Assembly (NCBI GenBank): GCA_937982115.1
Contig: CALJNE010000004.1
Coordinates: 1-64,000 of the forward strand
DNA from: an uncultured Bacteroidales bacterium
GTDB lineage: Bacteria > Bacteroidota > Bacteroidia > Bacteroidales > ML635J-15
Reading direction: 5' to 3'
Length of the DNA stretch: 64,000 bases
Shown: in pieces, positions 1 through 64,000 of the stretch
Numbering within the stretch: position 1 is the stretch's first letter
Layout of the letters: each line of letters starts with the position of its first letter
Program-made: the position numbers and the translations under genes
The notes under the pieces: model-generated
What the model was told of the DNA's origin: nothing
What the model saw: the letters and a program-made list of their open reading frames with translations, nothing else
The model's database searches: none

Positions 1-207
1 ATGCTTTGTCTTTCCTTTCAATCCAAGCATTGCTCCAGAAACCTCTCTTAATGAAGTGCATTGAGCAAAGGTACAAAAGAGCATAGAAATCAAGTGATCG
101 TGGGTGTCGAACTTTTTTATCCTGTAATCAGAGCGGAATTCCTTTGCTGATTGGAAAATAATAGTGGGGTCTATTAAAGAAATCAGCTGTCCGAAATGCT
201 TCAGCAT
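1..207 (-). mobile_element. N-terminal fragment of IS4-family (DUF4372-type) transposase, running off the left edge
   Basis: Manual reverse-strand translation from ATG at 207 to base 1 gives an uninterrupted 69 aa: MLKHFGQLISLIDPTIIFQSAKEFRSDYRIKKFDTHDHLISMLFCTFAQCTSLREVSGAMLGLKGKTKH. This resembles the DUF4372 N-terminal domain of IS4 transposases. Not in the supplied ORF track. Confidence 0.75.
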
Positions 208-251
208 TCGCGAATACCATTAAAATAAAAAAACAATATGAGCAAAACCGA

Positions 252-367
252 TTGTCCGAAAAAATATGTACTTTTGTCCATATAGTTTAGTTTATTGCAA
301 AACCAAATTATGAATAAAGAGCCGAATGAAAAAATCAAACGGCTCTTTTAAATTTTATCTCGGACAA
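252..367. repeat. 8-bp inverted repeat TTGTCCGA (252-259) / TCGGACAA (360-367), possibly tied to the IS4-type element end
   Basis: Exact reverse complements by eye, upstream of the partial transposase. Confidence 0.3.
316..348. terminator. Hairpin AAAGAGCCG...CGGCTCTTT, terminator-like
   Basis: Perfect 9-bp stem with A/T-rich flank. Confidence 0.5.
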
Positions 368-412
368 CAGTGAAATAAAACTTCAATATTTTTATACTCA
401 TAATTTGTAAGG

Positions 413-1450
413 TCAATAAGGAATTGCAATATTCGGAATAAAATATTTGAAGCTGGTTTTCCAGTATCGCTTTATCGGATTTACATATGGTATTGCAGTT
501 TTTAAGTTCAGAAAATCCCTATAAACCAATTCCAATCCAGTAAACTTGCGCCAGACAAACTTCTGATTTATAATCTCTCGACTTAATGCATCAAAACTTC
601 CTCGCCTGGTATATACAAAATAATCCCCATAAAACTGCAAATACTTCGTTGCAACTCCATTTAGTATCAAATTTAACCATTTTTTCAACCCCGACAACTG
701 ATTTCTAAATGTTTTTACCGGTTCAGATGATTTCTCATTATATATATAAAACTCAAGCTTTTTAAATTTAACTCCAACCCTTCTCGAAAAATTAACAATA
801 TTCTCATTTTCATAACTCATCAACACTTTTGTCTCTCTCAATTTTTCCTTTAAAACATCCTTAATTCTCTCAGTAGTAAGATTTCCTATCGTGGCAATTT
901 TGACATCATATTTCGAATAATCATAAGCCATCAAAAACCTTGTCCTGTATTTCTCCTTGTTTTTTAATATGTTTCTCCTGTTATTGCGTGACAATGAAAC
1001 ACCTCGCCTTCCCTTCTGATTAAACAAAAACCATAAATCATATAATATCACTTCTCTACCAAAACCTTCAACTCGCGGCGGAACTGACGCCAATATCTTA
1101 TGTCGCCAATCAAAAGCAGTAAGTTTTGCAACCCCAAAACGTTCTGACATCGCTTTCACCGTGTGTAATCCCTCATTTTTTACTGCTTCTGCATAATCAA
1201 GAAATGTATCTTTCTTATGTAAATAATGAATAGAAGTTCCGGTACTAGGTATAAAAGTTTTGCGACAACTGCGACACCTGTACCGAAAGGTTTGTTTGTA
1301 TTTTCCATGAATATAAAAATCTTTACAATTACAGTATGGACAAGATTTTGTTTCTAAAACTTCTTTGTACAAAGCAATTACTCGAGGACTCCAGGGATTG
1401 CGTTTGTATTTTTTTGTTTTGTCCATTTTTAATGTGAAAGTTTTTTGCAA
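413..1450 (-). CDS. IS1595/ISXO2-like zinc-ribbon protein, apparently lacking the DDE/DDN catalytic residues
   Basis: CPYCNCKDFYIHGKYKQTFRYRCRSCRKTF zinc ribbon; LTAFDWRHKIL HTH-like region; NGVATKYLQFYGDYF C-terminal motif of IS1595 transposases; expected catalytic motifs replaced. Confidence 0.7.
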   Translation of the reverse strand: MQKTFTLKMDKTKKYKRNPWSPRVIALYKEVLETKSCPYCNCKDFYIHGKYKQTFRYRCRSCRKTFIPSTGTSIHYLHKKDTFLDYAEAVKNEGLHTVKAMSERFGVAKLTAFDWRHKILASVPPRVEGFGREVILYDLWFLFNQKGRRGVSLSRNNRRNILKNKEKYRTRFLMAYDYSKYDVKIATIGNLTTERIKDVLKEKLRETKVLMSYENENIVNFSRRVGVKFKKLEFYIYNEKSSEPVKTFRNQLSGLKKWLNLILNGVATKYLQFYGDYFVYTRRGSFDALSREIINQKFVWRKFTGLELVYRDFLNLKTAIPYVNPIKRYWKTSFKYFIPNIAIPY

Positions 1451-1610
1451 TTATACAAAGATTTTTCACACAATTTTGGTATTTAGAAAATTTTTTCCAA
1501 AATAGCCCTACCTCCCTCTGTCTCTTACTTCAACAACTACAAAAATTTCCTCTTAATTCTTCTAAAAATATATTACTTCCATAGATTTTATTATTTTCGC
1601 ATTATCGTTA

Positions 1611-3125
1611 GTGGTTTTAATGAAAAAGTATTTTTTATTTCAAATTACATTTTGTTACCTACTATTTTTGAACAACTTAATTGTTGCTCAAGACTATTTC
1701 TTATCCGGACATTTCATTGATTTTTCAAAAAAAGCATTAAACAATTACGAACATCAAACTTTCTTTCGTCCTTATACCGGTGTTGAAAACACTATTTATG
1801 AAGATTTGATTTTTAACACAACCTCATCTGAAAAAAATTTTTTATTACGAAAAATTTTTGAAGAAAATTTAATAATTGAACAGAACGAAAGATTTAAAAT
1901 TTTAATAAACCCTGCACTAAATTTTTCTTACTATTATAATCGCTCCGGTCCAAATGGCTATAGAAATACACGTGGTGCAATAATCCAAGGAAATTTAGAT
2001 TCAAAGATTTTTTTCTATTCTGTTCTGGAAGAAACCCAGGCAGCATATCCTTTTCTTGATAACTCTATTTATGACAATTTCAAAATAATCTCCGGTATTG
2101 GCAGAATAAAACCTCTATCAGGTTACAACGAATTTGATTTTGGAAACTCTTATGCTGCTATTTCTTATAAAGCTAATTCAGACATTAATTTCACTACTGG
2201 TTACGACCGTATTTTTATGGGAGATGGATACCGTTCTATGATTATTTCTGATTTTTCTGCTCCTTTATTCTTTTTTAAATCAAGTTTTAACTTTAAACAC
2301 ATAGAAATTTGCAATATCTTCACAAAAGCACTTAATCCAAATTTCAATAATATTCTTAATCAAACAAATTATTTAGGCGAAAATGCTTTATATCCCGGAA
2401 AATATATTTCATTTAATTATCTGAAAATTAAGTCGTTACAAAATTTCAACTTTAACATTATTCAAGCTACTGTTCTTTCTCAGGAGTTAAGTGTTTTAAA
2501 AAATTTGATTTACAATTTTACTCCCGCCATAAACTTTTTATTCTCAGGAATTTATTCCTCAAAATTAAATTTTCTTGGAGGAATAAATATTTCCCGTTTT
2601 GACAACAAAATAGGGATATTTTATTCTCAATTATTTTTCGACAGAATAATTGACAACCCTGAATTTGCTTTTCAAATAGGTTATAAAAACTTCAGTTTTT
2701 TAAAATCCAATTTATTCATTCTTTTAGAATATAATTATGCTTCGAAAGCAATGTATCTTAATCCCGACAATTTAAGTTTGCACTACGGTCATTATAATAT
2801 GCCTCTTGCTCATCCCGCAGGTAGAAATATTAGTGAACTCGTTATAATAGCAAATTATGATTTACAAAGTATTGAGATTCTTGCAAAATCAAACTTTTAT
2901 TTTAATAAACAAAATTTTAATATACTGAATCCAAATTTCAATTATGGAGCACAATCATTGAAACAGTGTTTTGATTTTCAGTTAATTTACAATTTGAATA
3001 AACGAAATAGATCTCAAATTTTTGCAAGTGTAATTTTTAAAAATTATGACTCTATTTCCACAGCAAACATTTTTTTGAACTTTGGTTTTAGAAATGCAAT
3101 AAGAAATAATTATTACGATTTTTAA
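1611..3125 (+). CDS. Predicted outer-membrane beta-barrel protein, Wzi/RemB-like
   Basis: Signal peptide (start may be 1620, MKKYFLF); motifs FMGDGYRSMIISD and MPLAHPAGRNISE shared with the downstream paralog. Confidence 0.5.
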   Translation: MVLMKKYFLFQITFCYLLFLNNLIVAQDYFLSGHFIDFSKKALNNYEHQTFFRPYTGVENTIYEDLIFNTTSSEKNFLLRKIFEENLIIEQNERFKILINPALNFSYYYNRSGPNGYRNTRGAIIQGNLDSKIFFYSVLEETQAAYPFLDNSIYDNFKIISGIGRIKPLSGYNEFDFGNSYAAISYKANSDINFTTGYDRIFMGDGYRSMIISDFSAPLFFFKSSFNFKHIEICNIFTKALNPNFNNILNQTNYLGENALYPGKYISFNYLKIKSLQNFNFNIIQATVLSQELSVLKNLIYNFTPAINFLFSGIYSSKLNFLGGINISRFDNKIGIFYSQLFFDRIIDNPEFAFQIGYKNFSFLKSNLFILLEYNYASKAMYLNPDNLSLHYGHYNMPLAHPAGRNISELVIIANYDLQSIEILAKSNFYFNKQNFNILNPNFNYGAQSLKQCFDFQLIYNLNKRNRSQIFASVIFKNYDSISTANIFLNFGFRNAIRNNYYDF

Positions 3126-4708
3126 TGAAACGAATTTATTTTATAATATTATTTTTTTCGATTTGTTTAAATCTTCTGCCTCAACAGATTCCTGTTAGAT
3201 TTTTAAGAAATTATCAAAAAATCCACCGCGAAAGTTTAAATCTTGATTTATCTAAAGACTCGATTATATTTGTATCAGTATTACCAATTTATTACAGTGA
3301 TTTGAATCAAATTACAAATTTAAAAACACTACATGCACCCGGTTTTAGAGTTTTCAAAAACAAAAATGCAAAATACAATTTAAACATTAATCCTACGATT
3401 GATTTATTTTCAAAATATCATAGTGTAGAACCCTTTGCATTTGCTACGACAATAGGATTAGCTTTTGATTTTTCAGTCTCAGAAAAAATTGGAATCAGCT
3501 CATTTTCATACTATTATAAAACTGAATACCCTTTTCAAACCCCAGTTTTATTTCCAAATTTCTCGCCTCCGATATATTTCTCTGACGACAGCATTTACAA
3601 AAAGATTCCAATAATAAATGATTTTCATATTGTATATTCTCCTTTTGATTTTTTAAAAATAGACCTTGCCAACTCACGAAATTTTATTGGAAATGGATAT
3701 AGAAGTCTTTTATTATCCGATATTGCAAAACCGTATCCAAACTTAAAGATAGAAGCAAAATTCCTTAATTTTCACTATAACATTATCTGGGCTCGATTAA
3801 CTTCTGAATACTGGCTGCCTTCCTCTCCCCATGAAACTCAAAACAAATATGCTGTTTTTCAATACCTCGAATGGCGAATTCATAAACGTTTTACTGTAGG
3901 ACTGTTCGAATCTGTAATCTTAGCACGAAAAGATTTCTTTAATTTAGAATATTTGCAACCATTGATTTTTCTCAGACCGGTTGAATTTAATCTCGGCTCC
4001 GAAGACAATGCTTTGTTGGGACTCAACGGACGAATAATTCCTTTGAACAAAAATATGATTTATTTTCAAATTCTAATTGATGATTTAATTGTAACTCAAC
4101 TTATTAATGACATAAAACATCGCATCAATCCTGAATATTCTGGACATTACGGCTGGTTTGCAAATAAATGGGCAATTCAATTAGGAACTAAACAATACGA
4201 TATCTTTAGTCTTAAAAATACTGATTTTTTTATTGAATATAATATCGTAAGACCTTACACTTATTCTCATTCAAATGTACAAAAAAATTATTCTCATATC
4301 TCTATGCCGCTTGCCCATCCTTTTGGTGCTAATTTTTCGGAATTTATTACAGGGATTTCTTATAATGGCGAAAGATTTTTTACCGACATTAAATACATTC
4401 ATGCCATTGCCGGAGCCGACACCTTGTTTTCTCACTTTGGGAATAATATCTTTCTGCCAACAATGGACGGACCAAACAATTACGGCTACATCGTAAATTC
4501 CTATGGAAATCTAATTCATCAAGGTATTAGAACAGTTCTGCATTCTGCTTATATCGAATTGGGCTATCATCCTTTTAAAACTAATAATCATTCCATTTCT
4601 TTAATTTTCTCCTACAATCATTATTTACCGGAAAATTACAATCAATTGAAATCCTTCTATTTATTGATTGGCATTCGCAGTAATTTCATAAAATTTAATA
4701 TCCCTTAA
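3125..4708 (+). CDS. Predicted outer-membrane beta-barrel protein, Wzi/RemB-like, tandem paralog
   Basis: Motifs FIGNGYRSLLLSD and MPLAHPFGANFSEF; start overlaps the previous stop (TAATG). Confidence 0.5.
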   Translation: MKRIYFIILFFSICLNLLPQQIPVRFLRNYQKIHRESLNLDLSKDSIIFVSVLPIYYSDLNQITNLKTLHAPGFRVFKNKNAKYNLNINPTIDLFSKYHSVEPFAFATTIGLAFDFSVSEKIGISSFSYYYKTEYPFQTPVLFPNFSPPIYFSDDSIYKKIPIINDFHIVYSPFDFLKIDLANSRNFIGNGYRSLLLSDIAKPYPNLKIEAKFLNFHYNIIWARLTSEYWLPSSPHETQNKYAVFQYLEWRIHKRFTVGLFESVILARKDFFNLEYLQPLIFLRPVEFNLGSEDNALLGLNGRIIPLNKNMIYFQILIDDLIVTQLINDIKHRINPEYSGHYGWFANKWAIQLGTKQYDIFSLKNTDFFIEYNIVRPYTYSHSNVQKNYSHISMPLAHPFGANFSEFITGISYNGERFFTDIKYIHAIAGADTLFSHFGNNIFLPTMDGPNNYGYIVNSYGNLIHQGIRTVLHSAYIELGYHPFKTNNHSISLIFSYNHYLPENYNQLKSFYLLIGIRSNFIKFNIP

Positions 4709-4916
4709 GTTCCATGAATTTTGAACAGTCTGAATTTTTATACTTTAATTTACAAACCTGTATCAAATCAGAAAATTTTTCAATTCATGATGTTGAATTT
4801 AGTATTTATTAGCAACACATATTAAAAATTTTTAATCCTTTATCAAATAAAATAACCCTAACATTTATTTACTAAAAAATTTTTTTGTATTTTCGGCATA
4901 ACAAAAGCTTGACGCC

Positions 4917-6386
4917 ATGCTAAACAAAAATGACATTGATTTTTTAGCTCAGTTTGGAATAACAGCAGAAAATGTTCAAGAACAAATCGAACTTTTAAAG
5001 AAAAATGACAGTTTTGTTGAAGTCCTATCTCCAGCTGTTGAAGGAGATGGCATTCAAACTGTTTCGGAAACCAAACTTGAAGAATATTGTAAACTTTTTG
5101 ACCAAAAACATTCCAATTTCAGCATTTGTAAGTTTGTACCTGCTTCAGGGGCAGCAACAAGAATGTTTAAACGACTTATTAGCTACGAAAAGTCCGGCAG
5201 CGAAAAAGATTTTACCGATGGAGGCTTTTATTCCGTTCAAAATACTATTGAAAATTTGATAAAATTTGCTTTCAACGAAACTTTAAACCAATATCTCACA
5301 AAAGATTGTAACACAAAAGAAATTGCAGAAAAAATCCTCTATTCCGGATTGGGTTACGCAGGAATTCCAAAAGGACTTATTGAATTTCACAAATATCCCG
5401 ACCACACACGTACCGCTTTTGCAGAACACCTTTACGAATCTCTTTACCTTCTTAACAATAAAGAAATAGACGAAATTCACTTTACCGTTTCTCCTGAATT
5501 TGAAAAACAATTTATTGATGAAAAAGAAAAAGTTCTGAAAAGAATAGGGAAAAACCTTAAAATAAAATTTTCTTTCCAACAAAAAAACACTGATACTGTT
5601 GCTCTATATCCAGATGATAGCCTTGTTCGTAATGAAGATGGCAATATCCTTCTACGTCCCGGAGGTCATGGTTCATTGTTACAGAATTTAAACACTCTCG
5701 ATTATGACATAATCTTTATAAAAAATATTGACAATTTAATTCACGCTGATTATCTCGAAGAAGTTGTGAAATATAAAAAACTTCTTGGTGGTATGCTTAT
5801 TGAAATTCGCAGCAAATTAGAAGAAATATACAAAATTTTAAATAACCCATCACAATCTATAGAAACAAAACACATCGAATATCTTGAAAAAACTTTTGGG
5901 GCTGATTTTTCTACATCAACAGATTGCAGGCAAAGCATTCTCGAATACATAAACCGCCCAATACGTGTTTGCGGAATGGTTAAAAATACAGGCGAACCGG
6001 GAGGCGGACCTTTCTGGATTAAGACAGGAAATGGCAGAAGTCTTCAAATTATTGAAAAAGCTCAAATTAACGAAAATAATCCCATACAAAAAGAATGCTT
6101 GCAAGATGCAACTCACTTTAATCCTGTTGATATTGTTTGCAGCATTAAATCTTTATCCGGAGAAAAATATAACCTCAATAACTTTGTTGATAGAAATGCT
6201 TGTTTTATCTCAGAAAAAACTCATAACGGAAAGAACATCAAAGTTTTGGAACATCCAGGATTATGGAATGGAGCAATGTCCGATTGGTTAACCGTTTTTG
6301 TTGAAATACCGCTTATTACTTTTAATCCGGTTAAAGAACTTAACGACCTACTAAGAAAGGAGCACCAACCTAAAAATATGCAATGA
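4917..6386 (+). CDS. DUF4301 family protein
   Basis: CKFVPASGAATRMFKRL motif and overall size typical of DUF4301. Confidence 0.75.
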   Translation: MLNKNDIDFLAQFGITAENVQEQIELLKKNDSFVEVLSPAVEGDGIQTVSETKLEEYCKLFDQKHSNFSICKFVPASGAATRMFKRLISYEKSGSEKDFTDGGFYSVQNTIENLIKFAFNETLNQYLTKDCNTKEIAEKILYSGLGYAGIPKGLIEFHKYPDHTRTAFAEHLYESLYLLNNKEIDEIHFTVSPEFEKQFIDEKEKVLKRIGKNLKIKFSFQQKNTDTVALYPDDSLVRNEDGNILLRPGGHGSLLQNLNTLDYDIIFIKNIDNLIHADYLEEVVKYKKLLGGMLIEIRSKLEEIYKILNNPSQSIETKHIEYLEKTFGADFSTSTDCRQSILEYINRPIRVCGMVKNTGEPGGGPFWIKTGNGRSLQIIEKAQINENNPIQKECLQDATHFNPVDIVCSIKSLSGEKYNLNNFVDRNACFISEKTHNGKNIKVLEHPGLWNGAMSDWLTVFVEIPLITFNPVKELNDLLRKEHQPKNMQ

Positions 6387-7672
6387 AAATTAACCCCCGA
6401 AAATTAAAAATTTCGCTAAGTCTTAAAATTATTTTAGGAATGGTTTTGGGACTTGGCTTTGGAATTCTTTCGGTAACATCCGGACTGACAAATTTTGTTT
6501 CAAATTGGATAGCTCCAATCGGCGAAATTTTTGTCCGTTTATTAAAAATGCTTGCAATACCTATCATTCTAACAAGCATGATTAAAGGAATTTATGATTT
6601 AAGAGCTGTTAAAGGACTAAAAAAAATCGCAATTTCTGTTATTTCATTTTATTTTATAACTACATTTATTGCCGTTTCTATCGGAATAATTCTTGCCATA
6701 GGGCTTAAACCCGGAAAAGTTTTTCCTCAAGATAAACAACAGCTTTTGATGCAAAAATATTCAGAAAAGTCAATTGAAAATCCAATAGAGAAACAAAAAT
6801 CGCTTCAGTTTTTAGTTGATATTGTACCTGAAAATGTTTTCAATGCCTCATCAAAAAACTCCTCGATGCTTCAAATAATTTTCTTTTCAGTTCTCACGGG
6901 AATTGCAATACTATCGCTAAAAGAAGAAAAAACAAAAGCTGTCAGATTGTTTATTGATGCAGCAAATGAAATTGTTTTAAAACTTGTTGAAATAATTATG
7001 AATTTCGCACCAATTGGAGTTTTTGCTTTAATTGCAGGTGTAATTTGCGACATTTCAGGAGAAAACACAGATGGAACAATTGCTTTATTAAAATCGCTTG
7101 GATTTTATGCCGGATGCGTAATTTTGGGATTGCTTACAATAATTCTGATTATTTATCCAATCATTTTAAAAATTTTCTCTAAAAGCAACATAAAAGATTT
7201 TTTCAAAGGAATTTTACCAGCACAACTTACAGCCTTCAGCACAAGTTCAAGTGCAGCCACTTTGCCCGTAACCAAAAAATGCGTTGACGAAAACCTTAAT
7301 ACTGACCCGCGTATAAGCAGTTTCGTTTTACCAATCGGTGCAACAGTTAATATGGATGGGACAAGCCTTTATCAAGCTGTGGCAGCAGTCTTCATAGCTC
7401 AAGTTTTTGGTATGGATTTAGGTATAATGGAATTAATTACGATTATTCTTACGGCTGTACTTGCTTCTATTGGAGCTGCAGCGGTTCCCGGTGCCGGAAT
7501 GATAATTCTACTTATTGTTTTGAGTTCTGTTAATATCCCGGCAGAAGGACTTGCCCTGATTTTTGCTGTTGACCGCCCCCTCGACATGCTCAGAACTACA
7601 GTTAATATTACCGGCGATTCTGTTTGTGCTGTTACAATGAATAGATATTTTAAAAATTCTTTAGAAACATAA
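6383..7672 (+). CDS. Dicarboxylate/amino acid:cation symporter (DAACS family)
   Basis: Motifs STSSSAATLPVT, LPIGATVNMDGTSLY and RPLDMLRTTVNITGDS; ATGA overlap with the upstream gene. Confidence 0.9.
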   Translation: MKINPRKLKISLSLKIILGMVLGLGFGILSVTSGLTNFVSNWIAPIGEIFVRLLKMLAIPIILTSMIKGIYDLRAVKGLKKIAISVISFYFITTFIAVSIGIILAIGLKPGKVFPQDKQQLLMQKYSEKSIENPIEKQKSLQFLVDIVPENVFNASSKNSSMLQIIFFSVLTGIAILSLKEEKTKAVRLFIDAANEIVLKLVEIIMNFAPIGVFALIAGVICDISGENTDGTIALLKSLGFYAGCVILGLLTIILIIYPIILKIFSKSNIKDFFKGILPAQLTAFSTSSSAATLPVTKKCVDENLNTDPRISSFVLPIGATVNMDGTSLYQAVAAVFIAQVFGMDLGIMELITIILTAVLASIGAAAVPGAGMIILLIVLSSVNIPAEGLALIFAVDRPLDMLRTTVNITGDSVCAVTMNRYFKNSLET

Positions 7673-7745
7673 TTTGTCCTTTAATCAACTCTTCTATAAA
7701 ATTATAATCTGGATTTTTAATCCCTTCTAAGAAAAATTAAAAAAT

Positions 7746-7779
7746 TTTGTTTTTGTATTTGTAAAATTGTTAATTTTGC
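7746..7779 (+). promoter_or_regulatory. Bacteroidota-type promoter for tRNA-Pro (TTTG - 21 nt - TAATTTTG)
   Basis: TTTG at 7746-7749 and TAATTTTGC at 7771-7779, 16 nt upstream of the tRNA. Confidence 0.45.
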
Positions 7780-7794
7780 AACATACAAACACTT

Positions 7795-7867
7795 CGGGGT
7801 GTGGCGCAGTTGGTAGCGCGCTACGTTCGGGACGTAGAGGACGGAAGTTCGAGTCTTCTCACCCCGA
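7795..7867 (+). tRNA. tRNA-Pro (anticodon CGG)
   Basis: CGGGGTG/CACCCCG acceptor stem, D-arm GCGC..GCGC, anticodon loop TTCGGGA, T-loop TTCGAGT. Confidence 0.93.
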
Positions 7868-7888
7868 CTTTTTTATTCCCCTGAAAAT

Positions 7889-8872
7889 CTATTTATTATT
7901 GTAATACCAATGATTATTAGTATTTATAAAAACTAATGAATCTGAATATATACTCTGAGAACTAAATATCCCCAATCCATTTACAACATTAGTATAAACC
8001 ATTACCGGTTCGGAAAATGGATCTCCATGATTATTATAATACTGCTGTAATGACTTATAATATAAATATAACTCTTTTGGTATTGATTTCAATTGCACAT
8101 AAACCCTGTTTGTATCGCCCCAAAAGTTGTAATAAGAGCTATAAAATCTTAAAGTATATGTTTTCCCGCTTATTAATTCATCAGAAAATACTAATCCTTT
8201 TTCCGACTGAGATTCTATAATTACATCTTCGGTGTTGGGTAATACAAAAATTCTACGCGGAGTTCTCACATATCCTCCATAAGTAATATAAACAATGGTT
8301 GTATCCGGACCAACATACAGAGTGTCAATATTTTTTACTGTATCACTGTATTGCATCTCATAATAATGATTTATGAGTGTTAGCATATAATAATTTTTCT
8401 CATCTATGGGGTCAGTAAACTTTAAATTAAAATTTAAATTATTGTCCTGATATTGCCCATAAGTTGTGAAAGTATCAATACTGATTATTTGAACAGAATT
8501 TAAAACTCTTGTAATGGCATAAGCATCATCATAGTTTGAATGACTGACTGCGACCTTATAGTCAAAACCTTTTTTTGGAGTATAATGTATTTTATAAAAA
8601 CCATTTCCTATATGGGTCATAGATCCAATCTCTGTTTCATTTTCGTAAAGTTTTACCTGAGCATCACTCAAAAAGCTGATTTGTGCATTATCAAGTATAT
8701 GCCGGCTTTTCGAAATATGTACTATTACAGCTGAATCACTCGAGATTATCCCGTTCAAAACAATTTTGATTTTTGCATCTTCAATATCAAGATTTATTAC
8801 CTTTTCGCATGCAATCGAAAATATCATTAATGATGTAATAACTATCACCAAATAAACTTTAATGTTTTTCAT
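7889..8872 (-). CDS. DUF4249-type lipoprotein
   Basis: Lipoprotein signal SLMIFSIACEKVINLDI; located directly downstream of a TonB-dependent receptor. Confidence 0.7.
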   Translation of the reverse strand: MKNIKVYLVIVITSLMIFSIACEKVINLDIEDAKIKIVLNGIISSDSAVIVHISKSRHILDNAQISFLSDAQVKLYENETEIGSMTHIGNGFYKIHYTPKKGFDYKVAVSHSNYDDAYAITRVLNSVQIISIDTFTTYGQYQDNNLNFNLKFTDPIDEKNYYMLTLINHYYEMQYSDTVKNIDTLYVGPDTTIVYITYGGYVRTPRRIFVLPNTEDVIIESQSEKGLVFSDELISGKTYTLRFYSSYYNFWGDTNRVYVQLKSIPKELYLYYKSLQQYYNNHGDPFSEPVMVYTNVVNGLGIFSSQSIYSDSLVFINTNNHWYYNNK

Positions 8873-8884
8873 AACAAAACTAAA

Positions 8885-11284
8885 TTAAAATTTGAATGAA
8901 TATCTAACCGAAGGAATAATAGGAAATAAAGAAACCTGCTTAAGCACTCTGTTTCCCATATTATCCCATCCAAAATATAAATAAAAAGGATTTTGACGAC
9001 TATATGCATTATATAGTCCTACACTCCATGTCCTTTCACCCCATTTTATTTTTTTGTTGAAATTTGCACTTAAATCCAGCCTGTGATATGGAGGCATTCT
9101 GTATGAATTTCTTCCCTTATAATATTCAATTTCTTGTCCATAGTAATAAAACGAATCATAATATTGAACGAATTCATCATATTCAACAAGTGGCAAATAT
9201 CTGGCAATGCCAAGTGTAACTGCATTCCCGGTTCCGTAAACCCAGGTAAGTCCGAAATCAATATTCTCGTTTAATTTATACATTAAAACAACAGCAACAT
9301 CATGTCGTCTGTCGTATTTATAAGGAAATGGTTCGCCAAAATTAAGATTCTCAAATTTTCTCCACGACCACGAGAGCGTATAGCCAATCCAACCTGTAAG
9401 TTGCCCGTAATTCTTTCTTATTAAAACCTCAGCTCCATAACTGTACCCCTCTCCTATCTCTAATTTTGATTCCCAATTCTGAGATAATTGGAAGAAACTT
9501 GCTCCTTCTTTGTATTCAATAAGATTATCCATTGTTTTGTAATAACCTTCAATAGATAAATCCCAATCTTTATGAAAATCATAATTAAAGCCCAGAGCAA
9601 CTTGATGCGAATTTTCCGGCCGAATTGAATCTGTTGAAGGCAACCATAAATCAGTTGGTAATCCGATTGTTGAATTGGTCAATAGATGAATATATTGTTG
9701 CATCTGCGAATATGCGGCTTTTATAGAAATTTTATCTGTTATTAAAAATCTTGTTGATATTCTTGGTTGGAATGAATCGTAATATTTATTCTTTAAAATA
9801 AACCCCGAATAGTGAACACCTAAATTGGCTTTAATCAGAGCAGAAATATCCCAGGAATCTTCTATGTATGAATAAAACTCGTTGGCATAGATATTTTTAT
9901 TGCCAAATTCCTGTGTTAAACTTGTAGAACCGTCTGTAATTTTAAAGGCAGAAACTCCCGGTTTAAAAGTATGATATAGATAATTTCCCCCAAATTTTAA
10001 AGAATGTTTTGGAACAGGTCTGAAATCAAAGTCAATTATACCTCCGGTATTTTCTATTCCTGAAAAATAGTTAAAAGCATAATTACTCGTCAATTTATTC
10101 CCTCTATATTCCAAAAATTCCATACCGGTATCGAAAAGGTAGTTTGAATAAATTAACGTAAGATTGCTGAACAATTTATCATTATAAACATGATTCCATC
10201 TCAGGGCAGAAGTAACATTACCCCACGTAAGCTTAAATCTGTTTATTGAAGTATTTGTGGTATCATTATAAACATATTTGTTTTTTGAATTTGTATATGC
10301 CTTGTCTCGTCCGGCATAAAAACTCAAAAACACCCTGTCTTTTTCACTTATTTTATGATTTATTTTAGCATTTGCATCCCAGAAAAAATATCCGGCTCGC
10401 AAGTTATCGCTTCCGCCGGCAGCTCTGTTAATAGCACTTATTATTGGAGCTGCCAGTATATCAATATAAGTTCGTCGTCCTGAAACAATGAAAGAGGTTT
10501 TATCCTTAATAATAGGACCTTCAAAAGTAAACTTAGATGAAACATTACCAATAGACCCTTCACCGGCGAATTTTCTCAAGTTTCCTTCCTTCATCCTGAT
10601 GTCAATAACAGAAGAAAGTCTGCCTCCGTATCTGGCAGGGAATCCACCTTTTATCAGCCTCACACTTGAAATTGCATCCGGATTAAAAACTGAGAAAAAT
10701 CCGAACAGATGCGAGGCGTTATACACCGGCACACCATCAAGCAATATAAGGTTTTGGTCAGGACCTCCTCCTCGCACATATAAACCACTTGACCCTTCTG
10801 ACCCGGATTGAATGCCGGGCATTAACTGTAATGTTTTTAAAACATCTGCTTCTCCCAGTAAAACAGGTAGTGTTTTTATCTGCTGAACCGGCATTTCGAT
10901 TAAACTCATCTGAGTACTCTTCACCAACTCTTCCGATCTCCTGTCTGTAACAGTAACTTCTGCTATTTGTATTACAGGATCAAGCTCTATGTTTAACTTT
11001 AAGTTTGAGTTTAAAAAGAATTTCGTCTGAAATGTGGCATAACCTACAAAAGATATTGTTAATTCCACAGTGTCGGATGGAAGTGTAAGACTAAAAAAAC
11101 CGTATTCGTTTGAGGTTGTTCCCAGCTTTGTTCTCGTGTCGTAAATATTTGCCCAAAACAACTTTTCTCCAGATCGTTTATCCTGAACAAATCCACTTAT
11201 TGTATATCGCTGAGCATAAGATTTTTCTAAACTCAGAAAAAAGAACAACAACAAAAATATTATTAGAAATTTTGATTTTTCCAT
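8885..11284 (-). CDS. TonB-dependent receptor with N-terminal carboxypeptidase-like regulatory domain
   Basis: YTISGFVQDKRSGEKLFWANIYDTRTKLGTTSNEYGFFSLTLP, plug region LYVRGGGPDQNLILLDGVPVYNASHLFGFFSVFNPDAI, C-terminal barrel. Confidence 0.9.
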   Translation of the reverse strand: MEKSKFLIIFLLLFFFLSLEKSYAQRYTISGFVQDKRSGEKLFWANIYDTRTKLGTTSNEYGFFSLTLPSDTVELTISFVGYATFQTKFFLNSNLKLNIELDPVIQIAEVTVTDRRSEELVKSTQMSLIEMPVQQIKTLPVLLGEADVLKTLQLMPGIQSGSEGSSGLYVRGGGPDQNLILLDGVPVYNASHLFGFFSVFNPDAISSVRLIKGGFPARYGGRLSSVIDIRMKEGNLRKFAGEGSIGNVSSKFTFEGPIIKDKTSFIVSGRRTYIDILAAPIISAINRAAGGSDNLRAGYFFWDANAKINHKISEKDRVFLSFYAGRDKAYTNSKNKYVYNDTTNTSINRFKLTWGNVTSALRWNHVYNDKLFSNLTLIYSNYLFDTGMEFLEYRGNKLTSNYAFNYFSGIENTGGIIDFDFRPVPKHSLKFGGNYLYHTFKPGVSAFKITDGSTSLTQEFGNKNIYANEFYSYIEDSWDISALIKANLGVHYSGFILKNKYYDSFQPRISTRFLITDKISIKAAYSQMQQYIHLLTNSTIGLPTDLWLPSTDSIRPENSHQVALGFNYDFHKDWDLSIEGYYKTMDNLIEYKEGASFFQLSQNWESKLEIGEGYSYGAEVLIRKNYGQLTGWIGYTLSWSWRKFENLNFGEPFPYKYDRRHDVAVVLMYKLNENIDFGLTWVYGTGNAVTLGIARYLPLVEYDEFVQYYDSFYYYGQEIEYYKGRNSYRMPPYHRLDLSANFNKKIKWGERTWSVGLYNAYSRQNPFYLYFGWDNMGNRVLKQVSLFPIIPSVRYSFKF

Positions 11285-11340
11285 TTGTAAAAACTTTTAA
11301 TTTTTAATAACCTATTCTAATTACATTTTACATTTATTTT

Positions 11341-11745
11341 TCACGTCGCTTCTTGAAATAATTCTGCAATCCATTGCGGACATCGTACGGCTTTCATTTT
11401 TTCTGTACTTACAAATCCCAGCTTTACTGTTGCTCTGTTTACAACATTTCCTCCGGAATCTACCATTTCCTGTAAAAAAACCAGTTTTGCTGCGGGAATT
11501 TCTTTTACTGTAGAAACAACTTTCACCTCTTCGTCGAATCTCACAAAACGTATATACTCAACATTTACATTTATAGCAGGACAAACTATTCCCTTTTTTT
11601 CCATTTCCCCGAACGAAAAACCTAATTTCCGCATAAAATCACCTCTGGCAGCTTCGTAAATCCTGAGGTAATTTGCGTAATAAACAACGCCCATAGCATC
11701 AGTGTCGGCATAGAGTATGCGATAATTTAATTCATGTGTTATCAT
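11341..11745 (-). CDS. Acyl-CoA thioesterase, YbgC/4HBT family
   Basis: YRILYADTDAMGVVYYANYLRIYEAARGDFMR hotdog motif. Confidence 0.85.
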   Translation of the reverse strand: MITHELNYRILYADTDAMGVVYYANYLRIYEAARGDFMRKLGFSFGEMEKKGIVCPAINVNVEYIRFVRFDEEVKVVSTVKEIPAAKLVFLQEMVDSGGNVVNRATVKLGFVSTEKMKAVRCPQWIAELFQEAT

Positions 11746-12328
11746 TTTGCAATTCTTTAAGTTTTAAATATATCCTGCGACAAACCCAGGCATCAGTAGC
11801 TGCATATCTTATTTGTTTTTCTGTCAATATAGCAGCCTCCCAATTACTGAGTTGCTGTGATTTTGAAATTCTAACGCCTAAAACAATGGCAGCTATTTTT
11901 TGTAAACTCATATCTTCGATACCAAATTTTTTTACATAATCTTGTAACTCTAAAAATCCTCTCGCCTCAAAAGTTTTAAGCTTTTGCAATGCACGTAAAT
12001 CATCTTTTGTACTTACTCCAATTTTCAGATTTTCTTCGGAACTAAAACAAGATATAATTTCTTTAGGCAATTTAATTTTGTTTAATCTAAATAAGTATGT
12101 TGCTTCTGCCGTTGATAATTGTAATAAAGAAACCTGATAATCATTTGATTTTCCTCTTTTAAAACAAGGCTTTGTTTCTGTATCAAATCCTAAGTATTTT
12201 TCGGAAAGAATATCCTCAATATATTTTGTTATGTTTTTTGTAGTATCAATAACTACTACATCGCCTTTAAATTCAAATAAAGGCAAACTGTATAATTCTT
12301 CGTTCGATATTTTTGGAGCAAATTCCAA
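11732..12328 (-). CDS. 3'-5' exonuclease domain protein (RNase D-like)
   Basis: LGFDTETKP, LKIGVSTKDDLRAL, LSNWEAAILTEKQIRYAATDAWVCRRIY. Confidence 0.85.
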   Translation of the reverse strand: MEFAPKISNEELYSLPLFEFKGDVVVIDTTKNITKYIEDILSEKYLGFDTETKPCFKRGKSNDYQVSLLQLSTAEATYLFRLNKIKLPKEIISCFSSEENLKIGVSTKDDLRALQKLKTFEARGFLELQDYVKKFGIEDMSLQKIAAIVLGVRISKSQQLSNWEAAILTEKQIRYAATDAWVCRRIYLKLKELQNDNT

Positions 12329-12337
12329 TTTAAAGTA

Positions 12338-12886
12338 TTATTCGTTTGACATATATTTTATTCTGTGAAGATGCTGAAGCAAGATCAATAACCTTATACC
12401 CCAATAGGTTTCAAAATTTTGTTTACAATAATACAGAGCAGACAAAATCAGTTCATCATTTGCAGTTTGATATGCTGCAATATAATCACCCATGTCCTGA
12501 TAGAGATCGGCAAATAATTCGCTCAGAAAAACATTGTAAAAGTCAACACTATTCATCAATGAAGCATCCTGAACTTGAACATACTCATCGTGTTCTCCAA
12601 GTTTTGCCGCCGTTACCTGCTGAATATAAGACCAATCCGCTTCGGTAACGAATTTTTCGTAATAATCCTCTTCGTAATCTGTTACCTGAGGAATTAAACT
12701 TCCTTTTAAATATAATAAAGGTAAAATTTTTATGCTTGTATCAATAAATCTATCGGAACAAAATTCTTTTGCGGCCTCCAGAAATGCAACAAATTCCTTG
12801 GCAACTGTAGTAAATTCCACAGTTTCTTTTGAAAATACCAGGTTGTAATCTTTCATTTTTTTTCTTGATTGTTTACTAAAATCCAA
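12338..12886 (-). CDS. DUF5063 domain-containing protein
   Basis: Size and sequence consistent with DUF5063; adjacent to the exonuclease gene. Confidence 0.6.
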   Translation of the reverse strand: MDFSKQSRKKMKDYNLVFSKETVEFTTVAKEFVAFLEAAKEFCSDRFIDTSIKILPLLYLKGSLIPQVTDYEEDYYEKFVTEADWSYIQQVTAAKLGEHDEYVQVQDASLMNSVDFYNVFLSELFADLYQDMGDYIAAYQTANDELILSALYYCKQNFETYWGIRLLILLQHLHRIKYMSNE

Positions 12887-13488
12887 AAATAAATAGTATT
12901 TATAGTTTCCATCCCAGGATATGAAATTTCAAAAAATGGTGCTACTGCAATCACTCTTTTGTGAAAACCACCATCTCCTAAAAACCATTCTTCGAGAAAT
13001 CTTAACTTTTTAATATTTCTATAGTCAAGTTTAATTTCTTTATCAATGATGTTACCTTTTTTTGTTGTAGTATCTAAAACTTGAAACTTATATGTAAGAA
13101 CACTGTCCATAAATTTTTGCACATATTCCGGCTGCACTTGTTTAAAACTTTCATAATCGCCTGTAAGTTCGAAATAGTAAATCGGCAACCTTCCGTTTCT
13201 GGCATCATTTAAAAGTGTGGCAACAAAAGTATTGCATTCGGTTTCGGGAATATTTTCCCAAAACCAGTCAGGATTTTCACGAGACCTGTCCTGCAGCAAA
13301 TCATTACAAATAGTAACATCATACATTATTTTGTTTGTAATAATTTGTTTTTCTCCGTAATAATCAAACTTACCTGTCTTTACAAATTCATTTTGAGTGG
13401 GATCCGTTTTTTTATTCTTGTTTTTACACGATATAAAAGTAAAAAATATAAAAGTAGTTAATGTGCAAAGAATAATTATTTTTCTCAT
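12853..13488 (-). CDS. Hypothetical lipoprotein
   Basis: Lipobox-like ITFIFFTFISCKNKNKK; overlaps the following gene. Confidence 0.5.
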   Translation of the reverse strand: MRKIIILCTLTTFIFFTFISCKNKNKKTDPTQNEFVKTGKFDYYGEKQIITNKIMYDVTICNDLLQDRSRENPDWFWENIPETECNTFVATLLNDARNGRLPIYYFELTGDYESFKQVQPEYVQKFMDSVLTYKFQVLDTTTKKGNIIDKEIKLDYRNIKKLRFLEEWFLGDGGFHKRVIAVAPFFEISYPGMETINTIYFWILVNNQEKK

Positions 13489-13606
13489 AAAATTAATATT
13501 TTATGCCACAAAAATAATAAAAAATGTTATCTTTGTTAATAAGTAAAATTAAAGTTGAACACACAAAATTTTATTTAGCTTTTAATTTATTAGGTAAAAA
13601 CATTTC

Positions 13607-14218
13607 TTACCTAATCCTTTTGTAAATAATAATTCCACTACCCAAAAGTCCTACTGACATTGTTATATGAGAAACTGCATAAATTAAAATTCTGAATGTT
13701 TTACTTCCAAAAAACAAAGCAGAATCAATTATTGTTAAATCTGGGTTATCAGAGTATTGTATTACATAAGCTAATCCTTTATATAACATTAAAATTAAAG
13801 CCAACAATAAACCAAGATGTGTTAATCCAAAATACATTGACATCTTTTTTTCAGGAAAATCTTCGCTAATATTGTTTTTAATTAAATAAATTATTATGGC
13901 AAAAATTAGAGGTATTATTGTAAAAAATATTAACGCATGACCATGTCCAAGCTCTAAAAAAGCATTTATAACATTAAAATCAAAAAAACTGATTTTGTGT
14001 TGTAAACCACGCGAAACTTCTCTTACTGCTAATCCAATAAATAAACTTAAGAAAATCCCTGTAATGGCAGTTTTTACATTAGTGATAATAAATTTTTGTA
14101 CTTTGTTTTCCATAACTAAAATTTTTAAGAGTATCAAAACCAAAAATATAAAATTTATAATTCGCTTATTAAAAAAAAATATCATCAATATACCAGCTGC
14201 AAACCAACACTTTTTCAT
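13607..14218 (-). CDS. DUF2871-like membrane protein (probable start ~14113, MENKVQKF)
   Basis: Four hydrophobic segments; LELGHGHALIFFTIIPL motif. Confidence 0.55.
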   Translation of the reverse strand: MKKCWFAAGILMIFFFNKRIINFIFLVLILLKILVMENKVQKFIITNVKTAITGIFLSLFIGLAVREVSRGLQHKISFFDFNVINAFLELGHGHALIFFTIIPLIFAIIIYLIKNNISEDFPEKKMSMYFGLTHLGLLLALILMLYKGLAYVIQYSDNPDLTIIDSALFFGSKTFRILIYAVSHITMSVGLLGSGIIIYKRIR

Positions 14219-14495
14219 CAGGTAATTCTGCTTTGAGATTGTGATTTTTTAAAGCTTCAACAATTTGATTATAGATATTAATGTCCGCAACTTGAATTAT
14301 AATCACAGAACTATATCCCGGCCATACGAAATTATTGAGCCTTGGCACCCCAACTTTGTTTACGGATAATACCTGTTCTATGATTTGAAACGAATCGGCA
14401 CCGTTTGAATTTATTATTTTAATAACTTCATTCAACATGCTCACATTACAAGCAATATAGACTATCTTCATTTTTACAACTTTATATTTTATCAA
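14169..14495 (-). CDS. PG0541-like transporter-associated protein (probable start ~14471)
   Basis: Small alpha/beta protein directly downstream of the RND permease; contains GVPRLNNFVWPGYSSVIIIQV. Confidence 0.6.
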   Translation of the reverse strand: MIKYKVVKMKIVYIACNVSMLNEVIKIINSNGADSFQIIEQVLSVNKVGVPRLNNFVWPGYSSVIIIQVADINIYNQIVEALKNHNLKAELPDEKVLVCSWYIDDIFF

Positions 14496-17400
14496 AATTA
14501 TTTTTCTTTCTGTTTAATATTGCATACATGCAAGGGACGATAATTAAAGTAATTACAAGAGATACTATTAATCCACCAATCATTGTAATTGCAAGCGGAA
14601 TCCATAATTCAGAACCAATACCACGGCTAAATAGCATAGGAATCATCGCCAAAATTGTTGTAAACGAGGTAATTAATACAGGTCTTAATCGAGATCGCCC
14701 GGCTTCTATAACAGCGATAAATAAATCATTTCCTCTTGCTATCAATAAATTAGTATAATCCACAAGCACAATACCATTGTTTACCACTATGCCAAGCAAC
14801 ATAATAAGCCCCACAAATGTTACGATATTAAGATTTATACCGGTAATAAAAAAGGCTGCCACTACTCCGGTTATCATAAAAGGAATAGAGAAAATAATTA
14901 TGAATGGATCCTTGAAGGATTCAAATTGAGCAGCCATAATCATATAAACTAACATAAAACAAACCACAAAAATATATCTCAACTTAGCAAAAGATTCCTC
15001 CTGCTCACCAACCTTTCCTGCTAAACTTAAATGAATTGCCGGATCGCTATCGTAGTTTTTAATAATTTCTCTTGCTAATTTTGCTCCTTCGCTTAGACTA
15101 ATATTGTCTAGTTCAGCTCCAACCTTAACAAATCGGGACTGCCCTTCGTGCTTAATTTCGAGTGGTCCGGAACCTTCAAAAATCCTTGCGACAGACGAAA
15201 GCTTCACCGGCTGTCCAAGAATATTTGTAATAACTATATTATTGAGATCGTTAATATTACTTCGGAAACTTTTATCATAGATTATTCTTATATTATAAGC
15301 CTCATTGTTTTCGGTAAACTTCCCGGCGTTTGATCCATACAAACTCTGACGAACCTGCAAACCAATTAAAGCAGTATTCAATCCCATACCAGACGCTCTT
15401 TCATTATCTATAATTATCTGATATTCAGATTTACCACGGTCTATGGAATTTTCTACGTTTTTAAATCCTGCGGTATTTTGCATTATTTGTTGAATGTCCA
15501 GAGCAGCTTTATTAATTTTATCGAAATCTTTTCCGGAGATTTTAATCTCTATAGGTTTTTCTGCTCCGAGCAACATTTTTTGGAGCAACGAACCTGCATT
15601 TATTTTAAAGTTTTCAATTTCAGGAATTTCTTTCAATCTTTTTTCTATTCGCCCTGCAATTTCAGCAGCACTTCTTGTTCGATCCTGAGGTAAGCACAAA
15701 CGAGCTGATATTGTTGCCTTATTTTTACCTTCCTCAAAACCTATACTCGATAATAAACTCGTCTCTGTTTGCCCGATAACAGTATATTGAGAAACCATTT
15801 CGGGAATTTCTTCATAATAAATTTGTTCAACAATTTTTGCCACTCGCTCCGTTTCGTGAACATCTGAGCCGACTTCTACTTCGATAGTTGTAATTAAATC
15901 TCCGGCATCAAGGTCGGGAATATAATCCGAGCCAATAGAACTGCCGGCATAAAGTGAAAAAAGAAAAATCAAAATACACAAAACTACAACACTATATTTA
16001 TGATTTACAAAAAATTTCAACGATTTTGCGTATAGGTTTTCAAATTTCACAAATAGATTCTCACTAAGCTCAAAAAGATAATTTGTTTTTGAATTTCGCT
16101 TATTTTTTGGTTTTAAAAGTATGGACGAAAGCATTGGAGTTAATGTTAAAGCCGTAATAAGCGATGCTGCCATAGTTACAGTAACTAATATGGCAAGTTG
16201 TCGGAACAGTATGCCCACAAAACCTCCCATAAAAATCAAAGGAACAAAAACTGAAATAGTTGTTAGAGTAGATGCCGTTATTGCTTTTCCCATCTCTCCA
16301 GTCGCAAAAATTGAAGCCTCTTTTGGTTTTGCTCCCCTGTCAATATAACTATTAATGTTTTCCAGAACAACAACAGCATTGTCAACCACCATTCCGATAG
16401 CAACAATCAACGACATTAAAGAAAAAATATTGATCGTAAATCCGGCAATTTTCATAGTAATATATGCCGTCATCGTCGAAAACGGAATTGTCAGAATTAC
16501 AATGAAACTATTTCTCCAATCCCTTAAGAAAATAAAAACCACAAGCACTACAAAAAGAGCTGCATAATAAATTGTTTCTTGAAGACTTTTGCTTACTTCA
16601 ACAGTAATTTGAGAAGTATCAAAAACTACATTTGTCTTTATGTCAGGAGGAAGATCATTTTTTATTTCTTCCATTTTATTTACTACATTGCTGTAAACTT
16701 CGTGATTATTTGCCCCTGTTTGTTTCTGAACGAACAAAGCTACAGCTTTATTTTTTTCGGAATAAGCAATTTCATCCTTATCTTTATAGGTATCTAAAAC
16801 ACTTGCTACATCTTCAATTCTAATAATACGATTATTAAAATTTGCTATAGGAATTTTATTTATCTCTTCAATAGAATTTACTTTTCCCGGAATCCTAACT
16901 GCAAAATCGTATTTGCCGAATTTTATGTTCCCGCCTGGGATATTTAAATTGTAGGACTGAAGAATAGTTGTAATTGCAGAAATGCTAACATTATAAGCAC
17001 TTAGTTTTTGAGGATCAACAAGGATGTTTACTTCGCGTGAAGGTTGAGCTATAATAAATGCTGTCCCAACTCCTTCAACCTTTTTAAGAGGTTCAACAAT
17101 TCTGTCGTAAATAATTCTTTCTAATCCATTATAACTTTCTTCAGCCTGAATTGTAAAAACAACAACAGGAATCATCGAAGAATTTATCTTCATCAGGTAA
17201 GGATTCATTGCGTCTGCCGGCAAGTCTTTTTTTACTAATTCCATCAGGTCTCTTGCACTGTTGGCAGCATCGGAGATATTTGTTCCCCAATCATATATCA
17301 ACGAAATAATAGAAACGTTTTCTCTCGATACAGAATTTATTTTTTTGAGATTTTCTGCTCCTGCAAGAACTTTCTCCAGAGGATCAGTGACTTGTGTTTC

Positions 17401-17577
17401 AACATCTTCTGCCGAAGCCCCCGGATAAATTGTAATTACTGTTATTGCCGGCAATTCAATTGATGGAAGCAAATCTTTTGGCAAACTCACCCACGAAGAT
17501 ATCCCAAAAAACAATATTGCAACAAACACCATAGCTGTTGCAACAGGATTATTTACCGCAGTTTTGGTTATTTTCAT
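14482..17577 (-). CDS. RND-family efflux permease (AcrB/HAE1 type)
   Basis: Full-length RND architecture: AVNNPVATAMVFVAILFFGISSW, MSLIVAIGMVVDNAVVVLENI, GLIMLLGIVVNNGIVLVDYTN. Confidence 0.95.
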   Translation of the reverse strand: MKITKTAVNNPVATAMVFVAILFFGISSWVSLPKDLLPSIELPAITVITIYPGASAEDVETQVTDPLEKVLAGAENLKKINSVSRENVSIISLIYDWGTNISDAANSARDLMELVKKDLPADAMNPYLMKINSSMIPVVVFTIQAEESYNGLERIIYDRIVEPLKKVEGVGTAFIIAQPSREVNILVDPQKLSAYNVSISAITTILQSYNLNIPGGNIKFGKYDFAVRIPGKVNSIEEINKIPIANFNNRIIRIEDVASVLDTYKDKDEIAYSEKNKAVALFVQKQTGANNHEVYSNVVNKMEEIKNDLPPDIKTNVVFDTSQITVEVSKSLQETIYYAALFVVLVVFIFLRDWRNSFIVILTIPFSTMTAYITMKIAGFTINIFSLMSLIVAIGMVVDNAVVVLENINSYIDRGAKPKEASIFATGEMGKAITASTLTTISVFVPLIFMGGFVGILFRQLAILVTVTMAASLITALTLTPMLSSILLKPKNKRNSKTNYLFELSENLFVKFENLYAKSLKFFVNHKYSVVVLCILIFLFSLYAGSSIGSDYIPDLDAGDLITTIEVEVGSDVHETERVAKIVEQIYYEEIPEMVSQYTVIGQTETSLLSSIGFEEGKNKATISARLCLPQDRTRSAAEIAGRIEKRLKEIPEIENFKINAGSLLQKMLLGAEKPIEIKISGKDFDKINKAALDIQQIMQNTAGFKNVENSIDRGKSEYQIIIDNERASGMGLNTALIGLQVRQSLYGSNAGKFTENNEAYNIRIIYDKSFRSNINDLNNIVITNILGQPVKLSSVARIFEGSGPLEIKHEGQSRFVKVGAELDNISLSEGAKLAREIIKNYDSDPAIHLSLAGKVGEQEESFAKLRYIFVVCFMLVYMIMAAQFESFKDPFIIIFSIPFMITGVVAAFFITGINLNIVTFVGLIMLLGIVVNNGIVLVDYTNLLIARGNDLFIAVIEAGRSRLRPVLITSFTTILAMIPMLFSRGIGSELWIPLAITMIGGLIVSLVITLIIVPCMYAILNRKKNNFDKI

Positions 17578-17578
17578 T

Positions 17579-18616
17579 TTATTTCACTATTTTAACCTTA
17601 GACCCATCAATCAGCTTGTTCTTACCTTCAAGAGCAACAGTATCTCCTGCACTAATTCCTTCCACAATTACGTACTCTCCCTCAGATTTAATTTTATTTA
17701 TTCTCACTTTTCTTGCAATTCCGTCTTTAATCACAAACACAAAATCTTCGGGAGTTCCGGGCTGACGATAAATTGCCCCTGCTTTTATATAAATCCCCTC
17801 ATCAGTGCCATAATCAATGTAGGTCTTCCCATACATCCCAGGTAAAATTTTATTCCCATTATTGGGAATACTTATTTCTACCGTTGCAGTTCGGGTTGTT
17901 GTAGATAGATACGGACTGATATTAGTTATTGTCCCTGTTATGTCTTTTAAACCGGCAGCTTCACATTCTACTTTCAGATTTTGATTTAACTTCAACTTCG
18001 AAATATCGTTTTCAGAAACATTTATTTCAAAATTTAATGGATTTAATTGCATTAACCTTACTATTCCGCTTGTATTGCTATATCCGGGTTCAAGACTTAG
18101 CGTAAAGAAATAATTTTCTCCTTCCTCAACAAGATAATCTGCTACAATACCATCAAAAGGAGCAATAACCGAAGTATTTTTTTTTATCATCTCAGTTTTT
18201 GCCAAAGATGCTTCAAATTTTGCTTTTATATGGTCAAATTCCATATCGCTGATACTGCCTTTTTCTTTTAAGCGTGATACTCGTTCGAAATCTTTTTTTA
18301 ATGTCTCATATTCAATAATAGCTTGAGTTAAAAGTTCTGATGAAAGCTCTGCTATAACTGTTCCTGCTTTAACAAAACTGCCTTTCTTAAAATAAATTTT
18401 TTCTACTTTTCCGGGCATTGAAGTTCCTAAATTTGCTTCTTTTCCAGCAAAAAATGTCCCTGAATATTCTAATGTTTTATGGTATTGCTTTCTTTCTGCT
18501 ATTCCAATTTTTACAGACAATTCTCCATTTCCGCTATCGGAAGAATTATTGCTTTTTTTACCATTACATGATAAAACCAAAAAAGTTATTGATATTATGG
18601 TAAAGAACTTTCTCAT
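17579..18616 (-). CDS. RND efflux periplasmic adaptor (MFP) subunit
   Basis: Lipoprotein signal; biotinyl-lipoyl-like GKVEKIYFKKGSFVKAGTVIAEL; adjacent to the RND permease. Confidence 0.9.
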   Translation of the reverse strand: MRKFFTIISITFLVLSCNGKKSNNSSDSGNGELSVKIGIAERKQYHKTLEYSGTFFAGKEANLGTSMPGKVEKIYFKKGSFVKAGTVIAELSSELLTQAIIEYETLKKDFERVSRLKEKGSISDMEFDHIKAKFEASLAKTEMIKKNTSVIAPFDGIVADYLVEEGENYFFTLSLEPGYSNTSGIVRLMQLNPLNFEINVSENDISKLKLNQNLKVECEAAGLKDITGTITNISPYLSTTTRTATVEISIPNNGNKILPGMYGKTYIDYGTDEGIYIKAGAIYRQPGTPEDFVFVIKDGIARKVRINKIKSEGEYVIVEGISAGDTVALEGKNKLIDGSKVKIVK

Positions 18617-18619
18617 ATC

Positions 18620-20116
18620 TTAGAATTTTAATTCTCCTGTTTTTTTAAGATATTCTAATTCACAAAGTTTTAGTTTTGTTTTTGCCTCAACGTATTCTGT
18701 TTGTGCTTTTACATAATTTGTTTCTGCTTCGAGTAATTTCGATACAGAAATAATTCCTTCAACATAGTTATCCTGAGCCACTCTAAGTATTTCGGCTGCC
18801 AATTCCATTGATTTTTTTGACAAATTAAGATTTTTGATCGCTTCAGTATAATTATTCCATGCGAGGTTCATATCCAGAATTATCAAAGAAACGGCTTCTT
18901 CACGTTTCAAACGGGCTATTTCAACAATTTCATTTGATGCTCGCATTGTATAAACTCTGTCGCCCCAGTGTGTAATAGGTATTTGAATGTTAATTCCTGC
19001 TGTCCAATCCGAACCGAAGGATTTATCAAAACCTTTATATGGATTCGGGTTCATAAATAAATAATTTGCCATTAGATTAACATTAGGCAAAAACCTAGAT
19101 TTAAAAATATTTTGTTGTGCCAGTGAAATATTTGTGGTCTCGTCAAAGATCTTTATTTCGTTACGATTATAAACAAGCGTTTTTTCAACTGCTGAAGGTG
19201 GCGGATAAACATTTATTTTTTCTGCATCATCACTAAGATAAACGATAGTGTGAGGATCTAATCCCATTATTTGATTAAGTGCCATACAGCTTATTCTTAG
19301 TCCATTCTCTAATTTTGTTTTATTTAACTCCAATTCGGTTAATTTCATTTCTACTTGTAATAATTCCAATTTTGTAACTATTCCTTCTTCGTAGAAATTA
19401 TTTACGTCGTAATAAAGCCTGTTAAGAAATTCTTGAGCAGTTTTTGTAAGTTTTAATTTTTCCTGTAAATCAATAATCCTCCAGTAAGCCTCTTCTACTT
19501 TATAAATCAATTCTTTTTTTTCTGTGTCAAGTTGAATTTCGGCAATATTTCTCGTTGATTCCGCTATCTTATAAGTATTTCTAATCTTACCGCCAAGATA
19601 CAAAGGCTGTATAAAGTTTGGTCCAAACAAAAAATTATGATGCGTTCCAAACTTAAGTTGATCGGCAGGAAGGTAAGAATAAAAGAAAAATAAAGGATTT
19701 CCTTGAGGATCACGAATCACCTCACCTGTGGCCGGATTTATTACAATACCGTTTAGCAACGGATTTTGAAGTATATCGGGACGTAAATCCATTGTTTCCT
19801 GATCAATTGACCAAAATGGAACTACCGGTAAAAAAACATTTCCGTTTAAAACCTGAAATGGCTTGTTTGTGAGTTGGTATTGTCCTCCTAAACTTATCTG
19901 TCCGAAATAATTTGTTTTTGCAGATTTACGAATATTCTCGGTAATAGTTACCTGTGATTCTGATATTTTTATTCCGTAATTATTTTCAAAAGCTATTTCC
20001 TTACACCTGTCGAGGCTTAAATATAAAGTATCGCTTTTATCGCTTTGCGAAAAAGCATTAACATAAATAATAGAAAACCATAATAAAATTAATATGTATC
20101 GCTTTTTTAAATTCAT
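18620..20116 (-). CDS. TolC-family outer membrane efflux protein
   Basis: LSLDRCKEIAFENNYGIKISESQV, coiled-coil repeats, operon position. Confidence 0.9.
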   Translation of the reverse strand: MNLKKRYILILLWFSIIYVNAFSQSDKSDTLYLSLDRCKEIAFENNYGIKISESQVTITENIRKSAKTNYFGQISLGGQYQLTNKPFQVLNGNVFLPVVPFWSIDQETMDLRPDILQNPLLNGIVINPATGEVIRDPQGNPLFFFYSYLPADQLKFGTHHNFLFGPNFIQPLYLGGKIRNTYKIAESTRNIAEIQLDTEKKELIYKVEEAYWRIIDLQEKLKLTKTAQEFLNRLYYDVNNFYEEGIVTKLELLQVEMKLTELELNKTKLENGLRISCMALNQIMGLDPHTIVYLSDDAEKINVYPPPSAVEKTLVYNRNEIKIFDETTNISLAQQNIFKSRFLPNVNLMANYLFMNPNPYKGFDKSFGSDWTAGINIQIPITHWGDRVYTMRASNEIVEIARLKREEAVSLIILDMNLAWNNYTEAIKNLNLSKKSMELAAEILRVAQDNYVEGIISVSKLLEAETNYVKAQTEYVEAKTKLKLCELEYLKKTGELKF

Positions 20117-20694
20117 TTGTTTTTTATTCCATTAAAGAAAACATTGAGCAAAGAATTAATTTTTTGTGTAAAAACATCAGTTTCGTAATTTAATAACAAA
20201 GGCAACTCCACAGCTTTTAAAGTCATGTGAATCGTTTCGGTTATTTCCTCCGGCTTTTCTACGGAAAAAAGTCCGGTGCTGACTCCTTCCTGAATAATTT
20301 CTTGAATTTTTTCTTTTTCTAAAACATCATATTTTATTCTTATCTGACGAATAAAATCAAGATTATCCAGAAAATCATTCCTCAATGCGTTGTATAAATT
20401 TCCCAATTCTTTTATCCCACTAAATCTAGTTAAAACATAAGTTCTTAACTTATCTTCGGCATTGTGGCAATTCTCCAATGCCTGAATAATTCTATCTTTT
20501 AGAATCTCAGCTTCATATTCCACAACAGCCTGAAAAATTTCTTCTTTGCTTGTAAAATAATAATACAATGAACTTTTCCCCTTGCGTGCTTCTTCGGCAA
20601 TTTCGTTCATTGTTGTTTTTTCAAAACCAAACTTTATAAATAACTGTCGGGCTGCTGAGATTAAATTCTGTTTTATTAAATCATGTTTTTTCAT
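20113..20694 (-). CDS. TetR/AcrR family regulator
   Basis: AARQLFIKFGFEKTTMNEIAEEARKGKSSLYYYFTSKEEIF HTH; first gene of the RND operon. Confidence 0.9.
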   Translation of the reverse strand: MKKHDLIKQNLISAARQLFIKFGFEKTTMNEIAEEARKGKSSLYYYFTSKEEIFQAVVEYEAEILKDRIIQALENCHNAEDKLRTYVLTRFSGIKELGNLYNALRNDFLDNLDFIRQIRIKYDVLEKEKIQEIIQEGVSTGLFSVEKPEEITETIHMTLKAVELPLLLNYETDVFTQKINSLLNVFFNGIKNK

Positions 20695-20821
20695 GTTATT
20701 CGACTTTTTTAGTCTAAAAGTCCAAAATTAAACAAAATTTTAATCTGCAATGAAAAAGATACAGATTTTAATAAAATTTTAATAATTATTGAATTTAGCA
20801 TACGGTCAGAACAATAAAAAA

Positions 20822-20849
20822 AGGACTAAGTCAAATTAAACTTAATCCT
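20822..20849 (-). terminator. Terminator downstream of tRNA-Arg
   Basis: AGGACTAAGT/ACTTAATCCT imperfect stem followed by a T run on the minus strand. Confidence 0.6.
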
Positions 20850-20857
20850 AGTTTTTG

Positions 20858-20931
<74 letters not shown>

Positions 20932-21035
20932 AACCAAATCGGCTGCAAAAATACATTTTTTTTAAAAAACAAAAAAATATTTTTGTTTTTTACATTAAAA
21001 ATATCTCAAGCCACAATATATTTAAAAACAAGCAA

Positions 21036-21356
21036 TTATATTAGTCCTAAATCCAATAATGCAGATTCCGAAAGCATATCTTTTGACCATGGTGGATCAA
21101 AAACAAGATTTATGCTAACTCCCCTCACACCGTCAATAGCTTTTACCACAGTCCTTACCTCCTCAATAAGGTCGTCAACCATAGGACAATTTGGAGCAGT
21201 AAGTGTCATATCAATATCCACATCTCCATTATCGGCAAGTTCGATTTTGTAAATAAGTCCTAAATCATAGATGTTGACAGGAATTTCGGGATCGTAAACA
21301 TTTTTTAGACCCTCTACTATTTTTTGTTCAATTTCCGGTTTATTGATCATATTCAT
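21036..21356 (-). CDS. MIP18/DUF59 family protein, Fe-S assembly (SufT/PaaD-like)
   Basis: LKNVYDPEIPVNIYDLGLIYKIEL and MTLTAPNCPM. Confidence 0.85.
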   Translation of the reverse strand: MNMINKPEIEQKIVEGLKNVYDPEIPVNIYDLGLIYKIELADNGDVDIDMTLTAPNCPMVDDLIEEVRTVVKAIDGVRGVSINLVFDPPWSKDMLSESALLDLGLI

Positions 21357-21775
21357 TTTCCCATTGATTTGTAAGCCATTGCATAATATTTCAATTGTTT
21401 AATCATTGCCAGCAATCCATTGGCTCTGGTTGGAGACAGATGTTGTTGCAAGCCGATTTTTTCAATAAAAAACAGATCGGCGTCAATTATTTCCTGAGGC
21501 GTTCTTCCGGATAATACTCTAATTAAAAGGGATGCTATTCCTTTGGTAATTATTGCATCAGAGTCTGCATAAAAATATATTTTGTCGTCCTTATATTCTG
21601 CATGAAACCATACTTTCGACTGGCATCCTTCAATTAAATTTTCATCTTTTCGATGCTCTTCTGGAAATGTATCAAGATTATTGCCCAACTCAATCAAATA
21701 AGCATATTTATCCATCCAATCCTCGAAAGAGCTAAACTCTTCGATGATATTTTCCTGTACTGCATTTATATCCAT
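21353..21775 (-). CDS. sufE: SufE family Fe-S assembly protein
   Basis: LIEGCQSKVWFHAEYKDDKIYFYADSDAIITKGIASLLIRVLSG. Confidence 0.88.
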   Translation of the reverse strand: MDINAVQENIIEEFSSFEDWMDKYAYLIELGNNLDTFPEEHRKDENLIEGCQSKVWFHAEYKDDKIYFYADSDAIITKGIASLLIRVLSGRTPQEIIDADLFFIEKIGLQQHLSPTRANGLLAMIKQLKYYAMAYKSMGK

Positions 21776-21802
21776 ATTAAATCAACATTTTTATAAATAA
21801 AA

Positions 21803-21836
21803 AACAACTGCAAAATAATTTTGTTCTGCAGTTGTT
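21803..21836 (-). terminator. Terminator downstream of trxA
   Basis: AACAACTGCA/TGCAGTTGTT perfect 10-bp stem followed by a T run on the minus strand. Confidence 0.75.
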
Positions 21837-21854
21837 AATTTTTAATTTACTCAA

Positions 21855-22172
21855 CTATAAAAGGTTATCTAATTTTGAAGTCAAATTAATTTTTGGTACA
21901 GCACCAACCACTTTATCAACAACCTGACCGTTTTTAATAAATAAAACTGTCGGAATATTTCTTATTCCGAAACGAACAGCAATTTCATTGTTATTATCAA
22001 CATCAACCTTGCCAATAACAGCCCTTCCTTCATATTCCTTGGCCATTTCTTCAATTATAGGAGCTATCATACGACATGGTCCACACCATACAGCCCAAAA
22101 ATCTAAAACAACCGGTTTATCGCTTTTCATTACCAGTTCTTCAAAATTAGTAGTGTTAATTTCAAGTGCCAT
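21855..22172 (-). CDS. trxA: Thioredoxin
   Basis: DFWAVWCGPCRMIAP active site. Confidence 0.95.
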   Translation of the reverse strand: MALEINTTNFEELVMKSDKPVVLDFWAVWCGPCRMIAPIIEEMAKEYEGRAVIGKVDVDNNNEIAVRFGIRNIPTVLFIKNGQVVDKVVGAVPKINLTSKLDNLL

Positions 22173-22220
22173 AACTTCAAATTTTTAAGTTTATATTTTT
22201 TTGTAAAATTAATATTTTTT

Positions 22221-25200
22221 TTAACTCAAACTAAACCGATTTATGTTTTTATTGTTCTGTAAAAAGTATATTAGTTCGTCATTCAAAGAAATATTTTTTT
22301 TGCGTGCCACAAGTTTTAATGGTTTATCTCCATTATTACAAATACTTAATAATAATTGTATTTTTCCTTTTTCAACTTTATTCATAATCAAATCAATCAT
22401 TTCGTCAACAAATATATTATCAATATTATTTACATCGAGATACAAAGTCAGATTTTTAAAACATTCATCCTTAACATCTGAAAGCAGTTTCACAGACTCA
22501 ATACCTACAAACATCCTTGAACTGTTTTTAGATTCTCTGATATTTAAAGTCATCATTATCGAATATCCTTTAGTAAAGAAATTTTTATTTTCAGCATAAT
22601 CCTTACCAAAAAAAGTAAAAGAATATGTTCCTGAATAATCTAAAAGCTTAACTGTCCCATAAGGTTTTCCTTCTTTTGAAAACTTCTCTGATGATTCCAG
22701 AACAAAGCCAATGACATTAATTTTCCCCGGTTTTTTAAGTATATCCTCAACTTCATCCAGCTTTTTATGATGTATAAAATCCAAATAAAACTTATATTTA
22801 TCAAGCGGATGACTCGAAACATACATGCCAATAAATTCTTTTTCAGCATCTAAAAATTCAATTGGGTTGAAATCTCCCGGTGGTGGAATTTTAGGATAAT
22901 TTATTGTATCACTAATGTCCATATTGCCAAAAAGGGTATTAACAGATGATTTTGATTGTTGAATATTATTCCCGAACTTTATCAAGCTTTCAATAAAAGT
23001 TTCATTTTGATCTGAAGGCATGAAATATTGAGGTCTCTGAATATCTTTGAAACTATCGAATGCCCCGGAATATGCCAGAGCTTCCATAGCTTTTTTATTA
23101 ACAGCATTCAAATTTACCCTCGACACAAAGTCGAATATATCAGTATAATTTCCATTTTTATTTCTTTCTTCAATAATGTTTTCAATTGCATTTGAACCAA
23201 GATTTTTTATTCCGCCCAAACCAAATCGAATATTTCCGCTTTTAGTAACCGAAAACCTTTTGATACTTTCATTAATATCCGGACTAAGCACCTTGATTTT
23301 CATGCGACGACATTCTTCCATTAACTCGGAAATTTTTTCTATTTCTTTGGCTCTCGACATTGCTGCAGCCATAAATTCTGCAGGAAAATGAGCTTTAAGG
23401 TACGCTGTTTGATAAGCCAATACAGCATAGCACACAGAATGGGACTTATTAAAAGCATAATTCGCAAAAGCAATCCAGTCCTTCCAAATTTTTTCAACAA
23501 GCACGTCAGGATCGTTATTTACTTGTTTGCAACCTTCAATAAATTCAGGATTGTTTTTACAACCTTCTTTAAACTTAGCTTCGAGTTTTTCCATGGTTTT
23601 CATATCTTTCTTGCCCATGGCCTTACGTAGAGTATCGGATTCACCTCTGGTAAAATTTGCCAGAGATCTCGACAAAAGCATAACTTGTTCCTGATAAATT
23701 GTAATCCCATAAGTCTCCTTAAGATACTTCTCCATTAGAGGATGATCGTAAACAACTTTTTCTTTTCCTTTTTTTCGTGCTACATAATTGGGAATATAAT
23801 CCATTGGTCCCGGACGATACAGGGCTACCATTGCAATTAGATCATTTATGTTTGAAGGTTCCAAATCCCTTAAACTACTCTTCATTCCATCGGATTCAAA
23901 CTGGAAAATTGAAGTTGTTTCACCTGATTTGAATATTTTGTATGTTTCCTGATCATCGTAATCTATGCTATCAATATCAAAATCTATTCCCTTGCTTAGT
24001 TTTATATTTTCGATGCAATCTTTTATTACCGATAAGGTTTTTAAACCCAAAAAGTCCATTTTCAGCAACCCGATGGCCTCAACAAAACTGCCTTCGTATT
24101 GTGTTGTTGCGAGATCTCCATCTTTTGTTCGCATTAAAGGGATATTATTTACAAGAGATTCTCTCCCGATTAACATTCCGCAAGCATGTACACCTGTTTG
24201 ACGAACCGAACCCTCAAGTACACAAGCAATTGCCAGAGCCTTTTTTAATTTTTTATCGTTTTTCTGGTCGGCAAGTTGCATGGTTTCGGCTATAACTTTC
24301 CTCGTTTCGAGAATATCTAATAGCTTAGCACTTTTTTCATCATCTTCTTTTCTGGCTGCTTTTATTTCTTCATCGAGTTTCGCAAAATATTTTTCATAAC
24401 TACCAATACTTTCAACCTCTTTTTCGATTATTGCATAAGCATTTGATAAAGATGCTTTATCATCAAGTTTTTTCGTGAGTTCATTAGAAAAGTTCAGGTC
24501 TATCCCCATGATTCTGAAAACATCTTTAATTGCTCCTTTGGCTTTCATTGTTCCTATGGTACAGATATGAGCAACTTTATCTTTACCATATTTATTTACA
24601 ACATATTCAATAACTTTAGCTCTGCCATCATCATCAAAATCAATATCAACATCAGGCATCGAAATGCGGTCGGGATTTAAAAATCTTTCAAAAAGCAAAT
24701 CAAACTTCAGAGGATCAACATCGGTGATTTTTGTACAATAAGCCACTACAGACCCCGCAGCAGAACCTCGTCCTTTACCCACAAGTACCCCCATTTCGCG
24801 TGCTTTTTGAATAAAATCCTGAACAATCAAAAAGTAACCGGGATACCCCATTCTTTTTATGGTGAGCAACTCGTACTCTATACGTTCCTTTACATCATCG
24901 GAATAATTTTCTCCGTATCTTTCAATAGCTCCTTTTTCAGTTAAAAATCTTAAATAGTCGGCTTCTAATTTTATTCGTAAAACTGCACCATAACCTCCAA
25001 GTATTTTGTATTTTTCTTCTGTGAATTCATTTTTAAGATCCTCTTCAGTGAATTTACTTCTCCATTCTTCTATAGTTCCGAAACTTTCCGGAATAGGGAA
25101 TTCCGGCATTAATGGATTTCTGTTAATATCATAAATCTCAACTTTATCTGCAATTTCATTGGTATTCTCCAGAACTTCCGGATGATCAGGAAAAAGTTCC

Positions 25201-25979
25201 AGCATTTCATCATAACTTTTAAGCCATTCCTGTTTTGTATAACGAAGACGATTTGGATCGTTAATATCAGCATTTGTTGTTAAACAAATCAAAACATCAT
25301 GAGCTTCAGCATCTTCTTCATTAATAAAATGCGAGTCGTTTGTTGCAATTACTTTAACTCCAAGTTCTGCAGAAAGTTCGAAAATCTTTTTATTAACAAG
25401 CTCCTGAACATCTGATACTTCTCTTTTTTGAACAGGATCATTACAAGGATGATGCATAACTTCAAGATAGAAGTCATCTCCAAAATTTTCTTTAAACCAC
25501 AAAATTGTTTCTTTTGCAGCATCAATCTGACCGGAAGCAATTAGCTTTGGGATTTCTCCACCCAAACAAGCAGACGAAACAATTATTCCTTCTTTATGTT
25601 CTAATAAAAGTTTCTTATCAATTCGAGGTTTGCTGTAAAATCCTTCAAGATTAGCCACACTAATCATTTTTATCAGATTATGATATCCGGTTAAATTTTT
25701 GGCAAGCAAAATCAAATGATATCCGGATTTATCAACAGAATCTGATTTTTCAGTAAGACTGTTCTTTGCGACGTAAGTTTCGCAACCAAGTATAGGCTTT
25801 ATTTTGTTTTTAAGACACTTATCATGAAAATCTTTCAGCCCCATCAAATTACCATGATCAGTAAGAGCCAGAGCATTCATACCAAGCTCCTTAGCTTTGG
25901 AAATCAAACCATCAATGCTTGCAGCTCCATCTAAAATGGAGTATTGTGAGTGAACGTGTAAATGTGTGAACTTGCCCAT
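22221..25979 (-). CDS. dnaE: DNA polymerase III alpha subunit
   Basis: PHP domain FTHLHVHSQYSILDG; catalytic SMPDVDIDFDDDGR; VGKGRGSAAGSVVAY. Confidence 0.97.
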   Translation of the reverse strand: MGKFTHLHVHSQYSILDGAASIDGLISKAKELGMNALALTDHGNLMGLKDFHDKCLKNKIKPILGCETYVAKNSLTEKSDSVDKSGYHLILLAKNLTGYHNLIKMISVANLEGFYSKPRIDKKLLLEHKEGIIVSSACLGGEIPKLIASGQIDAAKETILWFKENFGDDFYLEVMHHPCNDPVQKREVSDVQELVNKKIFELSAELGVKVIATNDSHFINEEDAEAHDVLICLTTNADINDPNRLRYTKQEWLKSYDEMLELFPDHPEVLENTNEIADKVEIYDINRNPLMPEFPIPESFGTIEEWRSKFTEEDLKNEFTEEKYKILGGYGAVLRIKLEADYLRFLTEKGAIERYGENYSDDVKERIEYELLTIKRMGYPGYFLIVQDFIQKAREMGVLVGKGRGSAAGSVVAYCTKITDVDPLKFDLLFERFLNPDRISMPDVDIDFDDDGRAKVIEYVVNKYGKDKVAHICTIGTMKAKGAIKDVFRIMGIDLNFSNELTKKLDDKASLSNAYAIIEKEVESIGSYEKYFAKLDEEIKAARKEDDEKSAKLLDILETRKVIAETMQLADQKNDKKLKKALAIACVLEGSVRQTGVHACGMLIGRESLVNNIPLMRTKDGDLATTQYEGSFVEAIGLLKMDFLGLKTLSVIKDCIENIKLSKGIDFDIDSIDYDDQETYKIFKSGETTSIFQFESDGMKSSLRDLEPSNINDLIAMVALYRPGPMDYIPNYVARKKGKEKVVYDHPLMEKYLKETYGITIYQEQVMLLSRSLANFTRGESDTLRKAMGKKDMKTMEKLEAKFKEGCKNNPEFIEGCKQVNNDPDVLVEKIWKDWIAFANYAFNKSHSVCYAVLAYQTAYLKAHFPAEFMAAAMSRAKEIEKISELMEECRRMKIKVLSPDINESIKRFSVTKSGNIRFGLGGIKNLGSNAIENIIEERNKNGNYTDIFDFVSRVNLNAVNKKAMEALAYSGAFDSFKDIQRPQYFMPSDQNETFIESLIKFGNNIQQSKSSVNTLFGNMDISDTINYPKIPPPGDFNPIEFLDAEKEFIGMYVSSHPLDKYKFYLDFIHHKKLDEVEDILKKPGKINVIGFVLESSEKFSKEGKPYGTVKLLDYSGTYSFTFFGKDYAENKNFFTKGYSIMMTLNIRESKNSSRMFVGIESVKLLSDVKDECFKNLTLYLDVNNIDNIFVDEMIDLIMNKVEKGKIQLLLSICNNGDKPLKLVARKKNISLNDELIYFLQNNKNINRFSLS

Positions 25980-26251
25980 TTTTTTTCAAAAATTTTTGAG
26001 CAATAAAATTACTTCATATTAAAATAATTTTGAGGAAATGTTTTAAAAAGTAATTAACAAATTAAATATTAAACCAAAATAAAATAATCGGAATTTGCGT
26101 TTAATAAGTAAGCAAGAGAAAATAAAATAAAAAAATTATCAAATTTTTATGGAAAATTTAGGAAAAACATATCAAAAAGTAGAATTATTAAAATTTATTT
26201 TTTGAGAGTTAATAAATTTATTATTTTTACAAGCCTAAAAAATACAGAACA

Positions 26252-26950
26252 ATGGAACTAAAGAAATCGCCAAAAGCCGACCTCGAAAGAAGAAAGTTTA
26301 TTTTTCTGGAAATAGGATTAATACTTTCTTTGGCAATTTGCTACATTGCATTTGAGTGGAAATCCGAAGAACTTTCTGCAAGTTCGTTAGGTGAACTCAC
26401 ATCACAGGACATGTTTGAAGAAGAAATTATTAATACTCAGCAGGAAACTCCTCCTGAACAACCGGAACCTGAACAACCAGAACCTGAGTCTGTTATAGAA
26501 GAGTTGATTATTGTTGATGACGATAAAGTTGTTGAAAATTTGAATATAAATTCCGAAGCTGATGAAAAAACAAAGACTAATATCAATATTGTTCAAACAA
26601 CTTTTAATGTTGAAACAGAAGAAGAAGTCGAACCTATTTCCTTTGCGGTTGTTGAAGAAAAACCAACTTTTCCCGGCGGAGAAGCAGAACTTTTGAAGTT
26701 TATTGCTGAAAACACCAAATATCCTGAAATTGCAAAGGAAAACGGAATTCAAGGAAGAGTTTTTGTTCAATTCGTTATTGACAAAAACGGAAACGTTACC
26801 AATGTAACAATAGCAAGAGGCGTAGATCCATATCTGGATGCTGAAGCAATCAGGGTTGTAAAAATGCTGCCAAGATGGACTCCAGGTAAGCAAAGAGGGA
26901 AACCTGTTCCGGTAACTTTTGTTGTTCCCATTAATTTTAAATTGTATTAA
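26252..26950 (+). CDS. Energy transducer TonB
   Basis: N-terminal TM, acidic/proline-rich linker, C-terminal GRVFVQFVIDKNGNVTNVTIARGVDPYLDAEAIRVVKMLPRWTPGKQRGKPVPVTFVVPINFKL. Confidence 0.92.
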   Translation: MELKKSPKADLERRKFIFLEIGLILSLAICYIAFEWKSEELSASSLGELTSQDMFEEEIINTQQETPPEQPEPEQPEPESVIEELIIVDDDKVVENLNINSEADEKTKTNINIVQTTFNVETEEEVEPISFAVVEEKPTFPGGEAELLKFIAENTKYPEIAKENGIQGRVFVQFVIDKNGNVTNVTIARGVDPYLDAEAIRVVKMLPRWTPGKQRGKPVPVTFVVPINFKLY

Positions 26951-26973
26951 AATTTTCAAAAAATATTTTTATT

Positions 26974-26994
26974 GACCCTGCCTTTGGTGGGGTC
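26974..26994 (+). terminator. Terminator after tonB
   Basis: GACCC...GGGTC stem (extended by internal pairs) followed by TTTTT. Confidence 0.7.
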
Positions 26995-27020
26995 TTTTTG
27001 TTACAAAGATTTCAAAAAAT

Positions 27021-28199
27021 ATGATCTCAACAGAAATAGATCCCGAAAGAGTAGTATTAGTAGGTGTAGTTAGTGTTGACCAAACAAAAGAGCAAGTTGA
27101 AGAGTATTTGAATGAATTAGAATTTTTAGCAAAAACTGCAGGTGTAATACCTGTAAAAAAATTTATTCAAAATTTAGATTTTCCCAATCCACGTACTTAT
27201 GTAGGAAAAGGCAAACTCGAAGAAATACTCAATTATATTCTGGATAACGAAATTTCATTAGTTATTTTTGATGACGAACTTAGTCCTACTCAACTAAGAA
27301 ATATAGAAAATTTTATCAAGGTCAGAGTGCTTGACAGGACAAATCTTATTTTAGACATTTTTGCACAGCATGCACGTACTGCATACGCCAAAACACAAGT
27401 AGAACTTGCTCAATATCAATACTTATTGCCTCGATTAACAAGAATGTGGACTCACCTCGAAAGACAACGTGGAGGTATTGGACTAAGAGGTCCCGGAGAA
27501 ACTCAAATAGAAACCGACAGACGAATTATTCTCGATAAAATTTCCAGATTAAAAGATGAGCTTGCTCGTATTGATAAACAAATGGCTCAACAAAGAAAAA
27601 ACCGCAGCCAATTAATCCGAGTTGCTCTGGTTGGCTATACCAATGTTGGGAAATCAACAATAATGAATTTGCTAAGTAAATCAGAAGTTCTCGCAGAAAA
27701 CAAATTGTTTGCCACCCTTGATACCACAGTTCGTAAAGTTGTACTAAACAATTTACCGTTTTTACTCAGCGATACGGTAGGTTTTATCAGAAAGTTACCT
27801 CATAAACTCATTGAATCCTTTAAATCAACCCTTGACGAGGCTCGTGAATCCGATATTATAGTTCATGTGGTTGATATTTCTCATCCGTCTTTTGAAGAGC
27901 AAATTAATGTAGTTAATCAAACTCTTAGAGAAATAGGAGTAAGTGATAAACCAATACTGATGGTATTTAACAAGATAGATTCCTTTAGCTACATCAAAAA
28001 GGAAGAAGATGACTTAAGTCCGATGAAGAGAGAAAATTTTTCGTTAGAAGATTGGAAAAATACTTATATGAATAAAATTTCTGCTCCTTGTGTTTTTATC
28101 TCGGCAAAAAATCGTAACAATATTGAAGAGTTTAAAGAAATTTTATTCAATATGATAAAAGAAATGCATTTCAAGAGATACCCTTATAGTCAAATTTAG
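27021..28199 (+). CDS. hflX: GTPase HflX
   Basis: GGIGLRGPGETQIETDRR and G1 motif GYTNVGKSTIMN. Confidence 0.95.
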   Translation: MISTEIDPERVVLVGVVSVDQTKEQVEEYLNELEFLAKTAGVIPVKKFIQNLDFPNPRTYVGKGKLEEILNYILDNEISLVIFDDELSPTQLRNIENFIKVRVLDRTNLILDIFAQHARTAYAKTQVELAQYQYLLPRLTRMWTHLERQRGGIGLRGPGETQIETDRRIILDKISRLKDELARIDKQMAQQRKNRSQLIRVALVGYTNVGKSTIMNLLSKSEVLAENKLFATLDTTVRKVVLNNLPFLLSDTVGFIRKLPHKLIESFKSTLDEARESDIIVHVVDISHPSFEEQINVVNQTLREIGVSDKPILMVFNKIDSFSYIKKEEDDLSPMKRENFSLEDWKNTYMNKISAPCVFISAKNRNNIEEFKEILFNMIKEMHFKRYPYSQI

Positions 28200-28244
28200 A
28201 TAATTCGAAAAGTTATTTTATCGAATATGAAATAGCAAAAAAAA

Positions 28245-28261
28245 GAGGGACGATGTCCCTC
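28245..28261. terminator. Bidirectional terminator between convergent hflX and fabH
   Basis: GAGGGAC-GAT-GTCCCTC hairpin flanked by A/T tracts. Confidence 0.75.
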
Positions 28262-28268
28262 AAAATTA

Positions 28269-29300
28269 TTATTTTTTATCGAAATCCGGATTATCTGCCA
28301 CAGCACTTCCATCATAAGCCCATTTGAGATAGCAAGACCCCCATGCAAAACCTGCTCCAAAAGTTGCTATTATTATATTATCGCCGGGTCTAAGATCATG
28401 CTCATATTCCCATAAACAAAGAGGAATTGTTGCAGATGTGGTATTTCCATATTTAGTGATAGTCAACATTACCTGACTTTTATCAATTCCCATTCTTTTT
28501 GCAGTAGCTTCAATAATTCTCATATTAGCTTGATGAGGAACAAAATATTTTAAATTATCAAAAGTTAGATTGTGTCGTTCCATCATTCTAACAGAAACAT
28601 CGGCCATATTAGCTACAGCTGCTTTAAAAACAGGTTGACCTTCCTGATAAATAAAATGCTGTCTGCGTAATATAGTTTCAAAAGTAGCAGGACGGAGCGA
28701 ACCTCCGGCTACTTGATGCAAATGATGGCGACCACTGCCATCAACATGCATAATTGAATCAATAATTCCGTAACCGTCAATACAAGGTTCGAGCATTACA
28801 GCACCTGCACCGTCCCCAAAAATCGGAGATGTATTTCTGTCGTTATAATCAACAATAGAAGACATCTTATCAGCACCAACAACCACAACCTTTTTGTGAG
28901 TACCGCTTTCAACAAATTTTGAAGCAGTTATAAGGGCAAACAAGAAGCTGGAACAACCTGCATTCATATCATAACCGAAGGCATTTTTAATGCCAACTTT
29001 ATCACAAATAATATTGGCGGTTGCCGGAAATTGCATATCAGGAGTAACCACTCCGCAAATAAGCATATCAACTTCTTCGGGTTTGGTTCCTGTTTTACGA
29101 AGCAATTGTTTAACAGCTTCCGTAGCCATATCGGAAGTAGCTTTCCCTTCTTCAAGCAATATACGACGTTCTTTTATACCGATTCGTTCCATTATCCACT
29201 CATCAGAAGTGTCAACCATACGCGACAATTCTTCGTTAGTTAAAATATAAGGAGGAACGTATCCGCCTACTCCGGTAATGGCAGCTCTAATTTTAGTCAT
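28269..29300 (-). CDS. fabH: 3-oxoacyl-ACP synthase III
   Basis: DEWIMERIGIKERR, NAGCSSFLFAL, YGNTTSATIPL. Confidence 0.95.
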   Translation of the reverse strand: MTKIRAAITGVGGYVPPYILTNEELSRMVDTSDEWIMERIGIKERRILLEEGKATSDMATEAVKQLLRKTGTKPEEVDMLICGVVTPDMQFPATANIICDKVGIKNAFGYDMNAGCSSFLFALITASKFVESGTHKKVVVVGADKMSSIVDYNDRNTSPIFGDGAGAVMLEPCIDGYGIIDSIMHVDGSGRHHLHQVAGGSLRPATFETILRRQHFIYQEGQPVFKAAVANMADVSVRMMERHNLTFDNLKYFVPHQANMRIIEATAKRMGIDKSQVMLTITKYGNTTSATIPLCLWEYEHDLRPGDNIIIATFGAGFAWGSCYLKWAYDGSAVADNPDFDKK

Positions 29301-30246
29301 TTTTAAACTCCTTTTTTAATTTATTGATTATTTCTGATTCAACAATTCTATAACTCAGATAAATCATATTTTTTACTGCAAGTGCACTACTCTTTCCATG
29401 TCCGACAATTACCGGTTTATTTACCCCAAGAATTGGAGTACCGCCATAATTTTCGTAATTGAAGTTGTTAAAATAGTTATCCGTGATATTTCTTAATTTA
29501 ATAAGGCTGTAGAATGACTCGGCTAACTTTAATACAACATTTCCGGTAAAGCCATCGGTAATGATAACATCAACTTTATCGGCATTAAAAATATCACCGC
29601 CTTCGATATTTCCAATAAAATTAATTTGCGAAGAATTTTCCAGAACATGATAAGTAGTTTTTGCTAAAACATTACCTTTGGAGGATTCTTCTCCTATATT
29701 CAGTAATCCAACTTTAGGTTCAGGAATATTCATTACATTTTTAGCAAAAACAGAAGCTAAAATTGCATATTCGAGCAAATTTTCCGGTTTTGGGTCTGCA
29801 TTAATTCCTACATCTGCCAGCAGATTGTTTTGTCCTTTATCGTTAGGAACAAGAGAAGAAATGCAAGGCCTTTCAATTCCGGGAATGGTTTCAATGACTT
29901 TTACTGCTCCTACCAGCATGGATCCGGTATTTCCGGCACTGGCAAAGGAATCAATAAGCCCTTTTTTCAAATAACCAAAGCCCATAACAATAGACGATTC
30001 GGTTTTTTCCATAAAAGATTTAACCGGATCGTCATCCATTGAAATAACGTCGTTACAATTAACTATTTCAACAGTTTTTGGAAGCCTTAAATATCCTTTT
30101 TGTTTAAAAAGATTTTCTAAAAGATCTTTTTTCCCGAAAAGGACAAGTTTATCGTTTTCTGAAAGGATATCAAGTGAAAGAATTGCCCCCTGAACAGTTA
30201 CTTCGGGAGCATAATCTCCACCCATTGCATCCAGTCCGATTTTCAT
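29293..30246 (-). CDS. plsX: Phosphate acyltransferase PlsX
   Basis: MKIGLDAMGGDYAPEVTVQGA, SAGNTGSMLVGA, TDGFTGNVVLK. Confidence 0.95.
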   Translation of the reverse strand: MKIGLDAMGGDYAPEVTVQGAILSLDILSENDKLVLFGKKDLLENLFKQKGYLRLPKTVEIVNCNDVISMDDDPVKSFMEKTESSIVMGFGYLKKGLIDSFASAGNTGSMLVGAVKVIETIPGIERPCISSLVPNDKGQNNLLADVGINADPKPENLLEYAILASVFAKNVMNIPEPKVGLLNIGEESSKGNVLAKTTYHVLENSSQINFIGNIEGGDIFNADKVDVIITDGFTGNVVLKLAESFYSLIKLRNITDNYFNNFNYENYGGTPILGVNKPVIVGHGKSSALAVKNMIYLSYRIVESEIINKLKKEFKND

Positions 30247-30250
30247 AGGA

Positions 30251-30436
30251 CTATACTAATTCTTCCTTACTAATAGCTAATTTGCCGCGATAGTAACCAC
30301 ATTCCGGACAAACATGATGGTATTCAACTGTTGCTCCGCAATTTGAGCATTTTGCCAATGTTGGTAAACTTGCCTTATAATGTGTACGGCGTTTGTGTTT
30401 TCTTTGCTTCGAACCTCTTCGTTTTGGATGTGCCAT
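30251..30436 (-). CDS. rpmF: 50S ribosomal protein L32
   Basis: MAHPKRRGSKQRKHKRRTHYK with CSNCG/CPECG zinc ribbon. Confidence 0.97.
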   Translation of the reverse strand: MAHPKRRGSKQRKHKRRTHYKASLPTLAKCSNCGATVEYHHVCPECGYYRGKLAISKEELV

Positions 30437-30453
30437 TTTATTTAAATTTAAGG

Positions 30454-30993
30454 TTAATTAAAATTATTATTATTTTTTATCTCTTGTAACTTTGCCCACC
30501 TGATATCAGGATCACTATTTTCTTTTGGTTTTAAATCTTCTAAAATTTTCAGCATTTTTGGATTACATGTTGAATGCCCATGTTCATCATCCTTATGCAT
30601 TCTTGATAATGGTAATGCAAAATGTGCAAATTCATAAATAAATTGAGAAATGTTAATCTCCTGCTTGCCTCTTTCGAGAGTTACGTAATCGGTATTGGTG
30701 TCAAAGTTTGTCTCATCACCGAATTCTACGTAGATCTTATCTTCGAAATCTATTTCTTCCGTAACTTCATCAAGGCATCTATCGCAGGGAATACGAACAT
30801 CTCCTACTAAATGAATATCTAATTCCAATGAATTTGAATTCTTAATTAATATAACGTCAACGTCAAAATTTCCACCTACAATTTCGCTTTTTTCAAAGTA
30901 AGAAAAAAATTCATCTCTTACTTTAAAATCAAAATCATACTCACCGGTATCGAGACCATTAAACGATATAATATATCCGTCAATCAAATTCAC
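30454..30993 (-). CDS. DUF177/YceD family protein
   Basis: CDRCLDEVTEEIDFEDKIYVEF and conserved position upstream of rpmF. Confidence 0.85.
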   Translation of the reverse strand: MNLIDGYIISFNGLDTGEYDFDFKVRDEFFSYFEKSEIVGGNFDVDVILIKNSNSLELDIHLVGDVRIPCDRCLDEVTEEIDFEDKIYVEFGDETNFDTNTDYVTLERGKQEINISQFIYEFAHFALPLSRMHKDDEHGHSTCNPKMLKILEDLKPKENSDPDIRWAKLQEIKNNNNFN

Positions 30994-31083
30994 CTTAAAA
31001 AAATTTCCTGCAAAATTACAAAAACAAATTTATTTATTAAAAATTTTTTATTGAATTAAATTTTTAAACTAAGCTACTTAAAA

Positions 31084-32253
31084 TCAGACAATTTTGTTTT
31101 TAAAATGTTTTTTCAAAATTATTCTGAAACAAGTTCCAACATTAATTTCGGAATGTTTAACAAATATTTTTCCGTAATGATACTGTTCTATTATTCGTTT
31201 AACAAGGGATAATCCCAGCCCCCAGCCCCTACTTTTGGTTGTATATCCGGGTTTAAATATTTCTTTGAATTTTGACTTTGGAATGCCTTTTCCATTATCT
31301 TCAATATCAATAAATATTTCTTTTGGATTTTCGTCGATTTTAATTTTTATAAATCCACTTTGTCCAATGGCATCAGCGGAATTTTTACATAAATTTTCCA
31401 GTACCCACTCGAAAAGTTCTCTGTTTAATGGCAAAAGAAGTGGTTTTGAATTGTCGTATTCGGGAATAATTTTAATGCCACTGGGGAATCGCGTTGTCAG
31501 ATATTTAATTGTTTCTTCAACAACCTGATATAAATTTTGTTCTTCTAATATTGCTTTTGAACCTATTTTAGAAAATCTGGCAGCAATTTTTTCAAGGCGA
31601 TCAACATCCTTCTGAATTTCTTTTAGTAGGCGGGAATCAACATCTTGAAGTTTAAGGATTTCAAGCGCAGCCATTAGTGATGATATTGGAGTTCCCAGTT
31701 GGTGTGCAGTTTCTTTCGACATTCCCAACCATACTTTGTCCTGTTCGGCTTTTCGAGCAATACTAAAAGCAAAATAACTCACTAAAATAAATAAAGAAAC
31801 AATTCCTAACTGAATAAAAGGATAATACTTTAACTGAGTTAAAAGATATGAATTTGAGTAATAAATTCGATTAAGCTCTATTCCGTCATCGGTACTTATA
31901 ATAAAAGATTCGTTCCCGTTGTTTTTAAACTCATTCAGTATTTTTTTTCTAAACTCGGGATTTTGCATTTTTACAGAATCAAGATTGCGAAAACTTATAA
32001 TTTCATCATTATTATCAACTAAAATTACAGGGATTGTCTGGTTATTACGAAGAACTTCAAAATAGAAACTCACGTCTTCGTCGGGTTCGGCATTAATGAG
32101 TTTTTGTGTAGCCTCGGCCCATAGCATTATACGTTTGTATTCCTCATTGGATAGATTTTGCATTAAATTGTTAGTGTACCATAGAGACATAGCACCAATC
32201 AAAACAGCAAAAACCACCAATAATATTTTCCATCCGTTTTTATATAATTCCAT
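31084..32253 (-). CDS. Sensor histidine kinase
   Basis: GMSKETAHQLGTPISSL H-box; LCKNSADAIGQSG N-box; DIEDNGKGIPKSKFKEIFKPGYTTKSRGWGLGLSLVKRI G-boxes. Confidence 0.9.
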   Translation of the reverse strand: MELYKNGWKILLVVFAVLIGAMSLWYTNNLMQNLSNEEYKRIMLWAEATQKLINAEPDEDVSFYFEVLRNNQTIPVILVDNNDEIISFRNLDSVKMQNPEFRKKILNEFKNNGNESFIISTDDGIELNRIYYSNSYLLTQLKYYPFIQLGIVSLFILVSYFAFSIARKAEQDKVWLGMSKETAHQLGTPISSLMAALEILKLQDVDSRLLKEIQKDVDRLEKIAARFSKIGSKAILEEQNLYQVVEETIKYLTTRFPSGIKIIPEYDNSKPLLLPLNRELFEWVLENLCKNSADAIGQSGFIKIKIDENPKEIFIDIEDNGKGIPKSKFKEIFKPGYTTKSRGWGLGLSLVKRIIEQYHYGKIFVKHSEINVGTCFRIILKKHFKNKIV

Positions 32254-32293
32254 CTTTAAATTTATAGCATAAAACGTATTAACTCTTTATATA

Positions 32294-32998
32294 TTATATA
32301 TTGCTATTTTCAACATTAAAGAAATCAAGAATATTTTTTGCCAGAGAAACCGAATCGTTTGCCAAAAAATCAGGATTAAATTCGGTTAGTATTTCAGGAG
32401 AATTAAAACCCCAACTTACAGCAAAAACCGGAACTTTAATTCTTTTCATTGCTTCTATATCTCGTACTTCATCACCAACATAAATCAACTTTATTTTATT
32501 TAGTGAATATTTACGTATCAAATGAGAGACTACCAAATCTTTTCCGAAAATATTCTTACCTGTATGAACAAAGTCAAAATATGATTCAAAGTTGTTATTT
32601 TTCAAAAAAGTATTTATGTTCTTTCGGGTGTTAGAGCTCATCAGGCCCAATCTGATTCCGTTGTTTTTGAGTGTTTTTAATACGATATCTATACCTTCAA
32701 TAGGTTTTATCTGATTTATTCGCTTAAAAAGTTCAGTTCTTATATGCACAGTGAAAATTGGGATTAAAAATTGAGATATTCCACATTCCTTAAAAAGTTC
32801 GAGAGGCTTCATCTTTCTGAACTTTTCTTTATCTTCGTATTGGAGTACTTTACAATTATATTTCGGAGCAAGGTCGTTATAAATTTCGGCTATTATTTCG
32901 AGTGTATCGGCAATAGTTCCGTCAAAATCAAAAATCACAAAATTTGCATCCGAATAATTCATTAAAATGTTTTTTTCAAAGATAGGTAAATCAAGCAA
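32294..32998 (-). CDS. HAD-superfamily hydrolase, phosphoglycolate phosphatase-like (probable start 32962)
   Basis: FVIFDFDGTIADTLEI and VGDEVRDIEAMKR. Confidence 0.85.
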   Translation of the reverse strand: MLDLPIFEKNILMNYSDANFVIFDFDGTIADTLEIIAEIYNDLAPKYNCKVLQYEDKEKFRKMKPLELFKECGISQFLIPIFTVHIRTELFKRINQIKPIEGIDIVLKTLKNNGIRLGLMSSNTRKNINTFLKNNNFESYFDFVHTGKNIFGKDLVVSHLIRKYSLNKIKLIYVGDEVRDIEAMKRIKVPVFAVSWGFNSPEILTEFNPDFLANDSVSLAKNILDFFNVENSNI

Positions 32999-33043
32999 AA
33001 TTTACAAAAAATAAGTAAGCTATTTTGTTACTGAAGAATAATC

Positions 33044-34051
33044 TTATTCCAATTTAAAATCATTAAATTTCAGATGTCCGAAATTTTCTTCAATGAAATC
33101 GAGGAGTGAATTTATTTCTTCGTATGAGTTTGCAGTGAGTAGTTTAATTTTTGTTTCCCGGAAGTTTGGAATACCTTTAAAATATAAAACAAAATGACGA
33201 CGCATTTCGTAAATTCCTCTCATTCCTTCTTTAAATTCCATTGATTTTTGAAGGTGTTCGCGAGCAATTTTAACACGTTCCACCACATCAGGTTCGGGCA
33301 ATTCTGTTCCTGTTTCAAGATAATGTTTTACTGTTCTAAAAATCCATGGGCGGCCTATGGCAGCTCTTCCGATCATAATTCCATCCACGCCATATTTTTC
33401 AAAGGCTAAAGCTGCTGATTTTCCATCGTTAATATCTCCGTTTCCGATAATTGGAATTTTTATTTCGGGATGGTTTTTAACCATGGCTATTAGCTCCCAA
33501 TTAGCAAAACCTTTGTACATTTGAGCACGAGTTCGTCCATGAATTGTAAGAGCAACGATACCGCAATCCTGTAGCAATTTGGCAACTTCGAGAATATTTA
33601 TTGATTCGCTGTCCCAACCAAGACGAGTTTTTGCGGTAACAGGAATTTTTGATACCTTTACAACACTCTCAGTAATTTCTTTCATGAGTGGTAAATTTCT
33701 GAGCATACCGCTACCTGCACCTCTGTTGGCAATTTTTTTTACCGGACAGCCGTAATTAATATCCAGAAGATCGGGATTAGCTTCGTTTGCAAGAATTGCG
33801 GCTTTTTCCATGGCATCAGGAATATGTCCATAGATTTGAATTCCGACCGGTCTTTCGTAATCGAAAAGTTCGAGTTTTTTCAAGCATTTTTTAGCATCTC
33901 TAATCAGACCGTCAGAAGAAATAAACTCAGTAAACATCAGGTCGGCACCGAATTTTTTGCACATAAAGCGAAATGAAGGATCTGTTACATCCTCCATTGG
34001 TGCAAGGATTACAGGTTTATCAGAAAAATTAAGATTGCCTATAATGGGCAT
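33044..34051 (-). CDS. dusB: tRNA-dihydrouridine synthase
   Basis: LAPMEDVTDPSFR, DINYGCPVKKIANRGAGSGML, VTAKTRLGWD. Confidence 0.93.
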   Translation of the reverse strand: MPIIGNLNFSDKPVILAPMEDVTDPSFRFMCKKFGADLMFTEFISSDGLIRDAKKCLKKLELFDYERPVGIQIYGHIPDAMEKAAILANEANPDLLDINYGCPVKKIANRGAGSGMLRNLPLMKEITESVVKVSKIPVTAKTRLGWDSESINILEVAKLLQDCGIVALTIHGRTRAQMYKGFANWELIAMVKNHPEIKIPIIGNGDINDGKSAALAFEKYGVDGIMIGRAAIGRPWIFRTVKHYLETGTELPEPDVVERVKIAREHLQKSMEFKEGMRGIYEMRRHFVLYFKGIPNFRETKIKLLTANSYEEINSLLDFIEENFGHLKFNDFKLE

Positions 34052-34065
34052 AGAAAGAGACTAAA

Positions 34066-37008
34066 TTACAAAGTTTGTTTTACTTCAATTTCATCGAAAG
34101 CTTCAACAATATCCCCGACTTTAATGTCGTTAAATTTATCAATATTAAGACCGCATTCCTGTCCTGCAATAACTTCTTTTACATCGTCCTTAAATCGTTT
34201 GAGGCTTCCGAGATCTCCGGTATAAATTACAATACCGTCGCGAATGACTCTCACTTTAGATTTTCGATAAATTCTGCCTTCGGTAACCAAACAACCTGCG
34301 ACAGTACCAACTTTGCTGATTTTGAAGATTTCGCGAACTTCGGCACTTCCGGTAATGTTTTCCTTAATTTCCGGAGATAACATGCCCTCCATAGCGTCCT
34401 TCATATCATTAATTGCATCGTAAATGATAGAATACAATCTAATTTCGATTTGTTCTTTTTCTGCAAGTTTACGAGCATGAGAAGAAGGTCTAACCTGGAA
34501 GCCTACGATAACAGCATTAGAAGCGGCAGCTAACATAACATCAGATTCAGAAATTTGTCCCACGGCTTTGTGAATAATGTTAACCGCACATTTTTCTGTA
34601 GAAAGTTTAATAAGAGCATCAGACAGAGCTTCAACAGAACCGTCAACATCACCTTTAACGATAACATTAATTTCATTAAAGTTACCTAATGCAAGACGAC
34701 GCCCAATTTCATCGAGAGTAATATGTTTCTTAGTTCTTAGTTCTTGCTCGCGTAATAGCTGCTGACGTTTATTAGCAAGGGTTCTGGCATCGTGATCGCT
34801 ATCCATTACGTTGAATTTATCTCCTGCCATAGGAGCTCCGTTCAATCCGAGAATTTGTACCGGAGTTGAAGGCCCGGCAGACTCGAGCTTTTGTCCTCTT
34901 TCATTATACATTGCTTTTACACGACCTGTCTGGCAACCGGCTAAAACTACATCACCAACTTTAAGAGTTCCATTTTGAACAATTAAAGTCGCCACATAAC
35001 CTCTACCTTTATCAAGTGCTGATTCTATTACAGTACCGGAGGCTTTCTTATTCGGATTGGCTTTTAATTCCAATAACTCAGCCTCGAGCAGTACTTTTTC
35101 GAGTAGAAGGTCAACATTTAAACCAGCTTTTGCTGAAATTTCCTGACATTGATATTTTCCGCCCCATTCTTCCACAAGATAATTCATATTCGCAAGAGCT
35201 TCTCTTATTTTGTCGGGATTTGCAGTAGGGAGATCTATTTTATTTATTGCAAAAACGATAGGAACACCTGCTGCACTGGCATGGTTAATAGCTTCAACGG
35301 TTTGAGGCATAATATTATCATCTGCAGCAATTACAATAATTGCTACGTCGGTAATTTGAGCACCGCGTGCACGCATAGCAGTAAATGCTTCATGACCGGG
35401 AGTATCGAGGAAAGTTATTTTTCTGCCGTCTTCGAAAGTAACAGAATAAGCTCCAATATGTTGAGTGATACCGCCTGCTTCGCCTTCGGCAACATTAGTA
35501 TTACGAATTCTGTCAAGCAATTTTGTTTTCCCGTGGTCAACGTGTCCCATAACAGTAACTATCGGAGGACGCGGAACGAGATCTTCGGGATTGTCGGGTT
35601 CTTCTTCAATTTCATTAAGAACTTCGGCACTAACAAATTCAACAGAATAGCCGTATTCATCAGCTACAATAGCCATTGTTTCGGCATCCAGACGTTGATT
35701 TATTGACACAAACAATCCCAGACTCATGCAGCTGGCAATAACATTAGTTACAGGAACTTCCATCATCGAAGCCAATTCATTTACCGAAACGAACTCTGTA
35801 ACTTTGAGAATTTTCTTTTCGGCTTCGGCTTTTTCCATTTCTTCTTGACGACGTTGAGAGAATAATTCTCTTTTTTCTCTACGATATTTTGCAGCTTTAG
35901 ATTTCTGTTTAGGAGTTGTAAGACGAGCTAAAGTTTCTTTAACCTGTTTTTGTACTTCTTCCTCGTCAATTTCAGGTTTTTTAACCTTAATCGGCTTCTT
36001 TATGGGTTTCTTTTTCTTCGTTTCAAATTCTACATCTTTTTCGATGTCTATTTTTAATTTTTTAATCCTTTTTCGCTTAGCTTTTATTTGTTCTCTTTCT
36101 TTTTCTCTCTGTTTTTGTCTTTCTTCTTTAAGCTGTTTTTTGCGTTTTTCAGATTCTTCTTGTTGTTTAATAAAACTATCTAGATTTATTTTCCCGACAA
36201 CATTCGGACCGGTAAGTTTTTCAACTTTTGTTTCGATGAATTCGGGTTCTTGTTTTTGTTCTTCTTTTGAAGGTTCTTGTTGAACTGTGCTTTCAATATT
36301 TTCTTCGGCCTGCACAACTACCTGCTGAGTGGATTCGATTTCAGGAGTTTTTTCGGTTTGAATTTCTTCCAACGGTTTCTCCTCTTTTTTGGTAGTTTCA
36401 GCAAGTTTTGACTTTTGTTTTTGGCGTTCTGCGAGTTTTTCTTCTTTAGTTTTCTTCTTTGGACGGGTTCTTTCGTTAATTGAACTTAAGTCAACTTTAC
36501 CAATAACTTTAGGACCGGTTATCTGTTCGGAAGAATTGTTTTCCTGTTCTTGTTGTAAAGATTCCTGAATTTCCGGTTGTGATGGGGCTTCGTCTTTTAC
36601 TGATATTTCAACTTCAGCAAATTCTGGCTCTTCTATTTTTTGGGCTTCAACTTTTTCAGGAACTTGTTTTTCTGGTTCTTTCTCAACAACCGGAGTTGTA
36701 ACGACAGGTTGTGTTTCCTTAACGGGTTCTACCTGTTTGACTTCGGGAGAAGAAGTTTTTTCTGGAACTTCAACTTTCTGTTCCTTAGGTATTTTTATTT
36801 TTTCAGTATTTTGAATAGCTTTTTCCTTTAAGGTTTTTGAGTCCTTAAAGTGCTGGTCTATTAAATCCAAATATTCAAAAGGCACTTTCTCGTTTGGATC
36901 ATTTTTAACTTCCAATCCCTTGCCTTTGAGAAAATTTATTATTGTCGGAATACCAACATTATATTCTCTGGCAAGTGCACTGAGCCTTTTTGGTTTATTT
37001 TCACTCAT
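34066..37008 (-). CDS. infB: Translation initiation factor IF-2
   Basis: [50 protein letters not shown]. Confidence 0.97.
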
Positions 37009-37025
37009 ATCTTGAACAATATTTT

Positions 37026-38270
37026 TTAATTTTCTTCAAATTCTTCACTTAATATTTTACGAACCTCAAGGATGGTTTCTTCTTCGAGGTCTGTACGTTT
37101 CAATAATTCTTCAACGGTCAACTTCAAAACAGATTTTGCAGTATCACAACCGATTGACTTAAGTTCGTCAATAATCCATTGATCAATTTCGTCCGAAAAT
37201 TCATCAAGAAATACATCGTCTTCATCCTCTTCGAGGTCGCGGTAGGCATCAATGGTAAGCCCAACTAACTGACTTGCAAGTTTAATATTATATCCTCCTT
37301 TACCAATAGCCAACGAAACCTGATCACTCTTTAAGAATACATCAGCTTTTTTAGATTCAGGATAAATTTTAATCGAAGATATTTTTGCCGGACTTAAAGC
37401 TCTTTGTATTAGTAATTGTAAATTATTTGTATAATTAACAATGTCTATATTTTCGTTATGTAATTCTCTGACTATGCCGTGAATTCTGCTTCCTTTCATT
37501 CCAACGCAAGCACCAACCGGGTCCACTCTTTCGTCATAAGATTCAACAGCAACTTTAGCTCTCTCTCCCGGTATGCGAACAATTTTCTTTATTGTGATAA
37601 CTCCGTCAAGAATTTCGGGAATTTCTTGTTCGAACAATCTTTCGAGAAATACTTCAGAAGTTCTGGAAAGAATAATAATTGGAGTTCCGTTTTTCATTTC
37701 GACGGATTTTACTACGGCACGCAGCGTATCGCCTTTTTTGTATTTATCGTTTGGAATTTGTTCGCTTTTGGGGAGAATTAACTCAACACCTTCATCATCA
37801 AGTACAAGTATTTCACGTTTCCATACCTGATATACTTCACCAACAACCAGATCGCCTACTTTGTCTTTATACTTAAGATAAATATTATCTTTTTCTCTTT
37901 CTAATATTTTTGTTTGTAAATTTTGTTTAAGAGCCATAATCGCTCTACGTCCGAATTGTTCGAAGCTGATTTTATCAGAATATTCTTCCCCCGGTTCATA
38001 ATCTTCGTCAATTTTTCTTGCTTCGGACAATGGAATCTGAGTTTCTTTATCTTCAAATTCTTCATCTTCCACTACGGTCCAATAGCGATAAATTTCGATT
38101 TCACCATTTTGGTCATTAACAATTACATCAAATCTAACATCCGGACCCAGCAATTTTGTTAATGTTGCGGTAAAAACATCTTTAATAACACCAATCATGG
38201 TGGCTCTGTCAATATTCTTTAATTCCTTAAATTCCGCAAAGGTTTCAATCAAATTATTTTGCAAATTCAT
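37026..38270 (-). CDS. nusA: Transcription termination/antitermination factor NusA
   Basis: NusA N-terminal, S1 and KH domains; [21 protein letters not shown]. Confidence 0.95.
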
Positions 38271-38281
38271 AACTCTTTTTT

Positions 38282-38815
38282 TTAAAAAACTAATTTAGTT
38301 GATTTTATTTCGTTAAATTCTATTTTTAACATCTCTATATTTTCTTTATTATCTTTTGATTTTTTAACTTTTATTGGACTTACTAAAATATAATTTTCGT
38401 GAACTTCATTAAGAACAACTCGATTTTTAGTACCATCCTTCTTTACAATATCCACTTGTTTACCAGTATTTTTTTGATATTGTTCAATAACTTTGAATGC
38501 AACACTCAATCCCGGACTACCAACCTCGAGTGAAAAATCTTCTTGTTCGCGATCGAGATTTTCTTCGATATATTTACTTAGTTCTTCGCATCTTTCGATT
38601 TTAAGACCGTCGAAGCTATCAAAACAAATAATAATCTCGTTATTCCTCGAGACTTTAACATCTACAAGGAATTCACGATTTTTGAGAGCCTTCAGGCACA
38701 AGTCTTTTATTTTTTCCACTTCAATCATATTCTTCGATATAAAAACAGGGGACATTCCGTCCCCTGAATATTCGTACCCAAAATCACCGCAAAAATAATA
38801 TTTTTTTTCAAACAA
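38282..38815 (-). CDS. rimP: Ribosome maturation factor RimP (probable start 38728, MIEVEKIKDL)
   Basis: Operon position before nusA; EDFSLEVGSPGLSVAFK motif. Confidence 0.9.
   Translation of the reverse strand: MFEKKYYFCGDFGYEYSGDGMSPVFISKNMIEVEKIKDLCLKALKNREFLVDVKVSRNNEIIICFDSFDGLKIERCEELSKYIEENLDREQEDFSLEVGSPGLSVAFKVIEQYQKNTGKQVDIVKKDGTKNRVVLNEVHENYILVSPIKVKKSKDNKENIEMLKIEFNEIKSTKLVF
38746..38766 (-). promoter_or_regulatory. Intrinsic-terminator-like hairpin just upstream of the probable rimP start (attenuator candidate)
   Basis: Perfect 8-bp stem CAGGGGAC/GTCCCCTG, 5-nt loop, followed by TTTTTAT on the minus strand, 17 nt before ATG at 38728. Confidence 0.6.
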
Positions 38816-38970
38816 AACAAAATTTATTTCTAAAATTTATTTTTTGGTGAATTTACAGAATAAAAGAGAAGAGAGCTCCTATTGAATTGAGGAATTATCT
38901 CCTGACCAGAATCTTCAAGCGGACATTCTTTCAGCAATAGTTTTAAAAAGATTGAGAAATAAGTTAAATT

Positions 38971-39651
38971 CTACTGATTAACAATGCCGAAAAGAATCAT
39001 AAAACCGGAATAATCTATTCTGGAATTATCAAATTTGAAATTTCCAGAAGCTTTTGAATCTGCTGAAGTATAAGCCGTAAAATTGCCGCTAATCGGATAT
39101 TTTTGTTTGCCTGAATAGTAATTTAATCCTGCATAAACTGATAATTTTTTGGACAAACGATATGTTAATTTTCCGCCATAAATATAACCTCCGCCAAAAC
39201 CATGCTTTTTAAAATCAACATTTGAAAATACAGCCTGAAAATTTTGTATTTCAGCAATAGAGCGATCAAAATTTCCTGTTATAAATTTTTGATTAAACCC
39301 ATAATACATAAATGCGCCTCCCTGAGCAGAAATCTTAATTTTATTTATGGGGAGCGATAAAGCCACTAAAATATTCAATTCGGCAGTTTGAAAAGGTCCG
39401 ATAAGTGGTAGTTTTGTTGAATAACTATCGGGCAAATCCACTAAACTTAATCCTCCGACACTCATCATTCCTATACCGGGAGATATTTGCAGATAATTCC
39501 CTGCATTTATGGGCATGCTAATATTTAAAGGAGCTATCGGATTTGAAAAATATCCGTTTCGAGGAATGAAATATGAAAATCCTACCGATTGGGAAAATAA
39601 AATACTAATTTGAAACAGAATAAAAATTACAAAAAGAAAGGATTTTTTCAT
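38971..39651 (-). CDS. Hypothetical secreted/outer-membrane protein
   Basis: Signal peptide MKKSFLFVIFILFQISILFSQS; beta-rich, aromatic C-terminal region. Confidence 0.5.
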   Translation of the reverse strand: MKKSFLFVIFILFQISILFSQSVGFSYFIPRNGYFSNPIAPLNISMPINAGNYLQISPGIGMMSVGGLSLVDLPDSYSTKLPLIGPFQTAELNILVALSLPINKIKISAQGGAFMYYGFNQKFITGNFDRSIAEIQNFQAVFSNVDFKKHGFGGGYIYGGKLTYRLSKKLSVYAGLNYYSGKQKYPISGNFTAYTSADSKASGNFKFDNSRIDYSGFMILFGIVNQ

Positions 39652-39672
39652 TTGAAAAGTTTTTGTTTGTTA

Positions 39673-41034
39673 TTAGTTTATACGAATAAGTCTTAAATTT
39701 TCGAACTCAAAGCTTTTTATATTTTGTTCGTTTTGTGGGATATAATAAATTTTACCCGAAACAAAAAACAGAGAAGTTTCATCAACTAAAGATTTAAACA
39801 ATCCAAAAAACGGATCTTGATATTCCGCAACGCGAAAACTAATGGTTTGGTCGCCTTTACCTTCGATGAAAATATCTTTTTCAAAAATTAGATATTGTTG
39901 TTTTTTGTCGGCTCCAACAAGTTTACGTAAACTAATTTTTGAATCACGTGAAACTTCCAACTCTACTTTTTTTATTGTAAAAGAATTCTGAGATATTACT
40001 CTCAACGGTATAAACCATTCACTATATTTCTGAAACAAATCCGACCACTGTCTCACTCTCAAAGGCTCATTTACAAACAATCTTATTGTGTTTTCATCAT
40101 CAGGAATATTAAGTTTTATGCTGATGGTTTTATTTAAAATAGTCTGGTCAATATAAATAAATTCGGTTTCATTGTTTTTGCAATAGTCAACATCATAAAA
40201 AATTTCCAGTTGTTTTTGGTCTTTCAAAAATTGTTTTTTTATCAATGTAGCACAATTAGACTCAAAACGAAAATCCTGATTTAGTTTTAAAACTTTATTT
40301 TGTGATATTAAAGCCAAAATAAGATGCCCACGTTTGTTAGTCAGCACTTCAAATCTTAAATCCTCTAAATAATTTGTGGCATTTTCAGCAATTATTTTAG
40401 CTTTAGTTTTGCGAGTACCGGTAAAAATATTGCTAAGTGCTTCTGCTTTTCTCTTTATTGAGGCAATAGCAAAAACATCATCGGTTTCATAAAGTTCATT
40501 TTCTATGGCATTAAGTTCGTTAGTGAAAGCCTGGTCTGTTTTTTCCCACTCGCTAATAAGTTTTTCCAATTCGGAATTAGGAAAAGGATAAATCAAATGA
40601 TAATGAATTTTAAATGTCCCGTCGGGATATTTCTTTTTTTCCCAGTAATACTCAGAAACTTTTGAAATGCTGATACCTCTTAAAGAATTAAAAAAATCAG
40701 TTACAATTTTAGTACTCACATCAGTACTTTGAGCATATTTTGACATTTCGTTTATGATCTGTTCGGATATTTGCATATTTGTTTCAGAAAAAATATTCAC
40801 AGCAACAGAAGAAACGATTTTTTCACGAACTTTTCGCATTGCATCTTCCTGTGCTTTCTCGTGAGTCTCACCAATTCCTTCAACAATTATGCTTCCACGC
40901 TGTATACCGTATATCCATTCAGGTTTTTCTTTAGAAGATTTTTGAACAACCCTTGGCATCTGACAGGAAAATATTGTTATAGTTATTATTAAACCTGATA
41001 GTATGATTTTTAGACCGTGTAAAATTTTCACCAT
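39673..41034 (-). CDS. LPP20-like lipoprotein
   Basis: Lipobox ITIFSCQMP; EWIYGIQRGSIIVEGIGETHEKAQEDAMRKVREKIVSSVAVNI resembles LPP20. Confidence 0.6.
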   Translation of the reverse strand: MVKILHGLKIILSGLIITITIFSCQMPRVVQKSSKEKPEWIYGIQRGSIIVEGIGETHEKAQEDAMRKVREKIVSSVAVNIFSETNMQISEQIINEMSKYAQSTDVSTKIVTDFFNSLRGISISKVSEYYWEKKKYPDGTFKIHYHLIYPFPNSELEKLISEWEKTDQAFTNELNAIENELYETDDVFAIASIKRKAEALSNIFTGTRKTKAKIIAENATNYLEDLRFEVLTNKRGHLILALISQNKVLKLNQDFRFESNCATLIKKQFLKDQKQLEIFYDVDYCKNNETEFIYIDQTILNKTISIKLNIPDDENTIRLFVNEPLRVRQWSDLFQKYSEWFIPLRVISQNSFTIKKVELEVSRDSKISLRKLVGADKKQQYLIFEKDIFIEGKGDQTISFRVAEYQDPFFGLFKSLVDETSLFFVSGKIYYIPQNEQNIKSFEFENLRLIRIN

Positions 41035-41212
41035 AACTAAAAAATTTTAATTTATCAAAAATACTTAATCAAAAATTATTCCCAAAAATAGTTTAACAAA
41101 AATATTAAACTCCAACTTGTTGATTAACAAAATATTAATATTATAAAAACATCTACTTAATGTAGGTTGAAGAAATTTTTATAATTTTGCGGGCTAATTT
41201 AAAGACGAGAAT

Positions 41213-42475
41213 ATGACTTCTAACGCATTGAAAATCAACGTAAATTCTGAAATAGGGAAATTAAATGCAGTAATATTACACACTCCAGGAGCAGAAATCC
41301 AGAATATGACCCCGGAAAACGCCGAAAGAGCATTGTATAGCGACATTTTAAACCTCCATGTTGCACAAATTGAATACAAACAATTATCGGGAGTACTTGA
41401 AAAAGTGACAAAAATCTATCAGGTAAGAGAACTGCTGGAAGATATTTTGAAAAATAACAGAGTTAAAGAAACTTTAATAGAAAAGATTTGTAAAAACGAA
41501 AACGTGTCGTTTCAGAAATGTGCACTTGATGAACTTGATAACAAGGAATTAGCAAGGCAACTAATTGAAGGCGTTTTACTGAAAAAAGAAACCCTCTCTG
41601 ATTTTTTAAGTAAAAAAAGATATTTATTGCAGCCATTACACAATTTCTTTTTTACTCGCGACGCTGCTATTTCGATAAACGAAAAAGTGCTAATTGCCCG
41701 CATGGCAAATAAAGTGAGAGAAAGAGAATCTATGATAATGCAGGCAATATTTGATTTCCATCCTGCATTTTCCACAACAACAATAAACCCTGTTGAAGAT
41801 AAATTTTTCTCAGAAAACATAAAAATAGAAGGCGGAGATATTCTTGTTGCTCGCGAAGATGTTTTGCTAATTGGAATTGGATCACGTACAACACCTCAAG
41901 GTGTTGACTTTATTCTTAGAAGGTTAAAAGAAAAAAAGATGAACATGAGTATAATAGTTCAAGAATTACCGCTCAGTCCGGAATCATTTATTCACCTTGA
42001 TATGGTATTCACTTTCCTCGACAAAAATAAATGCATGATCTATGAACCGATAATTACTCGTCCGAATAAATATCAAACAGTATTGATTTCTGTTGACAAC
42101 GGAAAAGTAAAAATCTCCGAAAAAACTAATTTACTTAAAGCAACTAAAGAATTAGGTTTTGACCTAGAACCTATTTACTGCGGCGGAACAGAGGATTCAT
42201 GGATACAACAAAGAGAACAATGGCACAGCGGAGCAAATTTCTTTGCTTTTGCCCCCGGAAAAGTAATTGGTTACGAGCGTAATGTTTATACCATTGAAGA
42301 ACTCTCAAAACACGGCTTCGAAGTATTAAAAGCAGAAGATATAATCAATAATAAAGTACATCCCGATAATTACGATAAATGCGTTGTAACAATTGCAGGA
42401 TCTGAATTATCAAGAGGAGGCGGAGGTGCAAGATGTATGACAATGCCAATTAATCGAGAAAATATCGAATGGTAG
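41213..42475 (+). CDS. arcA: Arginine deiminase
   Basis: LNAVILHTPGAEIQNMTPEN, LHNFFFTRDAAI, IEGGDILVAREDVLLIGIGSRTTPQGVDFI, GGGGARCMTMPI. Confidence 0.93.
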   Translation: MTSNALKINVNSEIGKLNAVILHTPGAEIQNMTPENAERALYSDILNLHVAQIEYKQLSGVLEKVTKIYQVRELLEDILKNNRVKETLIEKICKNENVSFQKCALDELDNKELARQLIEGVLLKKETLSDFLSKKRYLLQPLHNFFFTRDAAISINEKVLIARMANKVRERESMIMQAIFDFHPAFSTTTINPVEDKFFSENIKIEGGDILVAREDVLLIGIGSRTTPQGVDFILRRLKEKKMNMSIIVQELPLSPESFIHLDMVFTFLDKNKCMIYEPIITRPNKYQTVLISVDNGKVKISEKTNLLKATKELGFDLEPIYCGGTEDSWIQQREQWHSGANFFAFAPGKVIGYERNVYTIEELSKHGFEVLKAEDIINNKVHPDNYDKCVVTIAGSELSRGGGGARCMTMPINRENIEW

Positions 42476-42749
42476 AAAAATTCTAATACAAAGTTTTTCA
42501 ATCACAGATTAGTTATATTAGATTGTTTACTTTCTATTATGTGTATGTTAATGGAATTTAAGCTATTCTTTATTTTTTTAGATAGAAATTATTATTTGTT
42601 CAGTTCAACGATAATTATTTGAACGAGGCATTGATTATTAGCAAATATAACGTTGAAATAATTAAAAATCATTCAGGAATTTCGGTTAACCTTTTAAATT
42701 TAAAATTTATTGAACCCTGCGAAAAGTGTCGCTTTAATTTTAGGAGTTT

Positions 42750-43739
42750 TTAATTATAATTATAAACTAAATTTTCATTAAAATCAACTTTAAACCTTAT
42801 GTTATTTGATTTCCATTTACGTTTTATCGCAACATATTCATCCAAACTTAAAGAATTTATGTGAAGAAAATCCTGATATAAAATCTCCATCTTCAAATAT
42901 TTTATCCAAGCAAGTCTCACCTCCAACAGCTTATAATAATTCGGAACAGATTTTAAACTTTTAAGAAAAGAATAAAAATTAGCATATACCTGCAAGTACT
43001 TCGTGGCAACTCCTCGCATAAACCGATTTATAAATTCTTTAAATTCCTCAACTTTGTACCCGTGCATTTTCAAACTATTCTCCAACCTCCTGATTTTTAT
43101 AGTGCTATTTTTCTCTTTTATCAATTGTTTAACATCGTCAATTAAAATTTTTTCATCATCCTTAAAAAATAATAAAGATTTATTCGCAACTCTGCCAGAA
43201 AAACGTTCGTGAAAATCTTTACTTATACTATCTCCAACGTTAATAAACTTAAACTCAGTTAATCGGCTATCAGTAATAGAACACAAATTAACTTTCTGTA
43301 ATTTTTTCTTGATGCTCCGAGTAGCTTGCTTACGTCCTTTTTCACTAAAATTAAAACTTACTTTATTGGCAATCGTTACCGACTCGTAATCCTGCTTAAC
43401 TAATTGCAAAGCTATAAAAATCTTGTGTCGCCAGTCAAAAGCGGTTAAAATACTAATTCCAAATTTATTAGAAATATTTTTTATCGTCAAAACTTCCCCA
43501 CTATTAAACATATCAAATAATTGCAAAAATTTCTCTTTCTTATTTATGTAATGAATGCTGCTCCCACTCGTCGGAATGAAAGTACGACGACATATTTTGC
43601 ATCTATATCTCGAGACATTTACGTATTTTCCAAACTTAACAAAATGTTTACTTCCACAATGAGGACATTCCTTGATTGGCAGATTCACAATTTCTTGCGG
43701 GAATGGATTGCGTTTTGGTTTTTTAGGTTTTTGGTTCAT
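42750..43739 (-). CDS. IS1595/ISXO2-like zinc-ribbon protein, apparently lacking catalytic residues (paralog of 413-1450)
   Basis: CPHCGSKHFVKFGKYVNVSRYRCKICRRTFIPTSGSSIHYINKK; ISILTAFDWRHKI; RGVATKYLQVYANFY; co-linear with the 413-1450 product. Confidence 0.7.
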   Translation of the reverse strand: MNQKPKKPKRNPFPQEIVNLPIKECPHCGSKHFVKFGKYVNVSRYRCKICRRTFIPTSGSSIHYINKKEKFLQLFDMFNSGEVLTIKNISNKFGISILTAFDWRHKIFIALQLVKQDYESVTIANKVSFNFSEKGRKQATRSIKKKLQKVNLCSITDSRLTEFKFINVGDSISKDFHERFSGRVANKSLLFFKDDEKILIDDVKQLIKEKNSTIKIRRLENSLKMHGYKVEEFKEFINRFMRGVATKYLQVYANFYSFLKSLKSVPNYYKLLEVRLAWIKYLKMEILYQDFLHINSLSLDEYVAIKRKWKSNNIRFKVDFNENLVYNYN

Positions 43740-44230
43740 TTTATAACGTTTTTCAATTAAAAAATCAAAATTTCAACACATATTTATAATAAAATATAAT
43801 TTTAAAAAAACATCTTTCCGATTCATAAATATTTCATCAAAATTAAATAAAAAATACACTTCCAAAATTACAAGATTCCTTGATTGGCAGGTTCACAATT
43901 TCTTGCGGGAATGGATTGCGTTTTACTTTTTTCTTTGTCTGGTTCATTTTTTAAAGGTTTTACTATTAACAAATTTTTGCAAATGTAATAAAAGAATCGA
44001 AATTTCAACACATTTTTGTAATAAATTATAATATTTAAAAAAAACACCTCTCCGATTCATAAATACATCATCAAATTTTAATAAAATAAAAACTACTCTC
44101 CCATTATTATAGCATTCCTTAATTGGCAAGTCCACAATTTCTTGCTGGAAAGTATTTCGTTCTACTTTTTTAGGTTTCTGATTCATCTTTTGAATGATTT
44201 TAGATTAAAACAAAAAACAACACATATTTA
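43671..44230. repeat. Tandem decayed repeats of the promoter plus first ~24 codons of the 42750-43739 gene (three units including the intact gene)
   Basis: CTTGATTGGCAG.TTCACAATTTCTTGCGGGAATGGATTGCGTTTT at 43671 recurs at 43879 and, more diverged, at 44118; the non-coding TTTCAACACAT...TTTAAAAAAAACA.CT.TCCGATTCATAAATA block is also repeated. Confidence 0.85.
43944..44186 (-). pseudogene. Truncated N-terminal copy of the IS1595-like gene
   Basis: MNQKPKKVERNTFQQEIVDLPIKEC matches the intact MNQKPKKPKRNPFPQEIVNLPIKEC, then diverges at the first zinc-ribbon Cys. Confidence 0.75.
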
Positions 44231-44772
44231 TAATTTATTATTATTTTTTCATTGATTCCTTTATTTTTTAAAATATTTTCAAAATTTAACAAAAATTGTA
44301 ATTATTTAGCTGCCCTACAAAGTTAAAAAATTTTTATTCTAATCAGGCTTTTAGTTATTCAAAAATGTTTCTATTATTTTTCCTTTCAAAAGAAACAACC
44401 CTTTCAATCCTGCCATGAACTTTTGCTCCTTGAGAAGAACGGAAACAGTTTGATATTTTGATTTTTTAACCCGAATTAAGCACAGAAATGAAAAGAACTA
44501 TAGCTTAGTATTTTAGGAATAGAATCAGTCAGGATTAAATCTCAACACAATGTATATCTTGTAGGACTTTAGGCAAATTTTGCATTTTTTAATACAGAAT
44601 TTGGGTCTAAATTTATAAAAAAGAAGACAAAAAAGATTCCTTAAAACAAATATAGAATCCATCATATATTTTAATTAAACAACCAACCGACTAACTGATA
44701 AACTAAATAACTAAAAAAAACTTCCATTACTATTGAAAAATATCTTACATTTATACTGAAAAAAATAAAAAT

Positions 44773-45129
44773 ATGATAACACAACAGGTATTTTCAAGTG
44801 TAATTGACAGTCAACAAAATAGTTATTTTACAAAAAACACAGGAATTGAACGAGAAATATTAAAACAAATTCCGCAAGCAAGTGGTTTTGCAAGCATTAT
44901 TACAGGTTTAAGAAGATGTGGCAAAAGTACTTTATTATTACAGGTAAAAGAAAAATATTTTAAGGGAGAGGGGATATTTTTAAACTTCGATGATCCTCGT
45001 TTAGCGGGGATGCAAAAAAATGATTGGGAGAGATTGTATGCTGTGGTAAAAAACCGTAACACAAATATACTTTTTCAGAAAAGCAGATTTAAACATAAGT
45101 GTACTCCCCGCCTGGCAATGGATTATTGA
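44773..45129 (+). pseudogene. N-terminal fragment of AAA_14/DUF4143-type ATPase
   Basis: SGFASIITGLRRCGKSTLLLQVKE (Walker A), GIFLNFDDPRLAG; frame ends at 118 aa without the rest of the ATPase or DUF4143 region. Confidence 0.7.
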
Positions 45130-45294
45130 AACCACAAAAACCTAATTTTTTACTTTTCGCATCAAGTTCCGGCGGCAATTAAAAATCGTTGCATCCTGTT
45201 AAACTCAAACAAAAGGAGATTTATTCACCTTAATGTAAAAAATTTATTTAAAATTTGCTTTACATTTGCATCCGTATAAATTGATAATTACACA

Positions 45295-46149
45295 ATGTTG
45301 AGTCTAAAAATTAAATCCGAGATTTTTGAATTACGCAAACCTCTCGTAATGGGGATTGTAAATGTTAATGAAGATTCGTTTTATAAAAACAGCAGAGTAT
45401 CGAGTGTAGATGACACTTATGATAAAATATCACGTATGTTTGAAGAAGGTGCTGATATGATAGATATCGGAGCCATGTCATCCAGACCGGGAGCTGAATT
45501 GATAAATGCGGAAGAAGAATGGAAAAGACTTGAACCAATTTTAAAAATAATTCAAAAGAGGTTTTCGGATAAAATATTTTCTCTCGACACAATTAATTCT
45601 GAAACTGCCCGCAGAGCAATCTTAGATTACGGAATTGATATTATTAACGATATCAGTAGCGGTGAAATTGACACTAAAATGCCCGAAGTTGTGGCAGAAT
45701 ATTCCGTACCATACATTATTATGCACATGAGAGGTGTTCCCGCAACAATGAACACTCTCACACAATACGATAATTTTCCCGGAGATATAATAAAATACTT
45801 TTCCGAAAAAATTATTTTTTTACACTCCCTCGGAATTCACGATATAATTATTGACCCGGGTTTCGGATTCTCGAAAACTCTCGACCAAAACTATAACTTA
45901 CTCAAAAATCTTGACAGTTTTAAAATTTTTGAACGACCAATACTCGCAGGGATAAGCAGAAAATCAATGATATACAGATTTTTGAATATAACCCCAGAAG
46001 AATCATTGAATGCTACTACCGCCTTGCATGTTTACTGTCTTGAAAAAGGAGCAAACATATTAAGGGTTCATGATGTTAAAGAAGCACAACAAGTTGTAAA
46101 ATTGTTTTTGAAATTAAATGATAATAACATTTATTCATTGATGTCATAA
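45295..46149 (+). CDS. folP: Dihydropteroate synthase
   Basis: LVMGIVNVNEDSFY, DIGAMSSRPGA, IIIDPGFGFSKTLDQNY, AGISRKSMI, LRVHDVKEA. Confidence 0.93.
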   Translation: MLSLKIKSEIFELRKPLVMGIVNVNEDSFYKNSRVSSVDDTYDKISRMFEEGADMIDIGAMSSRPGAELINAEEEWKRLEPILKIIQKRFSDKIFSLDTINSETARRAILDYGIDIINDISSGEIDTKMPEVVAEYSVPYIIMHMRGVPATMNTLTQYDNFPGDIIKYFSEKIIFLHSLGIHDIIIDPGFGFSKTLDQNYNLLKNLDSFKIFERPILAGISRKSMIYRFLNITPEESLNATTALHVYCLEKGANILRVHDVKEAQQVVKLFLKLNDNNIYSLMS

Positions 46150-46206
46150 ACGAAATAATTTATAGTAAATCTTATTTTTTGTTTAATTTTGCAAAAAACA
46201 TTGTAA

Positions 46207-46995
46207 ATGATTAATGGATTTATCACCATAAGATTTCTTGATGTTTTAGATATTTTGCTTGTAGCATTTCTCCTATATCAGATATATCTTCTGATTCGCG
46301 GAACGGTTGCAATAAAGATTTTTATTGGCATTTTTTTAATTTATTTATTCTGGCTTTTCGTACGCACTCTAAAGATGGAACTAATAAGCGAGATTATCGG
46401 TCAATTTATGGGCGTTGGAGTAATTGCTCTTATTGTAGTGTTTCATCAGGAAATAAGACAATTTTTGTTAATTGTAGGAAACAAATACACCGAGAATAAC
46501 AAAATCAACATTTTAAAATCATCGAGATTTCACTCCGGCTTCAGTACTGTAAGTATAGATAAAATTTGTACTGCTGCCGTAGAAATGGCTTTCTCACGAA
46601 CCGGAGCTTTATTAGTAATTTCAAGAGAAAATGCACTTAAAGTTTTCGCAGAGCAGGGAGTAATTTTAAATGCAGATATTTCAGTACCACTCATAAAAAG
46701 CATCTTTTTTAAAGATAGCCCTCTGCATGACGGAGCCGTAATTCTTGAAAACAATAAAATCCTTGCTGCAAAATGCATATTGCCGGTAACTGCTAAAACA
46801 GACCTGCCTGTTGACTACGGATTACGACACAGAAGTGGTATTGGAATGAGTGAAATTAGCGATACTCTCGTAATTATCATAAGCGAACAAACCGGAAATA
46901 TTTCAGTAGCTCGTTCCGGAAAAATTCATAAAATAACTAGTCCTGAGCGTTTGAAAAAAATTGTATTTGGATATTTATCCAGAACAGATAGCTGA
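46207..46995 (+). CDS. cdaA: Diadenylate cyclase (DisA_N domain)
   Basis: Three N-terminal TM helices; catalytic LHDGAVIL and GLRHRSGIG; adjacent to folP. Confidence 0.94.
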   Translation: MINGFITIRFLDVLDILLVAFLLYQIYLLIRGTVAIKIFIGIFLIYLFWLFVRTLKMELISEIIGQFMGVGVIALIVVFHQEIRQFLLIVGNKYTENNKINILKSSRFHSGFSTVSIDKICTAAVEMAFSRTGALLVISRENALKVFAEQGVILNADISVPLIKSIFFKDSPLHDGAVILENNKILAAKCILPVTAKTDLPVDYGLRHRSGIGMSEISDTLVIIISEQTGNISVARSGKIHKITSPERLKKIVFGYLSRTDS

Positions 46996-47061
46996 GAATC
47001 TAACTGATTTTTATTTTCACAAATTTCTTTAACCCTACTTAAATTTTGACACAAATATTAT

Positions 47062-49053
47062 TTACTTTATTTCTCTTTTAAAATTAAAAATATCTGCTCC
47101 TTCAATCTTTTGAGATTTTAATGCAGAAGTAAAAATACTTTTTATATTTTGATGCGAGTTTTCATATTTAAGGTCTATCAAAAATTTATAAAAGCCCTTT
47201 TCTTTTAACTTTTGAATGTTATGAGTTATTGAAACCGGTTTTTCGGGACAAATAACAGTAAAATTATGTCGGATATATTTTCGGAAATTCCTTTTTTCAA
47301 AATCTGCGAAATAGTCTTTCAATTTTATTGGTTGTCGTGAATAAAACAATTCCGGATAAAAATAAACAGGAACAATTCCACTTTTATACTTCCCTGTTAT
47401 AAGATTAGGATAATCATTCTCAAAAGGATAAATATATTCTTTAAATCCCGATTTTCGAATAAAATCAATTGCAATATCATTGAATAAATAAATATTCTCG
47501 TTTGCAAGAAATAAACTTTTTTGTGGAATAATCTCAATTTGGGAAATATTTGAAAGTGAAAACCCGCAACCTGTTTTTCTATAGATTTCCAAAAGTTTTT
47601 TTTTCCAATAATTTTCCTTTACAGAGCTTATGAAAGAAGGTATTTCAAAATAAATAGCAACATTTCCAGGTAAATTTCGGCAAATCTTGAGAAATTCCTC
47701 ATCAACATTTAATTTTCGGGGACTAAATATTATAGCTTTAATCCCTTTGAAGTTGTAATTTTGAAGTTGCTCGACTTGGGAAACACGTATGAAAATTTCT
47801 GATTTTTTTTCGTTAGTTTTTATTTGAGTCTTTTGTTTAAATTTATCATTGATGAGCTTTAATCTTTGATTAGAAATAAGATTAATCTTTTTGTTCAAAA
47901 TTTTAAGTTTTGTTACAGGTTTATATACCTTTCCGGCAGAAATATAAACTTTATCGCCCGGTTTTAAAGATAGACCTTTATCAATAAAAAGTCTGAAAAC
48001 AACATCACTAATCTTGCTTAGTTTATTTATTTTAATCAAAATACCTTCTTTATCGTCAGCACTTCTAATTCTAAGCTGATATCCAACTTCCATATTTTGA
48101 GATGACCTTAAATCAAAAAAATTGGAATTTACATTTAATATTTCTCCTGCAAAAATACCTGTGCCGGACAATTCAGAAACAGGATTTTTCAAATTTCTAC
48201 CTGCAAACCATTGCATTTTTGGTCGAGAAAAATCGGTTTTAAGAATTTCTTTGGCTTCCTCAATTTTTGAATGATTATCTATTACCATTCTATAAGCCTT
48301 TGCAACAGAAAAAACGTAATCGGAATTTTTAAGTCGGCCTTCAACCTTTAGCGAATTGATTTTTAATTCAGAAAACTTAGGTATAAAATCAATCAGTTGA
48401 TAATCTTTTAAACTAAAAGGGGTAATATTTTGGTTCTGGCTTATAAATTCACGTCTGCAAACCTGAGCACATTTCCCTCTATTAGCACTAAATCCCCCAT
48501 AATAAGAACTAAATAAACATTTTCCCGAAAAAGAATAACAAAGAGCTCCATGCACAAAAATTTCCAACTCAATCTCTGAATGTTTTGAGCAAAATTCTAT
48601 TTCTTTCATCGTCAATTCCCGAGAAAGAATTACACGTTTTACTCCGTTTTTTTTGAGGAATTTGGTTCCAGAAACATTATGAAAACCCATCTGGGTGCTG
48701 GCATGAATTACAAGTTGAGGATAAAAATTTCTGATTAGATTTATAGTCCCAAAATCTTGAACAATTACAGCATCTGGCTTTAATTGAGAAATAATATCAA
48801 CAGTTTTTATAAGTTCTAATGTTTCGGTATTTTTCACAACCGTATTCAAAGTGATATAAACTTTTTTGTTTTTAGAATGAGCAAAGGCTATTGCAGAGGC
48901 AGCCTCATTAAAGCTAAAATTCCTTGCACGAGCTCGGGCATTAAAATTTTGCAATCCGAAATACACAGCGTCGGCTCCTCCCTCCAGAGCAGCAACAAAA
49001 TTTTCGACATTCCCTGCCGGTAATAGTAATTCAGGTTTGAACATAAATAACAT
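47062..49053 (-). CDS. Peptidase U32 family protein
   Basis: ELLLPAGNVENFVAALEGGADAVYFGLQNFNARARA; VHGALCYSFSGKCLFSSYYGG.SANRGKCAQVCRREF. Confidence 0.92.
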   Translation of the reverse strand: MLFMFKPELLLPAGNVENFVAALEGGADAVYFGLQNFNARARARNFSFNEAASAIAFAHSKNKKVYITLNTVVKNTETLELIKTVDIISQLKPDAVIVQDFGTINLIRNFYPQLVIHASTQMGFHNVSGTKFLKKNGVKRVILSRELTMKEIEFCSKHSEIELEIFVHGALCYSFSGKCLFSSYYGGFSANRGKCAQVCRREFISQNQNITPFSLKDYQLIDFIPKFSELKINSLKVEGRLKNSDYVFSVAKAYRMVIDNHSKIEEAKEILKTDFSRPKMQWFAGRNLKNPVSELSGTGIFAGEILNVNSNFFDLRSSQNMEVGYQLRIRSADDKEGILIKINKLSKISDVVFRLFIDKGLSLKPGDKVYISAGKVYKPVTKLKILNKKINLISNQRLKLINDKFKQKTQIKTNEKKSEIFIRVSQVEQLQNYNFKGIKAIIFSPRKLNVDEEFLKICRNLPGNVAIYFEIPSFISSVKENYWKKKLLEIYRKTGCGFSLSNISQIEIIPQKSLFLANENIYLFNDIAIDFIRKSGFKEYIYPFENDYPNLITGKYKSGIVPVYFYPELFYSRQPIKLKDYFADFEKRNFRKYIRHNFTVICPEKPVSITHNIQKLKEKGFYKFLIDLKYENSHQNIKSIFTSALKSQKIEGADIFNFKREIK

Positions 49054-49425
49054 TTAACTGCAAAGTTAAATAGAGAATCTCTAAAAAACTATTTTATTGA
49101 AATGTTTTACACATTTTTAAAAATAAAATTTTTCCACATTATTTTGTAATAGAGAATTAAAAAGTTTCATCTTACTCGATATTGTTGTTCGGGTTAAATA
49201 AATTTATTCCTTTAGTGGTAATTATTTGTCCCTTTTTCCTTTTTACCTTTCACAAATTTTTTACAACATTATTTTGAATAAGAATGTTTTATCTATTTTT
49301 AATTAAGGAATTGCAATGAAAAATAAGCCAATATTAAATCAAAATTTTGTAAAAAATCACGCATTTTTTTCTTGAATTTTCTTTTGTGTTAAAAATTTTG
49401 TTAATTTTGTTAGTGAAATAACATT

Positions 49426-49821
49426 TTGAAATCTTTTATTATGAAACATTACATTTGTCCAAAATGCAGGGGTTATTTAAGTGTTGATAATGAAATCATT
49501 TTCATTACGAAAACCAATAACCATGATACAGCAATGGTATTATTAAGTGCAGAATTAGGAAATTACGGATTCCGAAAAAATTCTAATGTAAATTTTGAAC
49601 CGGGAGACCATGTAAATTTTATTTGTCCGCTTTGTTACGAAAATCTTAATGCAGAAGATGTTGATCAAAACCTTGCTAAAGTAACAATGGTTGAAGAAGA
49701 CGGTACTGAAGTGAATGTATTATTTTCAAAAATAGTTGGAGAAAAATGTACATATTCAATTCACGAAAAAGGCATACAAGCCTTTGGTGATGATGCGGAT
49801 AAGTACATCTCCAAGTTGTAG
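49426..49821 (+). CDS. Hypothetical zinc-ribbon protein (two CxxC knuckles)
   Basis: YICPKCRGYL and FICPLCYENL. Confidence 0.6.
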   Translation: MKSFIMKHYICPKCRGYLSVDNEIIFITKTNNHDTAMVLLSAELGNYGFRKNSNVNFEPGDHVNFICPLCYENLNAEDVDQNLAKVTMVEEDGTEVNVLFSKIVGEKCTYSIHEKGIQAFGDDADKYISKL

Positions 49822-49845
49822 TTTTTTGCCACACGAAAAATTGAA

Positions 49846-49864
49846 GAGGCTAATCAATAGCCTC
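49846..49864 (+). terminator. Intrinsic terminator
   Basis: GAGGCTA-ATCAA-TAGCCTC followed by TTTTTT. Confidence 0.8.
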
Positions 49865-50016
49865 TTTTTTATTTTTAATTATCGTTTGAATTCAAAAATT
49901 AAATCTAATTATTCCATTTTAACATTTTTTTATCCTAAAATTTGGGGTGATTTAGCATTTTTGTATTTTTGAAAAAAATTTGAACTATCGGTTTAATAAT
50001 TATAAAATTTAATAAT

Positions 50017-51297
50017 ATGAGATACGACGAACAAGTTTTTGAAATCATTAAAAAAGAAAAAGAACGTCAGATGCATGGCATAGAGCTCATTGCTTCTGAA
50101 AATTTTGTCAGCCCACAAGTTCTCGAAGCTATGGGTTCAGTAATGACTAATAAATATGCCGAAGGTTATCCCGGGAAAAGATATTACGGCGGTTGTCAGT
50201 TTGTTGACATGACCGAACAATTGGCAATTGATCGTTTAAAACAACTTTTTGATGCTGAATATGCTAATGTGCAACCACACTCCGGAGCACAGGCTAATAT
50301 GGCAGTTTTCCTGGCTTGCATGAAACCCGGTGATACTTTCTTAGGTCTGGACTTAGCTCATGGCGGACACCTTTCTCACGGTTCTCCAGTAAACTTCTCC
50401 GGTTTATGGTATAAAGCAGTATCATACCATTTAAAAGAAGAAACCGGAATGGTTGACTACGACGAAATGGAAGCTCTCGCGTTAGAACATAAACCCAAAA
50501 TTATCGTTGGTGGGGCATCAGCTTACAGTAGAGATTGGGACTACGAAAGAATGCGTGCTATTGCCGACAAAGTTGGGGCTATTCTTATGGTTGATATGGC
50601 TCATCCTGCCGGACTTATTGCTGCAGAATTGCTCAAAAATCCTGTAAAATATGCTCACATAGTTACTTCTACTACTCATAAAACTTTACGTGGACCTAGA
50701 GGCGGTATCATTCTTATTGGAAAAGATTTTGAAAACCCATGGGGATTAAAAACTCCAAAAGGTGAAATCAAAATGATGTCGGATATTATAAATTCTTCTG
50801 TTTTCCCAGGAGTTCAAGGTGGTCCGCTCGAACATGTTATTGCTGCTAAAGCTGTTGCTTTTGGCGAAGCATTAAGTCCTGAGTTTAAAGAATATCAAAT
50901 GCAGGTAAAGAAAAATGCAGCTGCGATGGCTAAAGCATTCCTTGAATTAGGTTATAAAATCGTTTCTAACGGAACTGATAATCACTCAATGTTAATTGAC
51001 CTGAGAACAAAATATCCCGACATCACCGGAAAAGCGGTTGAAAATACTCTTGTTCAAGCAGATATTACTGTTAATAAAAACATGGTTCCTTTTGATCACA
51101 GATCTCCATTTACCACTTCGGGATTGAGAGTTGGAACTCCAGCAATTACTACTCGTGGATTGAAAGAAGAACACATGGAGCCAATTGTTAAATTAATTGA
51201 TAAAGTTATCGCAAATATTAATGACGAAAATGTTATTACCGAAGTTCGCAAACAGGTTAATGAAATGATGAGCCCATTCCCATTATTTGCTTACTAA
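50017..51297 (+). CDS. glyA: Serine hydroxymethyltransferase
   Basis: [52 protein letters not shown]. Confidence 0.97.
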
Positions 51298-51303
51298 CAT
51301 AAA

Positions 51304-51331
51304 AAAATGGAGAAGGCAACTTCTCCATTTT
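51304..51331. terminator. Bidirectional terminator between convergent glyA and sixA
   Basis: AAAATGGAGAAG-GCAA-CTTCTCCATTTT perfect 12-bp hairpin. Confidence 0.85.
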
Positions 51332-51333
51332 TT

Positions 51334-51822
51334 TTATAAAGTTTTTGGTGTAATAAACTCCTTCAAAACTCCGCATCCGGGTTCAATATCTTCCCATTTA
51401 TAAATATCAAGTTCAATATGTGCGACTCCTGATGTTGGAACATTATCTATATTTTCATTGGCCAGCATATTTAAAAAACCTGTAGTTCCCGGATTGTGGC
51501 TAACAATCATTATGTGCTTAAGTTTTAAATTTTGCTCCATCAAAACTTCGAAATACTCGGACGTAGAACAAAGATATAATTCATCAACAAATTCAATTTT
51601 ATCTTCAGGATATCCGATTTTTTCAGCTATTGTAAGGGCGGTTTGTTCGGCCCTAACAGCCGGACTCGAAATTATCAAATCCACTTTCGGAAGATTTTTT
51701 GCAATAAAATCTCCGATTTTCGGAGCATCATTCATTCCTCTCTCATTCAAAGGACGATCGAAATCAGATAAATCATTATCCCAATCTGATTTAGCATGAC
51801 GAACTAAAGTCAAAAGTTTCAT
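51334..51822 (-). CDS. sixA: SixA-type histidine phosphatase
   Basis: LLTLVRHAKSDWDND and MIVSHNPGTTGFLN. Confidence 0.85.
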   Translation of the reverse strand: MKLLTLVRHAKSDWDNDLSDFDRPLNERGMNDAPKIGDFIAKNLPKVDLIISSPAVRAEQTALTIAEKIGYPEDKIEFVDELYLCSTSEYFEVLMEQNLKLKHIMIVSHNPGTTGFLNMLANENIDNVPTSGVAHIELDIYKWEDIEPGCGVLKEFITPKTL

Positions 51823-51889
51823 TTTCTTTAAAATTCTTGATTTTTTTAATTATTACTTGATTTACTATCACATAAATATGATTAAATTA

Positions 51890-52903
51890 TCATTTAACTC
51901 GAAGTTTTTGCCCAATTTGTAAAGTGGTATTTTCACTTATTCCATTGATATTACAGAGATATTGAACAGATACGCCATAACGTCTGGAAATACCCCACAG
52001 TGTATCTCCGCTTGCAACTGTATGGTATTGTGCTTGCGATAATTGTCGAACATGTTCGAACATTGAGGGCATTAATATCAATTTGTCGGAATAAAGTTCA
52101 AAAGTTTCTGGATTTATAAAACTAAGCGGATCAAAAGGATTGTCCTTATACCTAACTTCAAAATGTAGATGCGGAGAATATGATCTACCTGTACTTCCCC
52201 CCAATCCTATTGGTTCTCCGGCCTTTATAATCTGGTTGTTTTCGACATAACGTTTGCTCAAGTGAGCATAATAAGTTTCCAACCCGTTGAAGTGCCTGAT
52301 AATGATCAAATTTCCATAACCACCTCTATTCCACCCGGAATATCTGACTACTCCATCAAAAGCTGCAACAACTGTATCGCCGATATTCAAATCAATATCT
52401 ATTCCATTGTGATGCGAACCTCTTCGCCATCCAAAATTTGAATACAGTTTCCCCTTATACGGCATTGCAAAACCGAAGTTCTCAGTTACTAAGGCAATGA
52501 CAACAGTATCCTGAATTTTCGCAAAATCATAACTGCCGTATGCAAAAATATTTATTGTATCCCACTTTTCAGAAAAAACAATTGTAGAATCAAGTTTTAA
52601 TTGTTTTTCTCTGATAATATATTCATAAGTGGCTAAGGAATCTTGTTTTTTCAATTCTGCAATAACATAATCATGATTTTCGTATTTCCACGTATAATCA
52701 TCGAAAATAAGAACAGTATATCCATTTATTTCGGACTTACCAATGATCTTTGATGAATTCTGTGCCTTCAACTTCGGCTGAAACAGAAAACAAATCAAAA
52801 ATAATAATGTAAAAACTTTAATCATCAAAAAATTTTTCGCAAAAAAAATAAAACTTTCAAAATAAACAATATGTTTACTAAAAATTCCTGTGATTTCTGC
52901 CAA
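51890..52903 (-). CDS. M23 family metallopeptidase with C-terminal LysM (probable start ~52825)
   Basis: GWRRGSHHNGIDIDLNIGDTVVAAFDGVV, SPHLHFEVRY, YHTVASGDTLWGISRRYGVSVQYLCNINGI. Confidence 0.92.
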   Translation of the reverse strand: MAEITGIFSKHIVYFESFIFFAKNFLMIKVFTLLFLICFLFQPKLKAQNSSKIIGKSEINGYTVLIFDDYTWKYENHDYVIAELKKQDSLATYEYIIREKQLKLDSTIVFSEKWDTINIFAYGSYDFAKIQDTVVIALVTENFGFAMPYKGKLYSNFGWRRGSHHNGIDIDLNIGDTVVAAFDGVVRYSGWNRGGYGNLIIIRHFNGLETYYAHLSKRYVENNQIIKAGEPIGLGGSTGRSYSPHLHFEVRYKDNPFDPLSFINPETFELYSDKLILMPSMFEHVRQLSQAQYHTVASGDTLWGISRRYGVSVQYLCNINGISENTTLQIGQKLRVK

Positions 52904-53669
52904 AACCTTGTCGTTTTAGAGTTTCATGTACGTTAATTTCGGTTTCGTTCACCAAAAAATCTCCAATCGGTTGTATTAGATCAGGGCTGTCTAAATTCGG
53001 ATTTTTAATTTTTGGCGAAACCGGATATGCATTCAAAATGTCTGATTCAGGAGGCTCGAGCATATCGGTTACGTCTGTCAATGCTAAAGATGGATTTAAC
53101 CACTTGTCCTCATCGGCTGGTTTTAGAATTACAGGACAACGATGATGCGGTATTTTTCTCATAAATTCATTGGCTACAGTTGTTATAATAGAATATCCTC
53201 TTATAATTTGCCCTGTTTGTGGATTTTCCCAATCATCATATATGCCGGCAAAAGCAAATGGTCGTTGTTTATTTCGCAGGAATACTACATAAGGTTTAGA
53301 TAAACCTTCCTGAGTAGTTCCTTCAATAAAGGCATCGGCTATCACCAAACATCTTTTGTGGCGTATTGATTTTCGAAAAGCCGGCTTCAAAATTATATCT
53401 TTGGCTCCTTTGTAATTGCAATCATTTTCTTGATTTCGGTCTCCTTCGGCTCGAGCATTGAATAAATACATCGTTTTTTTTGACCAATGTGGTGTCAGTC
53501 CGAAAATTGCACTTTCAATTTTTTTAACATTTTCATTTGTAATAATCAATCCATTTTTCCCGGGCGAAATGTTATAGAAAGGGTTAAAATTTATATTATC
53601 AGAAATCCGAGCATTAAATCTTTGCTCAATAACCTCGAGTTTTTGCACTAAAATATATCTGCCACACAT
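52878..53669 (-). CDS. SOS response-associated peptidase (YedK/HMCES family)
   Basis: MCGRYILVQ, FNARAEG, CLVIADAFIEG, HHRCPVIL. Confidence 0.92.
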   Translation of the reverse strand: MCGRYILVQKLEVIEQRFNARISDNINFNPFYNISPGKNGLIITNENVKKIESAIFGLTPHWSKKTMYLFNARAEGDRNQENDCNYKGAKDIILKPAFRKSIRHKRCLVIADAFIEGTTQEGLSKPYVVFLRNKQRPFAFAGIYDDWENPQTGQIIRGYSIITTVANEFMRKIPHHRCPVILKPADEDKWLNPSLALTDVTDMLEPPESDILNAYPVSPKIKNPNLDSPDLIQPIGDFLVNETEINVHETLKRQGFGRNHRNF

Positions 53670-53725
53670 AAAAGTTTGTTTTTCTAAATCAAAATAATAA
53701 ACAAATTTACATTAATATTGCAAGC

Positions 53726-54628
53726 ATGAAAAAACAAAATAAAGCATATCTTTTTGCACTGTCTGCTGTTCTTTGCTGGTCAACGGTTGGAACGGCATTC
53801 AAATTAACTCTCCAATACCTTGATAATTTCAACATGTTGTTTTGGGCAGTGCCTTTTGCAATTTTTATTGTTAGTATTTTTCTGTTTTTTGAAAAACAAA
53901 AATTTAAACTGTTAACTTTTAAAGAATTCTTGTTTTCGGCAATTGGAGGTTTTTTAAATCCATTTTTTTATTACCTGATATTGTTCAAGGCTTATGATGT
54001 GCTGGCGGCTCAGGAAGCTCTAACGCTTAACTATTTATGGCCTGTTGTTCTGGTATTACTCTCAATTCCTGTTTTAAAACAAAAGATAAACTTTATCGGA
54101 ATTTTTGCCTTATTGATTTCATTTTTCGGAAGTCTTTTTATCGCAACACATGGTAATGTTTTTTCTCTCAGTTTTTCAAACTCTTACGGTGTATTTCTGG
54201 CAATACTGAGTACTTTTATCTGGGCTGCCTTCTGGCTGTTAAATCTTTTTGATAAAAGAAACGAAAGCACAAAACTTTTCTATAATTTTAGTTTGGGAAT
54301 GATTTACTTAATTATTTACGGAATAATTACTCAAAAAATTAAAATTCCTGAATTTTACGGCTTAGCAGGGGCTGCTTACATCGGGATTTTTGAAATGGGC
54401 TTGACCTTTTTTCTCTGGTTAAAAGCCTTATCGCTTTCGTCGAATACAGCAAAAGTTTCAAATCTTATTTTTCTGTCTCCGTTTATTTCCTTGATAATAA
54501 TTTCTGTAGTTTTAAAAGAATCCATTTCATATTCAACAGTTGTTGGATTAATTTTAATTATCAGCGGAATACTCATTCAAAGATTTTACGGTTCTCAAAA
54601 AGAATGTGATACTAAAAATGTCGGGTAG
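53726..54628 (+). CDS. EamA/DMT superfamily transporter
   Basis: Ten hydrophobic segments; ALSAVLCWSTVGTAFKLTL; duplicated EamA architecture. Confidence 0.88.
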   Translation: MKKQNKAYLFALSAVLCWSTVGTAFKLTLQYLDNFNMLFWAVPFAIFIVSIFLFFEKQKFKLLTFKEFLFSAIGGFLNPFFYYLILFKAYDVLAAQEALTLNYLWPVVLVLLSIPVLKQKINFIGIFALLISFFGSLFIATHGNVFSLSFSNSYGVFLAILSTFIWAAFWLLNLFDKRNESTKLFYNFSLGMIYLIIYGIITQKIKIPEFYGLAGAAYIGIFEMGLTFFLWLKALSLSSNTAKVSNLIFLSPFISLIIISVVLKESISYSTVVGLILIISGILIQRFYGSQKECDTKNVG

Positions 54629-55676
54629 AATTTTTCATGTAATTTGCCACCAAACAAACGTGAACAGGAATTATTTCAACAAGGTCCCCAACATGAAAGT
54701 TTCTAACATTACAAGTACTGATTTTTATTATTCCATGTTCTTGTGATAAGGATATCAGGTTTTCGTCAATATCTGTTTTTAAATTATTTGAAATATGCGA
54801 AATTGCTTTTCCAAAAATATTTTGACCTCCCCAATCCAGAAATTCTTTTCCAAAGTGAACAGAACCACCGTGTATGACAATTTCGTTTCTACCTTCGTTA
54901 ATGTCAACAACCGGACAAAAAACCGAGGCAGCGATATCATCTAATTTACAAACCTGCTTTTGCAACATCATTAAATCATAATACACAAAATTTCCGGGTC
55001 TTATTTCATCTATATCGTTAAAATTTCGGAATACAGAACATGACGGAGTATCCCCAATTGATAACAAAGGCGAATATTCTGAAAAACGAACCTTTAGTTT
55101 TCTTAACTTTTCATACGATTTCGATGCGGTATATAAAATTTCATTTTTATCTTTACAAGAATAAGTTTCGCCTGTGTGGGATAAAAAACCTTTGAAAACA
55201 AGATTCTCTGAATTAGAAATATTTTCTAACATTTTTTCTATTGAGTTGAAATCATCAAAATCAATTCCACTGCGATTTTGACCTGTATTTATTTCAATCC
55301 AAGCATTTGCTTTTATATTTTTAAATTTAGAAACCAACTGCAACGATTCTAGATTGGAAAAACATAATCCTAAAACAGTATTTTTAACCAATATGTTCAA
55401 ATTTCGCTGCTCTCTGACATTAACCGAGAAAGCAATAGTAATGTCGCGAAATCCGAATTGTCTGAAAAAAAGAGCCATCTCAACGGAAGAAACCGTAATT
55501 TTTTCTATTCCAAAATTTTTAAAAATTTTTGCAGTAAAGGCATTATTATGCGTTTTAAAATGAGGTCTGAAAACACAATTCTCAGGTAGTCCTTTCATCA
55601 TATTTTCAATATTTTTGATTACCTGAGAAGTGTTTACAACAAAAGTAGGTGATTTAATTTTAGAATATTTAATCAT
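54612..55676 (-). CDS. PLP-dependent alanine racemase/D-threonine aldolase-like (DSD1-type) enzyme
   Basis: SPTFVVNTSQVIKNIENM, FRPHFKTHNN, IEINTGQNRSGIDF, IHGGSVHFGKE. Confidence 0.8.
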   Translation of the reverse strand: MIKYSKIKSPTFVVNTSQVIKNIENMMKGLPENCVFRPHFKTHNNAFTAKIFKNFGIEKITVSSVEMALFFRQFGFRDITIAFSVNVREQRNLNILVKNTVLGLCFSNLESLQLVSKFKNIKANAWIEINTGQNRSGIDFDDFNSIEKMLENISNSENLVFKGFLSHTGETYSCKDKNEILYTASKSYEKLRKLKVRFSEYSPLLSIGDTPSCSVFRNFNDIDEIRPGNFVYYDLMMLQKQVCKLDDIAASVFCPVVDINEGRNEIVIHGGSVHFGKEFLDWGGQNIFGKAISHISNNLKTDIDENLISLSQEHGIIKISTCNVRNFHVGDLVEIIPVHVCLVANYMKNSTRHF

Positions 55677-55695
55677 TTTAAATTAAATTAATAGG

Positions 55696-56238
55696 TTAGT
55701 TTTTTCCCTTCTCCCCAACAAAATTATCGGATTTGTTTTTAAACAAAATATTAAAAGATGTTAGACTACCATAACATCTTGTAATATATTGTTGACATGC
55801 TATTTTTTCATCCTCGGGCAAATTACTGGCATTCACTTTTTGCTCCAAAACTCGCAGTCTATCACGAATCATAATGATTTTGTTAAAGAAAGTTGCAATT
55901 GGCATTTCATAAGTTTTTAAATCTCCACTGCCTGGCTTTAAAATTATAGTTCCTCCTCGCCATTTATCTGCGATATGAACGGTTTCCTGAATATCAGAAA
56001 AATTACGCAATATATTAATCAAAGTTTGTTCAATAATTTCCATGCTTACCAAATCATCAGGTTGCTCAATTAAATCAAGCACTTCAATATCACTACTTGT
56101 TTTTAAAATCTCACGCATCCCAAAATCTTGGAATGTAATAATATATGAAGCTGTTTTTACCTGAACAACAACACCAAAACCATATTCCTTGTGATTAACT
56201 CTTGACCCTGGACCCAATAAATATTTATCATCAATCAT
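55696..56238 (-). CDS. Hypothetical protein with N-terminal UvrD/PcrA C-tail-like (Tudor-like) module
   Basis: LGPGSRVNHKEYGFGVVVQVKTASYIITFQDFGMREIL. Confidence 0.45.
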   Translation of the reverse strand: MIDDKYLLGPGSRVNHKEYGFGVVVQVKTASYIITFQDFGMREILKTSSDIEVLDLIEQPDDLVSMEIIEQTLINILRNFSDIQETVHIADKWRGGTIILKPGSGDLKTYEMPIATFFNKIIMIRDRLRVLEQKVNASNLPEDEKIACQQYITRCYGSLTSFNILFKNKSDNFVGEKGKN

Positions 56239-56286
56239 ATTATATTTTTTTTAACAAAAATATATTTTTTTTAAATAATTATTTCG

Positions 56287-56308
56287 TATTTTTGCAAAGT
56301 GTAAAAAT
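56287..56308 (+). promoter_or_regulatory. Candidate ars operon promoter -7 element and overlapping inverted repeat (possible ArsR operator)
   Basis: TATTTTTGC at 56287-56295 matches TAnnTTTG; ATTTTT(9 nt)AAAAAT inverted repeat at 56288-56308. Confidence 0.35.
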
Positions 56309-56334
56309 GATTTTAAATTTTAAAACAAAAATAT

Positions 56335-56580
56335 ATGGAAATTAAAATTTTAGGTCCCGGATGTCCCAAGTGTAAACAACTTCACCGATTAGTAACATCA
56401 GTTGTCGAAGAAAATAACATTAATGCAACAGTATCAAAAGTGGAAGATATAGTAGAAATAATGAATTATGGGGTTATGGTTACTCCCACTTTAATTATTA
56501 ATGACAAAATTGTAATGAAAGGAATAGTACCTTCAAAAGAAGAATTAAAAAGAAAATTAGAAGAATTTTTAAATGGATAA
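56335..56580 (+). CDS. Thioredoxin-like protein, TM0996/MTH895 type
   Basis: MEIKILGPGCPKCKQLHRLV; VMVTPTLIINDKIVMKG. Confidence 0.88.
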   Translation: MEIKILGPGCPKCKQLHRLVTSVVEENNINATVSKVEDIVEIMNYGVMVTPTLIINDKIVMKGIVPSKEELKRKLEEFLNG

Positions 56581-56875
56581 AGTAGAAAAATATTCCGAAG
56601 ATATTATGCTATTAGCAAAATATGCTAAAGTATTAAGTCATCCTGCAAGAATTTTTATTATAAAAGAATTATTAAAGATCAATTCGTGCTGTTATAGTTC
56701 CAACATAGTTGAAAAAATTCCAATTCAACGTTCAACATTATCTCAACATTTAAAAGAGCTAAAATATGTTGGATTAATTAAAGGCGAGGTAGAACCACCC
56801 TTTATTAAGTACTGTTTAGATAAAGAGAATTGGGAAAAATGTAAAAATATTATAAATCAATTTATTAACGAATAA
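56573..56875 (+). CDS. ArsR-family metalloregulator
   Basis: AKVLSHPARIFIIKELLKINSCCYSSNIVEKIPIQRSTLSQHLKELKYVGLIKGEVE wHTH with adjacent Cys pair. Confidence 0.9.
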   Translation: MDKVEKYSEDIMLLAKYAKVLSHPARIFIIKELLKINSCCYSSNIVEKIPIQRSTLSQHLKELKYVGLIKGEVEPPFIKYCLDKENWEKCKNIINQFINE

Positions 56876-56885
56876 TTCAAAAACT

Positions 56886-57302
56886 ATGAAAAAATTATTA
56901 TTTACTAATTTAATTTTATTAGTGTCAGTTATAATGTATTCTCAGAATGCAGAGTTTTATTATTTTAAAGCCAATCTTTCATGTTGCCAAGCTAGAGCTT
57001 GTAATGCTTTGGAAGGAGAATTAAAATCTCTAATTGAGACTAGCTTCCCCAAAGGAGATGTGAAATTTAAAACAATTATGATCGCCGACGAAAATAATAA
57101 AGATATTATAAATAAATATCAAGCAAAATCTCAAACCTGCATTTTAATAGTAAAAAAACGCAATTCTGAATTTTGGTATGATATGACTCCTTTTGTGAAA
57201 AAATATCAATATGCAAAAGAAGATGAAAAAAAACTTCGTGGACAAGAACTAGTTTTAGAAATTCAAAAAAATATAAAATTAAAGAAGAAACATAATATTT
57301 AA
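56886..57302 (+). CDS. Secreted small thiol protein (thioredoxin-like fold suspected)
   Basis: Signal peptide; AEFYYFKANLSCCQARACNALEGEL, a variant of YFHxxxRCxTC in two later operon genes. Confidence 0.55.
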   Translation: MKKLLFTNLILLVSVIMYSQNAEFYYFKANLSCCQARACNALEGELKSLIETSFPKGDVKFKTIMIADENNKDIINKYQAKSQTCILIVKKRNSEFWYDMTPFVKKYQYAKEDEKKLRGQELVLEIQKNIKLKKKHNI

Positions 57303-57311
57303 TACATTTTT

Positions 57312-58028
57312 ATGATTGAATACTTACAAAATATTGCCTATAATTCTGATTTTCCAATACCTGCTGCATTTTTTCTCGGTTTATTAACAGCAATAAGTCC
57401 ATGCCCATTAGCAACAAATATTTCTGCTATTGGTTTTATTAGCAAAGATCTTGAAAATAAAAATAAAGTTTTTATTAACGGCATATTTTACACAATTGGA
57501 CGTTTGGTAACATATACTTTATTGGGAATTATATTAATATCTATTTTAAAACAAGGTGCCAGCATATATAAAATTCAGAGATTTATAAATAGTAATGGGG
57601 AATATTTTATTGGACCTATGCTCTTAATTTTTGGTATTTTTATGCTCGACCTAATAAAAATAAAATTACCATTTTCATCTGGAAAAATATATAATTTAAG
57701 TCAAAAATTTACAAAAGCCGGAAAATTAAATTCTTTTATTTTAGGGATTCTGTTTGCATTAGCATTTTGTCCATATAGTGGTGTTTTATATTTTGGTGCA
57801 TTGATACCATTATCCTTAAGTGCTTCATCTGGGTACTTTTTACCATCAATATATGGAATTGCAACAGGAATACCAGTAATTATTTTTGCTTGGATTTTAG
57901 CTTATAGTGTAACTAGTATCGGTAAAGCCTATAACAACATTAAAACTTTTGAGCTTTGGTTTAGAAAAATTGTAGCGTTAGTATTTATTTTTTTTGGATT
58001 ATATTACTTTAAAATTTTTTTTATATAA
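57312..58028 (+). CDS. CcdA/DsbD-type transmembrane electron-transfer protein
   Basis: AISPCPLATNISAIGFI and LALAFCPYSGVLYFGALIPLS; multiple TM helices. Confidence 0.8.
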   Translation: MIEYLQNIAYNSDFPIPAAFFLGLLTAISPCPLATNISAIGFISKDLENKNKVFINGIFYTIGRLVTYTLLGIILISILKQGASIYKIQRFINSNGEYFIGPMLLIFGIFMLDLIKIKLPFSSGKIYNLSQKFTKAGKLNSFILGILFALAFCPYSGVLYFGALIPLSLSASSGYFLPSIYGIATGIPVIIFAWILAYSVTSIGKAYNNIKTFELWFRKIVALVFIFFGLYYFKIFFI

Positions 58029-58037
58029 TAACTTAAG

Positions 58038-59381
58038 ATGGAAACAAAAAAAGAATTAAAAATTTTAGTGTGGATAATAGTTTTGTTTTTAACAGCATTC
58101 TTCTTACCAATTGAAAGTGCTAGATTTAATGAAGCCATTTATGCTACGTTTGATTTAATTAAATGGTATGCCCGCGAACATGTTATTCTATGTTTATTAC
58201 CAGCTTTTTTTATTGCAGGAGTTATTTCAATTTTTATAAGTCAAGCCTCTGTAATAAAGTATTTTGGGGCAAATGCTAAAAAATGGATTTCTTATACAGT
58301 TGCAGCCGTTTCTGGAACTATTTTAGCCGTTTGTTCATGCACAATTTTACCTTTATTTTCCAGTATTCATAAAAGAGGTGCTGGATTAGGTCCTGCAATT
58401 GCATTTCTTTATTCTGGTCCTGCTATAAATATTTTAGCAATAATTTTAACCGCGCGCATATTAGGTTTTGAAATGGGCATTGCCAGAGTTGTGGGAGCAG
58501 TATCATTTAGTGTTATCATTGGATTAATAATGGCTTTAATTTATCGAAAAGAAGAGAATATAAAAAAAGAAGAGCAAATGAATCTTGTTAGTCCACCTGA
58601 AAAACGCCCATTATGGCAAACAGCATTACATTTTTTCACTCTGGTATTAATTCTAGTATTTGCAAATTGGGGAGCACCAAATAATGGTCAAACATCAGGA
58701 GTATGGTATAATATATACTCAAATAAATGGCTCATAACATCAATATTAAGTATTGTTCTAATGTTTTCATTAATTTATGTGCTCAAAATTAAATGGCAAT
58801 GGGTAATTGTTGCTGGTATTATTACAGCCACATCTGGGATAATATCTTTTAATTTAATCGAAAACACTAAAATTGCTCCACTAGTCCCAATGATTATTGG
58901 AATCATTTCTTTAAGTGTTATAACAATTTTTGATAAAAATGATGAAGATAATAAATCATGGACAATAACCAGTTGGGATTTTATGAAACAAATAATGCCT
59001 TTACTTGCTTTTGGGGTTATTATTGCGGGATTCCTTCTAGGTTCTACTCATGATAATGTAAAAATTTCAGGAATAATTCCTGATGAATGGATTCAATCTT
59101 TAGTTGGAGGTAATAGCATTTTTTCTAATTTTTTTGCTTCGATTGTAGGAGCTTTCATGTATTTCGCCACATTAACAGAGGTGCCAATTTTGCAAGGATT
59201 AATTGCTTCCGGAATGGGAAAAGGACCAGCTTTGGCATTATTGTTAGCCGGACCATCTTTGTCATTACCAAATATGCTAGTTATTCGTGGGGTAATTGGA
59301 ACGCAAAAAACTTTAGTTTATGTAAGTTTGGTTGTTATTATGGCTACTGTCGCAGGGTTAATTTATGGTTCTATATTTTAA
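58038..59381 (+). CDS. ArsP/YraQ-like (DUF318) permease
   Basis: GTILAVCSCTILPLFSSIHKRGAGLGPAIAFLYSGPAINILAIILTARILG. Confidence 0.87.
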   Translation: METKKELKILVWIIVLFLTAFFLPIESARFNEAIYATFDLIKWYAREHVILCLLPAFFIAGVISIFISQASVIKYFGANAKKWISYTVAAVSGTILAVCSCTILPLFSSIHKRGAGLGPAIAFLYSGPAINILAIILTARILGFEMGIARVVGAVSFSVIIGLIMALIYRKEENIKKEEQMNLVSPPEKRPLWQTALHFFTLVLILVFANWGAPNNGQTSGVWYNIYSNKWLITSILSIVLMFSLIYVLKIKWQWVIVAGIITATSGIISFNLIENTKIAPLVPMIIGIISLSVITIFDKNDEDNKSWTITSWDFMKQIMPLLAFGVIIAGFLLGSTHDNVKISGIIPDEWIQSLVGGNSIFSNFFASIVGAFMYFATLTEVPILQGLIASGMGKGPALALLLAGPSLSLPNMLVIRGVIGTQKTLVYVSLVVIMATVAGLIYGSIF

Positions 59382-59397
59382 ATTATAAATTATAATT

Positions 59398-59823
59398 ATG
59401 TTATTAAATAAAGCAAAATTATTATCATTTTTTTCTGGAAATGTTTATAGTATATCTCCCAAAGATGCATATAATCTTTGTATCGAAGGAATGATACTCG
59501 TTGATATTAGAGATAAATCCTTAGTGGAATTTAAAAAATTTGATGTTCCACAAATATTTTATTTACCTATAGAATCCATAGATTTAAATTATAATAGTCT
59601 TAACAATAAGGATATATATATTATTGCTGATTCTTCCGGTCTTTATAGTAAAGACATTACATTATTTTTAAATAAAAAAGGGTTTGATAATGTGTTTAAT
59701 CTTTCAGGAGGAATTTTAGACTGGGAAAGAAGTGGTTTACCTGTAATTACAAATAATAAAGTAATGTTGTCAGGTTCATGTACGTGTCAGTTGAAATTTA
59801 GAAATTATAATGATAAGTCTTAA
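59398..59823 (+). CDS. Rhodanese-like domain protein with Asp at the usual active-site Cys
   Basis: GMILVDIRDKSLVEFKKF; IYIIADSSGLYSKDITLFLNKKGFDNVFNLSGGILDWERSGLPV; C-terminal CTC. Confidence 0.75.
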   Translation: MLLNKAKLLSFFSGNVYSISPKDAYNLCIEGMILVDIRDKSLVEFKKFDVPQIFYLPIESIDLNYNSLNNKDIYIIADSSGLYSKDITLFLNKKGFDNVFNLSGGILDWERSGLPVITNNKVMLSGSCTCQLKFRNYNDKS

Positions 59824-59833
59824 AAAATGAAAA

Positions 59834-60202
59834 ATGGGAAGTAAAGAAACCTGTTTATGCGGAATAAGCGAATATATAGTGTTGTCATGTTCGGGAGCAT
59901 GTGACCTAGGACAAATTACCGACATGGTAGCACGCAGATTAAGAGATAATGGGGTTAGAAAAATGAATTGTCTTGCTGCTGTTGGTGCAGGATTAGATGA
60001 TTACATAGAAAATTTTAGAAAATCCAATTTATTAATGTTAGATGGGTGTAATTCATGTTGTGGTAAAAATACTCTCCTTAAAAATAATATAAATAACTTT
60101 ATACATTTCAAACTTACAGACTTGAGACTTGAAAAATATAAAACTCCTATAAATGATGATATTATAAAAAAGGTTTATGATGAAGTAGAAATAATATATT
60201 AA
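59834..60202 (+). CDS. DGC-domain putative zinc-binding protein
   Basis: LSCSGACDLGQITDMVARRL and LMLDGCNSCCGKNTL. Confidence 0.82.
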   Translation: MGSKETCLCGISEYIVLSCSGACDLGQITDMVARRLRDNGVRKMNCLAAVGAGLDDYIENFRKSNLLMLDGCNSCCGKNTLLKNNINNFIHFKLTDLRLEKYKTPINDDIIKKVYDEVEIIY

Positions 60203-60214
60203 AATTAAAATCAT

Positions 60215-60655
60215 ATGAAAAGAAAAAAACAGTACTTTAAAAAACTTGTATTTTTAGGATTTATATTATTAAATATAGTATTTTCATGTAAAAATACTAA
60301 TAAAAAAGCCAATGAAAATGTCGAAGAATTTGGTTTCACTAAAAAAGCGACCATTGCTTATTTTCATGGCGATAGAAGATGTCCTACTTGTATAACTGTA
60401 GGAGATTTAGCAAAAAACACTTACGAAAGTTTTTTTAAAGAAAATCAAGATGTTGAATTTTATGAAATAAATATTGATAAAGATAATAATATAAAAATAG
60501 CTGAAAAATATGAAGTTGCCGGTTCAGCTTTGATAATAATTGGAAAAAATAACTTTCAAGATATCACTGGTTTTGCATTTAAAAATGCAACCACAAATCC
60601 CGAGTTAATTAAAAATAAAATTATTGAATTAGTAAATCAATATCTTGAAGATTAA
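60215..60655 (+). CDS. Small lipoprotein with YFHGDRRCPTC motif (thioredoxin-like suspected)
   Basis: Lipobox LNIVFSCKN; ATIAYFHGDRRCPTCITVGDLAK. Confidence 0.55.
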   Translation: MKRKKQYFKKLVFLGFILLNIVFSCKNTNKKANENVEEFGFTKKATIAYFHGDRRCPTCITVGDLAKNTYESFFKENQDVEFYEINIDKDNNIKIAEKYEVAGSALIIIGKNNFQDITGFAFKNATTNPELIKNKIIELVNQYLED

Positions 60656-60678
60656 TTTTTTTAAAAATTATATCAATT

Positions 60679-61086
60679 ATGAAAAAGATATTTTTAACAA
60701 TCATAGTATTATTCACATTTTTCTTGTATGGAATTGCACAAAAACAAAATCCCAAAGTAATAGTTTATTATTTTCATGCAACACATCGTTGCAATACCTG
60801 TATTGAAATTGAAAACAAAACTAAATTAGTTTTGTTTCAAGATTTCAAAGATGAATTAATTAATGGCATAATACAATTTCAATCATTTGATTACGAAGAT
60901 CCAACCAATCAAAAAATTGTAAAAAAATATTTTGCTTATGGGTCAACATTACTTCTGGTTTATCCAAGTGATGAGACAAAAAATGTTGAACTTACTGAAG
61001 TAGCATTTCAATATGTTGTAAATAAACCAGAAAAATTTAAAGAAATATTATCACAAGAAATCGAAAAGTTAATTCAAAGTAATTAA
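60679..61086 (+). CDS. Secreted small protein with YFHATHRCNTC motif, paralog of 60215-60655
   Basis: Signal peptide; VIVYYFHATHRCNTCIEIENKTKLVL. Confidence 0.55.
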   Translation: MKKIFLTIIVLFTFFLYGIAQKQNPKVIVYYFHATHRCNTCIEIENKTKLVLFQDFKDELINGIIQFQSFDYEDPTNQKIVKKYFAYGSTLLLVYPSDETKNVELTEVAFQYVVNKPEKFKEILSQEIEKLIQSN

Positions 61087-61096
61087 AACAAATTTT

Positions 61097-61522
61097 ATGA
61101 AAATTTTAATACTATGTACTGGTAATTCTTGCCGATCTCAAATGGCACATGGATTTTTACAATCTTTTGATCCTGAAATAACTGTATGCTCGGCAGGGAC
61201 AGAGGCAACAGGGAAATTAAATTCTAAAGCAGTAGAAGTAATGAAAGAAATTGGGATTGATATATCGCACCACACTTCAGACCCGGTTGAAAAATATCTT
61301 GATGATGAGTGGGATTATGTTATTACAGTTTGTGGAGGAGCAAATGAAAATTGTCCTACTTTTTTGGGTAAAGTAAAAAACAGGCTACATATTGGATTTG
61401 ATGATCCAACATATTCAGTCGGTAGTGAAGATTTCATTATGTCTGAATATAGAAGAGTAAGAGACGAAATAAAGGATGCTTTTTGGAAATTTTATTTAAA
61501 TAATATTAAAAATAAAAAATAA
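61097..61522 (+). CDS. arsC: Arsenate reductase, LMW-phosphatase fold (thioredoxin-coupled type)
   Basis: MKILILCTGNSCRSQMAHGFLQSF; VITVCGGANENCPTFLGKVKNRLHIGFDDPTYSVG. Confidence 0.93.
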   Translation: MKILILCTGNSCRSQMAHGFLQSFDPEITVCSAGTEATGKLNSKAVEVMKEIGIDISHHTSDPVEKYLDDEWDYVITVCGGANENCPTFLGKVKNRLHIGFDDPTYSVGSEDFIMSEYRRVRDEIKDAFWKFYLNNIKNKK

Positions 61523-61523
61523 T

Positions 61524-62549
61524 ATGGGAACAAAAAAAATAGCATTTTTTGAAAAATACCTTACTGTATGGGTTGCTCTTTGTATTGCTGCAGGAATTGT
61601 AATAGGTTATTTTGCTGGTGACAAAATAAAGTTTTTAACTGAAATGGAAATATTTAATGTAAACATTCCTGTTGCTATACTGATTTGGTTAATGATTTAC
61701 CCAATGATGTTGCAAATAGATTTCACCAGTTTAAAAAAAGTAGGAAAAGAACCTAAAGGGCTCATTTTAACAGTTGTTGTTAACTGGTTAATTAAACCCT
61801 TTACTATGGCATTTTTTGCCTGGATATTTTTTACAAAAATATATGCTGCCTTTATAGATCCATCACAAGCTGGAGAATACATAGCAGGAGCTATCCTATT
61901 GGGTGCAGCTCCGTGTACGGCTATGGTTTTTGTTTGGTCTTATCTTTCTGATGGAAATCCTAATTATACTCTTGTACAGGTATCGGTTAATGATTTAATT
62001 ATTTTAATTGCTTTTGTTCCTATTGTAGGACTTTTATTAGGAATAACAGATATAAGAATACCATACGAAACTCTTGCTACAAGTGTTTTAGTTTTTGTTG
62101 TCATTCCTCTTTTAGCTGGATATATTACAAACAGAACAGTAATTAAACAAAAAGGTGAAGAATGGTTGAAAAACAAATTATTACCTAAAATAAGACCTTT
62201 TTCAATCGGAGCATTACTTGTAACTTTAATTTTATTATTTGCTTTTCAAGGAGAAATAATTACTCAAAAACCATTCATCATATTACTTGTTGCGATACCT
62301 CTAATATTACAAACCTATTTTATTTTCTTAATAACATGGCTTATTGGAAAATACATCAAACTCCCCTACTCCATTTGTGCCCCTGCTGCAATGATAGGTG
62401 CAAGTAACTTTTTTGAACTTGCAGTAGCTGTTGCAATAGTGTTATTCGGATATCAATCCCCTGCCGCAATGGTTACTGTTGTTGGAGTACTGGTTGAAGT
62501 TCCTGTAATGTTATCGTTAGTAGCTTTTGCTAATAAAAATAAATATTAA
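61524..62549 (+). CDS. ACR3 family arsenite efflux transporter
   Basis: YPMMLQIDFTSLKKVGKEPKGLILTVVVNWLIKPFTMAFFAWIFF; GAAPCTAMVFVWSYL; SICAPAAMIGASNFFELAVAVAI. Confidence 0.95.
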   Translation: MGTKKIAFFEKYLTVWVALCIAAGIVIGYFAGDKIKFLTEMEIFNVNIPVAILIWLMIYPMMLQIDFTSLKKVGKEPKGLILTVVVNWLIKPFTMAFFAWIFFTKIYAAFIDPSQAGEYIAGAILLGAAPCTAMVFVWSYLSDGNPNYTLVQVSVNDLIILIAFVPIVGLLLGITDIRIPYETLATSVLVFVVIPLLAGYITNRTVIKQKGEEWLKNKLLPKIRPFSIGALLVTLILLFAFQGEIITQKPFIILLVAIPLILQTYFIFLITWLIGKYIKLPYSICAPAAMIGASNFFELAVAVAIVLFGYQSPAAMVTVVGVLVEVPVMLSLVAFANKNKY

Positions 62550-62620
62550 TAAAAATTCTAGGCATATCTTTACTCAATTACAATTTAATTTTGTCAAATA
62601 ATTTTTATTGTAATTAAAAG

Positions 62621-64000
62621 CTAAATCTTTATAAATTTTATATATTCGATTTTATTAGCTTGATGTATTCGTATAAAATAGGTTCCAGTATTTAAAAAAT
62701 CAATATTTATATTATAATTTGTATTTTTTAATTTTTCTTTAATCCATACATGACCTAACATATCAATAACTTCAATATCAATATTCTCAAAAATATTAAA
62801 ATTAGAATAAATTCTTATCCATTCACTTGATGGATTTGGATAAATAAAAAATTCACTATTTTTATCGTTGATGTTATTAACTCCGTCCAGATCTATCCAG
62901 ATATCATCAAGATAGAGGTTAAACATTTGAGCATTACTGTAACAATGAAATCCGAAATAATAATAATTATCTTCCCAAATTGGAAAATAAAGTGTTGATT
63001 GTTGATATACAGAATTTGTAATACCAAAAAAATCGCCAAGCAATACATTCATAGCCTGATTAGTTTGTTGGGTACCTAACATTACTTTAAAATTTTCGGG
63101 CCAGTAATCTGACTCAACTCTGTAAAAAAAGCTAAGTTTATAAATATACCCACTTTCAAGCCATACACATTTGGAAATTAACCAATCATCTGCCGGAAGA
63201 AAATCATTATAAATATACCTTACACATCCATTTCCAGAATTACAATAAAAACTCATATTTTGAATATATTGCCATGTTTTATTATCGTTATTCAAATCTT
63301 CAATTAACCAATTCTCATAATCATCCGAATTTTCAAATCCTACAAAATAAGGAATCGTTGAACTAGCAATGTTTTTAACAAGAGTATTTATTGTATCGTT
63401 CTCCGAGTTAACATCTCCAGGATAATCAATCCATACTTTGATGTAATAATCTCCATATTCGCTTAAATCAGCAAGTGTATTAAAACTATATGTAACTATT
63501 TCGTTAGGTAGTATCTGAGACTCAAATAATTCCTCAACTATATTACCATTATTTATTTGATATTTTAAAGAAATATTTGATAAAATATTGGAACAATAAT
63601 TTCTAAATTGAATAATCACTTCTTCATTTTCTAAATCACAAGCACTTATGGGATTTATAATATTTTCTATCATTAAATCTGTTTCGTTCAGCTCTTTTAT
63701 TTCAAAATTATTTATTGCAAAACTAAGCATATTAGCCTCACTTGTTAAATGAAAACCAATGTTATAAGTTGATGTTTCTGGCACTAAAAATACTGCTTCA
63801 GCAACATTCCATTCTAAGTTATTAACATTATACAAAAATACTAAATCTTGTAAAATAAAATCTATTTCAGGCTTTGAACACAGAAATACTGACAAAATAT
63901 GTTGCCAGAATATTCCAGAAGTTTTATAATCAAAAGTCAATTTATATAATTTTCCTTGCTCTAAATTTAGGCATCTGGAAAACAACCATTCATTAGCCTG
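62621..64000 (-). CDS. Secreted protein with C-terminal T9SS type A sorting domain (5' end beyond window)
   Basis: C-terminus FFIYPNPSSEWIRIYS...IEVIDMLGHVWIKEKL...LNTGTYFIRIHQANKIEYIKFIKI; ORF reaches within 15 nt of the window edge and probably continues. Confidence 0.8.
   Translation of the reverse strand, partial: QANEWLFSRCLNLEQGKLYKLTFDYKTSGIFWQHILSVFLCSKPEIDFILQDLVFLYNVNNLEWNVAEAVFLVPETSTYNIGFHLTSEANMLSFAINNFEIKELNETDLMIENIINPISACDLENEEVIIQFRNYCSNILSNISLKYQINNGNIVEELFESQILPNEIVTYSFNTLADLSEYGDYYIKVWIDYPGDVNSENDTINTLVKNIASSTIPYFVGFENSDDYENWLIEDLNNDNKTWQYIQNMSFYCNSGNGCVRYIYNDFLPADDWLISKCVWLESGYIYKLSFFYRVESDYWPENFKVMLGTQQTNQAMNVLLGDFFGITNSVYQQSTLYFPIWEDNYYYFGFHCYSNAQMFNLYLDDIWIDLDGVNNINDKNSEFFIYPNPSSEWIRIYSNFNIFENIDIEVIDMLGHVWIKEKLKNTNYNINIDFLNTGTYFIRIHQANKIEYIKFIKI

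Follow-up and report, generated by a model that had tools for sequence, protein, structure and literature searches.

How do genes that encode a dead cutting enzyme spread, and what do they do? Transposons are expected to die once the active site of their transposase has been lost, and a transposase that becomes domesticated should end up as a single gene or a few. The triad-less transposase genes considered here have intact frames, are maintained by selection, number in the dozens, and are found again in separate lineages. One of them, P0001, lies at 42750..43739 on the minus strand of the window, the 64,000-nt stretch of Bacteroidales DNA that was analysed. The initial annotation took it for a possible domesticated transposase, retained to bind DNA.

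P0001 descends from an IS1595 transposase. Its reading frame runs from ATG to stop, 329 amino acids with no premature stop, as had been claimed, and the ancestral parts are all kept. Reading from the N-terminus, with every feature on the minus strand, there is a zinc ribbon (aa 24-55; 43575..43670), in which C25, C28, C47, and C50 are invariant and which scores 44.3 bits against NF050000, the NCBIfam model of the IS1/IS1595 zinc domain (cut-off 28); a helix-turn-helix (HTH) of the WRHK kind, containing TAFDWRHK (aa 86-110; 43410..43484), with T99 and F101-K106 invariant and model helices at 86-93 and 97-110; an RNase H-like fold that lacks the triad (aa 119-240; 43020..43385), recognized by alignments, an AF2 model, and Foldseek; and the GVATKYL motif followed by a C-terminal extension (aa 241-329; 42753..43019) that carries W278, E285, Y288, and KRKWK. 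The zinc ribbon, HTH, and GVATKYL motif were already named in the initial annotation. The DNA-binding parts, zinc ribbon and HTH, are the best-conserved portions of the family. In the tail, W278 and R307-W309-K310 are invariant across the family alignment, E285 and Y288 nearly so. A second paralog in the window was said to share this extension, and it does: P0002 (413..1450, minus strand; 345 aa) is a divergent paralog, also without the triad, 27% identical to P0001 in the family alignment and 87% identical in nucleotides to copy L028 elsewhere in the genome. The extension is present as well in the triad-bearing relatives L034, L153, L154, and L155.

P0001 falls under the IS1595 transposase cut-off (NF033547, 31.6 bits vs 75; P0002 reaches 44.3 bits). 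Its Pfam and NCBIfam matches are confined to zinc ribbons and IS1/IS1595/IS256-type models, with no HUH/Y1 transposase model among them, and a sequence search of solved structures with P0001 returned no match.

Judged by alignment, the catalytic D-D-N triad is lost in both P0001 and P0002. The three residues (D161, D237, N273) are invariant in 10 of 10 triad-bearing relatives collected from other Bacteroidales genomes; the nearest such relatives within the same GTDB family are L033 and L034. An HMM-HMM alignment of the window family with the ten (probability 100, E = 6e-74) places N125 of P0001 at D1 and either G227 or a gap at N3, and so does an alignment with the transposases of ISAma5 and ISCaje5, which were taken from annotated plasmids and carry ISfinder names. 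The D2 column falls on K193 or D194 according to the alignment, a one-residue ambiguity; the position of D194 is N in L004 and L047, of the window subfamily, and S, A, P, T, or Y in the wider family. Residue calls and E-values alike depend on the alignments. Neither alignment recovers D-D-N, and VTIANKVSFNFSEKGRK and KVEEFKEFINRFMRG, singled out beforehand as the remains of two catalytic blocks, prove to be the right places, one with N125 at D1 and the other with no N at N3. The triad is missing from every family member examined in G000, the window's own genome, and in G014, of the same genus. Across 20 family members the only invariant acidic residue is D102, in the HTH, with E285 in the tail nearly invariant; inside the RNase H domain the alignment of this clade (clade A) has none. 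The scaffold remains. The AF2 model of P0001 built from 32 rows (pTM 0.81), used instead of a weaker one from 20 rows (pTM 0.54), has RNase H-like topology, and its top PDB fold matches in Foldseek are the DDE recombinases Mos1 and retroviral integrases (E = 2e-4), with low whole-chain TM-scores of 0.2-0.3.

P0001 does not stand alone as a domesticated gene but is a member of a large family, which has 53 places in G000 (2.69 Mb, 91 contigs, 90.65% complete) and 47 in G014 (MAG Bacteroidales bacterium Bact_19), where contig-end fragments count as places, not complete genes, and identical copies are collapsed, as they are in MAG assemblies. Many of the places in G000 are at contig ends, which is expected of repeats. 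The genes adjoining the copies differ from copy to copy. In the remaining 29 of the 31 genomes of the GTDB family there is no family gene above threshold, except in G020 and G027, which have one gene each with the triad present, and G005, which has two canonical IS1595 genes. A truncated member of about 120 codons, zinc ribbon and HTH alone, occurs in both multi-copy genomes (L019, G000:C6:11245-11604; L050, G014:C79:34392-34772); the two are 85% identical in nucleotides over 344 bp, and L050 has an internal stop.

Purifying selection acts on the whole protein after the loss of its chemistry. The dN/dS comparison that had been suggested as a check gives values of 0.08-0.28 among orthologs and among paralogs, and constraint is seen in each third of the protein. 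The intact frame and the selection expected of a domesticated transposase are thus there; the single gene is not. Position gives a mixed picture. Divergent members of the family, about 30% identical to one another, have one-to-one partners in G000 and G014, and the DNA flanking the partners is homologous (L021/L063, L022/L071, L025/L072, L026/L078, L027/L068, L030/L074, L031/L069, and others). Within the window subfamily, the flanks of 16 copies were located in G014: at eight of the loci, that of P0001 among them (partner L045), G014 has a family gene as well, and at the other eight it has none. At two of the latter, L003 and L004, a single G014 contig bridges both sides, so the copies are absent there. 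The missing stretch, about 1.7-1.85 kb, exceeds the ORF and takes in 5' head units and 150-180 bp of 3' DNA. The difference is an insertion in G000 or a deletion in G014, which cannot be told apart in single cases. G008 and G025, however, share some of the flanks and carry no family gene.

Similarity among copies of the window subfamily stops at the last codons (NNY); the stop codon comes from the flank, as expected if the end of an element sits inside the ORF. A TIR test of the subfamily gave z = -1.7; a pair drawn by eye, TATAATTTATTTCAAAT / TATAGTTATTTATCAAAT, did no better than shuffles, and inspection for TSDs turned up a possible 5-bp TTTAA at L004 and no clear one at L003. The gene does not, then, occur only as recent multi-copy insertions with TIRs and TSDs: the P0001 locus is shared with G014, and the tests gave no definite TIR or TSD for its subfamily.

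Then there is the DNA upstream. The region 43740..43830 (minus strand), with ATGTGTTG and TANNTTTG-like boxes, we take to be the promoter from its resemblance to the Bacteroidetes consensus; it would also be the left end, and it is repeated further upstream with 86% identity. Beyond it stand two decayed 5' heads, consisting of promoter and first codons: unit -1 at 43837..43961 (the region of the start codon plus the first codons; 81% identical to the P0001 5' end) and unit -2 at 44076..44200 (69% identical), both on the minus strand and spaced 208 and 239 bp. Similar arrays lie upstream of other family copies, and the number of heads differs between syntenic partners, L007 having one more than L042 and L011 more than L046. 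Syntenic window-subfamily pairs show dS of 0.79-1.45, above most orthologous divergent pairs (eight at 0.28-0.54, three at 0.75-1.03). The heads and the higher dS are consistent with recurrent replacement or conversion at the locus, with a 5' head left over from each event; tandem duplication may also be the source of the heads.

Other features of the neighbourhood can be mentioned briefly. A palindromic repeat X, AAATTCTGTATTAAAAAATGCAAAATTTGCC, lies at 44572..44602 (minus strand). Its core is matched exactly 3' of family copy L009, and weaker matches flank the genes on both sides at L003 and L004, the loci empty in G014. As a genome-wide REP it fails, having only four matches with three or fewer mismatches. 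The ORF adjoining P0001 (44773-45129, 118 aa) looks by eye like a truncated AAA-type ATPase (GLRRCGKSTLL), and a run of same-strand genes at 56573-62549 looks, again by eye, like an arsenic-resistance-type cluster, with an ArsR-like regulator, permeases, a phosphatase-like reductase, an ACR3-like transporter, and several small CxxC proteins. PADLOC found no defence system. Phage or plasmid cargo was set aside too: the matches listed were annotated transposases, mostly IS1595, at 27-29% identity, and two weak matches to viral contigs. The Rfam matches in the window were two tRNAs.

The window family is not alone. Across 393 genomes surveyed in the order, two further multi-copy families without the triad came to light, clade B in G101 and G361 (83 and 57 places) and clade C in G111 and G214 (19 and 39). 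All the full-length copies of clades B and C that were inspected lack D2, and all but one lack N3; the exception, L189/L255 of clade B, has N at the N3 column but neither D2 nor an aligned D1. The D2 and N3 positions vary within each clade, and D1 varies also in A and C. Each of the three clades is monophyletic with full support, and the window clade branches from among the triad-bearing relatives (support 100/98). By the AU test, a single origin of A+B+C is rejected (p 0.021), as is A+B (p 0.036), while B+C is not (p 0.29). With one common dead origin rejected, there were at least two losses of the triad accompanied by expansion.

TIRs are significant in clades B and C (z 7.9 and 9.0), and the paired ends of clade C elements co-vary from copy to copy (TGTTCTG, TGCTCTG, GGTTCTG, TGCTATG). 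TSDs in clade C amount to one 7-of-8 match, at L204, and none at most copies. The 13 full-length copies in G101 differ mostly at synonymous sites, with a median pN/pS of 0.05. Because copies of both clades exceed the standard IS1595 cut-off, automatic annotation hides the loss of the triad. Six clade B copies of G101 (L170, L172, L178, L180, L182, L188) share extra repeats outside the TIRs, GGTTCTATAACGTTTATTGTGGGTAATAA upstream and TTATAATTTGGGTAATCAAATTATAGATTG downstream, which look like nesting in a larger repeat. In G330 a triad-bearing relative (L156, L166) occurs as four nearly identical copies, one of them carrying an in-frame TAG, and looks like an ordinary active IS.

I propose, at a probability of roughly 0.45, that these are catalysis-free end-binding proteins, kept by selection, whose copies rely for movement on chemistry from another source. 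On this view the D-D-N site was lost first and the family radiated in this lineage afterwards; its proteins have kept under selection the parts for DNA recognition (zinc ribbon and HTH), the RNase H-like scaffold, and the C-terminal tail. Each protein would bind its own copies, and perhaps sister copies, at the promoter, or left end, making it a self-regulating end-binding factor. What lets the copies relocate or replace each other would be either host recombination or, at the bound ends, some unrelated recombinase. DNA binding, autoregulation, and the source of catalysis are the parts of this proposal that I infer; DNA binding is the likeliest role of P0001. Against the proposal stands the window's own subfamily, with no TIR shown (z -1.7). 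The partial redundancy of copies within a genome argues against a strict host need for each. An active relative could also be missing from G000, given its incompleteness and contigs broken by repeats.

Such a relative is central to an alternative view that is unlikely: an IS1595 relative with its triad, unsampled or recently lost, mobilizes the copies by acting on their ends, and the dead ORFs survive as its repressors or competitors. That clades B and C keep matched TIRs speaks for it, as does the presence of triad-bearing relatives in the same GTDB family (G020, G027). However, an IS1595-profile search of G000, G014, G101, G361, G111, and G214 found no triad-bearing helper among the full-length matches, those inspected all lacking D2, in assemblies that are fragmented. 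Moreover, the dead state predates a deep radiation, whose members are now about 30% identical, so the helper would need to have persisted unseen for long in each lineage. The conserved TIRs of clades B and C would also suit proteins that remain competent for transposition, using metal ligands different from D-D-N, and so would the retained RNase H fold and the loci occupied in G000 but empty in G014. Against it, the RNase H domain of clade A has no invariant acidic residue (D102 is in the HTH, E285 in the tail), and the positions of D2 and N3 are variable within every clade, that of D1 in A and C too. A reworked active site is on these grounds improbable.

It might be supposed that the proteins are domesticated regulators of host genes, nearby or elsewhere, whose number grew by ordinary duplication. 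Divergent members do sit at orthologous positions under purifying selection, and there is no flood of pseudogenes. But the neighbouring genes change from copy to copy, half of the window subfamily is lineage-specific, and near-redundant copies persist, all of which leaves this reading rather unlikely. Plain IS decay was rejected on the intact frames and low dN/dS. For an ordinary IS caught shortly after its inactivation, one may point to the truncated L019 and L050 and to the decayed 5' heads upstream of full copies, but the frames are intact, dN/dS is far below 1 over a long divergence, and triad-less multi-copy families recur in separate lineages; I consider it very improbable.

The observations pose a choice: either a protein that does no more than recognize DNA can keep a mobile family going, or host DNA-binding proteins, a large family of them, have gone unnoticed under the annotation of IS1595 transposase. 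A bolder claim, possible although doubtful, is that at least twice in Bacteroidales IS1595 descendants that had lost all of the D-D-N triad went on spreading over a long period as single-protein elements, through an unconventional active site or through obligate dependence on another enzyme cutting at the bound ends. If it is true, there exists a type of transposon whose own "transposase" is the recognition subunit only.

No paper on triad-less IS1595 families in Bacteroidetes was found in the open-access literature searched. Several related or analogous systems offer comparisons. IS1595 members usually have 8-bp TSDs, according to an excerpt of PMC8101967. The insertion sequences ISAma5 and ISCaje5 share with the window family the N-terminal zinc ribbon, WRHK HTH, RNase H-like fold, and GVATKYL motif, ISAma5 being 28.5% identical to P0001 over 82% of its length; they keep D-D-N, whereas the window family lacks it and has a longer C-terminal tail. 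Closer are the triad-bearing L153, L154, L155, L033, and L034, with the same domain order and tail as the window clade. They differ in having D-D-N intact and one gene per genome at the search sensitivity used. Among regulators derived from transposons, an RNA-guided one descends from the transposon protein TnpB. It too has lost cutting and serves as a regulator, but it belongs to an unrelated protein family, is guided by RNA, and is not found in dozens of dispersed copies.

Merlin-related ORFs of the ciliate Stentor belong to the same superfamily as the window proteins. As excerpted from PMC8101967, their frames are preserved, DDE is not conserved, and domestication is suggested. Intact ORFs, a degraded triad, and several divergent copies are thus common to both. 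The Stentor ORFs are eukaryotic, however, and without the zinc ribbon, and that excerpt describes no set of dozens with matched terminal repeats. Finally, RAYT (TnpA-REP) is a domesticated transposase tied to dispersed palindromes (PMC8266576), and it resembles the present case as a transposase descendant kept by the host beside short dispersed repeats. Its HUH tyrosine chemistry and fold are different, and the window family has lost its chemistry and exists in many copies, so RAYT is a work-alike only.
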